Shown: positions 1-55,895 of the stretch, piece after piece
How positions within the stretch are numbered: the first letter of the stretch is position 1
Layout of the letters: every line of letters starts with the position of its first letter
Assembly (NCBI GenBank): GCA_031254875.1
Contig: JAIRTW010000020.1
Location: 1-55,895, forward strand
Direction of reading: 5' to 3'
DNA length: 55,895 bases
Source of the DNA: Candidatus Bathycorpusculum termitum
Lineage (GTDB): Archaea > Thermoproteota > Bathyarchaeia > Bathyarchaeales > Bathycorpusculaceae
The notes under the pieces: generated by a model
Seen by the model: the letters and a program-made list of their open reading frames with translations, nothing else
The model's database searches: none
Told to the model about the DNA's origin: nothing
Made by a program: the position numbers and the translations under genes

Positions 1-99
1 TTGGGGTAGGCGTTTATCTAAGGATTATGAAATTAATACAAAATCTGAAGAAAACATGATAATGATCGCACACTCAACCATTCTGCTCAGAAGACTATG

Positions 100-757
100 T
101 TATTGAAGACAGGCTCTTACTAAGTTTAGGTCAAGGTGCAGTCGGATGAGTCTGGAATCTATTTTGCCGTGGCGGGTTTTTAGTGTTCTGTTAGTGGTTC
201 CTGCTCTGCTAAACTGTCTGTTGTGGTCTCTTAGGTAGGTTGTACCGCGTAGTTCTAACTAAATTCTTATTAGGTTTTTGCACATACATCTTTTTCATGG
301 TGAAAAATTCTTTTTTTTGTATATTAATTCCTGATGTATGTGAAAAAATGTGTATGTGTGGAAAAAATACTATCATAGTCCATCAATTTCAACATACAAT
401 ATGTACTGCAGAATTTAGGTTCTAAGATCAGGTCGTTTTGGAGTTTGTTTATGTCCGTTTTGAGGATTTCTTTGGCTGTTTATTTCTTATAGTTTTCGGG
501 ATATGTTGGTAGGCTTAAATCTCCTCGAAGTTCTATTTGTGCTTGGACTGAAACTATTGTGTTCCACTCTTTGTTGTTTGGCGATAACATAGAATGGACT
601 CAATTCAGCCATAAGATAGCCGATTAGCAAACGGCACCAAAATTTTTTCCATTGACCTTTAGTTAGACTTGTCTTACCAATGTTCACAATATCACAATGG
701 CGAATATGGTTTTGTATAGCGAGATAGCTTGATTTTAGGGTGCTTACCATTTGGGCG
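100..757 (-). pseudogene. Decayed coding sequence, possibly transposon-derived
   Basis: No intact gene is visible in the first 860 bases. The minus strand holds protein-like stretches in different frames. One open frame covers 487-750. A second begins at an ATG at 588-590, reads EWNTIVSVQAQIELRGDL and continues past a stop at 480-482 into a plausible helix (TAKEILKTDINKLQ) to about 395. A third covers roughly 100-250 and includes NRTLKTRHGKIDSRL. Frame changes and stops between the pieces suggest an old degraded gene or insertion element. The family is not recognised; the TLKTRHGKI stretch only resembles transposase N-termini. The plus-strand frame at 240-425 looks non-coding. Confidence 0.3.
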
Positions 758-882
758 ATTTCAATAGCGTAGGGATGAAATTATTTTGGGAAAAGATAAG
801 TAGTTTTAAAAACCAAAAGTGATAAACGTTACCTCATCACCAATATCAAGCTTACCGCCATGTGCGGTTGAGTGTGCAAGGG

Positions 883-2457
883 ATGAGCAAAGTTACTGAT
901 ATTGCAAAGGTTTCAGTTAAGGGCAGTTTCCATGTATTTTGGGGGATTGTTCTGTCTACAGTTATCTCATCCATTGGCACTTTTTTCATCGCTAATTTGT
1001 TGGGCCCAGATAATATGGGGCTCTACTCAATTGCTGTTGGTGCTCCCGCATTGATTACGCTTTTTAGAGACTGGGGAATAAACACGGCAATGATTCGATA
1101 TACTGCCCAGTACAATAGTGAAAACAATACCGCCAAAATACGGAGCATATTTGTCGCAGGACTTGTTGTTGAGCTGGCATTCGGTGTGGCGCTCACAATT
1201 CTATCCATTGCACTTGCAGGTTTTCTGGCAAATACATTGTATAACCGGCCCGAAATCGCTCAATTAATCCAGATCACCTCATTATCTGTTCTAAGCGGGG
1301 CAATAGTGAACGTGGCAAGTGCCGCTTTTACGGGTATGGATCGGTTGCACCTCAACAGTATCATGCTAGTTGTGCAATCCATAGTTAAAACCGGTTTGAT
1401 GATTGCGCTCATAGTTTTTGGTTTAGGCACTCTAGGTGTGACCGTTGGTTTTACTGTAGGCGGTATAGTTGCAGGTATAACCGGAGTTTTACTCATGTAC
1501 CCCCTATATGCGTCCATGCCCAAGCCGCCAAACGGCAAACTAGCTATAGGTGAAACAATAAAGACCATGCTAGAATACGGTCTACCGCTTTCTATAAGTG
1601 CAATCCTGCTCGGTCTTCCCATAATGTTTTACACTTCTACGCTTATACCCACTTTTATCACCGATAATGGTGCCATCGGTAACTATGATATTGCACAAAA
1701 GTTTGTTGTTTTAGTCACTTTCTTTGCTACACCAGTGACAACTATGGTTTTTCCCGCTTTCTCCAAACTTAATTATCGGAAAAATCCCCAAGACCTAAAA
1801 AATATCTTTCAACATTCAGTAAAGTATGCCACGATTCTAGTTGTACCCGTTACTGTCCTAGTTATGTCTCTTTCAGAACCCGCCATCAATACGTTATTCC
1901 CAAGCTTTGCGCAAGCACCCTTTTACCTTATGTTACTCTCCATATCCTACATACTTACTGCTCTTGGCAGTCTAAGCATCGGGCAGCTCATAAATAGTCA
2001 AGGAGATACGAAATATAACCTCAAACTAGCTATTCTCCAAGCCGCCATTGGTCTTCCAGTTGGTTTTGTGCTGATTTCCCAATTTGGCATAATCGGTGTG
2101 ATTGCTAGTACCCTCATAATGGGTCTTCCAGGGCTATTTTTGAGCATAGGCTTCATAAAGAAACGCTACGATGTCTCAGTTGACTGGAAGTCATCTGCAA
2201 AAATCACTCTATCTTCAATATTTACAGGTGTCTTGACTTATCTCATAGTATCTCAGTTACCCTTTATCAGTCCAATCCGATTGGCCATAGGTGTTGTTGT
2301 GTTTGTGGCTGTTTTTATGTTGGTTGCTATTTTCACCCGAACCATAACCCGCACAGATTTGGGAAACATTAAAACAATCGTGGAGGGCCTAGGTCCACTA
2401 CGTAAACCCACATATGCCGTAATTAGCATAATAGAACAACTGATGCCTAAACCATAA
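883..2457 (+). CDS. Polysaccharide flippase, Wzx/MATE-like (left copy)
   Basis: Multipass membrane protein of about 524 residues with some 12-14 hydrophobic segments, in the style of Wzx/RfbX flippases of the MOP superfamily, which move lipid-linked glycans across the membrane. It is clearly paralogous to the protein at 29597-31318. Both begin with a short polar stretch, then GSFH, and share LGPDNMGLYSIA / LLPAEGVGLYGMA-type and FRDWGINTA / FRDWGVNAA motifs. The ATG at 883 is chosen over the in-frame GTG at 862 because it matches the paralogue's start. It opens the glycan locus, with no co-directional neighbour for about 1.7 kb downstream. Function follows from family and context; substrate is unknown. 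Confidence 0.85.
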   Translation: MSKVTDIAKVSVKGSFHVFWGIVLSTVISSIGTFFIANLLGPDNMGLYSIAVGAPALITLFRDWGINTAMIRYTAQYNSENNTAKIRSIFVAGLVVELAFGVALTILSIALAGFLANTLYNRPEIAQLIQITSLSVLSGAIVNVASAAFTGMDRLHLNSIMLVVQSIVKTGLMIALIVFGLGTLGVTVGFTVGGIVAGITGVLLMYPLYASMPKPPNGKLAIGETIKTMLEYGLPLSISAILLGLPIMFYTSTLIPTFITDNGAIGNYDIAQKFVVLVTFFATPVTTMVFPAFSKLNYRKNPQDLKNIFQHSVKYATILVVPVTVLVMSLSEPAINTLFPSFAQAPFYLMLLSISYILTALGSLSIGQLINSQGDTKYNLKLAILQAAIGLPVGFVLISQFGIIGVIASTLIMGLPGLFLSIGFIKKRYDVSVDWKSSAKITLSSIFTGVLTYLIVSQLPFISPIRLAIGVVVFVAVFMLVAIFTRTITRTDLGNIKTIVEGLGPLRKPTYAVISIIEQLMPKP

Positions 2458-2652
2458 CCCTGCGCGGATCCATGTTATCAGCCTATAAAGTAAAGTGTAG
2501 TCTGCAGTAAACTTGCGGAAATTTGATGTGGACTGGGGCGGTTGTCTGAAAACTATACATTTTATATTTTTGATGAAAAAGGATGGATAAAAGCCGTTTT
2601 TCTTGTTTTCAAGGTTTTTGCTAGTTTTCGTATAGTTGGGGTGGGTTGGTTG

Positions 2653-3834
2653 CTACTCTTCTTCTGAAGGTAGCCCTACCTTGCGTAGGTAGTCCCTTGC
2701 AAACCGTGGGTTATACGCCAAAAGCTCTTTGCTTCGTAGCAAACGTCGCTCGAGACGATCAAGTGCAACCCTGAATGTGGGTTCTACACCCCAGCCTTCA
2801 CCGGCGGCATAAAAGCTGCCTTTCGTCGTTCGGAACTGGAGGCGGCAATGAACCATCGGGGTGCCGCGCATGTTGGTACCGCGGTGGGTCTTCATATATA
2901 CAAACAATGAACCCTGATGGAAAGCCTCTTGGAAGCGGTGAACAAACGAATCGAATTCCATCATCATAAACTCTTGCTGTTCAGGATTGATTTCTATGTT
3001 CTTGATGCCAAATTGCACCGTTACACGTTGCTCCACGGTTTCCATCTGGCTGATGGGCTCCAAGAAATCAAGTTTGGTAACAACACCTGCTAAGCGTTCA
3101 CCATCGACTACGCAAAGACAGGATATATCGTGATAGTGCATTAGGGCTTCACAGTCGTGCAGGGATTTTTTGGGGTCAACGGTGATGACCGGTTTGCTCA
3201 TGATGCCTTTAGCGGCTATGCCCAAGGTGACTATGCGGTCGCCTGCAAAGTCGTTGCTTCCCATACGTTTAGGCGGAAAATAGAGATTTTCAAAGATGTC
3301 TTGTATGCTAATCATCCCTGCAAGGCGGCCGCGTTCCATGATGGGAACATGGGATATACCAAATTCCCGCATCAACCCCAAGACAGCACCAACGCTACGG
3401 TTTGCCTCGACGGTGTGGGGCGCCCGGGTCATAACCGATTCGACAGAAGCATTACCCCACGGGGCTTCAGCAACTGCATGAATCACTCCTTCATCGGTGA
3501 CAAAGCCGATAAGCTTGTTCTTTTCAAACACTGGCAGTTGCCGTACTCCACTGCCAATCATCAGTTTTGCCACCCGGCTCAAGGATTCATCTAAACCAAC
3601 TATGGGTGTTGCTGCCATTAGATTCTTGACTTTATGCCTGCTTAAATCCAGACGGCTACGCAGAACTGAGCGGCGGCTTACCATCCCCACATAGTTGCCC
3701 CGCTCATCTAAAACTGCCAGCACAGGAGGCATATCCTTCTTGAAACCCTCCAAGCATTTAGATGCACTATCATTCTCCAAAACAGAGTTAAATTTTTCTG
3801 AATAGATATCCTTAACACTAGAGGACAAAACCAT
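2653..3834 (-). CDS. Four-CBS-domain protein with C-terminal HPF/RaiA-like domain; probable ribosome hibernation factor
   Basis: A 393-residue soluble protein. Four CBS motifs occupy about residues 1-270, marked by repeated blocks such as AVLDERGNYVGMVSRRSVL, LPVFEKNKLIGFVTDEGV, VPIMERGRLAGMISIQDI and VVDGERLAGVVTKLDFL. The last ~120 residues (VTVQFGIKNIEINPEQQEFM ... HCRLQFRTTKGSFYAAGEGW ... ALDRLERRLLRSKELL) have the beta-alpha-beta layout of the HPF/RaiA ribosome-dormancy fold. CBS domains usually bind adenine nucleotides. Archaeal CBS proteins have been found on dormant ribosomes, so an energy-sensing hibernation role is the best inference. It is monocistronic on the minus strand, with an A/T-rich promoter-like stretch (TTTAAA) about 35-45 bp upstream of the ATG. 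Confidence 0.75.
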   Translation of the reverse strand: MVLSSSVKDIYSEKFNSVLENDSASKCLEGFKKDMPPVLAVLDERGNYVGMVSRRSVLRSRLDLSRHKVKNLMAATPIVGLDESLSRVAKLMIGSGVRQLPVFEKNKLIGFVTDEGVIHAVAEAPWGNASVESVMTRAPHTVEANRSVGAVLGLMREFGISHVPIMERGRLAGMISIQDIFENLYFPPKRMGSNDFAGDRIVTLGIAAKGIMSKPVITVDPKKSLHDCEALMHYHDISCLCVVDGERLAGVVTKLDFLEPISQMETVEQRVTVQFGIKNIEINPEQQEFMMMEFDSFVHRFQEAFHQGSLFVYMKTHRGTNMRGTPMVHCRLQFRTTKGSFYAAGEGWGVEPTFRVALDRLERRLLRSKELLAYNPRFARDYLRKVGLPSEEE

Positions 3835-4227
3835 CGAGAATCACTACAAAAACTAAGGTATAGTTGAATTTAAACGTTGTAAACTGTCCCAAAAGAAATC
3901 AAGAGATAAAAACCTTAAGTATGGGCCTCTACATTGGCAGTAATGCGCAAAGTGGTGTTTTAAGCATTCAGCAGTTCAAGCGGTTAGATTTCTATTAAAA
4001 AGTCATCTGTGTTCTATGTCAAACAACATTTTAAACCAATAAAAAATTGGACAAAATACAGAAAAATCTTGGTGGTTCTAAATAAAACTAGAACAATATA
4101 TCCTTGCACTTTAAATAAACCTCTGACTTCAATGTATGGTTGAGGCTAAGCCTCACACTTGTTTTTGTTAGTTTTAAATAAAAACAGTTTTTCGATCCAC
4201 TTCTGGCATGAAGGGAATTATTCACCT
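3835..4227. promoter_or_regulatory. Divergent intergenic promoter region
   Basis: This 390-base A/T-rich gap separates the CBS gene (leftward) from the hypothetical gene (rightward). A TATA-like TTTTAAATA lies at 4172-4180, about 50 bp before the ATG at 4228. A second such element, CTTTAAATAA, lies near 4109. On the minus strand, TTTAAA near 3868-3875 suits the CBS gene. No other coding potential is seen. Confidence 0.4.
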
Positions 4228-4614
4228 ATGGTTCTAAAACAAAAAGAACTCGTTGACGAGTTAAAAATTGAATGGAAACGGCTCTGGAAAGAACGTGTTG
4301 ATGATAGAGTTCGCGCAGAAGGTGTAGCCGTCGATGATTATAGTTCACTTTTCATCGATAAGGGCACCATAATTCATGCAACCCGTGATTTTAAAGCGCT
4401 TAACTTCAAAGATATTCTTTTGCAGCATGAAGTCTCTGACCCTGAACGCTATATCCCCCCCGATCCGCATGTGGGTGGTTGGAACAAATTTGTCAGAGAT
4501 AACATAACCAAGCCGCAGACCAAAAAGGCGAAATTTGTAGAGTACTACAGCAACCCTGTCCCCCGCGAGAAGCAGGCTCAGAAGAAGAACGGCCGGGGCT
4601 GGCTGCACATCTGA
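4228..4614 (+). CDS. Conserved hypothetical protein, small and charged
   Basis: About 128 residues if started at the ATG at 4228 (MVLKQKELVDELKIEWKRLW). A longer in-frame reading from 4159 adds 23 residues that look untranslated. The N-terminus is a charged helix, the middle contains DDYSSLFIDKGTIIHATRDF, and the tail is Lys/Arg-rich and Pro-containing, ending in GRGWLHI. There is no signal peptide, membrane segment or recognisable catalytic motif, so a soluble, possibly nucleic-acid-associated protein is likely. A TATA-like box at 4172-4180 supports transcription from here. It precedes the winged-helix gene by 27 bases and may be co-transcribed with it. Function unknown. Confidence 0.6.
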   Translation: MVLKQKELVDELKIEWKRLWKERVDDRVRAEGVAVDDYSSLFIDKGTIIHATRDFKALNFKDILLQHEVSDPERYIPPDPHVGGWNKFVRDNITKPQTKKAKFVEYYSNPVPREKQAQKKNGRGWLHI

Positions 4615-4641
4615 TGTTTAAAGAAAGTTGAGGCGTTTTGT

Positions 4642-5004
4642 TTGGTTAATTATCGGGGTAGAATAGAAATAATCGCCGACATCTTAACCGTGGTCAGCAG
4701 GGAAGCTAAAAAAACCCAAATCATGTATCAGGCTAATTTGAGCTATAAAGTTTTGCAACGTTACCTAACCGAAATCGCTGGGGCTTCTCTTATTCGATTT
4801 GACGATGACCAACAGATTTACCTGTTAACCTGTAAGGGTCAAAACTATTTAGATGCCTACAAAGAGTACGCTCGTTGTAGTAAAAGCATGGAGAAACGTT
4901 TTAATGATTTCACTACAAAAAGAAAAATCCTCGAAGAATTCTGCCCCTCCAAGGGCTATTTTTCCAGTCAGCTTCAAAATGATAATCCCTCCCTTGAGGC
5001 ATAA
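4642..5004 (+). CDS. ArnR1-like winged-helix transcription factor
   Basis: A 120-residue protein with the typical archaeal layout of the HTH_45/ArnR1 family: RIEIIADILTVVSREAKKT, then IMYQANLSYKVLQRYLTEI (recognition region), then a wing and YLLTCKGQNYLDAY. Members are small one-domain DNA-binding regulators. The start is the TTG at 4642, eight bases after GAGG. The C-terminal ~35 residues are charged and probably form a dimerising helix. It lies 27 bases upstream of the DUF1616 gene; this regulator/DUF1616 pairing at the edge of a glycan locus suggests control of surface genes, which is inference. Family assignment is fairly secure; the target is unknown. Confidence 0.75.
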   Translation: MVNYRGRIEIIADILTVVSREAKKTQIMYQANLSYKVLQRYLTEIAGASLIRFDDDQQIYLLTCKGQNYLDAYKEYARCSKSMEKRFNDFTTKRKILEEFCPSKGYFSSQLQNDNPSLEA

Positions 5005-5031
5005 CTGTGAACCCCCAAAGGAGAAAATGCT

Positions 5032-5610
5032 TTGAGCTTTCAGCGTAATAAGTCCTTTATCCTTCTTATTGCCACTGCTGTAGTGTTGTTTGTTGCTTCT
5101 CCATTTTTGCAACAGTTTGCGATTGCACCACAAATCGATTACTTTACCGAGCTGGCGTTGCTGGATTCAAATCGTACCACTGATTATCCCTCAAACATTA
5201 CCTCAGGCAAAAGCTATCCACTATACATAGAAATCACTAACCGATTGGGCCGTGCCGCCGACTACACAGTTGAGGTGAAATTCCGCGATATCAATCAGTC
5301 GGGACCTAACAGCTTCAACCACACAAGCAGTTCTTTGCCGTCTCTGGAGAGTTTCAAAGTATCGGCTGCAGATGGCGAAACAGTAGAGTTACCCCTTGAT
5401 GTATCTTTTCAATTCCAACCCACAGGATACATGGATTCTCTTACCCTCAACGGCAAAACTCACAACATAACCACCCAGCTAGAATTCAATGTTCAAAAAA
5501 ACAACTATTACGGCAACCTGTTTTTCGAACTATGGCTTTATAATCAGACAACCAACTCGTTGCAGTATCATGAACGTTATTTGAGTTTGTGGCTTAAACT
5601 GAACACTTAA
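5032..5610 (+). CDS. DUF1616-type membrane-anchored extracellular protein
   Basis: 192 residues. An N-terminal hydrophobic anchor (ILLIATAVVLFVASPFL, about residues 9-25) is followed by an extracellular domain with the DUF1616 signature: YFTELALLDSNRTTDYPSNI, then SGKSYPLYIEITNRLGRAADYTVEV. Several N-X-S/T sequons are present, consistent with an N-glycosylated outer-surface protein. The start is the TTG at 5032, seven bases after AAAGGAGAA. Family members are short and often adjacent to glycosylation genes, and their biochemical role is unknown. It sits between the ArnR1-like regulator and the PIG-L gene, 26 bases before the latter, probably in one transcript. Confidence 0.75.
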   Translation: MSFQRNKSFILLIATAVVLFVASPFLQQFAIAPQIDYFTELALLDSNRTTDYPSNITSGKSYPLYIEITNRLGRAADYTVEVKFRDINQSGPNSFNHTSSSLPSLESFKVSAADGETVELPLDVSFQFQPTGYMDSLTLNGKTHNITTQLEFNVQKNNYYGNLFFELWLYNQTTNSLQYHERYLSLWLKLNT

Positions 5611-5636
5611 TTTTTTCTGTTAATGGAGGTTTCATT

Positions 5637-6266
5637 TTGGTTCTTAGATCAAACACGATTTTGGCAGTGGGTGCCCACCCCGATGACATAGAGTTAGGCT
5701 GCGGCGGAACCATCCGGGCGGCGTCTAAGTTGGGAAAAAAAGTCATAGCTGTTTTTATGTCTAAGGGTGAACACAGTGGCAACCCTGAGGTTCGGCCTAA
5801 GGAAAGTATCGAAGCTCTAGCTATGTTAGGTGTCAATGAGGTGTACTTTGGAGATTTTCCTGATACTGAAATTTCTTGTTCTCGGCAGGCTATAGATTTT
5901 CTGGAAGCTTTTTATGTGGCCAATAAACCCGAAACCATACTCACCCATACAGTAAATGATATCCACCAAGATCATCGCCAGGTCGGTTGGATATCTATGT
6001 CTGCGTTTAGGAATGCTCCTCAGATCTTGGCGTTTGAGACTCCTCGGGTTACTCATAATTTTTCGCCTACGTATTTTGTGGATATAACAACCAGTGTAAA
6101 TGATAAATGGACTGCGCTTAAATGTCATTTTTCTCAGAAAACAAAGCGCTACATCACCTACGAGTCGATGGTTAATTTGGCGTCTTTTAGAGGGAGCCAA
6201 GTTAGTCTTTCGGCGGCGGAAGCCTTTGAAGTTGTGCGGTATATCGAGCGTTTAAGTGCTCCTTGA
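5637..6266 (+). CDS. PIG-L / LmbE-family deacetylase
   Basis: A 209-residue cytosolic Zn-dependent N-deacetylase of the GlcNAc-PI de-N-acetylase superfamily. The metal-binding motif is seen as AVGAHPDDIELGCGG (His14, Asp17, Asp16 as likely base); a later VNDIHQDHRQVG supplies the further histidine ligand. Members remove acetyl groups from GlcNAc-type sugars on lipid carriers, nucleotide sugars or small glycosides. TTG start at 5637 with GGAGG six bases upstream. It is followed 12 bases later by the WbqC-like gene and then the aminotransferase, which suggests a sugar-amine modification block. Substrate unknown. Confidence 0.85.
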   Translation: MVLRSNTILAVGAHPDDIELGCGGTIRAASKLGKKVIAVFMSKGEHSGNPEVRPKESIEALAMLGVNEVYFGDFPDTEISCSRQAIDFLEAFYVANKPETILTHTVNDIHQDHRQVGWISMSAFRNAPQILAFETPRVTHNFSPTYFVDITTSVNDKWTALKCHFSQKTKRYITYESMVNLASFRGSQVSLSAAEAFEVVRYIERLSAP

Positions 6267-6278
6267 GCGGCGGTAAAT

Positions 6279-6947
6279 TTGATTGTGGCTGGTCATCAAC
6301 CGAATTATCTGCCGTGGCTTGGGTTCTTTGATAAGATGCGGCGTGCAGATATGTTCATCATTGAAGATAACATCCAGTTTGAGCGGCAGGGCTTCACCAG
6401 CCGAAATCGTGTGATGACTACTGATGGTGTACGTTGGCTCAGTGTACCCATAGTGCATGCCCGCAAGCCCCTGCTCATCAATGAAGTTAAAATTGCTAAC
6501 AAGAGCAGGCCCCGGTGGGGACATAAACACTGGGAAACTCTAAAACACAGCTACTGTAAAACGCCCTACTGGAATGACTTTTCGGGTTTCTTTGAAGAAA
6601 CCTACCAACAAAAATGGGATCATCTAATCGATCTAAATATGCATCTCATACGGGGCATCATGGGTTTTCTCAACATCAATAAACCCCTGATTTTAAGTTC
6701 CTCCCTTGGTGTAGAGGGCAAAAAAACTGCGCTAATCGTTGCCCAATGCAAACAAGTCGGCGCTGATATCCAGCTTGCAGGCGATGGCGGCAAAGATTAC
6801 ATCGACCCAAGCCTCTTTGAGCGGGAGGGTATCGAGCTTGTTTATCAAGATTTCACCCAGCCCATATACCCCCAGACCACTGAGGGTTTTGTTTCTAACC
6901 TCTCAGTTGTTGACTATCTTTTCTGTGCGGGTGGAAAACCCTGGTAA
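6279..6947 (+). CDS. WbqC-like family protein
   Basis: 222 residues, full length for the WbqC family. Recognisable motifs are AGHQPNYLPWLGFFDKM, FIIEDNIQFERQGFTSRNRV and GVRWLSVPI near the N-terminus and EGIELVYQDFTQPIYPQ near the C-terminus. The family recurs in O-antigen and aminosugar loci; its activity has been suggested to be acyl or amino group transfer, but I know of no firm assignment for this type. TTG start at 6279. It lies between the PIG-L gene and the DegT aminotransferase with gaps of 12 and 24 bases, so it is probably translated from the same message. Confidence 0.8.
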   Translation: MIVAGHQPNYLPWLGFFDKMRRADMFIIEDNIQFERQGFTSRNRVMTTDGVRWLSVPIVHARKPLLINEVKIANKSRPRWGHKHWETLKHSYCKTPYWNDFSGFFEETYQQKWDHLIDLNMHLIRGIMGFLNINKPLILSSSLGVEGKKTALIVAQCKQVGADIQLAGDGGKDYIDPSLFEREGIELVYQDFTQPIYPQTTEGFVSNLSVVDYLFCAGGKPW

Positions 6948-6971
6948 CGACCCTTTTAGTTAGGTGATAAA

Positions 6972-8102
6972 ATGAATGTTTCTTCTTCGTTTCCCTATTT
7001 CTCAGACGCCAGCATAAACGCTATCTTGGTTGATATGACACAGATGCTAAGAAGCGGCAAATTAACTGACGGGCCCTTTAGTCAAGAATTTGAACGCCAA
7101 TTTGCTGCCTACAACAACGCCAAATATGCAATTGCGGTAAACTCCGGTTCAGCCGCATTGGATGTAGCGTTGCGGCCTTTTAAGCTACAGGGCAAAGAAG
7201 TCATTGTACCCACCAACACGTTTGTTTCAACACCCAACAGCGTCGTCTTCGCTGGCGGCAACCCCATCTTTGCCGATATGAACCCCCATACACTCTGCAT
7301 TGACACAGAAGACGTTAAACGCCGAGTTACTCCAAAAACTGCCGGCGTCATTGTGGTGCATATTGCCGGTTTAGTCTGCCCACAAATACGCGAACTCGAA
7401 GAGTTCTGCAAAGCACAAGGACTTTTTCTCATAGAGGATAGCGCACATGCACACGGTGCAACCCTTGATGGACAGAAAGCTGGAACCTTTGGCGATGTTG
7501 GATGTTTTTCGTTCTATCCCACCAAAGTCATGACAACCTGTGAAGGTGGTATGATATTAACCAATGATGAAGAACTTGCCGCAGAAGCCCGGTGTTTGCG
7601 GTCATGTGGCCAGAATGCTGACCGACAAATGATAATGCTGGGTGATAACTGGCGGTTAAGTGAGCCGGCGGCGATTGTGGGTCTGCATCAGCTTGAACAC
7701 TTAGAAGAATTTCTTGCAAAACGCAATCAGATTGCTGCCTGGTATGAGAAGGCGCTTGGTAACATCGAAGAGATTTCCCTGCTAAAACCCCCCTCAAACA
7801 TTCGACACAGCTACTACAAGTATCCACTAATACTTGCAACGAGTATCAACCGCCAAAAAGTTGCTGTTGACCTCAAGGAGACCTTTGGAGTTGAATCCGG
7901 TCACATTTACTATCCCCCCTGCCATCTTCACCCCTACTATATGGAAACGTTTGGAACCCGCATGGGTAATTTGCCAACGGCCGAACGGGTGCTAAAGCAG
8001 GTGTTGTGTTTGCCTATGCATTATCTAATAACCCAACAAAGCGTCGAATACATCTGTGACGCACTGGTTTCCACAATCAAATCGGTTTCATCCAACGTTT
8101 AA
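6972..8102 (+). CDS. DegT/DnrJ/EryC1/StrS-family sugar aminotransferase
   Basis: A 376-residue PLP-dependent enzyme. The PLP lysine is Lys185 in GCFSFYPTKVMTTCEGG. Asp156 in LIEDSAHAHG contacts the pyridine nitrogen, and NSGSAALDVAL near residue 57 binds phosphate. Family members transfer an amino group from glutamate to a 3- or 4-keto nucleotide sugar. ATG at 6972 preceded by a weak TAGGTGA. With the FdtA-like ketoisomerase at 23878 and acyltransferase at 24302, it could supply the amination step for a 3-amino-3,6-dideoxyhexose, though the enzymes are 16 kb apart, so this is inference. An arginine- or glutamine-utilising variant cannot be excluded. Confidence 0.88.
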   Translation: MNVSSSFPYFSDASINAILVDMTQMLRSGKLTDGPFSQEFERQFAAYNNAKYAIAVNSGSAALDVALRPFKLQGKEVIVPTNTFVSTPNSVVFAGGNPIFADMNPHTLCIDTEDVKRRVTPKTAGVIVVHIAGLVCPQIRELEEFCKAQGLFLIEDSAHAHGATLDGQKAGTFGDVGCFSFYPTKVMTTCEGGMILTNDEELAAEARCLRSCGQNADRQMIMLGDNWRLSEPAAIVGLHQLEHLEEFLAKRNQIAAWYEKALGNIEEISLLKPPSNIRHSYYKYPLILATSINRQKVAVDLKETFGVESGHIYYPPCHLHPYYMETFGTRMGNLPTAERVLKQVLCLPMHYLITQQSVEYICDALVSTIKSVSSNV

Positions 8103-8117
8103 TCTGGTTTTTTGCTG

Positions 8118-8732
8118 ATGTCTCAAAAAGAATCAAATAGTGCGTTTCGTCGGTTTCCTATCCGCAAATCAGAGCTGGATCGCTTCAAATTCGGTAAACA
8201 AATTTTCCATCAAACCATCGGATTCCATCCAGACGATTCAGTGCTTTGTTTAGATATCGCCTGTGGAGCCAATCCTTTCCCCAAGGCTAATGTGCTTTGT
8301 GATTTAAACGTTAAACCTGTGCCTGATCGTAACATGAAAAAACTGGTTACCAGCGGAAAGCCGTTTGTTATGTGCAGCTGTACTGCACTGCCCTTTAGAG
8401 ATAAAGCGTTTGATTTTGTAACTAGCTACTACCTAATTGAGCATTTAGCGGATCCCTGGCTTTTGGTTAAAGAGTTAAAACGGGTCTCACAACATGGCTA
8501 CATACAGAGTCCATCCTGGCTAAACGAGCTTTTTTATGGTGAAACAGTGCATTTCTGGGTTGTTTTCAAGAATAGAGATAAGCTCTATGTAAAACCCCTA
8601 AAAGAAGGGGCTTTGCCTCCTTTTCGGTTTGGTTTTCTCTTCCATCGTCTCTACAAATATGCCCCCTGGCGGATACTGCATGCTATCCTTGATGAAAAAT
8701 TCCATCTCTTTACCGTAATCTACACCTTCTAA
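8118..8732 (+). CDS. Class I SAM-dependent methyltransferase
   Basis: About 204 residues. Motif I reads CLDIACGANPFPKANVLCDL. The motif II/III region is CTALPFRDKAFDFVTSYYLI followed by EHLADPWLLVKELKRV, typical of UbiE/type-11 methyltransferases. The C-terminal third is basic and aromatic and lacks a membrane span. The ATG at 8118 is preferred to the TTG at 8112; both are in frame. It follows the aminotransferase by 15 bases and ends the first operon-like run (a 190-base gap follows). It probably O- or N-methylates a sugar or carrier of the glycan. Family is clear, substrate unknown. Confidence 0.75.
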   Translation: MSQKESNSAFRRFPIRKSELDRFKFGKQIFHQTIGFHPDDSVLCLDIACGANPFPKANVLCDLNVKPVPDRNMKKLVTSGKPFVMCSCTALPFRDKAFDFVTSYYLIEHLADPWLLVKELKRVSQHGYIQSPSWLNELFYGETVHFWVVFKNRDKLYVKPLKEGALPPFRFGFLFHRLYKYAPWRILHAILDEKFHLFTVIYTF

Positions 8733-8921
8733 CTACAACTAGCTAAACCTGCAAAGGGTTCCAATACAAAAAGCCCTTGGAGTTACTTGAATATCGTTTG
8801 TGTTTTCTTTTTTATAGAACATTTGAGATTTGTTCGGGATATTTCATCCTTAGAGCTTTAAAAGTTCGTTTCCCCGAGTAACTCTTAAAGCCATTTTAGG
8901 GTTTTGGAGGACTTTTTTTCT

Positions 8922-9623
8922 GTGGTAACTGAACTAATCTCAAATATATCCGTAGTTATCGCGACCTTAAATGAGGAAGAAGGGATAGGGCCGACTATAG
9001 GTGAGATGCAGAAGGTTCTACGTAACCCCTATATGGTTGTGGTTGATGGTAACAGCATCGATCGAACTATCGAGATAGCCAAAAACATGGGCGCAGATGT
9101 TATGTTGCAGGAGGGCCGAGGCAAAGGCGATGCCATGTTTCAAGGTATTAAAACGCTTGCCGCTAGAGGTCCCTATATTGTCTTCACCGATGCTGACTAC
9201 ACATACCCCGCTGAATACATCCCTCAGATGGTTGAACTTTTGGAAACAAATCCCCATGTCGGCATGGTTATTGGAAATCGATTCAAAGGGCAATACAATC
9301 TCTCGAAAACAATCACGAACCCCTTCTATGTGGGTAATAAACTTTTGGCGTTTGCCCAGCTGGTTATGAACGGTGTAAACCTTGGAGATCCTCTCTCTGG
9401 ACTGCGGGTGGTGCGGTCTGAAGCGCTAGACGGCTGGAAACCCAAAAGCAAAGGCTTCGATGTGGAAGCCGAGATGAATGCGATTGTGGAGCGTAGGGGA
9501 TACGGTATCATGGAGGTTCCTATCGATTACCGGAGTCGGATGGGCGAGAAGAAACTTAAGCTAAGACATGGCTTGGGGATAATGAAGCGGATTTTAGCTG
9601 AAAGCTTTTCTTTTGAAATCTAA
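8922..9623 (+). CDS. GT2 glycosyltransferase, dolichyl-phosphate sugar synthase-like
   Basis: About 233 residues, a single GT-A domain. NISVVIATLNEEEGIGPTIG is the N-terminal nucleotide-sugar site. VVDGNSIDRTIEIAKNMGAD, GRGKGDAMFQG and the DXD-type TDADYTYP are those of DPM1/AglJ-like enzymes, which charge dolichol phosphate or add the first sugar. GDPLSGLRVV matches the usual acceptor-region signature. GTG start at 8922 chosen because GGAGG lies at 8906-8910; an in-frame TTG at 8904 overlaps that site. The 190-base gap upstream contains CTTTAAAAG near 8855, a possible TATA box for a second transcript. It likely starts or feeds glycan assembly on the cytoplasmic side of the membrane. Confidence 0.85.
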   Translation: MVTELISNISVVIATLNEEEGIGPTIGEMQKVLRNPYMVVVDGNSIDRTIEIAKNMGADVMLQEGRGKGDAMFQGIKTLAARGPYIVFTDADYTYPAEYIPQMVELLETNPHVGMVIGNRFKGQYNLSKTITNPFYVGNKLLAFAQLVMNGVNLGDPLSGLRVVRSEALDGWKPKSKGFDVEAEMNAIVERRGYGIMEVPIDYRSRMGEKKLKLRHGLGIMKRILAESFSFEI

Positions 9624-9688
9624 TTTTTTTGTTTTTTTGTTTACCTTTTGTTCCAGCGGAAGCTGATTGAAATTTTGGAGCCATAGAT

Positions 9689-10687
9689 GTGACCACAAAT
9701 AGTTCTCCGCTTAAAATCGGAGTTGTCGGATTAGGCAAAATGGGTATCATGCATGCCTGTCTCCTAAACACCCTGCCCAACGTAAACGTTTGTGCTCTAT
9801 GTGATAAGAGTCGTCTGATCCGGACAATAGCTAAACGCTCTTTTAGTGACGCATTGGTCACTGATTCCCTTGATAGGTTTGCCGGTTTAGACCTTGATGC
9901 AGTCTATGTGTTAACCCCTATACCTGCCCATTACCCCATAATCAAACGAATTTACGCCAAAAAGTTGGCGAAAAATGTGTTCGTGGAGAAAACTCTTACC
10001 TCTAGTTACAGCCAATCCGTTGAGTTATGTACGCTTTCTGAGTCACATGGCGGTATCACCATGGTGGGCTACATGAAGCGGTTCGGAGCGGCTTTTAATC
10101 AAGCCAAGTTGCTCTTAGAAAAACAGGTGCTGGGTGAACTGGAGTCGTTTGAGGCATATGCGTTTTCCTCGGATTTTGCTGATGTACCTGAGGGTTCCTC
10201 TTTGTCAAAGGCCCGCGGGGGGGTCATCGAAGATCTGGGTTCTCATGTGGTTGATTTGGCCGTGTGGTTTTTTGGGGATCTTAGCGTTACTAGTGCAAAG
10301 TTTAACTCGCAAATTTCTCCCGACTCAGAGGATGATGTAAGCTTTAATGTCACTGACAAAACTGGTCTGCTGGGACATTTTGATGTGTCTTGGCGTAAGA
10401 GCAACTATCGCATGCCCGAATTTGGACTATCAATCCATGGCACAAACGGCACCTTAGACGTCAATGATGATGAAGTGAAATTAACCCTAAACGGTTCACA
10501 GCCAAAACGATGGTACCGCCACGACATGGATGATAACGTCGGTTTCCTTCTGGGCGGACCCGAATATTATCGGGAAAACCAGTATTTTATCCGCTCCATA
10601 ATTTCGGGGGAACCCGTAAAATCAAGTTTCAAAACCACCCTTAGCATTGATTATCTCTTAGAGCAGGTAAGGCGGCTGAGCAGATGA
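9689..10687 (+). CDS. Gfo/Idh/MocA-family NAD(P)-dependent oxidoreductase
   Basis: 332 residues. The Rossmann glycine motif GLGKMG is at 14-19. The usual EKP is here EKT (Glu100-Lys101). A catalytic Asp/His region GGVIEDLGSHVVDLAVWFFG contains Asp182 and His186. Such enzymes oxidise or reduce sugar hydroxyl/keto groups, often on nucleotide sugars. GTG start at 9689 with GGAG nine bases upstream. Its stop overlaps the ATG of the next gene by 4 bases (ATGA), so translation is probably coupled to the TIM-barrel protein. The two may catalyse consecutive steps. The Pro-to-Thr change at the EKP motif is uncommon but tolerated in the family. Confidence 0.85.
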   Translation: MTTNSSPLKIGVVGLGKMGIMHACLLNTLPNVNVCALCDKSRLIRTIAKRSFSDALVTDSLDRFAGLDLDAVYVLTPIPAHYPIIKRIYAKKLAKNVFVEKTLTSSYSQSVELCTLSESHGGITMVGYMKRFGAAFNQAKLLLEKQVLGELESFEAYAFSSDFADVPEGSSLSKARGGVIEDLGSHVVDLAVWFFGDLSVTSAKFNSQISPDSEDDVSFNVTDKTGLLGHFDVSWRKSNYRMPEFGLSIHGTNGTLDVNDDEVKLTLNGSQPKRWYRHDMDDNVGFLLGGPEYYRENQYFIRSIISGEPVKSSFKTTLSIDYLLEQVRRLSR

Positions 10688-11589
10688 GCAACAAAACTCT
10701 AAGTCTCCTTGTCGGCGACAATCCTTTCCATGGCATAAGTCACCTCTCCCAGCAAAGAGCAAGAGACCGCTCCCTTCTACCGACACAAGAAAGCACCCAG
10801 CAGGCAGCCCGCATAATTGAGCGCTCAATTGAAAACGGCGCTAACGGTTTTATGTTCAGTGTCGACGAAGTTACATTATCCATAATACGGCAACTTCGAA
10901 AAAGCCCCAAAGCCTCCAAAGCACGCCTATACGCCATCGCACCATACGCCTATGCGTACGTCCGAAAATCCACACAAACCGGAGGGGTGTCGGGCTTGGC
11001 TATGAATCTTGCCCGGGAGATGATTTTTTCCTCCAACGCCAAAACCATTGCCTTAAACCTCAGTGGACTTGTACGCTTCAACCTTCCAGCCATGCTCAAA
11101 ACGTATACCGCATACGAGTTATCCCGCATAAAATCCGCTTCAGGCGGTAACATGCAACTGGAATCGTTTATGCTCCACGAAATTATTACCGATATGGCCT
11201 TAGCCCTCAACATGGAGCCGCTCTTCAAAGATTACATAAACTTTCTTGAAAGCCGCCATGTCCGTCCGGGCTTTGAAACCCGCAACTTTTCTATCCTCGT
11301 AGATAAATTCAACCGCTGGAACATCGACTTAAGCAAACTAACCCTAACTTCTTCTTTTAACAAAATCGGCTTCCAAATGTGCCCCTCCAAACTTGAATGC
11401 GAAGAAGCCCTCAAACGCACCTGCGGAGCCGAAATCATAGCCATGAGCGTCTTGGCCGCAGGGTACCTTAAACCCGCTGAAGCTGTTAGCTACTTGGCAA
11501 ACCTGGAAGGGTTAAGCGGTGCAGTTATAGGGGTCTCTAAGGAGCATCAAGCAGATGAGACCTTTCGGGTTTTCCGAGAAGGCTGCTGA
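10684..11589 (+). CDS. Uncharacterised TIM-barrel protein (aldo/keto-reductase-like C-terminus)
   Basis: 301 residues, soluble. The N-terminal motif LLVGDNPFHGISHLSQQRA is distinctive. The end reads AEIIAMSVLAAGYLKPAEAV followed by LSGAVIGVSKEHQADETFRV, like strands 7-8 of a TIM barrel of the aldo/keto reductase type (the GVSKEHQADET stretch resembles the cofactor-binding end). The Lys/Tyr/His/Asp reductase tetrad is not evident, so it may be a relative with another chemistry. It overlaps the upstream oxidoreductase by 4 bases and the downstream GT2 gene by 35 bases, implying a tight operon and a shared sugar-modifying step. Exact function unknown. Confidence 0.65.
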   Translation: MSNKTLSLLVGDNPFHGISHLSQQRARDRSLLPTQESTQQAARIIERSIENGANGFMFSVDEVTLSIIRQLRKSPKASKARLYAIAPYAYAYVRKSTQTGGVSGLAMNLAREMIFSSNAKTIALNLSGLVRFNLPAMLKTYTAYELSRIKSASGGNMQLESFMLHEIITDMALALNMEPLFKDYINFLESRHVRPGFETRNFSILVDKFNRWNIDLSKLTLTSSFNKIGFQMCPSKLECEEALKRTCGAEIIAMSVLAAGYLKPAEAVSYLANLEGLSGAVIGVSKEHQADETFRVFREGC

Positions 11590-12793
11590 GCTCCTGTTGT
11601 TTTGCACATCGGAGTTTTATTCCTTGATTTGGTTACTGGCTGTCTGGGTTGCGGTAGGATTACTGTTTTTGGGTGTTCCAGGCACCTACTTTATGTACAT
11701 GAAACAACGCTCCATGGGGAAATGGGGGCTTTGCATCGATAATACCTATCTACCCTCCGTAGCCATTCTCATCCCCGTCTACAACGAGCAAGAAATCATA
11801 CACTTAAAACTTGAAAACCTCTCCAAAGTAATCTATCCCCCCGATAAAATGGAGATTATCCTTGTTAATGACTTCTCATCTGACAACACCCTAAAAATCG
11901 CCCACAACTACATCTCAGAACATCCACTGCCCAAAATCACCGTTTTTAACAGCAAAGAACACCTAGGAAAAACCGGTTGCCTAAACCAAGCTCTTAAAAC
12001 CATCCAATCCGATATAGTCATAATTTCTGATGCTGACTGCTTCTGGCCAGCGGATATACTCCAAAAAGCACTCTGCTACCTCTCAGACCCAACCGTCGGA
12101 GCCATAACCGCTAGGGAGCTACTTCTAAACCCCGGCGACACCTGGGTAACATTGGGCGAGCAGTTCTATGACAGCACAATTCAGTCAATACGCATAGGCG
12201 AGTCAAAGTTACATTCGACGCTTTTCTTTCAAGGCGGTTTTGCAGCCTACAAACGAAGCATGCTCAAAGAATTCAACCATACCACAGACGACTCTGGAAC
12301 CGCGCTTGACATAATCCAAAACAACAAACGTGCCTTGTTAATTCCTGAAATCGGTTTTTTTACTATCAGCCCCACCCTTTGGCGAGATAAAGTCTCTGTG
12401 AAAATCCGCCGGGCAAACCATCTGCAACGACTTTGGGCAAGATGCCTTCGTCTGCTGTTTCAGGGTAAACTGGCCATCCCCAAAGGTATTGCGGTACCCG
12501 AAATCTTTCTCCACCTCTTCAACCCCTTGTTGCTGATTGTGCTGGCGGTGTTAACTGCCGCGGTTATGGTTGTTTATCCCCTTATGGCGCTGATTATAGT
12601 TGCGGGGCTCTGTTTGATATTTGCGGTTAAGAAAACTCGAACGACTGCACTGGAGCTTATCCAAAACAATCTCATCCTGTTGACGGCTCTGTCTTCTTTT
12701 GTGACAAACCGTAAATTCATGTTCTGGAAACCCGTCGCGGGTTCCCGCTCAGTTTTAAGTGAGCAGATGCTGCGAGAAAAACAGCTAATCTGA
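11555..12793 (+). CDS. Membrane-embedded processive-type GT2 glycosyltransferase
   Basis: 412 residues. An N-terminal membrane span (about 15-45) is followed by a GT-A domain with LPSVAILIPVYNEQEIIHLK, EIILVNDFSSDNTLKIAHNY and the DXD-type ISDADCFWPADIL. Then come a distal FFQGGFAAYKRSML acceptor region, a QRLWAR box comparable to Q/RXXRW, and two or three C-terminal spans (about 320-375). This is the architecture of cellulose/hyaluronan synthase-like and NodC-like enzymes, so it may polymerise or extend the glycan at the membrane. The start overlaps the preceding gene by 35 bases. About 170 bases of non-coding sequence follow. Confidence 0.82.
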   Translation: MRPFGFSEKAAELLLFCTSEFYSLIWLLAVWVAVGLLFLGVPGTYFMYMKQRSMGKWGLCIDNTYLPSVAILIPVYNEQEIIHLKLENLSKVIYPPDKMEIILVNDFSSDNTLKIAHNYISEHPLPKITVFNSKEHLGKTGCLNQALKTIQSDIVIISDADCFWPADILQKALCYLSDPTVGAITARELLLNPGDTWVTLGEQFYDSTIQSIRIGESKLHSTLFFQGGFAAYKRSMLKEFNHTTDDSGTALDIIQNNKRALLIPEIGFFTISPTLWRDKVSVKIRRANHLQRLWARCLRLLFQGKLAIPKGIAVPEIFLHLFNPLLLIVLAVLTAAVMVVYPLMALIIVAGLCLIFAVKKTRTTALELIQNNLILLTALSSFVTNRKFMFWKPVAGSRSVLSEQMLREKQLI

Positions 12794-12935
12794 CACGCCA
12801 AACGGTCTAGTCGTATCCTCTTACCCTCTTATCCGCTTATAAGGGCGTTCTCTGGGAGCAACAAATACCTGTGTGTCATGCTTTACATAAGAACGGTTGT
12901 CCAAGTTAACCAATCCAAATAACCGCGTAATTTTT

Positions 12936-12946
12936 GGTATACTTAA
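12936..12946 (+). promoter_or_regulatory. TATA-like box for the tandem GT2 genes
   Basis: GGTATACTTAA is centred about 25 bp before the TTG at 12967, the standard archaeal TATA-to-start distance. The transcript would therefore be nearly leaderless. Confidence 0.4.
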
Positions 12947-12966
12947 ACAGATTTTGAGATGATACT

Positions 12967-13881
12967 TTGGATTCGCAGACTTTTGTGGTTACTGTTGGGT
13001 TGTGTGTAAAAAACGGTGCCCCGATAATCAAGAAAGCCGTTGGCAGTCTCTGTCGTCAGACTTTTCCGGCCCAAAATATAGAGCTCATCGTGGTTGATGG
13101 CAACAGCAAGGATGGCACACTACAGATAATCAAAAACAGTCTCAAAGCCTGCTTTGGTAAGGTGCAGTTTTTTCAGGAAAGCAGTGGACTGGGAATTGCC
13201 CGCCAGATGGTAATACAGAAAGCCAGCGGCAAATACATCATTTGGCTCGATGCCGACATGATACTTGCACCTAATTACTTGGAAAATCAAGTTTCTTTCA
13301 TGGAGCAAAACCCCGAGGTGGGAATTGCCGGCGGAACATATACTCTCCATGTCGGTCACGGGTTGGCTGCTGACCTTGAAAACGTTGCTTACGCTGTAGA
13401 CTCTATCTTTGGACGGCCGGGGAGTGCATCTAAATTCGGCTATTTACCCGGCGCAGAAGGTGCAATTTACCGTGTGGAAGCCGTCCGCCAAGTTGGCGGG
13501 TTTGATACACGTATAAACGGTGCTGCAGAAGACACTGATTTAGCTTACCGGGTCAGAACAAAGGGTTGGCAACTGGCGATGACGCAGGAAAAATTTACCG
13601 AGTCAACCCGGGCCTCTTGGCAGTCACTTTGGAGCCAATACGTTTGGTATGGACGCGGTGGACACTACATCTTTCACAAAGACTCTCGCTCAGTAAACCT
13701 TCTACAGATGTCACCTATGGCTGGCTTTGTAGCAGGTATTCTACGTTCCCCCGGTGCCTATCTGCTGACACATAACACCACCTTTTTCTTGTTGCCCATG
13801 CACTACACCTACAAACGTATCGCTTGGTTTTGCGGTTTCTGTGATGCACATCTAAACGGATATGGCCACAAAATCGACTAA
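12967..13881 (+). CDS. GT2 glycosyltransferase with C-terminal membrane-associated region (copy 1)
   Basis: 304 residues. The N-terminal GT-A domain shows VTVGLCVKNGAPIIKKAVGS, ELIVVDGNSKDGTLQIIKN and WLDADMILAPNYLENQV. The acceptor region is AIYRVEAVRQVGGFDTRING followed by AAEDTDLAYRVRTKGW. A C-terminal hydrophobic tract (MSPMAGFVAGILRSPGAYLL ... FLLPMHYTYKRIAWFCGF) may anchor it to the membrane. Its neighbour at 13987 has the same arrangement, including the MSPMAG tract, so the two arose by tandem duplication. Start TTG at 12967 follows a TATA-like box at about -25. It presumably adds one sugar of the glycan; donor and acceptor are unknown. Confidence 0.85.
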   Translation: MDSQTFVVTVGLCVKNGAPIIKKAVGSLCRQTFPAQNIELIVVDGNSKDGTLQIIKNSLKACFGKVQFFQESSGLGIARQMVIQKASGKYIIWLDADMILAPNYLENQVSFMEQNPEVGIAGGTYTLHVGHGLAADLENVAYAVDSIFGRPGSASKFGYLPGAEGAIYRVEAVRQVGGFDTRINGAAEDTDLAYRVRTKGWQLAMTQEKFTESTRASWQSLWSQYVWYGRGGHYIFHKDSRSVNLLQMSPMAGFVAGILRSPGAYLLTHNTTFFLLPMHYTYKRIAWFCGFCDAHLNGYGHKID

Positions 13882-13986
13882 TGTCGCGATGGCTCATCTG
13901 ATAATATGGCTTCTGACCGGGTGTATATTTTTAGAACTTTACTTTTTTGATCAGTTGCTTTGTGGTGGTTTTAAGGGTGTGACGGT

Positions 13987-14895
13987 ATGCATCCACTTTT
14001 AACTGTGGGTATCTGTGTTCGTAACGGTGAGACCCTGCTTCCTAATGCTGTAGAAAGCATTCTCCAGCAAGATTATCCTCAAGAAAAGCTTCAGATTATC
14101 TTTGTCGATGATGGCAGTCAAGACCGAACTCCAAAAATAATCAACCAATATACCGCCTTATTGGGTCAAAGAGCAAAGGCTTTCAAAACTTCTTGGCAGG
14201 GTTTGGGACACGCCCGAAACCGCATCGTGGACAGTGCAGATGGTGAATACATCCTCTTTGTCGATGCCGACGAAATGCTCACACCAAACTACATAAAAGC
14301 TCAAGTTGAGGTCATGCAGAAGAATCCTCAAGTCGGGATAACGGCAGGGGTTTTCAAGATTGTCCCCGGCAACATCATATTAAACCTTGAGATCGCGCCT
14401 CACATCGTTAACCAGAAGAGCTCTGGCAAACCCAAAAGCTTCATCTGGAAAACCGACAAGCTTGTCGGTACAGGCGGCACAACTTTCCGAACTGCCGCAG
14501 TGCGGCAGGTGCATGGCTTTGACGAAAATATCAAAGGTGCCGGAGAAGATACTGACTTGATTTTGCGGATAAGAAAAGCGGGATGGCTCCTTGAGCCCAA
14601 CGCGGCAGAATTCTATGAGTTGCATAGCGGCTTATCTAAACCCACCGACCTCTGGAAAAAATATTACTGGTATGGTTATGGGTGTCAAAAAAGTTTCCAG
14701 CAGACTCGCGGCGGTTTCTCCTTCCCGCGAATGTCTCCGATGGCGGGTTTAGTTACAGGCATTTTTTATTCATTTCCTGCTTATAGGGTTCTGCGGCAAA
14801 AACAGATGTTTTTGTTGCCTCTGCATTTTGGGTTTAAACATGCCGCCTGGACTTTTGGCTTCATAAAGGGCCAGATCAAAAATGAACCTGATTAA
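13987..14895 (+). CDS. GT2 glycosyltransferase with C-terminal membrane-associated region (copy 2)
   Basis: 302 residues, tandem paralogue of 12967-13881. Matching blocks: LTVGICVRNGETLLPNAVES, IIFVDDGSQDRTPKIINQY, LFVDADEMLTPNYIKAQVEV, FRTAAVRQVHGFDENIKGAG, EDTDLILRIRKAGW, and the tail MSPMAGLVTGIFYSFPAY ... FLLPLHFGFKHAAWTFGF. Start ATG at 13987, with GGGTG a few bases upstream. The divergence between the two copies suggests different donor or linkage specificity. Its stop is 28 bases from the stop of the convergent GH5 gene, which closes this transcription unit. Confidence 0.85.
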   Translation: MHPLLTVGICVRNGETLLPNAVESILQQDYPQEKLQIIFVDDGSQDRTPKIINQYTALLGQRAKAFKTSWQGLGHARNRIVDSADGEYILFVDADEMLTPNYIKAQVEVMQKNPQVGITAGVFKIVPGNIILNLEIAPHIVNQKSSGKPKSFIWKTDKLVGTGGTTFRTAAVRQVHGFDENIKGAGEDTDLILRIRKAGWLLEPNAAEFYELHSGLSKPTDLWKKYYWYGYGCQKSFQQTRGGFSFPRMSPMAGLVTGIFYSFPAYRVLRQKQMFLLPLHFGFKHAAWTFGFIKGQIKNEPD

Positions 14896-14923
14896 AAAAC
14901 AAAAAAGGAAAGAAAAAGGCAAT

Positions 14924-16453
14924 TTACCGGCGGAAAACAAACCACGCGTTGTACTGCGGCCAGTAGAAGATAAACCAGTACCTGTAGAGAAAGCCCCCGC
15001 CGATGTTTTTGGCTGGATTCTCTAATGGCGCGGCTGACGCTGTGTCAGACACCGTTGGTTGTGGTTCGGTTGTTTGGGTTGGTTGTGGATCTGTTGATGG
15101 TGATGCTGTTGGTGTCGATGTGAGGATTGCTGTGGGCGCTTTATAGGCATCGATGAATGCTTTACCCATGGCGTTTGATGTATAACCGCGGGAAAGCATT
15201 GTTTCTCCTGCATAGACGCTGCCTAAGCCTGTATCGCTTAACCAATAGTATGCACCTGCACCGATACTCAAATCATATTGTGCTCTAAGCAGATTGCTCC
15301 ACCAGGTGACATCTCTTTGACTGTTGCTTGTCCTTGCCAGACAAGAACCTTCCTCGTTGATCACCAAGGGTGCAGAAACACCCATAGTTTTGATTGCCTC
15401 TTGTAGCTGCGCTTTGATTCCTGTATAATCCGTTTTCCAGTATTGCGTAAGATCAGTGGGAGCATAGTAGTAGAGATGAGTCGTATAAACCAGATTGGAT
15501 GCATCGGGGATTGCTGAAGCGATTTGTTTAGCCCAGCTTAGATCATTACCCCAAGCGTTTGGATGCCAGCCCATATGCCACTGCATCATAATCAAATTAG
15601 TTGAGCCTCTTGCTCTGATGGCGCTATACATCGTCTGCAGATACTGCAGATATCCCGATGGGATAGCATCGTTGTCAATACCCAAGTTTGGTTCATTCCA
15701 TGCTTCAAAGATTACATTATCATACCCCTTGTAGGTATCCGCCATATCAGTCCAAAACCATCGCCAGAATCCCAGCTCATTGCCGCTATAGCCTGCATCG
15801 GATAGGAATCGCCGTGCGGGTTCATCCCATCCCTCCATCGGCAAACCCTGCCAGCCGTGTCCTTGACTTGCGTAGGGGTCGCCTCCAAAACTGCTTGCTG
15901 AGGGCGTGAGCATGTAGGGAACGATGTTAACGTATAGACCATATTTGTCTGCGGTTTGGATTAGAGTGTGGAGGTATGCTTTGGTGCTGATTGGAGTTGT
16001 TTGTGCTCCGTAGCTGATTGGGTCCTCTTGTGAGGGTGCAATGTTGTCTCGATAGTACCAGCTGGGGTAGATGAAGACGCGTATGTAGTTGATGTGCCAT
16101 TGATCTTTCATTGTCTTAAAGGTTTGTTCCATGACAGTTGTGGGGTTGGAGTTCCATTGGTTGTTCCATCCGTCTGTTGCACCTTCGCCCCAGAGGATAA
16201 GATTTGGAGCGAACCCGGCGAGTCCCATGCCGCGGAGATAAACACTGTTTCCGTTAGTGTCAAGAATATATGTTCCTGAGGTGTGGAGGGCCGGAGTGGC
16301 TGTTGTTGTTGCTGCACTAATCTGTGCATGTGTTAAAGAAACCACTGAAACCATGCTTATGGCGAGCAAGACAATGATGAAAAGCGATGCGGGTTTTATG
16401 TATTTTTTGAGATTTAAGGAGTGCCCTGTTTCTGTTAAACTGTGTGTATTCAT
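14924..16453 (-). CDS. Secreted GH5-like glycoside hydrolase (cellulase family)
   Basis: 509 residues. An N-terminal signal/anchor (ASLFIIVLLAISMVSVVSLT, about 22-41) precedes a (beta/alpha)8 domain, about 55-445. The GH5 acid/base is Glu254 in FEAWNEPNLG, the nucleophile lies in LVINEEGSC (Glu367 or 368), and the HLYYY and YWLSD segments fit substrate-binding strands. A Thr/Pro-rich linker follows (about 448-480), then an aromatic, basic 30-residue tail without a clear membrane span. It is encoded against the glycan genes. GH5 members cleave beta-1,4-glucans, mannans and others. In this position it could trim the organism's own glycan or degrade external polysaccharide; the sequence does not say which. 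Confidence 0.82.
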   Translation of the reverse strand: MNTHSLTETGHSLNLKKYIKPASLFIIVLLAISMVSVVSLTHAQISAATTTATPALHTSGTYILDTNGNSVYLRGMGLAGFAPNLILWGEGATDGWNNQWNSNPTTVMEQTFKTMKDQWHINYIRVFIYPSWYYRDNIAPSQEDPISYGAQTTPISTKAYLHTLIQTADKYGLYVNIVPYMLTPSASSFGGDPYASQGHGWQGLPMEGWDEPARRFLSDAGYSGNELGFWRWFWTDMADTYKGYDNVIFEAWNEPNLGIDNDAIPSGYLQYLQTMYSAIRARGSTNLIMMQWHMGWHPNAWGNDLSWAKQIASAIPDASNLVYTTHLYYYAPTDLTQYWKTDYTGIKAQLQEAIKTMGVSAPLVINEEGSCLARTSNSQRDVTWWSNLLRAQYDLSIGAGAYYWLSDTGLGSVYAGETMLSRGYTSNAMGKAFIDAYKAPTAILTSTPTASPSTDPQPTQTTEPQPTVSDTASAAPLENPAKNIGGGFLYRYWFIFYWPQYNAWFVFRR

Positions 16454-16470
16454 TTATTTCTCTCTCTCAT

Positions 16471-16514
16471 TATTCCCGATTTTGGGAACGTACTGCCACG
16501 ATTATTTTTATAGG
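16471..16514 (-). promoter_or_regulatory. GH5 promoter: TATA box with an adjacent inverted repeat
   Basis: Read on the minus strand, CCTATAAAAATAAT (16501-16514) is a good archaeal TATA box, putting the start of transcription near 16480. An inverted repeat TTCCC-N7-GGGAA (16472-16488) falls at that predicted start, where a bound repressor could block transcription. GAGAGAGA before the ATG at 16453 may be the ribosome binding site. Operator function is inference. Confidence 0.4.
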
Positions 16515-16651
16515 CTTTTGAGAAATGTGTTTAACCGGTTTGCAAGTTTCAGTTTGCATAACAAATACAGATATCAACCATGCAAGCATGTGATTTTTAC
16601 ATATAAAAAGCAAAAAACCAGTAATTTTTCACCCCCACAGGCGGATAAGCG

Positions 16652-17767
16652 TTGCCAAACAAAATCGGGGTCTTCTGCCCCACCCTAAACGTCTACGGCG
16701 GCGGAGAATACGTTGCAATAGCCATCGCCAATACCCTCGCAAGAAACAACCGCCACGTAATCCTCTTCTCCAGCGACAAAATCAACCCCAAAGACATCAA
16801 AAACTACTTCGGCGAAACCCTCCATCCCAACATAGAAACCCTCCAACAACCCACTCCCTTCTCACCTCGAGGACTAGCAGACTTCTACCAAACCATAATC
16901 CACTCCTACATTGCAAAATCCAAATGCAACACCTTTATCGATGCCTTCTCCAACTGCGTCTTCCCCTGGACAGAGATCACCTACATCCATTTCCCCTACC
17001 TCAACCAATACGCCTTCAACAAATCTTTTCCCTACCTCAACAACCCCCGCATCAACCAAGCCGGCACCCTCCCCCAAGTAATCCTGGAAAAAAACCTAGT
17101 GGACTACAAAAAGCGGCTGGTTTTAGCTAACAGCTACTATACTGCAGATGAAATCAAAAAATACTCCGGTAAATCTGTGGAGGTGCTCTACCCGCCTTTC
17201 TCATCAAGTATCTTGGGCATGGGTCGAGATGCTGCAAAAGACTGCCAAGCCAATCTCGTCGCCACGGTTTCACGATTAGACGGCAATAAGCAGTTAGAGC
17301 GAATTCCCCAAATCGCCGCCCAAACAAACCAAAACATACACTTCGCTGTAATTGGCCGCTTATGTAGCCAACCAACATTTAATCACTTACAGGCCCTAAC
17401 AAAAAAACTAGATGTCACTAATCGTGTGCACTTTTATCCCAATGCATCAGCAGAACAGAAAATTGAATTGCTTAAAAAAGCCCAAATCTATCTGCATACA
17501 ATGGTGGGCGAGCATTTCGGCATCTCCATCGTGGAAGCCATGGCATTGGGTTGCCTGCCCATCGTTCACGATTCGGGTGGTATGAGAGAATTCGTACCAG
17601 AACAGTACCGATATAAAACCCTAGAGGAAGCGGCATCAAAGATAAGCAACGAAATAGGCAACTGGTCCAAGGGAAAGGCAGAAGAAGTTAAAATCATCGC
17701 AGACAGCTTTTCCCTCTCAAACTTTTCAGGGCAGTTCATGAAACTTTACTCAAAGTACTACGATTAA
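16652..17767 (+). CDS. GT4-type glycosyltransferase (GT-B fold)
   Basis: 371 residues. The N-terminus KIGVFCPTLNVYGGGEYVAI has the Gly-rich loop of GT-B enzymes. The C-terminal Rossmann half has VATVSRLDGNKQLERIPQIA, HFAVIGRL and the E-X7-E donor motif EHFGISIVEAMALGCLPIVH. TTG start at 16652 with AGGCGG just upstream. It begins a run after the convergent GH5 gene. The first ~130 codons are unusually rich in CCC/CTC/AAC, in contrast to the second half; this may reflect local composition drift. ALG11-like enzymes share several of these features, but the assignment goes only to family level. Confidence 0.85.
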   Translation: MPNKIGVFCPTLNVYGGGEYVAIAIANTLARNNRHVILFSSDKINPKDIKNYFGETLHPNIETLQQPTPFSPRGLADFYQTIIHSYIAKSKCNTFIDAFSNCVFPWTEITYIHFPYLNQYAFNKSFPYLNNPRINQAGTLPQVILEKNLVDYKKRLVLANSYYTADEIKKYSGKSVEVLYPPFSSSILGMGRDAAKDCQANLVATVSRLDGNKQLERIPQIAAQTNQNIHFAVIGRLCSQPTFNHLQALTKKLDVTNRVHFYPNASAEQKIELLKKAQIYLHTMVGEHFGISIVEAMALGCLPIVHDSGGMREFVPEQYRYKTLEEAASKISNEIGNWSKGKAEEVKIIADSFSLSNFSGQFMKLYSKYYD

Positions 17768-17859
17768 CATGCCGATTTTAAAAAACATATTTTTACATCC
17801 CAGTTTCTTTTGTGCGAACTATTTTCGCTAAATTCTATGTTTCCAAGATTAGGTTTGAG

Positions 17860-17997
17860 TTACGGTTTGGCAAAACCATTTTTAATACGCCTATAAATCG
17901 CCAAATAGCCTATCACAACAAAAAAACAACCCCCAACAATAATGCCTGCTAAAACTGCAACTGTTGCCATTTGTGAGGTCGGCTGAAGATTTTCCAC
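17860..17997 (-). CDS. Possible 45-residue single-span membrane protein
   Basis: A short minus-strand frame from a GTG (17995-17997) to a stop at 17860-17862. It encodes a brief polar N-terminus, one strong membrane helix (ATVAVLAGIIVGGCFFVVIG, about residues 11-30), a YLAIYRRIKNG positive flank and a short tail. The run of G just upstream of the GTG could act as a ribosome binding site. It resembles the C-terminal anchors seen in archaeal surface proteins, so it may be either a genuine small membrane protein or the remnant of one. The rest of the 545-base gap (17768-18313) shows no other coding sequence. Confidence 0.35.
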   Translation of the reverse strand: MENLQPTSQMATVAVLAGIIVGGCFFVVIGYLAIYRRIKNGFAKP

Positions 17998-18313
17998 GAA
18001 TTCAACCCCCCATCAATATTTCCGGTTTACAATCGCCACTCCAGCGGCACATGTAAAACCACCGCCATTACCATACTAAACACCTCAAATGTTTCTTTTT
18101 TTTGATATAACCTTTAAAAAATTAGAGCCCACTGACCTCGCCAGTTTTTCTCTATACATACGATCTCCATCCGATTACAATTTTGTACAATACCTATATA
18201 TTTTGAGCTTTCACTTTTTCCTGCCCCCTTTTTTAGGGCAATTACACTTACTGTTCTATCTAACGCTGAGTGCTCCCTTTTGAGTTCTCTTTTGAGGTAG
18301 AGGTGTTTATGCA

Positions 18314-19489
18314 TTGCATGTATGTCATGTTTGGGAAAGATTTTGGCCCATAGAGATAGGCGGCTTAGAACGCTATATTCTGTGGCTTACCAGTTACCTT
18401 GCAAAGAAGCAGACCATAGAATTCTCGCTTATAACTGGCCGTACAAAATTTCTGCTAGTGACCAAAAACATCAAAAAATATGAGGATGCCGGTTTTCTCA
18501 AGGTCTATCGGCTTGGACCCAACCCCGTGGATGTTCTAAACGGTGCCTGCATATATCTGATGGGCTCCACACCACAGTTTGTGGAAAAAATAAAATTTGC
18601 AAGCCTCTACCAAGAAGCCTCAAAATGGAAAGGGGCTCAGTCTAGTGATGTTTTCCACATACATGGCATCTGGCGTGACCTCGAATACATCAACCTTGGT
18701 ATCTATTTAAGTAGACACTACCACAAACCCCTAGTTGTCACCCTCCACGGCGGATTTGTGGGCAGTCCGCTTCAAGGAGGTATGCCGCTTGAGTCACCCT
18801 CTGTAAAGGCCATACTAGAAGATGATGTGGCAGCAATCACCACTTACTCACGCGAGGTACTGCAAACACTTGAGCGGCTGGGATTGGGTGATAAGAGTCA
18901 TCTTGTCACCAATTTTGTAGATCCCCCGTACTTCAAAAATCCCTGTGCTGTCAAGCCGCATGCGACCACGGTGATCTATGTCGGTCGGCTTGAGCCGGTG
19001 CAGACGCCTGATTTAGTGCTTTGTGCCTTCAAAAAAGTTACTGAGCAGGTGCCTAATGCTAAACTTGTCATCGTTGGGTACGGCACGCTCTTTGAAACGC
19101 TCAAGTTGATGATTAAAGAGATGCACCTCGAAGATTCCGTCACCCTGGCCGGTCGACAAACGGATGTTCGCCCTTTTTTGTGGAGCAGCGATATTTTTGT
19201 GGCAACAAACTTTGGCTACATAGCCACTCTTGAAGCGTGGTCTGCGGGGCTTGCTGTCATCGCTCCAAACTTTGGCATACTCAAAGAAACTGTTGGTCAT
19301 GAACAAAACGGTTTGCTCTTTGAACCTGACCAAGTAGATGACCTAGCCGCTGCCCTAATAAGGCTGATAAAAGATAGACAATTAAGGGAAACTCTTGCCT
19401 TAAACGGCGCTCAGACTGTTCAGAATTATGATATCCGCGCGGTGGCCCCTAAAATGTCTCTGATCTATCGATCAGTGATTAACCCTTAG
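18314..19489 (+). CDS. GT4-type glycosyltransferase (GT-B fold)
   Basis: 391 residues. The N-terminal CHVWERFWPIEIGGLERYIL is the acceptor-side Gly-rich loop. Middle: VFHIHGIWRDLEYIN and KPLVVTLHGGFVGSPLQGG. The C-terminal donor domain has TVIYVGRLEPVQTPDLVLCA, LVIVGYGTLFETLKLM and GLLFEPDQVDDLAAAL. The usual E-X7-E motif is less conventional here (FGYIATLEAWSAGLAVIAPN), with only the second Glu clear. TTG start at 18314 with GAGGTAGAGGTG upstream. A 545-base upstream gap suggests its own promoter. It is followed 15 bases later by the DUF2206 gene. Confidence 0.85.
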   Translation: MHVCHVWERFWPIEIGGLERYILWLTSYLAKKQTIEFSLITGRTKFLLVTKNIKKYEDAGFLKVYRLGPNPVDVLNGACIYLMGSTPQFVEKIKFASLYQEASKWKGAQSSDVFHIHGIWRDLEYINLGIYLSRHYHKPLVVTLHGGFVGSPLQGGMPLESPSVKAILEDDVAAITTYSREVLQTLERLGLGDKSHLVTNFVDPPYFKNPCAVKPHATTVIYVGRLEPVQTPDLVLCAFKKVTEQVPNAKLVIVGYGTLFETLKLMIKEMHLEDSVTLAGRQTDVRPFLWSSDIFVATNFGYIATLEAWSAGLAVIAPNFGILKETVGHEQNGLLFEPDQVDDLAAALIRLIKDRQLRETLALNGAQTVQNYDIRAVAPKMSLIYRSVINP

Positions 19490-19504
19490 TTTTGAGGCGA
19501 ATGC

Positions 19505-21619
19505 ATGACTTCTAACCAGCACTATATTTCTAAGCATTTCTTAGCCCTAGTTGTGGCCTTTCAGGTTATCCTCTACGTCTCCATGTTTCTAAACCTCTCC
19601 ATAGTGCGCATAGTCATCGGTGCAGCATACCTGATCTTTATCCCCGGCTTAATCCTCCTCAAACTCTTAAAACTGGACAATTTAGGAACATTTGAGTCAA
19701 TCATATACACCGTAGGTTTTAGCGTCATTTTTCTCATGATCGCAGGGTTGATCATCAACCAATTCGGATACCTAGCCGGTCTTAATTTCCCGCTTGCCGC
19801 TTTGCCGCTTTCTTTGTTCATAAACACCCTTGTCCTCATCGGCGCAGTCACGGTACAATTCTTAAACCGCAGAACCCGACCTGCACCACAGTATAGAGAC
19901 GATGCGTTGAGCCGCTCCGCCCTACCCTTAGCGTTGCTTCCGATTTTAAGCATAATTGGCGCCTACGTTGTGAATACCACCGGCAACAACTTTATCCTGC
20001 TGATAATGATTTTAGCCATAGCCGCATTATTCACAATCAGCGTCTTTAGCAAAGGAACAAAATCCCACACTTTCTATGCCTTCGCCGTTGCCATGATTGC
20101 TCTGGCCCTTTTGATGCATGTGTCTCTTATCTCCAACTATATCCTTCCCTACGGCGGCGACTCACCTGTCGAACTCTACGTCTTTAGAGGAACCGAACTC
20201 AATTCCCATTGGAATCCCGTCTTTATGATCCCTGACGACGAAGCATACGGCCGATACAACGCCATGCTCAGTATCACCATACTCCCCACAGTCTACTCCA
20301 ACATGCTGGGCCTAGATCCCACTTGGGTATTCAAACTGATATACCCCCTTATCTTCACTCTAGTTCCTGTTGGTTTGTATCTGCTTTGGCAACCCTATGT
20401 TGGCAAAAAATTAGGCTTCATCGCTACTTTTTTGTTCATGGCTCAATTGACTTTTTTCACCGAGATGCTTGCCCTAAATCGACAGATGATTGCTGAACTA
20501 TTCTTTGTTTTGTTGTTGTTGACGCTTTTAAACAAAAAAATGCCCCGGGAAGGTAAATTTATCGCCTTTGCGTTGTTTAGTTTTGGCTTAATCTTTTCCC
20601 ACTACGCTTTAGCTGAGATTTTTCTTTTCCTTATTTTTTCTGCTTGGGTTGTTTCTGTTATCTACATTAAACGTCCCAGTTTTAATTTGCAGTTTAGTTT
20701 TGTCATGTTCTTTTTTGTTGCCATGTTTCTTTGGTACATCTATGTTTCTGGTGCGGTAGTTTTCAACAGTTTTGTGTCGTTTACAGGCTACATCAGTGCT
20801 CAGTTTGGTGATTTCTTCAATCCCGCCTCCCGAGGACAAGCCGTTCTCACAGGGCTGGGTCTGGCTGGTTCTCCTTCACCTCTAAACACTATCAGTCGTG
20901 GGTTTGCTTATTTAACTGAAATTTTTATAGTTCTGGGTTGTTTTGCGTTAATTCGAAAGAAATCGCCGTTTCGTTTTGAGCGTGACTATGCGGTTTTTAG
21001 TATTTTGGCTGTTGTTTTCTTGGTGTTTTTAACCTTAATTCCTGGGTTAGCCAATGCGTTGTCAATGACGCGGTTCTACCATATACTTTTGATGATTCTT
21101 GCGCCGTTTTGTGCGGTGGGTATGTGGTTGATGGCTCAGTATCTTTCTAAACATAAACGGCAGTTGGTTTTCTCTTTGCTTGTTGTTGGGATTTTGGTTC
21201 CGTATTTTCTGTTTCAAACCAATTTTGCCTATGAAGTTGCGGGCAGTGAAAGCTGGTCGGTTCCGCTCAGCAGCTATCGTATGTCTTCGACGCTTTTGTA
21301 TGGTCATGTTGGTTTTATAGATCCGTTTAGTGTACATGGCGCTAACTGGGTTTCAGCCAATGTTCCCTATGAATACAACATATATGGTGACAATGGTCTC
21401 TATACTTCTCTAACTGCCTATGGTTTGGTCTATCGAGGGTACGTTAAAGAACTCACCGCTACTTCTGAGCTTTATGGTGGACAGTTTGCATTTCTAAGCT
21501 ATATCACCATCCACTATGAACAGGCCACATCAAACGGTACCATACCTATGTTACTTAATCAAACCGATATTGTGTATTCAAACGGCGGCAGTGAGGTCTA
21601 CTTTGTACCGATGCCTTAG
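19505..21619 (+). CDS. DUF2206-like multipass membrane protein
   Basis: 704 residues with about 14-16 hydrophobic segments and a C-terminal extracellular region. The opening part (IVIGAAYLIFIPGLILLKLL, TFESIIYTVGFSVIFLMIAG) is the N-terminal motif shared by DUF1616 and DUF2206 proteins. The middle has GDSPVELYVFRGTELNSHWN and the helix-rich layout of large glycosyltransferase-type membrane proteins (GT-C). The tail (SAYGLVYRG-type repeats, STLLYG, DIVYSNGGSEVYFV) is soluble, presumably outside. The oligosaccharyltransferase WWDYG motif is absent, so it is not AglB. It may be a lipid-phosphosugar-dependent transferase or a polymerase-like protein; context supports a glycan role. Confidence 0.75.
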   Translation: MTSNQHYISKHFLALVVAFQVILYVSMFLNLSIVRIVIGAAYLIFIPGLILLKLLKLDNLGTFESIIYTVGFSVIFLMIAGLIINQFGYLAGLNFPLAALPLSLFINTLVLIGAVTVQFLNRRTRPAPQYRDDALSRSALPLALLPILSIIGAYVVNTTGNNFILLIMILAIAALFTISVFSKGTKSHTFYAFAVAMIALALLMHVSLISNYILPYGGDSPVELYVFRGTELNSHWNPVFMIPDDEAYGRYNAMLSITILPTVYSNMLGLDPTWVFKLIYPLIFTLVPVGLYLLWQPYVGKKLGFIATFLFMAQLTFFTEMLALNRQMIAELFFVLLLLTLLNKKMPREGKFIAFALFSFGLIFSHYALAEIFLFLIFSAWVVSVIYIKRPSFNLQFSFVMFFFVAMFLWYIYVSGAVVFNSFVSFTGYISAQFGDFFNPASRGQAVLTGLGLAGSPSPLNTISRGFAYLTEIFIVLGCFALIRKKSPFRFERDYAVFSILAVVFLVFLTLIPGLANALSMTRFYHILLMILAPFCAVGMWLMAQYLSKHKRQLVFSLLVVGILVPYFLFQTNFAYEVAGSESWSVPLSSYRMSSTLLYGHVGFIDPFSVHGANWVSANVPYEYNIYGDNGLYTSLTAYGLVYRGYVKELTATSELYGGQFAFLSYITIHYEQATSNGTIPMLLNQTDIVYSNGGSEVYFVPMP

Positions 21620-21666
21620 TCTTGGCAAAAACCCGCACACTTTTTTAAAAAAACAAGGTAAGCCTG

Positions 21667-22746
21667 ATGAATGGCCGCGGAAGAAATGATGGTAAGCAGA
21701 ATTTTTGGGTTACTGTGGTTATCCCCACCCACAAACGAGCTGATATTCTTCCTTATTTGCTTACAGCGCTAAATCGCCAAACCTACAAGGATTTTGATGT
21801 AGTGTTTGTTGTGAAACCCTCAGGCGATGAAACCGAGGCGCTTCTCCAAAACGCCTCCAGCACTCTAAAACTCAGCATTGTGCCCCAAACCGAAGGATAC
21901 ATCGTAGATGCCTACTTTTTAGGGGTCAAACACACCACAGGCGCCATTGTTGCTTTCCTTGATGATGATGCCATCCCTGCCGATAATTGGCTGCAGGAAA
22001 CTGTGAAAATTTTTCGAACGACCAAAGTCGACGGTATCACCGGCGACGCTTTTCCGGTATTGCGCAAACAGGGCCAACTCGAAATAATCCCCGAACCCGA
22101 AGTGCCGGTTGCTTTTTCCCGCTTTGATTTTGCCCTCTTTGGTGGTCCCCTAAAGGGCTTGGAGAAATACAAAAACAGCATATCCACCACTGGTTTAGTG
22201 TATGAGCGGGGCAACAATTCCTACTGGCGCAAACACGGCGCAACCAAAGCCCTGCTTCGAGGACCCTCAATGGCGGTTTGGGGGGATGTTTTAAGAAAAA
22301 TAAACCTGCCCGGCGAGTGGCTTTTGGGCTGTGCATGGGAGATGGTTCTGGGCTGGCAGTTATGGCGGGCCGGATTTAAGCTAATTTATAGTCCTAGGGT
22401 GAAGGTTTATCATATTGTACATGGCCGCACCTCCAGCCGTGATTATCTCAATCCACGCGCAGACCTCTTGTGGGCTGTGGAGGCGGAACTGCTGTTTTAC
22501 CGACTCTATGGCGCAGAATCACAGCTTTCTGTAATACGTAAAATCGAGTCCGATCTGTTTCGTATTCTGCATAGTTTAAAACATATACGCTCTAACCGAC
22601 CCTATCAGTTACGGAAAATCGCGGGGATACTAATAGGCAACATCATTGGCATAAAATGGCTGCTCTACAAAGCAATAGACACCCGCTACTCGCCGCTTCC
22701 CGATTTGGTGAAGCTAAAAAAAATCCGAACCATACTGCAACTCTAG
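21667..22746 (+). CDS. GT2-type glycosyltransferase
   Basis: 359 residues. The GT-A domain starts at WVTVVIPTHKRADILPYLLT. Nucleotide-sugar contacts include DVVFVVKPSGDETEALL, and the DXD equivalent is VAFLDDDAIPADNWLQETVK. The acceptor end is RGPSMAVWGDVLRKINLPGE followed by AWEMVLGWQLWRAGFKLIYS. The C-terminal 80 residues are basic and contain one weak hydrophobic stretch (IAGILIGNIIGIKWLLYKAI) that may lie on the membrane. ATG at 21667, 47 bases after the DUF2206 gene and 25 bases before the next GT2 gene, so it is probably co-transcribed. Rhamnosyl- and galactosyltransferases share this pattern; specificity cannot be predicted. Confidence 0.82.
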   Translation: MNGRGRNDGKQNFWVTVVIPTHKRADILPYLLTALNRQTYKDFDVVFVVKPSGDETEALLQNASSTLKLSIVPQTEGYIVDAYFLGVKHTTGAIVAFLDDDAIPADNWLQETVKIFRTTKVDGITGDAFPVLRKQGQLEIIPEPEVPVAFSRFDFALFGGPLKGLEKYKNSISTTGLVYERGNNSYWRKHGATKALLRGPSMAVWGDVLRKINLPGEWLLGCAWEMVLGWQLWRAGFKLIYSPRVKVYHIVHGRTSSRDYLNPRADLLWAVEAELLFYRLYGAESQLSVIRKIESDLFRILHSLKHIRSNRPYQLRKIAGILIGNIIGIKWLLYKAIDTRYSPLPDLVKLKKIRTILQL

Positions 22747-22771
22747 TAACAACGCGTTTGGAGAGGTGTAT

Positions 22772-23842
22772 TTGTCTCAAACCCCTCTGGCTTCTATAAT
22801 CATACTCAATTACAACGGCAAAAACTATCTCAACAACTGCCTTGCTTCAGTACTCAAAAACAAATACAGCAACTATGAGGTCATCTTAGTTGACAATGCC
22901 TCCACCGACAGCAGTCTCCAAGATGCAGCGCGCCTCTTTGGCAGTGATCCCCATCTCAAAATCGTCCGAAACCATTCAAACTTGGGTTTTAGCGGCGGAA
23001 ACAATGCCGGCTACCTCCATTGTCGGGGAGAATATGTAGTCTTTCTCAACAACGACACCACCGTCGATGCAGCATGGCTTACCAGTTTGGTGAATACCCT
23101 GCAAAGCGACCCCACAATTGGTTTGGCCCAGAGCAAAATCTTGATGATGGACAGCGATAGAATCCAAATCGGCGGCTGGGTTTTTAGCGATTACCTAGTG
23201 CGCAAACATCCCATAGCACAAAACCAGAGCAGCCAAGTAAAACTTGCACCCTGTTTTGAGGTTTCCGTCGCGTCAGGCGCCAGCATGATCACCCGACGTT
23301 CCCTAATTGAAGAATACGGACTATTTGATGCAAACATCCCCTTCTTCTACGACGATACCCTGCTCTCAGTTAAGACCTGGCTGGCAGGCAAACGGGTAGT
23401 CACAATCGCCGACTCACAGGTCCGCCATATCCTAGGCGCTACCAGTGCATGGAACTTGGAGAAAACCACTTTTAATTTGCTTAAAGCCAAAATCTGTCTG
23501 CTCTTTGATGTGTACTCCCGGCCCTGTGAACTCATATTGGCTGTCTTTGTCAACGCTGTGTACACGCTGATAAGTACCCTGTATGCTTTGCTGAATAGAC
23601 GTCTGCCGGTGGTTTATGCTAATATCCGTGGCTTCACTTGGATGCTTGGTAACTTGAGGTTTCTGTGGCAGAACCGACTTATCCGATGGAGCAAAGCCAA
23701 GATTTCCCCCCAAATGCTCAAAGAAAAACTCGTGAAAATCCATTTGCCTGTTGCGTTGTATCTTTTGCCCTCAAAACTTAGCGAGGCCTCTTTTGCATCT
23801 GCAACAGCCAACTGTGAACATCAAATTCTTGATCACAATTAA
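22772..23842 (+). CDS. GT2-type glycosyltransferase (rhamnosyltransferase-like)
   Basis: About 356 residues. ASIIILNYNGKNYLNNCLAS, EVILVDNASTDSSLQDAARL and VVFLNNDTTVDAAWLTSLVN are the classical N-terminal motifs of WcaE/RhaS-like GT2 enzymes; acceptor region: LIEEYGLFDANIPFFYDDTL. A C-terminal hydrophobic region (CELILAVFVNAVYTLISTLY) suggests membrane association. The TTG at 22772 is preferred because GGAGAGG (22760-22766) sits five bases upstream and overlaps the alternative GTG at 22766. It precedes the ketoisomerase gene by 35 bases. It likely transfers a deoxysugar; donor identity is inferred from family resemblance only. Confidence 0.82.
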   Translation: MSQTPLASIIILNYNGKNYLNNCLASVLKNKYSNYEVILVDNASTDSSLQDAARLFGSDPHLKIVRNHSNLGFSGGNNAGYLHCRGEYVVFLNNDTTVDAAWLTSLVNTLQSDPTIGLAQSKILMMDSDRIQIGGWVFSDYLVRKHPIAQNQSSQVKLAPCFEVSVASGASMITRRSLIEEYGLFDANIPFFYDDTLLSVKTWLAGKRVVTIADSQVRHILGATSAWNLEKTTFNLLKAKICLLFDVYSRPCELILAVFVNAVYTLISTLYALLNRRLPVVYANIRGFTWMLGNLRFLWQNRLIRWSKAKISPQMLKEKLVKIHLPVALYLLPSKLSEASFASATANCEHQILDHN

Positions 23843-23877
23843 TTCTTGATTGTTTGATAGTTTTGGAGGTATTTAGT

Positions 23878-24315
23878 GTGCTTGTTGAACCCAGCAGTAT
23901 CTTAGATAAATGTCGTATAGTAAATTTTCCTAAAGTAACCGATTACCGCGGCAATCTCTCGTTTATAGAGGAAAACCTGCAAATACCCTTCCAAATTAAA
24001 CGCGTCTACTACCTCTACGATGTTCCCAGCGGAGCCAGCCGCGGCGGACATGCCCACAAAGAACTCCACCAAGTCGTTATCGCCTTGAGCGGTAGCTTTG
24101 ATGTCATCCTAGACGACGGTACCAGCAGTAGACGCACGTTTTTTCTCAACCGGCCCCACTATGGTCTCTACATTCCTCCAGGGATATGGCGGGAACTCGA
24201 AAACTTTTCATCCAACTCTGTTGCGCTCTCCCTAGTTTCTCTGGTCTATGATGAAGCTGATTATCTGCGGGATTATGATGCATTTAAGCGGTGGGTTGCA
24301 AATGGCTGGACATAA
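23878..24315 (+). CDS. FdtA/QdtA-like sugar 3,4-ketoisomerase (WxcM-like cupin)
   Basis: 145 residues, one cupin domain. CRIVNFPKVTDYRGNLSFIE, the metal-free active-site segment SRGGHAHKELHQVVIALSGS, and HYGLYIPPGIWRELENFSSN match the dTDP-4-keto-6-deoxyglucose 3,4-ketoisomerase family. These enzymes produce the 3-keto sugar that a DegT aminotransferase aminates, and the amine is then acylated. Here an acyltransferase follows immediately, with a 14-base overlap. GTG start at 23878, eight bases after GGAGG. The DegT enzyme at 6972 is the obvious partner. No dTDP-glucose synthase or 4,6-dehydratase (RmlA/RmlB) gene is in the window, so these must lie elsewhere. Confidence 0.85.
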   Translation: MLVEPSSILDKCRIVNFPKVTDYRGNLSFIEENLQIPFQIKRVYYLYDVPSGASRGGHAHKELHQVVIALSGSFDVILDDGTSSRRTFFLNRPHYGLYIPPGIWRELENFSSNSVALSLVSLVYDEADYLRDYDAFKRWVANGWT

Positions 24316-24988
24316 CCCTAAACTCTTAATTATCGGTGCTGGGGAAACTGCCGAGCTTGCCTACGATTACTTTAGCCAATTGGGCTTTCTGGTGGGCGGT
24401 TTTAGCGTTGAGCGTGTCTATCTAGAACATAATATGCTCTTGGGTTTGCCCGTGGTGCCCCTCGAAGAAGCAGAACACACCTTTAACCCAAAAACTTACC
24501 GTGCATTTGTTGCGGTATCCTACACCCAGCTCAACCATCTTCGAAGCAAACTCTGCACAGCCGCCAAAAATAAGGGCTACCAGCTTGCCACCTACATAAG
24601 CCCCCATGCCTGCATAGGACGCGGAGTGGAAATCGGAGAAAATTGCTTCATCCTTGAGAACACAACAATTCAACGGGGCGCAAAAATCGGTCATAATGTC
24701 ACAATCTGGACCGGAAGCACAATTGGACACCACACAACCGTTGAAGATAATTGCTTTTTTGCCACAAACGTGGCCGTTTCAGGATTCTGCTGGGTGGGCG
24801 AAAACAGTTTTTTGGGCGTTAACAGCTGCACCTCAGATAGAGTAACCATCGGACGGGACTGCATAATCGGAGCCGGCGCCGTAGTTATCCGAGATACGCT
24901 GGATGGCACCGTTTACGCAGGAAACCCCGCTAAGCCTCTGCCAAACAAAACCTCTAAAGCCTACATTTCTGGAGCAAAAACAATTTGA
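24302..24988 (+). CDS. NeuD/PglD-like sugar O/N-acyltransferase (left-handed beta-helix)
   Basis: 228 residues. An N-terminal Rossmann-like domain (KLLIIGAGETAELAYDYFSQ) precedes a hexapeptide-repeat beta-helix: HACIGRGVEIGENCFILENT, IQRGAKIGHNVTIWTGSTIG, HHTTVEDNCFFATNVAVSGF. The C-terminal IGRDCIIGAGAVVIRDTL and VYAGNPAKPL complete it. PglD and relatives use acetyl-CoA to acetylate UDP- or dTDP-aminosugars. The ATG at 24302 overlaps the ketoisomerase stop by 14 bases and its own stop overlaps the next gene by 4, so the three are tightly coupled. It probably acylates the sugar produced by the FdtA/DegT enzymes. The catalytic His is likely within GHNVTIWTGSTIGHH. Confidence 0.85.
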   Translation: MAGHNPKLLIIGAGETAELAYDYFSQLGFLVGGFSVERVYLEHNMLLGLPVVPLEEAEHTFNPKTYRAFVAVSYTQLNHLRSKLCTAAKNKGYQLATYISPHACIGRGVEIGENCFILENTTIQRGAKIGHNVTIWTGSTIGHHTTVEDNCFFATNVAVSGFCWVGENSFLGVNSCTSDRVTIGRDCIIGAGAVVIRDTLDGTVYAGNPAKPLPNKTSKAYISGAKTI

Positions 24989-25950
24989 CCCTACTTGAAG
25001 AAACCCCCCCAAATACCCTGCCTCCTCTTATGTACAAACCTGAAAACAAGACCACCTGGGATAATTTTGTTACCACCTCCAAAAACGGAGGCTTCTTATT
25101 TTTTAGAGACTACCTGGAGTATCACTCACACCGCTTCACCGATCACTCCTTGATGTTTTATAGCGACAACAAACTCACAGCACTGCTACCCGCCAGCGTC
25201 GACGGATCCACCCTCTACAGTCATGGCGGATTAACCTTTGGCGGCATAATCTCTGACTACACAATGAAAACTCCTCTTATGCTCCAAATTTTCCACTCGC
25301 TAACCACACACTGCCATAACCACGGCATAACTGAAATAATCTACAAACCCGTGCCCTACATTTACCACTCAATCCCAGCAGATGAAGATCTCTATGCCCT
25401 CTTCACCTACAACGCCTACCTAGTGGCACGCAACGTTTCCTCAGCTATCTATCTACCCAACACTCTAAGTTTTGATGGCAACCGCAAAGACAACCTTCGA
25501 AAAGCCAGAAAAAACAATTTGACTGTACACCAATCAAACGATTTTGACTCATTTATGCGCATCGAAGAAGAAGTGCTGATTGAGCGGCACGGCGTTAAAC
25601 CCGTGCATTCAGCTGAAGAAATCAAAATGTTAGCCGACCGGTTTCCAGACAACATCAAACTATTTGCCTCCTTCAAAGATGATGTTATGCTTGCAGGCAT
25701 CATCATGTATGAGAGCAGAAACGTGGCTCACATGCAGTATGCCGCCAACTCTAAAGCCGGATGGAACATCGGCGCACAAGACATCATCGAAGACCACCTC
25801 ATAAAAGAACACTACAAAGATAAGCGGTATTTTGATTTCGGAATCTCTACTGAAAAACATGGAACCCTGCTCAATGTGGGTTTAATTAAGCGTAAAGAAA
25901 ACTTTGGGGCAAGCGCTGTCGTGTATGACACCTACAAAATCACCCTATAA
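24985..25950 (+). CDS. FemAB-like GNAT-superfamily acyl/aminoacyl transferase
   Basis: 321 residues, with the double-GNAT layout of FemAB/CelD-type proteins. The first half has GGFLFFRDYLEYHSHRFTDH, the CoA-cavity-like LTALLPASVDGSTLYSHGGL and IIYKPVPYIYHSIPADEDLY; the second has KDNLRKARKNNLTVHQSND, IKLFASFKDDVMLAGIIMYE and a final YFDFGISTEKHGTLLNVGLI. Bacterial FemX enzymes add amino acids from aminoacyl-tRNA to cell-wall peptides. Archaea lack peptidoglycan, so attachment of an acyl or aminoacyl group to a sugar amine is a plausible alternative, but this is inference. TTG start at 24985 overlaps the previous stop by 4 bases. Confidence 0.75.
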   Translation: MTLLEETPPNTLPPLMYKPENKTTWDNFVTTSKNGGFLFFRDYLEYHSHRFTDHSLMFYSDNKLTALLPASVDGSTLYSHGGLTFGGIISDYTMKTPLMLQIFHSLTTHCHNHGITEIIYKPVPYIYHSIPADEDLYALFTYNAYLVARNVSSAIYLPNTLSFDGNRKDNLRKARKNNLTVHQSNDFDSFMRIEEEVLIERHGVKPVHSAEEIKMLADRFPDNIKLFASFKDDVMLAGIIMYESRNVAHMQYAANSKAGWNIGAQDIIEDHLIKEHYKDKRYFDFGISTEKHGTLLNVGLIKRKENFGASAVVYDTYKITL

Positions 25951-26001
25951 CTTGACACTAGTTCCTTTGCGTCTTCTATTATCAGGCAGGATGTTTTTCT
26001 C

Positions 26002-27648
26002 TTGGCTTCCCATATGAACCAACAGATTGCAGAAAATCAACAGGTATTCAAAAAAACCGTAAAAAAAGCAACCCGTGCCCTCGATAAAGGCGACCTAACC
26101 GCCGCCGTCACTTGGGCTAAAATCGCGGCCCACTTTGCTTTTATCCGACACCCCGGCATCTACACAAACCCCGAACTAGAAAACCTGCTGCTTGATGTTG
26201 CCCGCCGCATAGAACAAAACCCCCCCAACGTCAGCGGCGCCTTTTACCTAAAAACCAAACCTAAAAACTTTGGAAAAATGCGTTTTCTCCACGTAATCAC
26301 CGAAAGCTATGACACAGGCGGACATTCGCCTTTTGTCTCAAGATGGATAGAGAACACCATTGATAATTCAGTGCACAGCATTATAACAACCGCCCAAAAC
26401 AGGGTGCTCCCGGATATCTTGCAAAATGCCGTGGCTAACTCCGGTGGTTGGTACTGTTCTCTTACCGAGTTGTCCTCTAACTTGGTGGAGCAGGCTTTGC
26501 TGTTGCGTTTGCTGGCTAGAAACTGGGCAGATGCTATTGTGCTTCTTATTCATCCCTTTGATCCTATCCCCTTGGTTGCCTTTGGTATCGAGGGCGGTCC
26601 ACCGGTAATTTTATGCAATCACGCAGACCATGCATTTTGGCTGGGCAGCGGCATAGCTGATGTCACTGTAGATTACCACAGCTCTGCTGCAAAACTTAAT
26701 GAGAAACGCCGAGGCATCAAAGGCGCAAAACTTTTACCCATTCCCCTCAAAAAAGACCCCGCGGTCTCCCCCAACATCAAAATACGCGGCCGTCTGGGGT
26801 TTAATGCGCAGGATGTAGTTTTACTTACGGTTGGCCGAGCTGAAAAGTTCTATCCCTTTGGCGGTTATGACTTCCTAGATGTCATGGTTGCGTTTCTACA
26901 AAAGCATCCAAATGTGAAGCTGATTGCTGCTGGACCCCCCTCTAAGGGCCGCTGGGCAGAGGCTTCTGTTATGGTGGAGGGGCGTATTCAAGCCTTAGGC
27001 ACCGTTGAGCGCCAAGTGCTCGAAAATTATTATACCGCCGCAGATGTGTATGTGGCGAGTTTTCCTTGTGGCAGCGGAACTGCCTTGCTTGAGGCGGCAA
27101 TGCATAGTCTCCCAATTGTCGGCTTGCATCTTTGGGAGCTTCCGCATCTGAGTCTAGCGGATGATGTGGGATTTAAAAAGCTAAAAGTGCACAGGTCCTC
27201 CCTTGCGGATTTCGCATTTTCACTGGATTCTGCGGCTCTAAATTGTCGTTCAAGCCAGCAGAAGACCCGTGCCGAGAATGTTAAAAAAAACGTTGAACAT
27301 GAGCACTGTACCCCTGGCTGGAACAGCTATCTTGACACTGTTTTGCAGTCTTTGCCCTCCCAGCACTCTGTTCATGCGCCCCAAATCTTAAACGAAGAAA
27401 CTGACTACACCGACGTTTATTGGGAAGCGTTGAGTGCGCAGATGATGGCCAACGAGTTGCCTCAGCATTCTCTTAGCCGGCTGGTGCGTGTCTATGGCGG
27501 GTACCTCTCTAAATCCGATTTAATTGGCACCCAAGCTGAAGGTATCCGTTCAGCTCTTTTAAAGATAGATAATCTTCAGAGAGCTAAACAGTTTCTTTTG
27601 GATTTCAAAGAATTCGTTTCTTGTCTCCTCTCCAGTTATGGACGCTAA
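26002..27648 (+). CDS. GT4-like glycosyltransferase with N-terminal helical extension
   Basis: 548 residues. The first ~95 residues form a charged, TPR-like helical region (VKKATRALDKGDLTAAVTWA). The GT-B part begins at KMRFLHVITESYDTGGHSPF. The donor half has DVVLLTVGRAEKFYPFGGYD, VKLIAAGPPSKGRWAEASVM and VYVASFPCGSGTALLEAAMH. The C-terminal ~110 residues are an additional helical region. The start is taken as the TTG at 26002; the in-frame ATG at 26014 is an alternative. The extensions suggest binding to a partner or scaffold. Family placement is moderate and sugar specificity unknown. It opens a run continued by DUF362, oxidoreductase and flippase genes. Confidence 0.75.
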   Translation: MASHMNQQIAENQQVFKKTVKKATRALDKGDLTAAVTWAKIAAHFAFIRHPGIYTNPELENLLLDVARRIEQNPPNVSGAFYLKTKPKNFGKMRFLHVITESYDTGGHSPFVSRWIENTIDNSVHSIITTAQNRVLPDILQNAVANSGGWYCSLTELSSNLVEQALLLRLLARNWADAIVLLIHPFDPIPLVAFGIEGGPPVILCNHADHAFWLGSGIADVTVDYHSSAAKLNEKRRGIKGAKLLPIPLKKDPAVSPNIKIRGRLGFNAQDVVLLTVGRAEKFYPFGGYDFLDVMVAFLQKHPNVKLIAAGPPSKGRWAEASVMVEGRIQALGTVERQVLENYYTAADVYVASFPCGSGTALLEAAMHSLPIVGLHLWELPHLSLADDVGFKKLKVHRSSLADFAFSLDSAALNCRSSQQKTRAENVKKNVEHEHCTPGWNSYLDTVLQSLPSQHSVHAPQILNEETDYTDVYWEALSAQMMANELPQHSLSRLVRVYGGYLSKSDLIGTQAEGIRSALLKIDNLQRAKQFLLDFKEFVSCLLSSYGR

Positions 27649-27678
27649 TGGTTTAACTTATTGAAATGGCTGGTTAGT

Positions 27679-28581
27679 ATGAGTCTTGTAAGTTTAGTAA
27701 AAATTTCCCTCAACACAGAGCACCCTCTCAAGCAGGCGATAGAGCAGTCGCTAAATCTAATCAACTACACCTTCGACAAGAACGTGCGTAGAGTTGTGAT
27801 CAAGCCTAACTTGTGTTATTACTGGGATGCAACCACTGGACAGACGACTTCGCCACATTTTGTGGGAGCGCTTATTGATTTAATTCGTGCACAAATCCAC
27901 CCCGACGTTGACATAGCCATTATAGAATCGGATGCTTCTGCTATGCGTTGCAAATACGCTTTTAGAATGCTGGGCTACACAAAACTTGCCGAAGAAAAAA
28001 ATGTGCGCCTTGTCAACCTCACCGAAGATCAAGCCTCAAACACTGATATTAGCTGTAATGGTAACGTCTACAATTTTATGGTACCCCAAACCATCCAAAA
28101 AGCCGACCTCAAAATCAACATTGCACACATAAAATACACCGTTAATCCCATCAAACTCACCTGTGCACTCAAAAACATCTTTGGCTGCAACCCAACTCAG
28201 AAAAAATTTAAGTACCACTCAGATCTTGGCAACGTCATAGTGGCCTTAAACAAAGCCATGCCCTTTGACCTTGCTATGGTTGATAACAATATTGCTGCCG
28301 GTGTTCAGCCGCGCAGGATGGGGTTGGTTATGGCCAGTCAAGATCCTGTTGCGTTGGATTCTGCGGCTGCTAAAATCGCTTGGCTGGACCCTGCTAAAAT
28401 TCCCTATTTTAAGACGGCAGAGCAAGAGGGCGTAGGAAAACGTGCCTACATTTTGCGGGGGGAGCCGCTTGAAGGATTTAGGGCAATTTATCCTAAGCCA
28501 CCGCTTAACATGAAATTCAAGGGGCAACTCAAAAGGACGCTTGTAACGGTTGGTTTAGGCAAGCGGATGGGGCTGGAGTGA
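27679..28581 (+). CDS. DUF362 family protein
   Basis: About 300 residues. VVIKPNLCYYWDATTGQTTS, IAIIESDASAMRCKYAFRML, ADLKINIAHIKYTVNPIKLT, CALKNIFGCNPTQKKFKYHS and MASQDPVALDSAAAKIAWLD are the core DUF362 motifs. Some family members carry an iron-sulfur ferredoxin domain, but this one lacks it (no CxxCxxC cluster). ATG at 27679 is favoured over the TTG at 27661. The stop overlaps the GTG of the following oxidoreductase by 4 bases (GTGA), so the two are co-translated. The family's activity is unknown, and its position between a glycosyltransferase and sugar oxidoreductase suggests a sugar-related role here. Confidence 0.8.
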   Translation: MSLVSLVKISLNTEHPLKQAIEQSLNLINYTFDKNVRRVVIKPNLCYYWDATTGQTTSPHFVGALIDLIRAQIHPDVDIAIIESDASAMRCKYAFRMLGYTKLAEEKNVRLVNLTEDQASNTDISCNGNVYNFMVPQTIQKADLKINIAHIKYTVNPIKLTCALKNIFGCNPTQKKFKYHSDLGNVIVALNKAMPFDLAMVDNNIAAGVQPRRMGLVMASQDPVALDSAAAKIAWLDPAKIPYFKTAEQEGVGKRAYILRGEPLEGFRAIYPKPPLNMKFKGQLKRTLVTVGLGKRMGLE

Positions 28582-29576
28582 GCCGCATGGAAAATAAACG
28601 GTTGCAGCTGGGGCTTATTGGTGCAGGCGGCGTCGGACAGCTGCATCTAAAACATGGGTTAATGCTTACCGGTGCAGAAGTCACAGCCGTTGCTGATACT
28701 GCTAAACCCGTTTTGGAGCGCGCAAAGGCACTGGGCGTAAAAAACATCTACACTGACTACACTGAGATGCTTAAAAATCCCCAAATTGACGCCGTCATAA
28801 TTGCACTGCCCACACATCTCCATCATAAATGTGCACTTCAAGCCGCCGAATCTGGCAAAGACATCTTTCTTGAAAAACCCATAACCATCGCCATCCAAGA
28901 TGCCAAAGAAGTTATCTTAGCCGCTCAGCGTAATTCCGTAAAGTTGATGCTGGGTTATCCCATGCGATTCAACCGTCACTTCCTCAAACTCAAAGCAGAT
29001 ATGGCCGACGGCTTAATTGGCGATGCCGAAAATGTACATGCAACATATGTATGTGCTGGTCCATTTGTCCACCGAGCTGATGGACACTCACCTGCACCTG
29101 TTCCCGATTGGTGGTTTAATACCCAGCTCAGCGGCGGCGGAGTTCTCACCGATTTGGGCTGTCACATAATCAACCTGTTACGGATGCTATTTGGCGAAAT
29201 AGTTGACATCAAAGGACAATTTGGCTACCGCTACAGTATGGATTTTGAAGACTCAGCTATGTGCCTTGCCCGCTTTGACTCCGGCTCCTTGGCAGCCATA
29301 AATGTAGGTTGGTATGCTCAAGAGTATCTGCTACGGCTTGATGTTTTGGGAAGCGTTCGCAACGCCTCCATTGGACACATGCCACCCAAAACCCTACCCG
29401 CGGCCTACCAAATGTTCACCCGCGGCATTTCAGAGTTTAATCAGCCTCATTTCGATGAACTTCAATACTTCGTAACCTGTCTCCACACCAATCAAGAGCC
29501 CTCACCAACAGGCTTAGACGGCCTTAGGGATTTAGAAGCTATAGCTAAAGCTTACAAAAACAAGATAACCCTATAA
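28578..29576 (+). CDS. Gfo/Idh/MocA-family NAD(P)-dependent oxidoreductase (second copy)
   Basis: 332 residues. The N-terminal GLIGAGGVGQLHLKHG gives the Rossmann GAGGVG (15-20), and the catalytic EKP is present (DIFLEKPITI, Glu99-Lys100-Pro101). GGGVLTDLGCHIINLLRMLF holds the Asp/His pair. It is distinct from the copy at 9689, which has EKT. Sugar dehydrogenation or reduction, perhaps on a nucleotide-sugar, is the family function. GTG at 28578 overlaps the DUF362 stop; ATG at 28587 is an alternative. It is 20 bases ahead of the right-hand flippase and probably in the same transcript. Confidence 0.87.
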   Translation: MSRMENKRLQLGLIGAGGVGQLHLKHGLMLTGAEVTAVADTAKPVLERAKALGVKNIYTDYTEMLKNPQIDAVIIALPTHLHHKCALQAAESGKDIFLEKPITIAIQDAKEVILAAQRNSVKLMLGYPMRFNRHFLKLKADMADGLIGDAENVHATYVCAGPFVHRADGHSPAPVPDWWFNTQLSGGGVLTDLGCHIINLLRMLFGEIVDIKGQFGYRYSMDFEDSAMCLARFDSGSLAAINVGWYAQEYLLRLDVLGSVRNASIGHMPPKTLPAAYQMFTRGISEFNQPHFDELQYFVTCLHTNQEPSPTGLDGLRDLEAIAKAYKNKITL

Positions 29577-29596
29577 CAAACGCTTGAGGTAATCGG

Positions 29597-31318
29597 ATGG
29601 CTAAGGCTATAGAGATGGGTAAAACCTCCGCTACTGGCAGCTTTCACCTGCTTTTGGGCGTTGCCGGCTCCACCATCATTATGGCCATAGGCACCATCGC
29701 TTTGGGGATTCTTCTTCCTGCTGAGGGCGTCGGACTCTACGGCATGGCCATGATCCCCGCAACCATCATCAACTTCTTTAGAGACTGGGGCGTCAACGCC
29801 GCCATTACAAAACAAATCGCCACACTAAGGGGCATAGGCAAAAATTCAGAAATTCACGATGTCATCGTTTCAGGAATCGTTTTTGAGATCTTAAGCGGTA
29901 TTGCTTTGTCTCTGATCTGCTTTGCACTCGCATGGCCACTAGCCTACATCATCAGCCCCCAAAATGCAGAAGCATTATCCCTCTACATAGGCATCATGTC
30001 CATCTCTGTATTTGCAGGCGCCATCGCAGCCGCCGCAGGCGGCGTATTTGTCGGTTACGAACGCATGAAACTCAACAGCTTCACCCAAATCAGCCAAGCC
30101 ATCATCAAAACTGCCCTAGGACCCCTGCTAATCATACTAGGCATCGGCGTTTTAGGCGCAGTAATCGCTGCTATGGTTTCCATACTCGCCGGAGGCATCA
30201 TTGCTATCCTCTTGGTCTACTATGTCATGTTTAAGCCTCTGCGTAAATATAAAACCGGCAAATGCAACATAAAACAAACCCTAAAACCTATGCTAAAATA
30301 TGGCCTGCCCCTGACCGCATCAACCATCGCAGCCGGTGTGTTGCCCCAGGTCTTCTCTTTTATTATGGCCATTTACGCCGGCACATGGATGATGGGCAAC
30401 TTTTTCACTGCCGCAAACTTTGCTGTCTTGCTTACCTTTGTTTCTATTCCAACTGCAACGGCTCTGTTTCCCGTTTTCGCAAAGCTGGATCCCCAAAAAG
30501 AGCCCGCGCTTCTAAAAACAGTGTTTGCTTTCTCGGTAAAGTATACTGCGCTACTTCTTGTCCCCGCTACCCTAGTATTAATTACGCTTGCAACACCACT
30601 GGTTAATACCCTGTTTCCTATGGGTGGTCTTTTTCAGTCCCTCTTTGTTGTTGGGGCAGAACCCAAGTTTCCCTTTGCGCCTCTCTTTTTAGTTCTCTCA
30701 GCAGTGGTTAATCTGTTTGTTCTCTTTGGTAATGTCAGTTTAGGAACCTTTCAAATTGGTATCGGTGAAACTAAGCAGGTCATGAAGCAGAGTGCGTTAT
30801 CTTTGGTTGTTGGGTTGCCGCTGGCTTATTTTTTGGTGGCGTATGCTTTTTCGCTTGGGGGTTCAGATGCACAGTTGTCAGCTGCTTATGCGGTGATGGG
30901 CGGCTTAGTGGGTTCTCTTATCGCGAGTATGCCTGGGATGATTTGGGGGTTGGTTTGGAGCTGGAGGAAATATCATGTTAGAGCTGATTTTGGGATTTCT
31001 GGCAAAATTTTTGCGGCTTCTCTGCTTGCATCGGTTATGTCGTTTGTAGCTATTAGTTTTTTGAATCTGCCCTATGTTGTGTTGCTGGTTGCAGGGTTTG
31101 CTGTGTTTGGGGCGGTCTATCTTGTAGCGGCGCCTGTTTTTGGCGCTGTTAATCGTATGGATATCGAGAATTTTCACACCATGTTTTCGGGGTTAGGCGT
31201 TGTTTCACGGTTTATTAATGTACCTTTGATGTTTATGCGCAAGATGTGCAGGGGTACCATTGAGCCGCCGGCTTCTGTTGTTGCGGGTTCGCAACCAGTA
31301 GATAGCCAGAAACCTTAA
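29597..31318 (+). CDS. Polysaccharide flippase, Wzx/MATE-like (right copy)
   Basis: 573 residues, multipass. The start KTSATGSFHLLLGVAGSTII, LLPAEGVGLYGMAMIPATII and FRDWGVNAAITKQIATL align with the left-hand copy at 883-2457. The two are homologous over the whole length, but this one is about 50 residues longer, with extra sequence around residues 340-370 and a polar tail (EPPASVVAGSQPVDSQ). Two flippases in one locus imply either two glycans or an ancestral duplication. The gene is in the operon-like run DUF362, oxidoreductase, flippase. Transport of a lipid-linked oligosaccharide is the expected role. Confidence 0.87.
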   Translation: MAKAIEMGKTSATGSFHLLLGVAGSTIIMAIGTIALGILLPAEGVGLYGMAMIPATIINFFRDWGVNAAITKQIATLRGIGKNSEIHDVIVSGIVFEILSGIALSLICFALAWPLAYIISPQNAEALSLYIGIMSISVFAGAIAAAAGGVFVGYERMKLNSFTQISQAIIKTALGPLLIILGIGVLGAVIAAMVSILAGGIIAILLVYYVMFKPLRKYKTGKCNIKQTLKPMLKYGLPLTASTIAAGVLPQVFSFIMAIYAGTWMMGNFFTAANFAVLLTFVSIPTATALFPVFAKLDPQKEPALLKTVFAFSVKYTALLLVPATLVLITLATPLVNTLFPMGGLFQSLFVVGAEPKFPFAPLFLVLSAVVNLFVLFGNVSLGTFQIGIGETKQVMKQSALSLVVGLPLAYFLVAYAFSLGGSDAQLSAAYAVMGGLVGSLIASMPGMIWGLVWSWRKYHVRADFGISGKIFAASLLASVMSFVAISFLNLPYVVLLVAGFAVFGAVYLVAAPVFGAVNRMDIENFHTMFSGLGVVSRFINVPLMFMRKMCRGTIEPPASVVAGSQPVDSQKP

Positions 31319-31377
31319 AGCACGTTGTTGAGTATTAACTTGTAAGCATATTTTCTTGTTTTTATGGAGTGTTATTT

Positions 31378-32202
31378 TTGAAGTCCGCTACGAAAAGTTC
31401 AGCCATGCTTACCGCCGGGGCCTTTTTAGCCACGGGGGTTTTTCTGCTTGTTTTCTCCTTTCTTTTTGAAATGCAGATAGCTGCCTTTATTGGATTAGGC
31501 TTAACTTTTTGGGGTGCCCTTTTTGCTTTGGTGCGGAGCGGAAGTTATGTTGATAGCGGCCTGCTTGACAGCAGCGCCCAATCCACTTACTCCACCATTG
31601 ATCGAATGATTACTGATTTAAAATACAACGGACAAGGCTACTACATTCCTGCCTATCCCAAAGATGTCTCTTTGCCTGATTACCTAAAGAATCTGCGTGA
31701 ACCTGTGGTTTTTATTTCTGAGGACTTTGATGGCAAACCATCCATTGAAGAGTTAGCACAGAGCAAATTTATCTCTACTCAAACCCGGGGTGTTTTTGTA
31801 GCCTCCCCCGGTGCAGGTATCATGACGCAAATTGAGCGGCAACTACGGCTGGATCTTAGCAAAGTCAGTCTCGATGAACTCGCTGATAGGTTGCCTAAAT
31901 TACTCACGGAAAATCTAAATTTAGCTAAATCCGCCGACATGATCCTAACACCCAATGGCGCTGAGTTTAGAGCACACGGTATACTCTATGAAAGTCTATA
32001 TAACCCCGAGAGCAGTCCCAAAAGCCTCAGCCTGCTGGGTTGCCCTGTTGTCAGCGCCGTAGCTTCAGCGCTTGCTAAGACTTCGGGGAAAACCGTGGTT
32101 ATCTCAGAACAAAAAATCTTGCCGGGAAACAGCGTTTTTGCAGTGTACACTTTTGTTGGGAGACAAAAAAATGAGCTTTCCTCTAGAGATCACCGATATT
32201 AG
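31378..32202 (+). CDS. Conserved archaeal two-span membrane protein of unknown function
   Basis: About 274 residues starting at the TTG at 31378, with GGAG about eight bases upstream. Two adjacent hydrophobic helices near the N-terminus (AMLTAGAFLATGVFLLVFSF, IAAFIGLGLTFWGALFALV) are followed by a cytosolic-looking domain with TQTRGVFVASPGAGIMTQIE and SLLGCPVVSAVASALAKTSG, ending FAVYTFVGRQ. The LGCPVVSAVASALAKTSGKT segment is reminiscent of small-molecule-binding V4R/MEDS-type motifs, but this is weak. It overlaps the next small membrane protein by 32 bases, indicating a two-gene unit that closes the glycan locus. Function unknown. Confidence 0.7.
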   Translation: MKSATKSSAMLTAGAFLATGVFLLVFSFLFEMQIAAFIGLGLTFWGALFALVRSGSYVDSGLLDSSAQSTYSTIDRMITDLKYNGQGYYIPAYPKDVSLPDYLKNLREPVVFISEDFDGKPSIEELAQSKFISTQTRGVFVASPGAGIMTQIERQLRLDLSKVSLDELADRLPKLLTENLNLAKSADMILTPNGAEFRAHGILYESLYNPESSPKSLSLLGCPVVSAVASALAKTSGKTVVISEQKILPGNSVFAVYTFVGRQKNELSSRDHRY

Positions 32203-32371
32203 CCTGTGGCTTGCGGTAACAGCAATTATTCTGCTGATTACCTCCGAGGTACTGACGTCTGCTCTTGCATCCAAGATACAACTCAATAAAACTTTGTTGC
32301 GTATACTTGCTGTGGGTTGCGGTTTTGGCTTCATGATTACGGTGCTTATGCGTTTTGCGGGCTTAAACTAA
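32171..32371 (+). CDS. Small two-span membrane protein
   Basis: 66 residues from the ATG at 32171, with GGGAGA upstream and inside the end of the preceding gene (32-base overlap in another frame). It is mostly two hydrophobic helices (LWLAVTAIILLITSEVLTSA and ILAVGCGFGFMITVLMRFAG) joined by a short basic loop KIQLNK. The overlapping arrangement suggests that it forms a complex with the 274-residue membrane protein. No family is recognised. A longer in-frame reading from 32072 has no sensible N-terminus and is not preferred. Confidence 0.65.
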   Translation: MSFPLEITDISLWLAVTAIILLITSEVLTSALASKIQLNKTLLRILAVGCGFGFMITVLMRFAGLN

Positions 32372-32552
32372 AATTCTCTGCTTGTTAGTGTGTCCATCGG
32401 CTTTTCGGGCAGTCACCTTGACTGCGGCTGGTGTTCACCTAACCCTCACTCTAAACCTCATTGCGATTTTGTTTGAATTTGTAGGTTGTCATGTTTGACT
32501 TTGCATAGTACATACCAACTGGAGATCTCCTCTCCATCCGCTTCCGGCGATG

Positions 32553-33037
32553 CTAACCTACCTTACAGACGCACTTAGCCGGTTTGGTCCCAATGATAGA
32601 TGTGGCTGTATCGACCTGCGGCTGGATAGGCGGATCCTCATAGACTATGTCTAATTTTGAACCATATTGACTAAGCCTATTTTGTACTTGAGTCCAAATT
32701 TGCTGAGAAGTACCATTGACATCCCATATGCCCCAAATGTGGTCTTGGGGATGACGCATACCCCCGCCATAGTTTTTGGGCAAAACAAGAACAGTCTCCA
32801 CTCCAACCCCACCATGAACAACGTTGCCATTTCAACAACATCAAACCAGAAACGCTCCAAGGCTTGAAAATGCTCATCCTGCAAAGTTCCATAAACACCA
32901 TCCGCATCTTCAGCATAATTAAACACCCCACATAATCCGCCCCCACTCATACGAGAGCCGCATCTGATCATACAGCACATTCCCCCAGCGAAATAGACTG
33001 AGAATACGTCCAAGTGATGATAGTGCCCTCAAAGTCA
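32553..33037 (-). pseudogene. Frameshifted fragment of a large extracellular protein, paralogue of 52912-54441
   Basis: On the minus strand, pieces in three frames match the C-terminal third of the protein at 52912-54441. GTIITWTYSQ corresponds to GMIITWTYTH. YDQMRLSYEWG corresponds to YSQMCASYEAG. FNYAEDADGVYGTLQDEHF and ALERFWFDVVE match FNYAGDMSGAFGTLQEEHFC and ALERFWVDVVQ. VLVLPKNYGGGMR and IWTQVQNRLSQYGSKLDIV match ALVLPKDYGWGMR and IWVQLQNKLAQYGLKLDII. At least two frame changes interrupt it, and the N-terminal two-thirds are missing. The remaining parts of the 32372-33175 gap show no other gene. Confidence 0.8.
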
Positions 33038-33175
33038 GGTAATTAACATAACACTTGAAATCTTCTAGACAACGTCATATGGTGTTACATAACCATATAA
33101 CCCGTGTATTAGTTAGGTGGTGCCGCCAACTACCCGTAGGTTTAAAATGGCTTTCTGTTAAACTAAATCTAACCT

Positions 33176-34018
33176 CTATTTTGAGAGTGCTCTTAGATTT
33201 TGCCAGAGATGTTCCATTATTTTCCAGCCCTTTCTTCGCGGTATACAGCCAGAGACTAATATCTTGTTTGAAAAGCTTCTCTCACTTATATCATATATAC
33301 TAATCCAGCCCTCAGTATGAACCCTTACGCCATTCTGATCGGGCTTGAATGACACCTCAAAATACTTTGGAGCAGTCAACCCCAATCCGCTGGGAATTCC
33401 TATGCGTCCTTTTATGAACCCCTCTCTTTCAACTTCTATTTTTATGTTCTCTTCTCTTATCCAGCTATGGATCGCTTCTTTTACTTCCTCGGGCGGTCTT
33501 CCTGAAACAAAAACCTCTTGGATTGTTCTATTTTGATCTTTTTGGTTTTGCTCTTTGGTTTTTGGGCCAATCATTCGATAGAAAAAATAAACAAATGTTA
33601 CTGAGGAAATGAAACCAAATACAGCTCGCACCGCCTGATATGTGTCTAAATAACCTGAAAAATAAAAATACAGAAATATCAACAGCAACAAAGTTGGAAA
33701 CAGAACTGCTACAATCCAAAATCGACGCCACCAAACCTTCTTAGTCTTCAAGGTACTCTCCGGTTCTGGAAACTCTGTTAAGAACCTGGAAGCGAGTTTC
33801 CCTTTTTCAGAGAGCCTATACTGTTTAGCCTCCGTTTTTTCCAAAAGGTCGCCTAAGATCTTTAGATGATAATTAAGCGTTCCAGTGCTACTACCAATTT
33901 GCAGAGTTTCCATGAGCTCGGTATAGCTTAGGCTTTCTCTATCCGTTAAGGTCAGAATAATTTTTCTTCTTGTTTCGTCCTTTAGGATCTTATTTAGAGA
34001 TTCGATTTTAGAACTCAT
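33176..34018 (-). CDS. Membrane-tethered ArsR-like HTH transcription regulator
   Basis: 280 residues. An N-terminal winged helix (ETRRKIILTLTDRESLSYTE, TGTLNYHLKILGDLLEKTEA, QYRLSEKGKLASRFL) is of the ArsR-like type common in archaea. It is followed by two membrane spans (about 98-121 and 128-148) and a C-terminal domain of about 110 residues (FVSGRPPEEVKEAIHSWI ... KYFEVSFKPDQNGVRVHTEG). The DNA-binding part is thus attached to the membrane, and the C-terminal domain may sense a ligand. Its promoter carries the same imperfect palindrome as the next gene (34048-34074), consistent with autoregulation. Confidence 0.8.
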   Translation of the reverse strand: MSSKIESLNKILKDETRRKIILTLTDRESLSYTELMETLQIGSSTGTLNYHLKILGDLLEKTEAKQYRLSEKGKLASRFLTEFPEPESTLKTKKVWWRRFWIVAVLFPTLLLLIFLYFYFSGYLDTYQAVRAVFGFISSVTFVYFFYRMIGPKTKEQNQKDQNRTIQEVFVSGRPPEEVKEAIHSWIREENIKIEVEREGFIKGRIGIPSGLGLTAPKYFEVSFKPDQNGVRVHTEGWISIYDISERSFSNKILVSGCIPRRKGWKIMEHLWQNLRALSK

Positions 34019-34047
34019 GCGACGTTATATCAAGGCGCTCGCATTTT

Positions 34048-34074
34048 AGGTTTTTTGACAAAAAAAGTCGTCAA
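34048..34074. promoter_or_regulatory. Candidate operator upstream of the regulator (copy 1)
   Basis: A 27-bp element with the inverted repeat TTGAC-N10-GTCAA, 30 bases upstream of the regulator ATG. It is 23/27 identical to a second copy at 35006-35032. On the minus strand CCTAAAATGCG directly follows and could serve as TATA box, so the site overlaps the TBP/TFB-binding region. Confidence 0.55.
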
Positions 34075-34081
34075 ACAAAAA

Positions 34082-34960
34082 TTAGGGTTTTGTATACTCA
34101 ACCAAAGTCCTCTCGGTATACGAGGTTGTTATGCGTTCAGCTCCCGGTAAATTTGTGGTTGCTACCTGCTGTGTTAGGTCAGCTTTAATTAAGCGGCAAG
34201 TTCCCATCTCTATGTATGAGGTGCCGTTTAGTTGGACACTCATGCCGTCGATGCTTGCAAAGATACCCTCGTCGTCTGAGTGAAGGCTTAGAGCATTGCT
34301 GGTTACTTCGATTCGCATGGTTTGGAAGGTGCCTGCTGGGACGGTTAACTTTTGGATTTCTGCAAATTTTAAAGTGACCTCGCCTGTCAGCCCAGAGTTT
34401 GCATTACCTGTGTTTACGGGGATGTTCCAGACATCGCCGACTTTAACCTTAGGCTGAGCCAAATATGCTAAAATTGTTGGATTGCTGACGTTGTAGAAGA
34501 TAAGTGGTGCCCCGGGTGCTAAAAAGTTGTTGTAATAACTTGTCTTGTTGATGTTTAGTGTAATTGAAGGTAGCGTATGGCCAAGTAAGTCGGGGATCAT
34601 AGTAACTGTTTGGTTTATCGTGTAGCTCTCCTCATCTGAGTTTAAAACATCCATAATTATTGTTGAAGTGTAGCTCTCACGATCTCCTCCAGTGGGGGGC
34701 AAAGCAAGGGATGTGTTGACCATTTGAGTTATTACTATGTTTGTAGTTTCATAAACCATACGATCGCCTACCGTATAGTTTAGGCTTAACTCCAAAGATG
34801 AACCAACAATTTGTGGAATCAAAAGAGCCCCCGCGATTATCACTATGAGTACCGCTAACACTGCAAAGATAACATAGACGGTGCGATGACGTTTTTTGCC
34901 GCTGCCTTGAATTTCAGGGGATAGCGGCGACGAAATAGGGCTATTTTGCTGTTTGAACAT
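34082..34960 (-). CDS. Membrane-anchored extracellular protein, likely target of the adjacent regulator
   Basis: 292 residues from the ATG at 34958-34960; the longer frame to 35032 runs through the promoter and is not preferred. A Pro/Ser-rich cytosolic start precedes one membrane helix (VYVIFAVLAVLIVIIAGALL, about 30-49). The outside domain is rich in beta strands and N-X-S/T sequons (SLNYTVGDRMVYETTN, VKVGDVWNIPVNTGNANSGL, VPAGTFQTMRIEVTSNALSL). The last block resembles the lipoprotein-like fold that ends in a VPAGTF-type strand. The gene lies 63 bases downstream of the regulator gene's start-side promoter, and its own promoter carries the second operator copy. Function unknown. Confidence 0.75.
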   Translation of the reverse strand: MFKQQNSPISSPLSPEIQGSGKKRHRTVYVIFAVLAVLIVIIAGALLIPQIVGSSLELSLNYTVGDRMVYETTNIVITQMVNTSLALPPTGGDRESYTSTIIMDVLNSDEESYTINQTVTMIPDLLGHTLPSITLNINKTSYYNNFLAPGAPLIFYNVSNPTILAYLAQPKVKVGDVWNIPVNTGNANSGLTGEVTLKFAEIQKLTVPAGTFQTMRIEVTSNALSLHSDDEGIFASIDGMSVQLNGTSYIEMGTCRLIKADLTQQVATTNLPGAERITTSYTERTLVEYTKP

Positions 34961-34994
34961 TAAACCGATCTCCAATAGGCTATTGAAATGTGAT

Positions 34995-35008
34995 AAGCCT
35001 TTAAAAGG
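34995..35008 (-). promoter_or_regulatory. TATA-like box of the extracellular-protein gene
   Basis: Minus-strand CCTTTTAAAGGC lies about 40 bp before the ATG at 34960, putting the transcription start near 34976. It abuts the operator copy at 35006-35032. Confidence 0.45.
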
Positions 35009-35032
35009 TTTTTTGACCAAAATTTTCGTCAA
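35006..35032. promoter_or_regulatory. Candidate operator upstream of the extracellular-protein gene (copy 2)
   Basis: Second copy of the 27-bp imperfect palindrome with TTGAC-N10-GTCAA (TTTTTTGACC on one side, CGTCAA on the other). It is 46 bases before the ATG and directly upstream of the TATA-like CTTTTAAAG. Sharing with the regulator's own promoter is seen directly; regulation by it is inferred. Confidence 0.55.
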
Positions 35033-35421
35033 CTACCCGAAAAGAACCAACCTGTGGGCTAAACCAAAACCAAAACTAACTTCCTTTTTATCTCTAAACA
35101 GAGTTGCAAAATCAACCATTTAAACTCTAGTTAGCAGACAATCACACAACACTTTAACCCTTTAGCCTCTACGGCGCAAACACACACTTGAAATCCCCAA
35201 CCAATCGTCGACGTATATTTTTTAAAGGCTTATCTGTTAGCTGTTTGCCTTATTGATTTTTAAAGTCTCGTTTTTTACCGATACAGTATCCCACAAGGCA
35301 ACCAATAGCAATGGCACTGCCAACAAATAGAGCCGAGCATCATCAGATGCCATTATACTAACAAGGTATTGTAAGAAAATAGCTTGTATATTCATTTTGC
35401 GTATGTGTTTAGATCTTTGGT
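35033..35421. other. Intergenic gap with a short membrane-helix remnant
   Basis: No complete gene. On the minus strand, a frame ending at 35250-35252 reads ALFVGSAIAIGCLVGYCIGK then KRDFKNQ: a single membrane helix with a basic flank. It is immediately preceded by two stops (TGATGA) and has no start codon. A frameshift from an upstream ATG (MASDD) could have created it. It is probably the end of a decayed small membrane protein. Confidence 0.3.
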
Positions 35422-36240
35422 TTATTCATAGTTTTCAGCTTTAAAGTGATGGCTGATTTTTCTAAAATAAATCAATAAACCTGCGGCTACAATGGCACCT
35501 CCAAAGATTGCACCAACTATCAGCAGAGTTGCTGGGTGAGTGAATATAGCGTTCTTGGGGTATGTCTGATTTGGGGATTGTGGTTGGTTGCCGTTAGATG
35601 TCGCAGAGGGCATTGATTCGAGTTGATTAGATACTTCATTATTGTATGCAGACATAGTCAGAGTTACAGTGTTGCTCCAACCACTTTTCTCCCCCGTCCA
35701 AACATACTCTAAGCCGAGGGGATGTGAAATTAATTGTGTAATACCCCCATTCATTGCCTCCACTTGAAAATCAATCTTTGAACCAGGATAAGCCTGAACC
35801 CCCGATCCGGAAATACCCGCATCAAACCAGTCATCGGAACTTCCCCAAAAAGTTATCACAGTATATTGAGAATCAGACTGAACTGGAAAGCCTTGGGAAG
35901 GTCGGAAACGTTCAGCCCATGCGTCTTCTGAGGCAAAATACCCTTTCGTTCTAATGTTGTACTCTAATCTGGAAAAAGAGGGCTGATTTTTAATTGTAAC
36001 TTCGATGGCTCTTTTTGTTTTTTGATAACCCTGGGTAGTTACGGTTCCCCCAGTGGCAGAATCGATATACTGAGCGGGAAGCTCATCATAAGAATACTCA
36101 ACAAAGCTTACGGTAAACTCGGGTATAGCAGGTTTCTTTGGAGTTGTCTCAGCATACGCCTCACCTGCATAAGCAATGCCTGTAAAAAATAATCCACTAA
36201 TTAACAGGGCAAACAGGCATGCGCGAAATATTTTTCTCAT
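35422..36240 (-). CDS. Secreted surface protein with C-terminal membrane anchor
   Basis: 272 residues from the ATG at 36238-36240; the frame extends to 36456, but the extra 72 residues look non-coding. A signal peptide (IFRACLFALLISGLFFTGIA, about 4-23) is followed by a beta-rich outside domain (FTVSFVEYSYDELPAQYIDS, RAIEVTIKNQPSFSRLEYNI, WSNTVTLTMSAYNNEVSNQL). Then comes a short Ser/Asn/Pro linker and a membrane helix (LLIVGAIFGGAIVAAGLLIY) with a short cytoplasmic tail. The layout is that of archaeal surface-anchored proteins, and the sequons suggest glycosylation. Family name and role are not known. Confidence 0.75.
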   Translation of the reverse strand: MRKIFRACLFALLISGLFFTGIAYAGEAYAETTPKKPAIPEFTVSFVEYSYDELPAQYIDSATGGTVTTQGYQKTKRAIEVTIKNQPSFSRLEYNIRTKGYFASEDAWAERFRPSQGFPVQSDSQYTVITFWGSSDDWFDAGISGSGVQAYPGSKIDFQVEAMNGGITQLISHPLGLEYVWTGEKSGWSNTVTLTMSAYNNEVSNQLESMPSATSNGNQPQSPNQTYPKNAIFTHPATLLIVGAIFGGAIVAAGLLIYFRKISHHFKAENYE

Positions 36241-36683
36241 CCCAATCACATATAGGTGTGGTTCTATGCCGATATGTAGTTTACTACAACACCACAGACA
36301 AAAACACAGGTTAGCACTACAACGTTTTATAGAAGATGTTTGACGTACACTTGGAAAACTACACCAATGTCTGCTCTCTGCAATTTTTAACTCAACAGCT
36401 AAAAGGGTATTATGCAATATGAAGATGAACACCCGATCTGACATACGGCAGAGCATTTAGTTGTGTGCCGTCGCGATCAGTATCTCCCTTGGGTGCTGGT
36501 TGGATATGGTGATCGAAATTGATTATATGCGTCAGGTGCTTGGTCGCCCGCTTACGGCTACATCGGTTGCTTGAATACCCCTTTGTCATACTCTCCAAGA
36601 GATGACCTATACCCTTAATAGCCAAGTAACCTGACGTTTCTAATAAAGACTGGAGGAATTTCTGTCTGTTTGCTGTCGGCCAC
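36241..36683. other. Intergenic gap
   Basis: A minus-strand frame at 36410-36685 has no recognisable motif, no good start context and poor coding appearance, and I do not call it. No tRNA-like, repeat or other structured element was seen here. Confidence 0.3.
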
Positions 36684-37343
36684 ATGGCCCTTGCTTATCT
36701 TCTAGGTAAAGGTGCATCGAAGGTGTTGCATACAAAGATTAACATACCTCTATTGCTGGTTCTATCAATACTGCCCGATATAGACATCGTCTTTGGGGTT
36801 TTGTTTCACTCCCCTTTCCATAGGGGTCCGACGCACTCGCTTATTGTGGCGGCGCTTATCTTTATCCCCGTCTTTATTATCTACCGTAAAAAGGCGGTGC
36901 CTTACTTTTTGGGGTTGATTTCTCATTTCTTAATCGGTGATTTTATCGTTGGGGGTCAATTGCTGTTATTGTGGCCGCTTTCCTTCTCAAGGTTTGGGTT
37001 GCATGAGCTGGGTTTTCCCTTCATCAGTATATACAGCAGTGTAAATGTCGCTTTGGAACTAAGTTTATTTGTCATAGCCACTCTTGTGCTAATCATATCC
37101 CGTGACTGGAAAGTCTTCTTTAAGGGTCGCTTATCCAATCTTGTGCTCATAATTCCTCTGACGACCGTTCTTCTGCCAAGCACCATTGGTTATCCCTTTA
37201 CTGATTCTTTGCTAGTGATTGAACCTGCATTGGCATTGGCACACATCTTTTACCTTGTGCTTTTCAGTATTGCAGTTTTTGCCACATTGGTGTCTCTCTA
37301 TAGACGTTGGTTTGGTAGCGGCAACAAAAAACCCCTTGCGTAG
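36684..37343 (+). CDS. YdjM-like DUF457 membrane-bound metal-dependent hydrolase
   Basis: 219 residues, five or six membrane spans. SILPDIDIVFGVLFHSPFHR then GPTHSLIVAALIF is the signature: the Asp pair and the HRGPTH motif would bind metal. The following YFLGLISHFLIGDFIVGGQL supplies a further His/Asp. The family is annotated as inner-membrane metal-dependent hydrolase of unknown substrate. The ATG at 36684 follows a non-coding stretch, and no obvious TATA box is seen. The C-terminus is a short basic cytosolic tail. It is monocistronic, facing the secreted protein genes on either side. Confidence 0.8.
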   Translation: MALAYLLGKGASKVLHTKINIPLLLVLSILPDIDIVFGVLFHSPFHRGPTHSLIVAALIFIPVFIIYRKKAVPYFLGLISHFLIGDFIVGGQLLLLWPLSFSRFGLHELGFPFISIYSSVNVALELSLFVIATLVLIISRDWKVFFKGRLSNLVLIIPLTTVLLPSTIGYPFTDSLLVIEPALALAHIFYLVLFSIAVFATLVSLYRRWFGSGNKKPLA

Positions 37344-37517
37344 ACGTACACCCCATTTGCTGATTTGGAAGAACATGCCATATGGCGAAATTTGATACAT
37401 AACGTTTGTATTGCTTCTTGAGCCATAATGTATGTCATAATCTCCATAAACACATCTTTGTTCTTGGTGAGAACTTTCTGCGTTGTGCCTGTTAATCATA
37501 TGGTTATTTCAGGTGAG

Positions 37518-38333
37518 TTAGGCAACGAACATTCCTGTAGGGTTTATGCTCACCCATAGAGGTTCAAAGTTATGGTCAAGGACCACTATTTGTTGTTTGT
37601 CAACAAAGAAGGCGGCAAGTGGGCCATAAATTTCATCATAGGTCAAGTTCATCTCAACTAGGTAACAGTTGTTAAAAGTTACGTCGAACTCGCGTGGCAT
37701 TTTATGAAAGGTTGCTTGATTTTTATAAAAGATGTCCCAATTCATAATGTTTATTGTTTTAAGAGGTGTGGTCTTGTCTAAACCATAGAAGACTGTGGTG
37801 ATGTTATTCCAAGTGATTGTTCTGTTATTCCAGGTGGTGGTCCCGCTTGAGGGGTCTACAGTCCCATAGCCGGAACTTATGTGTTGCTGTTGTGTGATAT
37901 TAGATATGTGTAACTGCTCAATATAGATAACATTTGTATTATACGTAAATGTTACGCTTTTTGGATATTTCTGTTTTTGCTGATAATCATAGCGATTTTG
38001 ATAGTAATCTATAACCTCTGAGTCAATAAAGTTGGCCCACGTATATGAAAGATACGTTCCCGGGTGTATGTATGCGTCAGCCTCACTTGGGCCCTCAAAC
38101 CGTTCAAGCGAGCTAATGTCGGTATAATCTATTGTTTCTGCTGCTGTTAATGCCTGTTTTTCAGACTGGCCTTTAACTGCTTGATTAACTTCCAAAAGTG
38201 TGGTGTTGTGATGCAAAGAATTTGGCAGGTATAATACTGCTATTAGAAAAATAGAAACAGCCACTACAACACCGGCCGTAAACCAAACAAGCTTGGTTCT
38301 GTGCATCTGTAACACTTTTGTTATTGTAAGCAT
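37518..38333 (-). CDS. Membrane-anchored extracellular protein of unknown function
   Basis: About 271 residues from the ATG at 38331-38333; the in-frame ATG at 38306 (MHRTKLVWF) is an equally plausible start, since AATATTTAAG near 38350 would place the transcript start close to it. One N-terminal membrane helix (KLVWFTAGVVVAVSIFLIAV) is followed by an extracellular domain rich in aromatic residues and sequons (YLSYTWANFIDSEVIDYYQN, TFTYNTNVIYIEQLHISNIT, VFYGLDKTTPLKTINIMNWD). The final strand reads HNFEPLWVSINPTGMFVA. No family recognised. Isolated on the minus strand. Confidence 0.65.
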   Translation of the reverse strand: MLTITKVLQMHRTKLVWFTAGVVVAVSIFLIAVLYLPNSLHHNTTLLEVNQAVKGQSEKQALTAAETIDYTDISSLERFEGPSEADAYIHPGTYLSYTWANFIDSEVIDYYQNRYDYQQKQKYPKSVTFTYNTNVIYIEQLHISNITQQQHISSGYGTVDPSSGTTTWNNRTITWNNITTVFYGLDKTTPLKTINIMNWDIFYKNQATFHKMPREFDVTFNNCYLVEMNLTYDEIYGPLAAFFVDKQQIVVLDHNFEPLWVSINPTGMFVA

Positions 38334-38748
38334 TTTTGCTAATCTTAAATATTTGTGTGTGTCTTTTAATCGGATAGCTTTCTCTTTTCTATGTAACCGT
38401 TATCCACATCAGTGGCAGAAATAAGCTGGTCGAAAAACTGTTAATGGGGAAATGCGCGAATTTATTTGAACGTGAGTTTACATCATAATGATAAACTGTT
38501 ACAGTTTGGACCCAGGACGTTGATTAGCAACATCGTATGTACCTATCTTGTAGCTATTTTTAAGGGTTCACACATCGAAAGCTTGTAAGTAGTTCAAAGA
38601 ATAGGTAAATGTGGCATTAAAAGTAGCCGAAAGTTTCAAATCAATTGATTGGGTTGCGAAATAGTTAATGGCTCACTCAAAATAGCTATGGCTCTGTTGA
38701 CAACCTTATATACTGTAAGAGCATCAAAAAAGTAGAGGATGAAACAAA
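38334..38748. promoter_or_regulatory. Intergenic region with TATA box and ribosome binding site for the glyoxalase-fold gene
   Basis: CTTATATACT (38705-38714) is a strong TATA-like box about 40 bp before the ATG at 38749, and GAGG (38735-38738) lies ten bases before it. The rest of the 415 bases is non-coding. Confidence 0.5.
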
Positions 38749-39258
38749 ATGAAAGTATCCCCTTATTTAATTTTTAATGGAAATTGTGTGGAGGCAATTA
38801 AGCTCTATGAGAAAGCCTTTAACGCAAAGGCTAATTATTGCCAATACAAAGACGCACCACCTTCTGAGAATTATCCAATACTGCCTGGCACCGAAGAATT
38901 TGTTATGCATGCAGTACTCCCCATTGGACATGGCGCCATCTATCTTTGTGACACAACACCCAACAATAGAGCAACGTTTGGTAATGGTTCTTTTGCCTGC
39001 GTAGAACTCGATAGTGCAGAAAATGTTAAGGCCGCCTTTGAAATTCTAAAAGAGGGTGGAAAAGTGTTTTGTGAGGCTCAAGAAACCTTTTGGAATAAAT
39101 GCTACGCAGAACTTGAAGATAAGTTTGGACTTAAATGGACTATCATGATTGAGGACTGTACTTGCAATGATGAATGTGCCAGTGGCTATAACCCCAACTG
39201 CACTTGTACTTATAGTGGATGCCATTGCAGAGAAATGCCAAAGTCTAAGCTGGACTAA
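38749..39258 (+). CDS. Glyoxalase/VOC-superfamily protein (PhnB-like) with cysteine-rich C-terminal tail
   Basis: 169 residues. Residues 1-138 form a VOC fold of the PhnB/3-demethylubiquinone-methyltransferase-like type: SPYLIFNGNCVEAIKLYEKA, EEFVMHAVLPIGHGAIYLCD, GNGSFACVELDSAENVKAAF, FWNKCYAELEDKFGLKWTIM. The final ~30 residues add a striking cysteine cluster (CTCNDECASGYNPNCTC then SGCHC), seven cysteines, like a small metal-binding or metallothionein-type tail. VOC proteins of this group are usually about 140 residues, so the tail is an addition. Possible roles are metal sensing or resistance; this is inference. Confidence 0.8.
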   Translation: MKVSPYLIFNGNCVEAIKLYEKAFNAKANYCQYKDAPPSENYPILPGTEEFVMHAVLPIGHGAIYLCDTTPNNRATFGNGSFACVELDSAENVKAAFEILKEGGKVFCEAQETFWNKCYAELEDKFGLKWTIMIEDCTCNDECASGYNPNCTCTYSGCHCREMPKSKLD

Positions 39259-39516
39259 GAAAACGATATCTATGAAAAAGGAGCATCTTAATGCTCGCAT
39301 TACTATAGGGCATAGCAAAGTCGCTTTAGTTTACTATCCAACAATTTTTTATACCGATGAATTTGCATATGAGTGTGTACACAAAGCTGAGGAAATTTTA
39401 TAGGCGTACTTTGTTGAGGGGGGAAAGCAACGGTGTTATCTATCTTACTTTTAGCCGTTTTTATACATTACAGCACTTATGCTTTTCAAACTTTGGAAAC
39501 TGACAAGGCTTAGGTA

Positions 39517-39761
39517 TCATACTTTTTTGCGGTGTTCAATCAACATAATTTTTAGTCCATGCTCACCTGTTGATGATAACTATAATAATTACCCACACGA
39601 AAAGACCTAAAACCCTGAAAATCCCCCGTCAACAACTTACCTGCCAACGGGTTACTTTCCAAAAGTTCCAAGTCCCTTAAAACTCTAACTTTCACAAACA
39701 TATCTAAACAGTTAAACTGCTTATAAAATGCCTTAGAATAAAAAAGATTAAACTTCTTCAT
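39517..39761 (-). pseudogene. Frameshifted RelE/ParE-type toxin gene
   Basis: Minus strand. The reading frame from ATG 39759-39761 gives KFNLFYSKAFYKQF, VLRDLELLESNPLAGKLL and GDFQGFRSFRVGNY, a RelE-type ribonuclease core, but the frame then ends early in an unrelated tail. The proper C-terminus, HGLKIMLIEHRKKV then a stop, is found in the next frame (39517-39570). A single-base indel after RVGNYY therefore broke the gene. RelE toxins cleave ribosome-bound mRNA. The gene is inactive unless a programmed shift restores the frame, for which there is no evidence. Confidence 0.75.
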
Positions 39762-39965
39762 CAATACCCAATCTTTTAGCATTTCTTCATGAGTATAGAC
39801 GCGGTCTTCAGCGAAATCCTTCTTACTCTGCTCTAAACGATCAGTACCCCTTCACAACTTAGAATCTCCAAAGTCTCCTTTAAAGACTCCAACTCCAAAC
39901 GAAGCTTAGGCACCTCTTCAACTACAGCTTTAAGATTTTTCCCATTCTTTTCTTCCTTTAATTGG
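39748..39965 (-). pseudogene. Decayed antitoxin gene partnering the RelE-like toxin
   Basis: Upstream of the toxin on the minus strand, an antitoxin-like helix (VVEEVPKLRLELESLKETLE, then ILS) runs into a stop in one frame. It continues in another frame as DRLEQSKKDFAEDRVYTHEE then MLKDW, and finishes in a third as GIDEEV-stop, overlapping the toxin ATG. Such a helix-rich, acidic protein with an end overlapping the toxin start is typical of archaeal RelB-type antitoxins. At least two frame changes make it non-functional. An unrelated short frame with EKAWVAGALKPIKGRKEWEK lies just upstream (39945-40040). Nothing else is visible in 39404-40190. Confidence 0.6.
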
Positions 39966-40190
39966 TTTCAGAGCTCCAGCAACCCAAGCTTTCTCTACTT
40001 GGGCTCTATCTACAGCTTCTTTTCCAAAATTGTACAAATGCTAAAACGGTTGCTTACTTAAGTGCTGAGATCTCTTCAGCTTCATTCCAAAGTGATTGTG
40101 ATTGACTGATGGTGAGCCTGTAATGGAAAGCTGCTTCTTGATTTGAAAACGTTGATAAACAAGCCTTAACAATACCAACAGGTGTAACGC

Positions 40191-40475
40191 ATGAAAAATA
40201 TCTACCTTGCTATCATAGTTGCACTCCTTGCGGGTCTGCTCGTCGGGTTATGTTGTGGTGTTACGAGTTTCCAGCCGCGGCCTAACCCTGAAGTCATGGA
40301 GATAGTGAATATTCAAAGAATCTATACGATGCAGTGGAACGAAGCTGACACAACGTTAACTTTTGTGGGCCGAAATGGAACAACGGTTCTCTACCTTACA
40401 ACAGGACAATGGTTCACATGTAACGGAACAACATCCATTTATGAGAACGACCGTCTCATTTTCCAATTACCCTAA
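40191..40475 (+). CDS. Small secreted or membrane-anchored protein
   Basis: 94 residues. A hydrophobic N-terminal segment (YLAIIVALLAGLLVGLCCGV, about 4-23) could be a signal peptide or an anchor, with Cys-Cys near its end. The exported part is about 70 residues with strand-like sequence (EIVNIQRIYTMQWNEADTTL, VLYLTTGQWFTCNGTTSIYE) and N-G-T sequons. No recognised family. ATG start at 40191. It stands alone between the broken toxin-antitoxin locus and the ferredoxin gene. Role unknown. Confidence 0.55.
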   Translation: MKNIYLAIIVALLAGLLVGLCCGVTSFQPRPNPEVMEIVNIQRIYTMQWNEADTTLTFVGRNGTTVLYLTTGQWFTCNGTTSIYENDRLIFQLP

Positions 40476-40623
40476 CCCTACAGTTATAACCTCTATTACA
40501 TGCTGAGAAATATCAAACAACAAACCAGTCCACATAGTTGATAAGACCCGTTCAAGCAACGTTTAGCTAAGAAATGTACTTAAACCCCAAAAAAATCTCA
40601 TACAGGGGCAACAGCTCCGCAAG

Positions 40624-41505
40624 ATGATTTTGTTGATTTGGGTGAAATATAAAATTAAAAAAATCAGCATACTCCGATACATAACTCAGCTGTTGTTCTT
40701 CCTCTTAATTCTCTATTTATCTATCATCGGCGTCTGGAAAGGCGTATTGTTACTTGTGATTTTTGGCATAACACTTTTTTTTGGGCGCTTCTTCTGCGGC
40801 TGGATATGCCCGTTTGGCTTATACATGGACACCGTTACTCTGTTACGTAGATACCTAGGAATTCCCTACTGGCTACTACCTAAAAACCTCAATCAAACCC
40901 TCCACAAAACTCGCTATGTAGTAGCTTTTATGATTCTTCTATTGGCGTTGCCGAGTTTTATTTTAGGTTCAACTGGACTTTTAGAGTTAACAAACTTCAT
41001 TTGGCTGCGTCCACCGTTTATACCCTACACAATCTTTCTTGGCCCCCTGCAGCCCATAATTCTGCCCTGGCAGCCACCGTTTGGAGCACTCTTCGAAATC
41101 AATGGCATCTACTTTACCTATCCATATGCGGGTGAAATCCTGATGTACTTACAGAAAAGTGGTTTCGCTCTACCCCTTGCTGCTATCTTTGTTGGAGTTA
41201 CGCTGGGGGCATCATTTAAAATTCGCCGTTTCTGGTGCCGCTTCTGCCCCACCGGTATATCCTTTGCCGCGATAAACAGGACTAAGCAGTTTCAGGTGTT
41301 GCCGCTTCTGAGCTTAGACAAAGATGGGGAAAAATGTACCAAATGCGGTATCTGCAAACGTGTCTGCCCTGTGCAGGTCACCGAAATCTATGAGAAAAAA
41401 ACAGGAAAAATTGCGACTTCGATGTGTATGCTCTGTCTGCGCTGTGTCGAGATGTGTCCTCAGAAAAACTGTTTGCGTTTAAAGATGGCGAATAAGGTCA
41501 TTTGA
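40624..41505 (+). CDS. NapH/NosR-like membrane ferredoxin (4Fe-4S)
   Basis: 293 residues with four to five membrane spans. FFGRFFCGWICPFGLYMDTV and RRFWCRFCPTGISFA carry the two CxxxCP-type motifs of the NapH/NosR/RdxA family. The C-terminal domain has KCTKCGICKRVCPVQV and CMLCLRCVEMCPQKNC, two 4Fe-4S clusters. These proteins move electrons across or along the membrane, often to copper or molybdenum enzymes. No partner enzyme gene is adjacent. ATG at 40624; no strong ribosome binding site seen. Upstream, 150 bases are non-coding. Confidence 0.85.
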   Translation: MILLIWVKYKIKKISILRYITQLLFFLLILYLSIIGVWKGVLLLVIFGITLFFGRFFCGWICPFGLYMDTVTLLRRYLGIPYWLLPKNLNQTLHKTRYVVAFMILLLALPSFILGSTGLLELTNFIWLRPPFIPYTIFLGPLQPIILPWQPPFGALFEINGIYFTYPYAGEILMYLQKSGFALPLAAIFVGVTLGASFKIRRFWCRFCPTGISFAAINRTKQFQVLPLLSLDKDGEKCTKCGICKRVCPVQVTEIYEKKTGKIATSMCMLCLRCVEMCPQKNCLRLKMANKVI

Positions 41506-41950
41506 AAATCCTGCACTAAAATCAGACAATAATTTTGCTTGATTCCGTTATTTAGTGTTGTTTTTTGTAAATGCGTTAAACAGGTCATAGTTGTTGTTAG
41601 TTTGCATCAGTCACGAGGTTTATGGGTGAACTGGCATCGTCGTGTGCATGCTTGGGTTACTTTAAGGCTCTAAGAACAAACTGCCCTGGGGTTTGCGAGC
41701 TTTGGGGTAAGCTGTTTTGGTTGTGACTCAAATGGCAAATTTGTCTGCCGAAAATTTATTCGGTCCCTGCAGTGAGCGAAAACTCATAGTGAACTTTCAT
41801 TGAAGCGCTATGCAAGCCGTTTGTACGTAAACGTTACTAACATCAGGACAAAAAGGCTTGTATCGAACGTGATTTCTGGAAAAAAGCGTTGGTTTTCGTG
41901 TAAAATTATAAATAGTCTAAGGGCTAATACGCTTAGGGGCATAATGAGAT
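41506..41950. promoter_or_regulatory. Intergenic region with promoter for the multidomain GH5 gene
   Basis: A TATA-like AATTATAAATA at 41904-41914 is about 40 bp before the ATG at 41951. The remaining 400 bases show no gene or repeat. Confidence 0.4.
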
Positions 41951-44935
41951 ATGTTTAAAAGTAGAGCTAAAATTTCTCTTTCTATTGTATCGATAGTCTT
42001 GATTCTGTGTATGTTCGCGCAGGTGCCGCTTTCTGTTGGCAATACGGTCAAGGATGTTACGTGGACACATAGCAACACGTTGGTTGTAGCGATGTCTGAG
42101 ACGGAGATGGTAACAGCCATAGTGCCCGTCCAGGCGACGATTACAACAAGGAATGGTGTTGATCAATATACTGTAATATATGATGGGAATGGTAGTACCG
42201 ATGGGGGAGTTCCTGTCGATGAAATGATATATGGCGATGATGATGTGCTGACTGTGTTTGGTCCGGGTGATCTTGCAAGGACAGGACACGTTTTTGCTGG
42301 CTGGAGCACAAGGCCGGATGGCAGCGGTACGTATTGTAGCCCGGGTAAAACATTTAGCATTATGGATGTGGGTATACTCGATTATGTTGTGGGCTCAACT
42401 CTTACCCTGTACGCCCAATGGTCGGGCAATGGCGGCGATGTGATTTTGCCGACAGGGGTGTCTATTTCGCCAATGGCGGTATCGCTTAGTGTGAACGCAA
42501 CACGGCAGCTTGTGGCAACAGTACTGCCTGCTAACGGGGTTGATAGATCTCTTACGTGGATGAGTAGCAATACCTCTGTGGTGACAGTATCAGAAACCGG
42601 GGTAGTGACAACAAAAGCGACCGGCACGGCAACGATCACAGCCCAAACGGTGAATGATCTCACGGCAAATTGTAAGGTGACTGTAACGACTGCAACGGCT
42701 TCGTTTAAAGTTGAGGGAACAAAAATAATAGGTTTGGATGGTAGCGAGTTCTTAGTCAAGGGTGTCAACGTACGTGGACCTGACTGGGGGTTTGCAAGAT
42801 CTACACTTCAGGATTTAGACTTAATAGTGGATGTATGGCAATTCAATACGATCCGGTTGTATATGACTATGGGTATGGCTTGGACATGGTCACAGAGCTA
42901 TAGTGAAGAACTTGACGAGATAATCGATGGATTTACGTCCAGAGGTATTGTGGTGATGCTTGAATTGCATGACTGGACTGGTCTTTGGCCGGGTGATACG
43001 GGCTATTGGACAAACGAGCGACAGTACTGGAACGACTATGTGCCTGCTCTTTCTGAGATGATAGACTGGTGGGTTGATAAGGCTGAACGTTTTAGCGATA
43101 ACCCTTATGTATGGTTTAATATTATGAACGAACCGGGTATTGATAACACTGAGGAATCTGCTACCAAATGGCTTAACATACATGATGCTGTAATTAAGGC
43201 TATCAGAGATACCGGTGCAGAAAACATTATCGTTTTAGACGAGCACAACTGGGGACAGGGTAACAGCTACTATGGAGGCGCCTCCTCATATGACAGCGCG
43301 GTTATACGAATGGGTCCAACACTTAATGAACAATATACTAATCTCGTATTTTCTCTGCATGTATATGATGCGTGGGCCGATGGAAAAGACAGATTTGATA
43401 CTTATTTCCAAGATGCAAAAGATCGCGGTCTATGCGTAATACTTGGCGAATTCGGTGTAGGCATTACAAGAGGTCAACATGAGGCTGTTAAAAACATGTA
43501 TGAGTCAGCCATTTCCCATGGAATCGGCAGAATATACTGGGCATGGGATAACAGTCTGCCACTCACTACCACAGGCGAAGGAAGCGGATGGACAATCGAC
43601 AAAACGGATGGAACCAAGCCAACTAATCTCGCATGGGTGGGAGAATGTGTATGGGCTGACAACCGTGGATTGTTAACTACACCCGTGCCAGATTTTGACC
43701 CAAATTTGCCGCTGATTACCAACGGCGGATTTGAGCTCGGCTTGTCTGGTTGGATGAACTGGGGCGGAAACGCAATATCGATAGTAAATGGTGCATCTTA
43801 TGACGGTTCTAACGCTTTAAGCATAGCTTTTGGCTCTACAGGAGGTATCGGACAAATATTGGCCTTGGAACCCAATACTACTTACCGTTTTAGCGTTTGG
43901 GCTAAGGGTAGTGGGGATTTGGGTATAAAATATAGACTTGATACTGTTGACGATTTTGAATATCATAATATGTTGCTTTTCACTGAAGATGACTGGGAAA
44001 ACAAATTCATCACCTTTACTACGCCAGATAAATTTTATTTCGTTATGCATTTTATGTGGAAAGGCTTTCCGTATTCTGATTTTTACGTAGATAATATCGA
44101 ATTGATTAAAGTCAATGTGGACAATGTTGAAATAGAAACATTGCCTGTGAAATTGACGTATCAAATTGGTGAAGCCTTGGATTTAGCGGGACTTGCCCTT
44201 CAAGTGAATTATGCGGATTATCCTTCTGAACGACTTGAGGTAAAAAATACTATGACAGCGCTAAATGTAAAAGAAGAAAGAACTTTGGAAGGTTCTGTTA
44301 TAGTAGACGGTTTTGATTCACAGACCAGTGGAACAAAAACCGTTACGGTAACCTATAACGGTTGCACAACTACCTTTGACGTGAGGGTTATGGAAGGCAA
44401 CGGAATATTTGTGCCTGAAACAAACATACTATTGGATAAAACTATGGTAACACTGACTGCTGGTGAAATGATGGCCTTAACAGCAGTGGTGATGCCTAAT
44501 GACGCAACGGATAAAACTGTCGCGTGGTCGAACGATAACCCTGCGGTGGCATCAGTGACCGCGAACGGACTGGTAACAGCAAAAACCGCAGGAACAGCGG
44601 CGATTACGGCAACGACTGTGAACGGTTTGACAGCGAGTTGTAACTTGACAGTTAATGCCGGCGGAAAATATACCATAACATATGATGGCAACAATAGCAC
44701 AGACGGAACGGTTCCTGTAGACAAAAAATCGTATGGTGACGCAGATATCGTAACAGTGTTTGGTCCAGGTGATCTTGCCCGAGCTGGATATAATTTTGTT
44801 GGATGGAACACAAGATCTGATGGCGGCGGCACGTATTGTGGCACGGGCCGAACCTTTGGCATTTTAGATGCAGGTATAATAGATTATGTCCTGGAACTAA
44901 ATCTTGCTCTTTATGCGCAATGGTCACCTAAATGA
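41951..44935 (+). CDS. Large secreted multidomain GH5 glycoside hydrolase of bacterial style
   Basis: 994 residues. Order: signal peptide (1-30), an InlB B-repeat-type module (73-158, YTVIYDGNGS to LYAQWS), a BIG2 Ig-like domain (165-247), a GH5 catalytic domain (about 251-575; acid/base Glu394 in NIMNEPG, nucleophile Glu500 in ILGEFGVG), a CenC-type carbohydrate-binding module (588-721), a BIG3-like Ig domain (725-815), a second BIG2 (824-902) and a second InlB-type module (907-992). This arrangement is typical of Clostridia and other Firmicutes and is unusual in archaea, so lateral acquisition is likely. It probably degrades beta-glucans outside the cell. No sortase or membrane anchor is seen at the C-terminus. 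Confidence 0.85.
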   Translation: MFKSRAKISLSIVSIVLILCMFAQVPLSVGNTVKDVTWTHSNTLVVAMSETEMVTAIVPVQATITTRNGVDQYTVIYDGNGSTDGGVPVDEMIYGDDDVLTVFGPGDLARTGHVFAGWSTRPDGSGTYCSPGKTFSIMDVGILDYVVGSTLTLYAQWSGNGGDVILPTGVSISPMAVSLSVNATRQLVATVLPANGVDRSLTWMSSNTSVVTVSETGVVTTKATGTATITAQTVNDLTANCKVTVTTATASFKVEGTKIIGLDGSEFLVKGVNVRGPDWGFARSTLQDLDLIVDVWQFNTIRLYMTMGMAWTWSQSYSEELDEIIDGFTSRGIVVMLELHDWTGLWPGDTGYWTNERQYWNDYVPALSEMIDWWVDKAERFSDNPYVWFNIMNEPGIDNTEESATKWLNIHDAVIKAIRDTGAENIIVLDEHNWGQGNSYYGGASSYDSAVIRMGPTLNEQYTNLVFSLHVYDAWADGKDRFDTYFQDAKDRGLCVILGEFGVGITRGQHEAVKNMYESAISHGIGRIYWAWDNSLPLTTTGEGSGWTIDKTDGTKPTNLAWVGECVWADNRGLLTTPVPDFDPNLPLITNGGFELGLSGWMNWGGNAISIVNGASYDGSNALSIAFGSTGGIGQILALEPNTTYRFSVWAKGSGDLGIKYRLDTVDDFEYHNMLLFTEDDWENKFITFTTPDKFYFVMHFMWKGFPYSDFYVDNIELIKVNVDNVEIETLPVKLTYQIGEALDLAGLALQVNYADYPSERLEVKNTMTALNVKEERTLEGSVIVDGFDSQTSGTKTVTVTYNGCTTTFDVRVMEGNGIFVPETNILLDKTMVTLTAGEMMALTAVVMPNDATDKTVAWSNDNPAVASVTANGLVTAKTAGTAAITATTVNGLTASCNLTVNAGGKYTITYDGNNSTDGTVPVDKKSYGDADIVTVFGPGDLARAGYNFVGWNTRSDGGGTYCGTGRTFGILDAGIIDYVLELNLALYAQWSPK
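42167..42424 (+). repeat. InlB B-repeat-type module, copy 1
   Basis: Residues 73-158 of the GH5 protein. Shared with copy 2 (44669-44926): YDGN(G/N)(S)TDG, VPVD, YGD, TVFGPGDLAR, GGTYC/SGTYC and LYAQWS. The blocks are alike in DNA as well as protein, pointing to internal duplication. Confidence 0.75.
44669..44926 (+). repeat. InlB B-repeat-type module, copy 2
   Basis: Residues 907-992 of the GH5 protein, at its C-terminus; see copy 1 at 42167-42424. The same flanking order (module beside a BIG2 domain) is mirrored at the two ends of the protein. Confidence 0.75.
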
Positions 44936-45227
44936 TTCGACGCATATTAAATATTCGTAATTAGATTGATATGCGATATTTTCGTTTTTTTTAAAAAAAA
45001 TATTTTTTTATAACAAAAATTGAAGTTGTAATAATCAAATAATCACCTGCCATATTACTCATACAAGCACAATATTTGGCTACCTGCCAGTTGTGTATCA
45101 CCGTTTCCTATATTTTTCACCGCAAACTCTGCAGTATCCTGCATTTAGGTTAATCTAACTTTCATAATTACCCTTATTTATCCATAACCATTTTAAGGTC
45201 CTTTGTGCTGTTGTAGCATGGAAAGCG
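44936..45227. terminator. AT-rich gap with poly-T tract after the GH5 gene
   Basis: A run of T followed by A and T tracts (about 44983-45010) lies 50-75 bases after the GH5 stop. Archaeal transcription commonly ends at oligo-T, so this is a reasonable terminator. The rest is non-coding. Confidence 0.35.
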
Positions 45228-45413
45228 ATGTCTGAGAAAGTTATTCGACAGAAAAAAATAATCGGTATTGTTGCGATAGCGCTTTTGGTGGTATTGATAG
45301 TTTTGGGTTTGCTACGTTACCTTACAACTATTGAATGGACTGTGGCCGCTTTAATTGTGGCCGGAATCGCTAACCTGATGTTTAGAAAAACCGGCAAGTC
45401 TCAACCTAACTAA
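45228..45413 (+). CDS. Small two-span membrane protein
   Basis: 61 residues with two hydrophobic helices (IIGIVAIALLVVLIVLGLLR and WTVAALIVAGIANLMFRK) between basic ends. The ATG at 45228 is preceded by GGAAAG. Its compact layout is like other small archaeal membrane proteins without a known family. It lies between the GH5 gene and a convergent hypothetical gene, without operon partners. Confidence 0.5.
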   Translation: MSEKVIRQKKIIGIVAIALLVVLIVLGLLRYLTTIEWTVAALIVAGIANLMFRKTGKSQPN

Positions 45414-45476
45414 GATCCACCCTCAAACCTAATTTTTCACCCTGAAGAAAAATTATACATCTGTGCTTAGATGCAG

Positions 45477-45794
45477 TTATTTTTGATATTTGGGATTCTT
45501 TGCTTCCTTTATCCAAAACTCTGGGTCATCAACTTCGATAACTTCAACTTGCACTACGTTGACGGGGTTGGTGAGTACTGAGCGTAATTTCGGCGACAAA
45601 TCCGGATTGGACAGAAGCAACATCCGAGATGCCTCCAATGCATCAGCAATTTTTTCCATCTTTCTGCTGGGATAACCATTATACTTGATACTTTTACCTT
45701 CAGAGATGGCTCTATCAAAGGCATCTTTGCTACATTGGATAAATTTGCCGTCTTCGCGTATAAACCAGAAGGGCCCTATGGGATTTTTGGGCAT
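45477..45794 (-). CDS. Hypothetical protein
   Basis: 105 residues, soluble and acidic. The start MPKNPIGPFWFIREDGKFI suggests a short strand-turn-strand, followed by QCSKDAFDRAISEGKSIKYN, a helix EKIADALEASRMLLLSNPDL, and VVQVEVIEVDDPEFWIKEAK. No signal peptide, membrane span or recognised motif. The coding appearance (balanced codon positions, plausible ATG at 45792-45794) supports it as a real gene, but the family is not recognised. Confidence 0.55.
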   Translation of the reverse strand: MPKNPIGPFWFIREDGKFIQCSKDAFDRAISEGKSIKYNGYPSRKMEKIADALEASRMLLLSNPDLSPKLRSVLTNPVNVVQVEVIEVDDPEFWIKEAKNPKYQK

Positions 45795-46032
45795 AGCTAT
45801 CAGATAGCATAACCATTTGGAAATACTAATTAACGTTTGCCCAAATGCGTCTCAGATTCGATTAAACATCAGTCATATAGGCAATGCCTATCCTTACGTG
45901 CAATTATCTTCATCGACACCAAAAGAACACTGTTGGAGTTTAAAAACCGACACATGCATAACTTGTATTGTATTGTTGGTAAAACTAAAAAATAAAAACA
46001 GAAGGAGAGAGCAAAACGTAGTAGCTAGCGGT

Positions 46033-46125
46033 TTAGCTTGTCTGTGTTTTGCTCTTATGTGCTTTTTTTGCCTTCCTTTTTTCGTCTCTCTCTTTTTTAG
46101 TTAAAGGTTTTTCTTTTTTGGGCAT
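46033..46125 (-). CDS. Possible 30-residue lysine-rich peptide
   Basis: Minus strand, ATG at 46123-46125, stop at 46033-46035. It starts MPKKEKPLTKKERDEKRK and ends SKTQTS. TATA-like TTATTTAAAGC and TATATCG stretches lie about 30-50 bp upstream. The composition suits a nucleic-acid-binding peptide, but a frame this short may be chance in an A-rich stretch. Kept at low confidence. Confidence 0.25.
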   Translation of the reverse strand: MPKKEKPLTKKERDEKRKAKKAHKSKTQTS

Positions 46126-46278
46126 TTCGGTTTTGGCTCCGAAGGTATCATGCGATATAATGCTTTAAATAATTTTCCAAAATCAGGTGTATTTGTCTTC
46201 ACCAAAATATTTTCCATTTTTGAGGATTATCTCATTATATGGTGTTTGTTCGCATAGTAGGATAGAATGCCCGACGCC

Positions 46279-46386
46279 TTAACATATTACTATGTCAGCT
46301 CCGAACTCCTCCCTCAGAACTTCGCAGGCAAGTTTCCAAGCCCGAGGCTCGCCAGCCACTCCTAAACAACAACTACAATTTCCCAC
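46279..46386 (-). pseudogene. Short cysteine-containing frame, probable gene remnant
   Basis: Minus strand, GTG at 46384-46386, stop at 46279-46281. The product contains GNCSCCLGVAGEPRAWKLAC then EVLREEFGADIVIC, a believable helix-strand end of a larger soluble protein. No start context and no flanking match in other frames. It may be a decayed remnant. The remainder of 45795-46721 has no gene I can support. Confidence 0.25.
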
Positions 46387-46721
46387 AATGAATCAACGCA
46401 TGCGGCTAAGTTTTTGGTTGGTCCACTAATGAATAGTAAGATAATCCCAAAAGAGGAAATAATTTCTGGAAAAGACAACTAGAAAATACATGCGAAATAT
46501 TTATTAACACTTTCGATAAGCTCCTCACGCAGTGATTATTATGTCAGAAAATAAATCAAATCCGAAACAGGCTCTCCTTTGGGGCTGTTTGCCTTTATCG
46601 AAGGCAGTTTATTAATTTCTCTTGCTTTAAAGACTAGAAAACGTTCTACCCCCCTAATTCGATGTTTGCTTATCTTTATGACGCTAATGGCTTTATCTGC
46701 TATTTTGGAGATAATTTTACT

Positions 46722-47942
46722 ATGAGAATGCTTAATGCTGCAAAAAGACACGGCGTAGGACTTATGGGCATTGTTGTACCTACGTTTTGGTCGTACATTA
46801 TACCCTTTATGTTTGCTTATTTAACACTTTCAACGCTTGGCTTACGTTGGAGTTTAATTATTGGAATAGCTCTTTTTGTCTCAATATATGTGTTAATGAC
46901 AAAAAGAGTAATGCAAAATAAAATAAAGAAGGGCGAGCTTGAAACTCTTGGACATACTGCCTCGGGTGTGCCTGTATTTAAAATAGAGGATTCAATAGCA
47001 AATGCCATAGCCATAGGGTTCTGCAAACATTTTCAATATATTATCATAAGTACTGGTCTTTTGAAACTTTTTAATGATAACCCGTCCGAGTATGCGGCAA
47101 TTATTGAACATGAAGGTAACCACATACGCCTGATGCATAATCTTACAGGAATACTAACCGGAATTTTTATTCTAATCGTTTATACTTCAATGCTGTCGAT
47201 TGCGGCAATCAACACACCTATAGTACAAATTTGTATATATATTGCAATAACTGTGATGTTTTTCCTTTTCTCCCGTCTTTTGTCGCGTTCTTTTGAGACT
47301 ATGGCAGATAAGACCTCTGACCCTGAAGCTTTGAGAAGTGCTTTGGCAAAAATGGATGAACATAACAAGGTAGTCACAAACTCGAAACCTAAGCGATTCA
47401 ATTTAGGCATTTTTTCTACACACCCCCGTGTAGACGAGCGACCTTTAAAACCAAATCAACTTAAAGAGGTTTCAATAGCGGGATTGTTTGTCTCGTTTCT
47501 TATTGCGATTGGTTTGATAGCACGCATATTTTTGGATACACCATTTAACAGTAATATGATGCTTTTAGGTATTGTAATTATTTTTTCAGTATCTCTGTTT
47601 GGTACAGCGATTATAGTTATTGAGTACATGTTTATTTCCAATCTCGCCGCTTTTTTTGCTAAAAAATTTAATGTCCAATCCCTTTATCAAAATAACGCAT
47701 TAAATGGTATAATTATTTTAATGATACTGACGGTAATACCAATACTTACCGGAATTAACAATTTGGCTATAATGGGCATTTTTAGTTTGTGTGCAATCGG
47801 AATTGCTATAGTTACTACCGCCGTAGGAACTGAACCTTTCAAGAAAGGGTTTTTAGTTTCAAGTTTAAGCTGGATAATAAACGCGGCAATTTTTATCGCT
47901 GCATACATGACAATTCTGGGAATTCTATTTAACATTCTATAA
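46722..47942 (+). CDS. M48-family membrane metallopeptidase (HtpX-like)
   Basis: About 406 residues from the ATG at 46722 (MRMLNAAKRHGVGLMGIVVP); the frame opens 20 codons earlier at 46662. The zinc motif is IIEHEGNHIRL, with His130, Glu131 and His134 of the shorter form; the third ligand is probably Glu192 in SRSFETMADKTSDPEA. Two hydrophobic stretches before and two after the catalytic core, plus a C-terminal bundle of about four spans, embed it in the membrane. HtpX-type peptidases degrade misfolded membrane proteins. The gene is markedly more A/T-rich (many ATA, TTA, AAA codons) than the glycan genes, suggesting foreign origin or a different expression niche. Confidence 0.8.
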   Translation: MRMLNAAKRHGVGLMGIVVPTFWSYIIPFMFAYLTLSTLGLRWSLIIGIALFVSIYVLMTKRVMQNKIKKGELETLGHTASGVPVFKIEDSIANAIAIGFCKHFQYIIISTGLLKLFNDNPSEYAAIIEHEGNHIRLMHNLTGILTGIFILIVYTSMLSIAAINTPIVQICIYIAITVMFFLFSRLLSRSFETMADKTSDPEALRSALAKMDEHNKVVTNSKPKRFNLGIFSTHPRVDERPLKPNQLKEVSIAGLFVSFLIAIGLIARIFLDTPFNSNMMLLGIVIIFSVSLFGTAIIVIEYMFISNLAAFFAKKFNVQSLYQNNALNGIIILMILTVIPILTGINNLAIMGIFSLCAIGIAIVTTAVGTEPFKKGFLVSSLSWIINAAIFIAAYMTILGILFNIL

Positions 47943-48162
47943 CTATGTAGTGCACCAATTTAGAATACCTCTATTCAAAGTAGAAAATTCGTGTTTAGAT
48001 CCATAGATAATTGGAAGTTTTTTACAGAAAAAACCTCTTAACCTTCAATAAACGCAAACATGACCTGAGGTCTGGTTGGCATAACCGATGGGAAGTTTGG
48101 ATAGCGATATCACTATTAATAAGATAATTTCAAAAATGGACATTATTTTGGTGAACGACAAA

Positions 48163-48510
48163 TCAGGTGTATTCCCTAAATGTATGTCCGCATTTTGTAC
48201 ACCGCATAAACTGTGTGGTGGCTTCATCACCGCCCCGCGTCTGCACTTGCCAAACATAGACCATGTTGTTATCACATTTTTCACATTTCATCTTTATTGA
48301 CTGCATGGGCGTGATTTGTTGATCCTGTTCACTGATAATCGTCATAAACGGTTTAGGTTTAGGCTGGATGACCGCACCGGTGCGGGCTTCAGCTTTTATG
48401 TCTGCAGGTTCCTTAGTGAAGTTGCATTTTGCGCAACAAAGCACAAAGGCGTTACCGACGCCGGTTTTTTTGGGTTCAAGACGTGAACCACAATTGGGAC
48501 AAAATTCCAA
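48163..48510 (-). CDS. tfs: Transcription factor S (TFS), RNA polymerase transcript-cleavage factor
   Basis: 115 residues with two zinc ribbons. N-terminal: Cys4, Cys7, Cys26 (or 25), Cys29 in FCPNCGSR and CCAKCN. C-terminal: Cys76, Cys79, Cys104, Cys107 in CEKCDN and CTKCGH. The loop QTRGGDEATTQFMRC holds the acidic Asp95-Glu96 pair that in TFS/TFIIS reaches the polymerase active site to stimulate cleavage of backtracked RNA. Start: TTG at 48508-48510 with GAGAGGA upstream. A TATA-like TTATATTTTAAGG lies about 50 bp upstream. Archaeal TFS and RPB9 are related, but the DE pair favours the cleavage factor. Confidence 0.9.
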   Translation of the reverse strand: MEFCPNCGSRLEPKKTGVGNAFVLCCAKCNFTKEPADIKAEARTGAVIQPKPKPFMTIISEQDQQITPMQSIKMKCEKCDNNMVYVWQVQTRGGDEATTQFMRCTKCGHTFREYT

Positions 48511-48818
48511 TCTAAAATTCCTCTCTCTTTTCTGTTACATAAACCCGGCCTTAAAATATAAGGCTTCTTTCCTCCCGCATCAAATTTAGAAAAAATCAAC
48601 GCATAAAACAACCCCCCAAACAAATAGAATACCACCACAAAAGAAAAAGACGCACAATCAAATGAATCGCAGATACTACGCAATGCAGAACACCCACACT
48701 CCAACTAGCGAGCCCAAAATAAATTGTCTGATGGGTATACGCTGAGACAACTTGTGATTTGTGGATATGATCTCTTTGGAGGTGTGACTTTGCGCTTCTA
48801 TCTGGTTAAACTAACTAA
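48511..48818. other. Intergenic gap
   Basis: On the minus strand a hydrophobic frame (ASFSFVVVFYLFGGLFYALI) lies near 48600-48660, but it continues into the TFS promoter and gene in another frame, so I do not call it a gene. No other element seen. Confidence 0.3.
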
Positions 48819-50435
48819 TTAGCTAAGTTGTCTGTTGTTGTATCTATTGCGCCGTTTCTTTATCAGGGCCACCGACAGCAGGCTCCCCACTGTTATCAAC
48901 GAGGTAATTATCGTTATTTCATAGAGACTAACCGTAGCGCTTTTGTGTGTCTGTTGGGGTGTTGCGGATGCTGGGGTCGTTTGACTGGGGGTCTGTGTTG
49001 ACTCAAGAGATGTCGGTGTCGGTGGTATAGGTGTTGGTTTGGGGGTGGCGGTTGAGGCGGGATTGCTGACTGTGCTTGGTATTGCCGCTTGCGGTGTTGG
49101 AGTGGACGGTGGGGGGGTTGCTGGTGTGGTTGTTGCTGGGGCAGGTGTGGGGGTTGGGGTGGCGGTTGGTTCAGGTGTAGGTGCAGGTGTTGGGCTGGGT
49201 GTTGGTGTGGCTGTGGGTGTAGGTGTCGGCGTCGGGGTAGGCGTTAGGGATGGGGTAGGCTCAGGAGTCGACGTTGGCGTCGGAGTCGGAACAGAAGTCG
49301 GGGTTGGTGTAGGCGTTGGATTCCCTGAGGGAATATCTCTGATTTGATAGGCAAAATCTGGTTTTAATGTTCCAAAAATAACACCGCTTCGGGGGTGGAT
49401 GGTGAAGTGGTTCCATCGGTCATCAGAAGCACTTATGCTTGATGAGGTAACAACATTCCAGTTTATGCCGTCGCCACTGGCTACAACTCGTGTAACGCCG
49501 TTTTGTATTTCAGCACAATTAGCAAAGACTAACACATTGCTAAAATACACACCTGACATAAAGGGCATGGCTCCTTCTGCAGACGGATTATAGACAACCT
49601 GTGGTGTAAACAGTCTGTTGCTTCCATCATCTTGGAACCGATGTATCTGGCAAACCCGGCTGGGGTAGTCCTGCCCGATATACACATAGTTCTCCGCAAA
49701 CGCCATGGCTAAATAGACCGTGCCCAACGCACTGTTTCTATCCACAACCAACGTCCAAGTTGCGCCGTTATCTTTACTGCGAAAAATTTTTTCACCATCA
49801 CTATAGCTGGCATACGACGGATTTTCTCCTGTAATCAAATAGATGTAACCATTGTATGGGTTGAATTTTATGTTATGAAAGTGCAAGACGTTTGAGATGC
49901 CTGTGCCGATTCTCGTCCAACTGGCACCGCCGTTTGTACTTTTGAGGATCTGGGGCTGGGCTGATCCACTGGTATATGTTATGGTGTAGAGGTTGCCTGA
50001 ATTATCTTCAGTCATGGCTATGTAGAAGGATTCACTGTGGCTTCCGTTGGTGTTTAAAACCCTAGTGAAGCTTGCACCACCGTTGGTGGAACGATAAAGC
50101 CCGTTGGTGCCGCCGGCACTTGCAAAAATATAGTTCCGAGAATCCACAAAAACATTCCAGACAAGCCCCGAGTAGACGTTGGTTGCATCGAAAACGCCGG
50201 GCAGCCGGTAAATAAATTGAAAAGAAACACCGTTATCGGTGCTTTTCCATAATCCGAAATTTCGGTCTCCCGCCCAAAGCACCCCATTGGTGTCCACGTC
50301 ATTTCCCGCGAAACTCAAGTTGGTTTTTATTTGTGTAAGTTGAATATCTGCACTTGCCGGTGGCATAGTTGAAAAAAATAAAGCTAAAACAAGAAGCATA
50401 ACTGCTAATACATAGAAACTATTTTTCCTATTCAT
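48819..50435 (-). CDS. BNR-repeat extracellular protein with Pro/Thr stalk and C-terminal membrane anchor
   Basis: About 538 residues from the ATG at 50433-50435, which gives a signal peptide ([20 protein letters not shown]). The main domain is a beta-propeller with BNR/Asp-box repeats: [59 protein letters not shown] long Thr/Pro linker (about 48960-49330 in DNA) forms an extended stalk, then one membrane helix ([20 protein letters not shown]) and a basic tail. Propellers of this type occur in sialidases, xyloglucanases and adhesins; the sialidase RIP motif was not clearly found, so activity is uncertain. It is exported and probably displayed on the cell surface. Confidence 0.78.
49030..49320. 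repeat. Low-complexity Pro/Thr-coding tract
   Basis: Minus-strand coding of (T/A/S)P(T/S)-type repeats, seen on the plus strand as GGTGTNGGNGTNGG units. It forms the stalk of the BNR-repeat protein, and its repetitive DNA may vary in length between strains. Confidence 0.7.
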
Positions 50436-50625
50436 ACAATCACTCAGAAGATGCCTGGCTTTTGAAAACACAAGCGACTGATCAGCAGCGTCTTTTTCTT
50501 GGAATGAGAGTTAAAAAGCCACTATGTAAAATGTTGTCTGAGCAATATAAAGAATCTTTTTGGACACCCATCTATCGAGACAGATATGCCAGCGTCGGGT
50601 AAAGTATCTGCCCAGCTGGTTGGGA

Positions 50626-50949
50626 CTACTTGATTTCTTGTAGCCAGGCAGTGAATTTTTCGTCCTTTATGCAGTTGCCCGGCAGACTGTCGAGCCGGCG
50701 GCTGACCTTTCTATCTTCAAACAGAATAACCGTGGGTACAGTAGCAACCTCATAGTCATCCCACAGCGGGCTATCATAGTCGTCCATGCGTACCTGAACT
50801 ATGCTGAGCGTTAAATCCGCTGTTTTTTCTTTAAAGAGAGGTATAAACCGTATGCAATGCGGGCACCATGACGCATAAAATAATACAAGGGTACGTTTAG
50901 CTTTGGCAAGCTCTAAGTCAAGGGCCTGCTTGTTGTCAACTATAACCAT
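50626..50949 (-). CDS. Thioredoxin-like protein
   Basis: 107 residues from the ATG at 50947-50949; the longer frame to 51153 overlaps the divergent gene's start and is not preferred. Motifs: VLFYASWCPHCIRFIPLF with redox cysteines Cys29 and Cys32 (WCPHC rather than WCGPC), VQVRMDDYDSPLWDDYEVAT, and the cis-Pro VPTVILFEDR. No signal peptide, so cytosolic disulfide exchange. It is divergently arranged with the Pelota-like gene at 51046, 96 bases apart, and they may share a promoter region. Confidence 0.85.
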   Translation of the reverse strand: MVIVDNKQALDLELAKAKRTLVLFYASWCPHCIRFIPLFKEKTADLTLSIVQVRMDDYDSPLWDDYEVATVPTVILFEDRKVSRRLDSLPGNCIKDEKFTAWLQEIK

Positions 50950-51045
50950 AACTATCCAAATATTAAGCGGGCCATGGGTTTCATAAACATGCCGTTTCAG
51001 ATGATAGCGGACAACTAAAATAAGCCGCCTCAAACAATATCCAGC

Positions 51046-51768
51046 ATGAAACCTAAAGGCTACAGACGCGGATACCCAGTTGCTATACTCATAGGTATAG
51101 AAGAAGACCACGCGGTGCTTTGGCAGGTTTTTAGTCAAGTTGCTAAACTCCAACAGACCATACCGCTAAACGGTAGCCGAAGAGACCAAAAAGTCCTCTA
51201 CAATTTTCACGAAACCATTATCAACGCACTCAGGCCCACCTTCAAAACAGGCGTTCAAAGCATCATAATTGCTTCTGCGCCCCGAACCAGCTACGCCCAA
51301 GACCTCCAAACCCACATAACAGGTCACCACACATGGCTTCTGCAGGGCACAAACAAAGCCACTATCTCTTTGATATCGGGTTCTGCTGATGCCCCCGCTC
51401 AGGTTGCCGCTTTAACACAAAAGCCCGCCTTTAAGCAGTTAATCCAAACAAACACCGAACAAGAAACCGAGAATCTGCTTGAACTTCTCGAGAAACGTCT
51501 CAGCGCAGATAGCAGTTTAGTGTTTTTTTCATTGCAAGAAGCCGAGAGCCTTATTTTGAACCCTCAGTTGCCAGGTAAACCGCGACCTGAATACCTGCTT
51601 TTGACCGATGATTTTCTCACGGGCAGTCGCCAAAAAAATCGTATACACCGTCTTATGCAGATCGCCCAAAACAAGCAAATTAAAACCCGTGTTATCAGTG
51701 CTGAATCCAACGCTGGCATGCGGCTTACACAGCTTGGCGGCATTGTATGCCTGGCTAAAATCAGCTGA
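51046..51768 (+). CDS. Pelota/eRF1-type domain 2-3 protein without the N-terminal domain
   Basis: 240 residues. AILIGIEEDHAVLWQVFSQV, then YNFHETIINALRPTFKTGVQ, SIIIASAPRTSYAQDLQTHI, and the end RLMQIAQNKQIKTRVISAES then NAGMRLTQLGGIVCLAKIS align with domains 2 and 3 of archaeal Pelota/eRF1. The NAG-L-LGGI end is the family's signature. Domain 1 (decoding or RNA-binding) is absent and there is no GGQ motif, so it cannot terminate like eRF1. Full Pelota rescues stalled ribosomes with aABCE1; this short form could be a variant rescue partner or regulator. ATG at 51046. Confidence 0.7.
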   Translation: MKPKGYRRGYPVAILIGIEEDHAVLWQVFSQVAKLQQTIPLNGSRRDQKVLYNFHETIINALRPTFKTGVQSIIIASAPRTSYAQDLQTHITGHHTWLLQGTNKATISLISGSADAPAQVAALTQKPAFKQLIQTNTEQETENLLELLEKRLSADSSLVFFSLQEAESLILNPQLPGKPRPEYLLLTDDFLTGSRQKNRIHRLMQIAQNKQIKTRVISAESNAGMRLTQLGGIVCLAKIS

Positions 51769-51782
51769 CGGATCAGATTGGA

Positions 51783-52538
51783 TTAGATGAAGGCTTCACG
51801 TTTGAGGTCTTCAACTGTGATTTTACCTGTATGAAGAGCCGTTGCCACCAAAGCACCCGCCGCACCCAGAGCCTTCAACTCAACTAAGTCAACAATATCT
51901 CGCACACCCCCACCGGCGTACACCGATAATCCCGTTTCGCTGATTGCCCGTTTTAAAAATTCAGTGTCGACACCTTCTCCACTGCCCACCCGGACTAAAT
52001 CCAGCACAATAACCTCCAAAACTCCCATAGATTCAAACTCCCCAAGCAGACGCAACGGATCAATGGAGTTATCAACCCCCGTATTGACAAAGACACGGCC
52101 CTCCTTCAAATCCAAACTGACCACAACACGATTGCTACCAAACCGCTCAACAGCTTTTGCGATGAAGTCTTTAGCTGAGAGCGTCTCGGTTCCGATGATG
52201 AGTTTTGAAACGCCATTTTCAAGCAGACGCTCTGCTCGTTCAATGGAGGTTACACCTGCATCAACCATCAGCGATAACCCCCCCCAAGCCGTGAGACGGC
52301 TGAACAGCTCAAAATCAGATGTGCAATCAATGAGGGCATCTAAATCCGCAATATAGAGTTCCCCAAACCCCAAGACTTTAAAAGCATCCACAACCACCAC
52401 GGGATCCGATGAGCGGACAAGCACACTCTGAAGCGGCTTGTACTCATAGCGCCTGCCACGTACCGCATGAACTACAGTACCATCTAAAATATCCATAACC
52501 GGTATAACTTTCAAGCCTAACCCCGCTACCTTAGTCAT
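51783..52538 (-). CDS. HisA-related TIM-barrel protein (archaeal HisA/HisF family)
   Basis: 251 residues. VIPVMDILDGTVVHAVRGRR, ELYIADLDALIDCTSDFELF, LMVDAGVTSIERAERLLENG, VVVSLDLKEGRVFVNTGVD, VIVLDLVRVGSGEGVDTEFL and VYAGGGVRDIVDLVELKALG are HisA-like barrel motifs, with the phosphate-binding GGGVRD and GALVATALHTGK near the end. Archaea have a conserved HisA-like protein (COG1411) of unproven activity, distinct from true HisA, and this copy fits it better: no other his genes are adjacent. ATG at 52536-52538. It faces the Pelota-like gene, 14 bases away, convergently. Confidence 0.8.
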   Translation of the reverse strand: MTKVAGLGLKVIPVMDILDGTVVHAVRGRRYEYKPLQSVLVRSSDPVVVVDAFKVLGFGELYIADLDALIDCTSDFELFSRLTAWGGLSLMVDAGVTSIERAERLLENGVSKLIIGTETLSAKDFIAKAVERFGSNRVVVSLDLKEGRVFVNTGVDNSIDPLRLLGEFESMGVLEVIVLDLVRVGSGEGVDTEFLKRAISETGLSVYAGGGVRDIVDLVELKALGAAGALVATALHTGKITVEDLKREAFI

Positions 52539-52911
52539 AACCCAATAAAAACCTAACCCTCCCTCCCGATTTGGGACAAAATTCTATGTTTCTTTAGTTA
52601 GCGTTTTTGCTTCTCAACGTTGAAAAGAAATTCTATCACGTGTATGTTGGGCTTCTTCAAATTATAGAATCTATTCGACGAGTTTAATGTTTAGTCGGTA
52701 CCTCGTGAAACATCATCGGGTTTTCAAGTGAACCGTTCCGATGCCGGATCTTATCATTACATGAAATCAACAGCAACTAAAAAATACGTTCATATCCTCT
52801 TCTTTTTTCATATGTTTATAGCCCCCTACAAACACTAAACCTTAGAGTTAATAGGTCTATAGGAGCTATGTGTGGATGGGCTAATGATGAAGATCTTAAG
52901 GTGATTGTTGG
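52539..52911. promoter_or_regulatory. Divergent intergenic region
   Basis: 373 bases between the leftward HisA-like gene and the rightward surface gene. ATGTTTATAGC near 52811-52821 is a possible TATA element for the rightward gene, though it is 95 bases from the GTG. No other feature. Confidence 0.3.
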
Positions 52912-54441
52912 GTGAAGCGAGTAGTACTACATGTCGTTGTTGCTGTATTATTGATAGTGATTGTGTTAATAGCGGTCATTGCTATAGTTAGGGATGGGTC
53001 TACTGAAAGTAAGTCTGTGCAGCCGTTCTATGTTGGGGTAACCTTCAGCGGCGGCAGTGTCGCTGATGCTAAACTGCTCATTGACAAAGTTAAAGACTAC
53101 ACTAATTTGTTTGTTATGCAGTCCGGTTCTTTGATGTATGATCTCAATGCTACTGAGGAGATATGTGATTACGCCGTAGATGCAGGGCTAAATATCATAC
53201 TAAGTTACACTCACAATAGCAGAGGTAGCCTATACAATATCCTCAACACCGCCCCAACACGATGGGGCAACCATTTTCTAGGCATATATTATAATGATGA
53301 GCCGGGCGGAAAAATGCTCGACGAAGAAAGAACACTATATAACCCTACAACACAACAATTTATTTATAAAATGCAAGACAAAACAATTCAATGTAGCATA
53401 TCAAACAGTACTACACAGCTCAGCCACACTATTTACTCAATGTCAGGAGCAATCACCACAAGAACCCGACCTCTTCCAGTATTTGATTGGCACAGACCCG
53501 GTGATCCGATTGTCAACGATGATTTAGATATCGCAACGAGTCCAGCAGATGATATTATCTTTTCTGAGACTGTTTATTATCCTAATGGTACTATTTGTTA
53601 TACAACAAGCAATGCCTCCAGTATCGATAGGACGCTAACTTATCAGCCCGATGGGCGTGTGCAAGATGATTTTGGTTATTTGGTAAGTGATCAAGGAAAT
53701 ATTTCTCAGTTTCAGACCTATCAAGAAGTATATAGTTTGCTTCCGGTTCAAACATATAGTGATGTTGCGTATCTCTATATTGTAAATCAGCAAGATGGCT
53801 TAAGCGTGTTTGATGACTCATTATCGTCTATTAGGTTGTTTACTTCGGATTATGCGCTTTATTGGTGGGATTATCAAAGCGGGTATGATGTGGTTTTTGC
53901 TCAGTTGGGTTGGAATAATAGTGTTGTTCAGGAAGTTGGTTTGGTTAGGGGGGCGGCTAGTTTGCAGGGGAAGAGTTGGGGTATGATTATAACTTGGACC
54001 TATACTCATCCGCCTTATCTGATTGGTGGGGAAGAAATGTATAGTCAGATGTGTGCTTCATATGAGGCTGGTGCGGAGTATGTTGTTGTCTTTAATTATG
54101 CAGGGGATATGTCGGGGGCTTTTGGGACGTTGCAGGAGGAGCATTTTTGTGCTTTGGAGCGTTTTTGGGTTGATGTAGTGCAAAATGATGATGTTGTGCA
54201 GGGGGGAATTAGATCTGAGGTTGCGTTGGTTTTGCCTAAAGATTATGGGTGGGGTATGCGGGGTTCTGAGGATAATATTTGGGGTTTATGGAATGCGGAT
54301 GATACCTCGCGGCAAATTTGGGTTCAACTGCAAAATAAACTTGCGCAATACGGTTTAAAACTCGACATAATTTTTGACACTCCAACACATGGTATAAAAT
54401 ACAACCAAATATACTATTGGCAACCTCCGAAAATATCTTAA
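52912..54441 (+). CDS. Large membrane-anchored extracellular protein, intact paralogue of the 32553-33037 pseudogene
   Basis: 509 residues from the GTG at 52912. An N-terminal membrane helix (VVVAVLLIVIVLIAVIAIV) is followed by a large outside domain with FYVGVTFSGGSVADAKLLID, LFVMQSGSLMYDLNATEEIC, NHFLGIYYNDEPGGKMLDEE (NDEPGG looks like a strand-end loop of a TIM barrel), IFSETVYYPNGTICY, and a C-terminal block WGMIITWTYTHPPYLIGGEE ... VALVLPKDYGWGMRGSEDNI. A glycoside-hydrolase-like barrel is possible, but no catalytic pair is assigned. A frameshifted copy of its last third lies at 32553-33037. The 3' end abuts an IS5-like transposase remnant. Confidence 0.78.
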   Translation: MKRVVLHVVVAVLLIVIVLIAVIAIVRDGSTESKSVQPFYVGVTFSGGSVADAKLLIDKVKDYTNLFVMQSGSLMYDLNATEEICDYAVDAGLNIILSYTHNSRGSLYNILNTAPTRWGNHFLGIYYNDEPGGKMLDEERTLYNPTTQQFIYKMQDKTIQCSISNSTTQLSHTIYSMSGAITTRTRPLPVFDWHRPGDPIVNDDLDIATSPADDIIFSETVYYPNGTICYTTSNASSIDRTLTYQPDGRVQDDFGYLVSDQGNISQFQTYQEVYSLLPVQTYSDVAYLYIVNQQDGLSVFDDSLSSIRLFTSDYALYWWDYQSGYDVVFAQLGWNNSVVQEVGLVRGAASLQGKSWGMIITWTYTHPPYLIGGEEMYSQMCASYEAGAEYVVVFNYAGDMSGAFGTLQEEHFCALERFWVDVVQNDDVVQGGIRSEVALVLPKDYGWGMRGSEDNIWGLWNADDTSRQIWVQLQNKLAQYGLKLDIIFDTPTHGIKYNQIYYWQPPKIS

Positions 54442-54452
54442 CTATCAAGGGC

Positions 54453-54761
54453 ATGGGGCGTAGCAAAACATGGAGAAATCAACATGGGCCAGTTGCACCT
54501 ATTTGGAACAAAAACACAACTAGAAAAACTCTCAAAACTAGCGACCCACTAACAAAAGCAAATCAATTAATTGATTGGGAAATATTTCGCCAACACATCG
54601 AAACAGCCATACGCAAAAACCAAACCAAAGACGGACGACTACCCTACAACGCTATACTCATGTACAAAATTGCCTGTAACCTAAACATCAAACGCTTATG
54701 ATATCTGAATTATCTTGAAGGCATTAATGCAAGAGAAACCTGGCACAAATAATATTGTCCC
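54453..54761 (+). mobile_element. IS5-family transposase N-terminal remnant
   Basis: From about 54453, DPLTKANQLIDWEIFRQHIE and TAIRKNQTKDGRLPYN then AILMYKIACNLNI match the start of IS5-type transposases (GDPL-x-L-x-LIDWE-x-FR, GRPPYD-x-VLMFK). A stop follows IKRL at 54701. A weak continuation (YLNYLEGINAR) precedes another stop near 54751. The DDE catalytic part is missing, so the element is inactive and truncated. It overlaps the last codons of the surface protein gene only in a different frame. Confidence 0.7.
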
Positions 54762-55139
54762 AAAGCCCCCTCTTAGTAGCATCAATTTTCTTTGAACGCG
54801 CAATCCTCCATCTCCTTATATCGACCATAAACCTCACAGCAGAACAATCCAAATCCGAATCAACCCAAACATACTCGCCTGTCGCCTTAACTCATACTCC
54901 AACCGAAAGGGGCTTCCTATCCTCTAAGAAACCCCTTCCTCTCAGCCCTAATCGAGGGGTCATCAAAGATACAAAACTGTTTGAGCATAACAGTCTTATG
55001 TTTCGTCGATGATTTACTGGTTGGATGATGAGCACTAGAGCTAGAGCGCATGCAATGAATTAGCTCGACGGGCGAACTGACAAAAGCGGAAAACTTATCA
55101 AGGTAACAGACGTGAAGAAAACAGTACAAGCCCAATCAG
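54762..55139. other. Intergenic gap with a possible C/D-box RNA
   Basis: A frame at 54755-55012 does not look like a protein. ATGATGA at 55025-55031 and CTGA at 55077-55080 are spaced as C and D boxes of an archaeal guide RNA, with AATGAAT near 55056 as a poor C-prime box. The flanks show no clear stem. This is only suggestive. Confidence 0.2.
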
Positions 55140-55166
55140 GTGCGGTTAATCGAGGTGAAACATGAA

Positions 55167-55442
55167 ATGGTTGAAATGAAAGTCGATGCTTCCGAGCTTA
55201 GAGGTGAGGGGAAAATCGTCGAAAAGTTGGCTGATTTTCTTAAAGAGAAAACAGGTGGCGATGTTAGTACCGAAGGCAAGAATGTGATTGTTAAAGGTGA
55301 AGGTGAGGCGCTCAGTAAAAAGTACGTTCGTATAACTGTAAAGAAGTTCCTGCATAAGTATGAGCTGACTGAAACCTTTAGAGTCATCGGTGTCGATGAA
55401 GCTCTTAAAATTAAGGAGCGTAAACTAGCCGAGGCAGATTAA
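55167..55442 (+). CDS. rpl22e: Ribosomal protein of the eukaryotic L22e family
   Basis: 91 residues from the ATG at 55167, with GAGGTG nine bases upstream (the open frame begins at GTG 55140). KVDASELRGEGKIVEKLADF, LKEKTGGDVSTEGKNVIVKG, EGEALSKKYVRITVKKFLHK and YELTETFRVIGVDEALKI correspond to the beta-alpha core of eukaryotic RPL22/eL22. In particular, SKKYVRITVKKFLHKYEL matches the SKRYLKYLTKKYLKKNNL region of the human protein. eL22 is in eukaryotic large subunits and in Asgard archaea, and is not general among archaea. No ribosomal operon is adjacent. Confidence 0.85.
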   Translation: MVEMKVDASELRGEGKIVEKLADFLKEKTGGDVSTEGKNVIVKGEGEALSKKYVRITVKKFLHKYELTETFRVIGVDEALKIKERKLAEAD

Positions 55443-55858
55443 TTTCTCCCTCTTTAACTTTTAAGCTTGAAGAGTTTTATTGAGTATGTGTTAACTTGTC
55501 AAGTTTAGCACAAACGCCTCCGTAATTTTGTGTTATTTCTCCCCATAGGAAAAAATAAAAAGTATGCCTTATGGTTGTTGTTTAGCCGGCTTCTGCTATA
55601 TGTAGTGTTTTATATCGAAAAATTTTGTGTTGTTTGATTTTTTTTGTTTGTTTTATTGCAATATTTTTGCAGGTGAGTAACTATGTGTGTGGTATGTGCT
55701 AAGGGGTTAGTGCTATTAGTTGCTGAGTGGTAACCCCCTATATGGGAATTAGTGTGATGAACTGACCTTTGGGGTGAGGAATTGTGCAAAAATAACTTGT
55801 GAAAGTTTATAAGTGTTAGCACGTATAACGATCATACCCCCGAAGCTGATGCAACTGT
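55443..55858. promoter_or_regulatory. Terminal intergenic region with TATA box
   Basis: AGTTTATAAGTG (55805-55814) is a good TATA-like box about 50 bp upstream of an ATG at 55859. Nothing structured was recognised in the remaining bases; the short minus-strand frame at 55610-55822 is not coding-like. Confidence 0.35.
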
Positions 55859-55895
55859 ATGGAAAACCACATCAAAACAATGCTGCCAATACTAA
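55859..55895 (+). CDS. Possible start of a gene running off the window
   Basis: ATG at 55859-55861 opens a frame (MENHIKTMLPIL) without a stop to the window end. A TATA-like box lies about 45-55 bp upstream. Only 12 codons are present, so identity cannot be judged. Confidence 0.25.
   Translation, partial: MENHIKTMLPIL

Follow-up and report, generated by a model that had tools for sequence, protein, structure and literature searches.

A gene pair in the window (the whole 55,895-nt stretch of DNA that was analysed) very probably encodes a membrane-bound one-component regulator that controls its own gene together with that of a neighbouring surface protein, through predicted binding of a dimer at a palindrome shared by the two promoters. 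The DNA-binding and membrane domains of this regulator reside on one polypeptide, as expected of a membrane-bound one-component regulator. In the proposed circuit, the cytoplasmic N-terminal winged helix would dimerise on the palindrome TTGAC-N10-GTCAA, a 20-bp element that abuts the presumed BRE/TATA elements of both the regulator's own promoter and that of its neighbour. The regulator would in this way control its own synthesis, and the level of the surface protein would be set in step with that of the regulator. The putative operator is not special to this pair and appears to belong to a whole paralogous family of regulators. A shared operator with autoregulation had been proposed in the sequence-only reading, and this interpretation is supported by conservation of the motif before both genes and by divergent pairs in which a single palindrome serves both. 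The features of the locus are listed below.

Coordinates of the regulator-target locus within the window
Feature	Position	Strand	Basis or remark
Regulator gene (280 aa), encoding an ArsR-like winged helix at the N terminus, two probable TM helices and a C-terminal domain	33176..34018	-	ORF; Pfam
C-terminal domain of regulator	33179..33547	-	conserved across 11 aligned orthologues
Two probable TM helices, about residues 100-118 and 131-149, external loop of ~12 residues	33572..33721	-	hydropathy, AlphaFold
DNA-binding winged helix (residues 8-83) with recognition helix STGTLNYHLK	33770..33997	-	
Presumed BRE/TATA of regulator promoter, AAAAACC TAAAA	34044..34054	-	
Predicted operator 1, palindrome TTGACGACTTTTTTTGTCAA (coding-strand reading)	34055..34074	.	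36 bp upstream of regulator ATG
Target gene (292 aa), encoding a basic cytoplasmic tail, a single TM helix and an extracellular domain	34082..34960	-	
Presumed BRE/TATA of target promoter, AAAAACC TTTTAAA	35000..35012	-	
Predicted operator 2, palindrome TTGACGAAAATTTTGGTCAA (coding-strand reading)	35013..35032	.	upstream of target gene

The exact pattern TTGAC-N10-GTCAA occurs only twice in the window, at the two operator positions of the table. The 27-bp blocks first delineated around these copies (34048-34074 and 35006-35032) are identical at 23 of 27 positions, with coordinates and counts correctly given, and the TATA-like box described for both promoters is indeed present directly downstream of each palindrome copy. 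In Markov simulations of the window (n=400), exact matches averaged 0.07 and no run (0/400) contained two inside 1 kb, so that chance is insufficient to account for two copies less than 1 kb apart, each preceding a gene. When two mismatches were allowed, 28 palindromes were found in the window compared with 29.5 expected from shuffled sequence; there is thus no enrichment at this level, and the informative signal within the window is the exact pair alone. The whole 2.3 Mb assembly holds five exact palindromes compared with two for the reversed pattern, and about two to three copies per genome are therefore explicable by chance. The other three exact palindromes of this genome (C37, C43 and C62) were considered as operators and rejected, as they look like chance occurrences whose number is close to that of the reversed control; the C62 copy is situated at the 3' end of a gene of 506 aa. 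Scans of the window for Rfam families and tRNAs were negative.

The decisive evidence that the putative operator is a real feature is its conservation in relatives. The conserved unit spans 31 bp, TTGAC-N10-GTCAA-AAnnCC(T/C)(T/A)AAA, in which the 20-bp palindrome abuts the presumed BRE/TATA with zero indels. A blind search of 32 genomes of the genus (up to two mismatches) recovered this unit far above the reversed control, which totalled 5, and a blind search of 91 genomes of the family (up to one mismatch) returned 35 matches compared with 3 for the reversed pattern. By inspection, 22 of these 35 matches directly precede a homologous regulator and 10 precede a target homologue (32/35); of the remaining three, one precedes the gene of an ABC-transporter ATPase (G012:C6:20818), one is an additional site in the interval separating a target from its regulator (G012:C9:1963), and one closely follows a target that now has no detected regulator (G028:C118). 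All three matches outside the genus (G115, G118 and G055) precede regulator homologues. Across 33 aligned sites, the information content amounts to 1.29 bits per position over the 31-mer, compared with 0.14 in the upstream flank and 0.25 in the stretch from TATA to ATG, which argues that the unit is under selection and is more than a sequence copied along with the gene. The check in related genomes suggested by the sequence-only reading thus came out in its favour, since the motif is kept before both genes in L006/L106, L127, L099, L101, L109 and L108. The L006 homologue keeps the palindrome in both promoters, operator 2 is retained in the target orthologues L006/L106 and L127, and in L007 (G014) the regulator retains its palindrome and the upstream target is present as a degraded remnant only.

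Some of the surrounding loci show additional features. At L100 (G012:C6:18500-23500), the ABC-transporter ATPase gene behind the operator follows a run of small membrane proteins carrying an N-terminal RIRGW(I/F/L)P motif. A perfect palindrome at position 2023 of L111 (G016:C141) is located about 44-55 bp upstream of the gene for a 603-aa secreted protein, which begins with a rhodanese-like stretch (by eye) and is a possible further member of the regulon. In L105 (G029:C176), genes resembling window positions 31369-32202 and 36684-37343 (by eye) are adjacent, with the regulator-target pair absent between them and an operator-like 31-mer remaining nearby, near position 2180.

The regulator matches the Pfam families DUF7347 (PF24038; 8e-9, 36 bits, gathering score 27.6) and HTH_5 (1e-4, 22.2 bits, cut-off 22.0); its orthologues share 50-82% identity, and assemblies of Candidatus Bathycorpusculum (Bathyarchaeia) are the source of the close homologues. 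The literature search returned no paper naming DUF7347. AlphaFold models the winged helix with pLDDT values mostly of about 70-83, and the nearest PDB folds retrieved by Foldseek are YodB, BigR, HlyU and CadC, all of ArsR type, with a TM-score of up to 0.79 on the target structure; a PDB profile search with the regulator gave a weak ArsR match only. Two TM helices are probably present: AlphaFold places helices at residues 89-120 and 126-150, and the second segment falls below the hydropathy cut-off used in the window regulator and above it in several orthologues. The TM pair is flanked by basic stretches (KTKKVWWRRFW before TM1 and PKTK after TM2), which under the positive-inside rule would place both ends of the protein inside and ~12 residues outside, and the C-terminal domain is probably cytoplasmic. 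The architecture originally described, a winged helix with two membrane spans and an unfamiliar C-terminal domain, agrees with Pfam and hydropathy; for the last domain, Pfam yielded nothing up to E<=10 and the AlphaFold model was unusable (pLDDT below 50). The membrane-sensing role suggested by the sequence-only reading is less secure than the shared operator, since the predicted topology leaves no more than the short loop outside. A signal would enter either via this loop and the two TM helices or via the probably cytoplasmic C-terminal domain. A canonical metal-sensing ArsR identity was rejected, as the protein contains a single Cys, which is located in the C-terminal domain.

Within the family, the presence of the motif tracks the predicted recognition helix of the regulator. 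Among regulator loci collected by protein similarity, independently of the motif, a palindrome matching at least 9 of 10 positions lies upstream of 34/41 regulators with a TG-type helix (S/N-TG-x-(L/F)-N-Y-H) and of 0/7 without TG (Fisher p=5e-5, a value that is indicative only and overstates the case because paralogues are phylogenetically non-independent), a level attained by 1.8% of random positions. In most regulators, the distal end of the palindrome is situated 54-58 nt before the start. L131 (G009), a full-length member of the same regulator subfamily, has the helix NNGLLNFHL and lacks the motif, and part of the TG-helix regulators have variant sites only. The distant NTG-helix regulators L153, L156, L138 and L152 have divergent forms of the palindrome (GATAAC-N4-GTTATC-like or TTGATAA-N..-GTCAAATA), a hint that the operator drifts along with the helix.

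The target protein exposes an extracellular domain of about 240 aa that is beta-rich and weakly similar to DUF3108, and its homologues are present in 18 of 101 relatives. The AlphaFold model of the target (mean pLDDT 36, 2 sequences), for which the input came from the window and related loci, was unusable, and a PDB profile search with the target returned nothing reliable. A palindrome precedes all 12 targets that adjoin a regulator (three with one or two mismatches), compared with 3 of 13 that do not (p=1e-4, again only indicative). In the divergent pairs L107, L111 and L114, the intergenic region holds a single palindrome flanked on either side by a TATA-like box. Many regulators possess an intact operator and no nearby target (L098, L118, L121, L132, L112, L115, L119 and L123), which suggests that autoregulation is the constant element and the surface gene an optional one.

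Other observations concern genes around or related to the target. Adjoining the target on the same strand is a gene (window 35422-36240) for a secreted protein whose TM helix is C-terminal, with no operator seen upstream. A second target gene persists in degraded form in the window's own genome (L140, G000:C113, about 2375-2607), with 67% identity over 43 aa and an internal stop. Reciprocal decay is seen in G014 (L137 on C5, L117 on C35 and L129 on C100), where the target upstream of an intact regulator survives only as a remnant; three target copies are found elsewhere, none with an operator in front and two with an operator-like palindrome just behind and no detectable regulator.

The promoter layout bears on how the regulator may act. 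The TATA-to-ATG distance is 25 nt in the window regulator and about 24-26 nt across regulators, and the regulator mRNA is likely leaderless. Together with the palindrome and its fixed spacing to the BRE/TATA, this distance points to a dimer that would act on the pre-initiation complex. In archaea, the sites of activators are typically located upstream of the BRE, and those of repressors overlap the promoter or lie downstream of it (PMC5512572, PMC4158304). The conserved sites occupy the upstream position, and activation is for this reason somewhat favoured over repression; a regulator dimer at fixed spacing upstream of the BRE would then recruit TFB/TBP. It is possible, though less probable, that the same circuit is built on an ArsR/SdpR-style autorepressor, in which the dimer blocks TFB at the adjoining BRE until it is released by a signal from the membrane, which would allow expression of the regulator and the surface protein. 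Autorepression is the usual mode of ArsR-type regulators, and the winged helix of the present protein is ArsR-like. Furthermore, all 11 orthologues gave matches to the model for the autorepressor SdpR, at scores below its cut-off, and the palindrome touches the presumed BRE, so that a bound dimer could exclude TFB; the placement of the conserved sites upstream of BRE/TATA nevertheless remains that usual for activators in archaea.

Other readings reassign the roles of the components. That the surface protein is a sensory partner modulating the regulator, beyond being its mere output, seems rather unlikely. Such membrane partners are exemplified by ToxS and TcpH, which modulate ToxR and TcpP, and the adjacency of the genes, the membrane anchoring of both products and the general lack of an operator at lone targets are consistent with this role; however, the many intact-operator regulators without a nearby target gene imply that the regulator can work alone. 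It is improbable that a different, soluble global regulator binds the palindrome and that the membrane proteins are merely members of its regulon. Although the G012 operator before the ABC-transporter ATPase gene, which is neither regulator nor target, would fit such a regulon, the near confinement of the motif to the regulator/target gene family and its loss with changes in that family's recognition helix, even within an orthologous group (L131), argue against it. The absence of enrichment at two mismatches in the window would suit a motif that arose by chance or that reflects basal-promoter (BRE/TATA) features with no specific regulator, but the genus-wide excess over the reversed control and the specificity for one gene family make this explanation scarcely credible.

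The nearest known analogues of the preferred membrane-bound one-component regulator are ArnR and ArnR1, which in Sulfolobus acidocaldarius activate archaellum genes as membrane-bound HTH proteins and whose target promoter contains inverted-repeat boxes (PMC6396743); the resemblance is one of described layout. Both systems feature an archaeal membrane-bound one-component regulator with an N-terminal HTH anchored by two TM helices, surface-structure genes as known or predicted targets, and inverted-repeat sites in the target promoter. ArnR has the domain order HTH-HAMP-sensor-TM-TM (PMC6396743), whereas the present proteins are arranged as HTH-TM-TM-C-terminal domain (~120 aa) or as an HTH with about four TM. 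In addition, the conserved genes behind the operator encode regulators and a DUF3108-like single-pass extracellular protein instead of archaellin, and each typical regulator also has the operator in its own promoter. Given the different domain order, the unrelated target and a likeness in outline, these proteins are not classified as ArnR.

The DNA-binding domain shares its fold with the ArsR/SmtB family (YodB, BigR, HlyU and CadC); unlike these proteins, the present regulator is membrane-tethered, has its single Cys outside the wHTH and lacks a canonical Cys metal site, and it scored under the cut-off of the curated ArsR model. SdpR of Bacillus subtilis is an ArsR-type autorepressor coupled to a separate membrane protein, SdpI, in contrast to the single polypeptide that unites regulator and membrane part here; against the SdpR model, the regulator scored 20 bits (cut-off 100 bits). 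GvpE, the haloarchaeal gas-vesicle activator, is a soluble bZIP-like protein whose palindromic site abuts the BRE between divergent promoters, a configuration also seen here with no relation implied.

G012 has the operator at no fewer than five regulators and three targets, and the membrane/sensor halves of the family include two TM with a C-domain, about four TM, and a double HTH. In L099 (G012:C6:38000-57999) and L101 (G012:C9), four regulators with a perfect palindrome and two with variants are spread over two contigs, which also contain three target genes with the operator, and one 311-aa protein (L101:3249-4181) combines two DUF7347 winged helices. The chances are about even that these genes represent a lineage-specific expansion in which the recognition helix and operator stay fixed and the membrane/sensor half diversifies, yielding many sensors, a shared operator set and built-in cross-regulation. 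Membrane-bound one-component regulators are a known kind; the combination of one wHTH-operator pair with several membrane/sensor halves appears to be new. Archaeal membrane-bound transcription factors are barely studied, the 2019 study of ArnR/ArnR1 describing itself as the first biochemical analysis (PMC6396743), and no account of a comparable regulator-operator system in Bathyarchaeia came up in the literature searched. With a defined operator, a co-varying helix, natural motif-loss variants and predicted promoters, the binding and the sign of regulation are testable in vitro without culturing. The host lineage comprises little-studied gut archaea. If the proposed expansion is true, diverse membrane sensors would jointly control themselves and paralogous surface proteins via a shared operator set.
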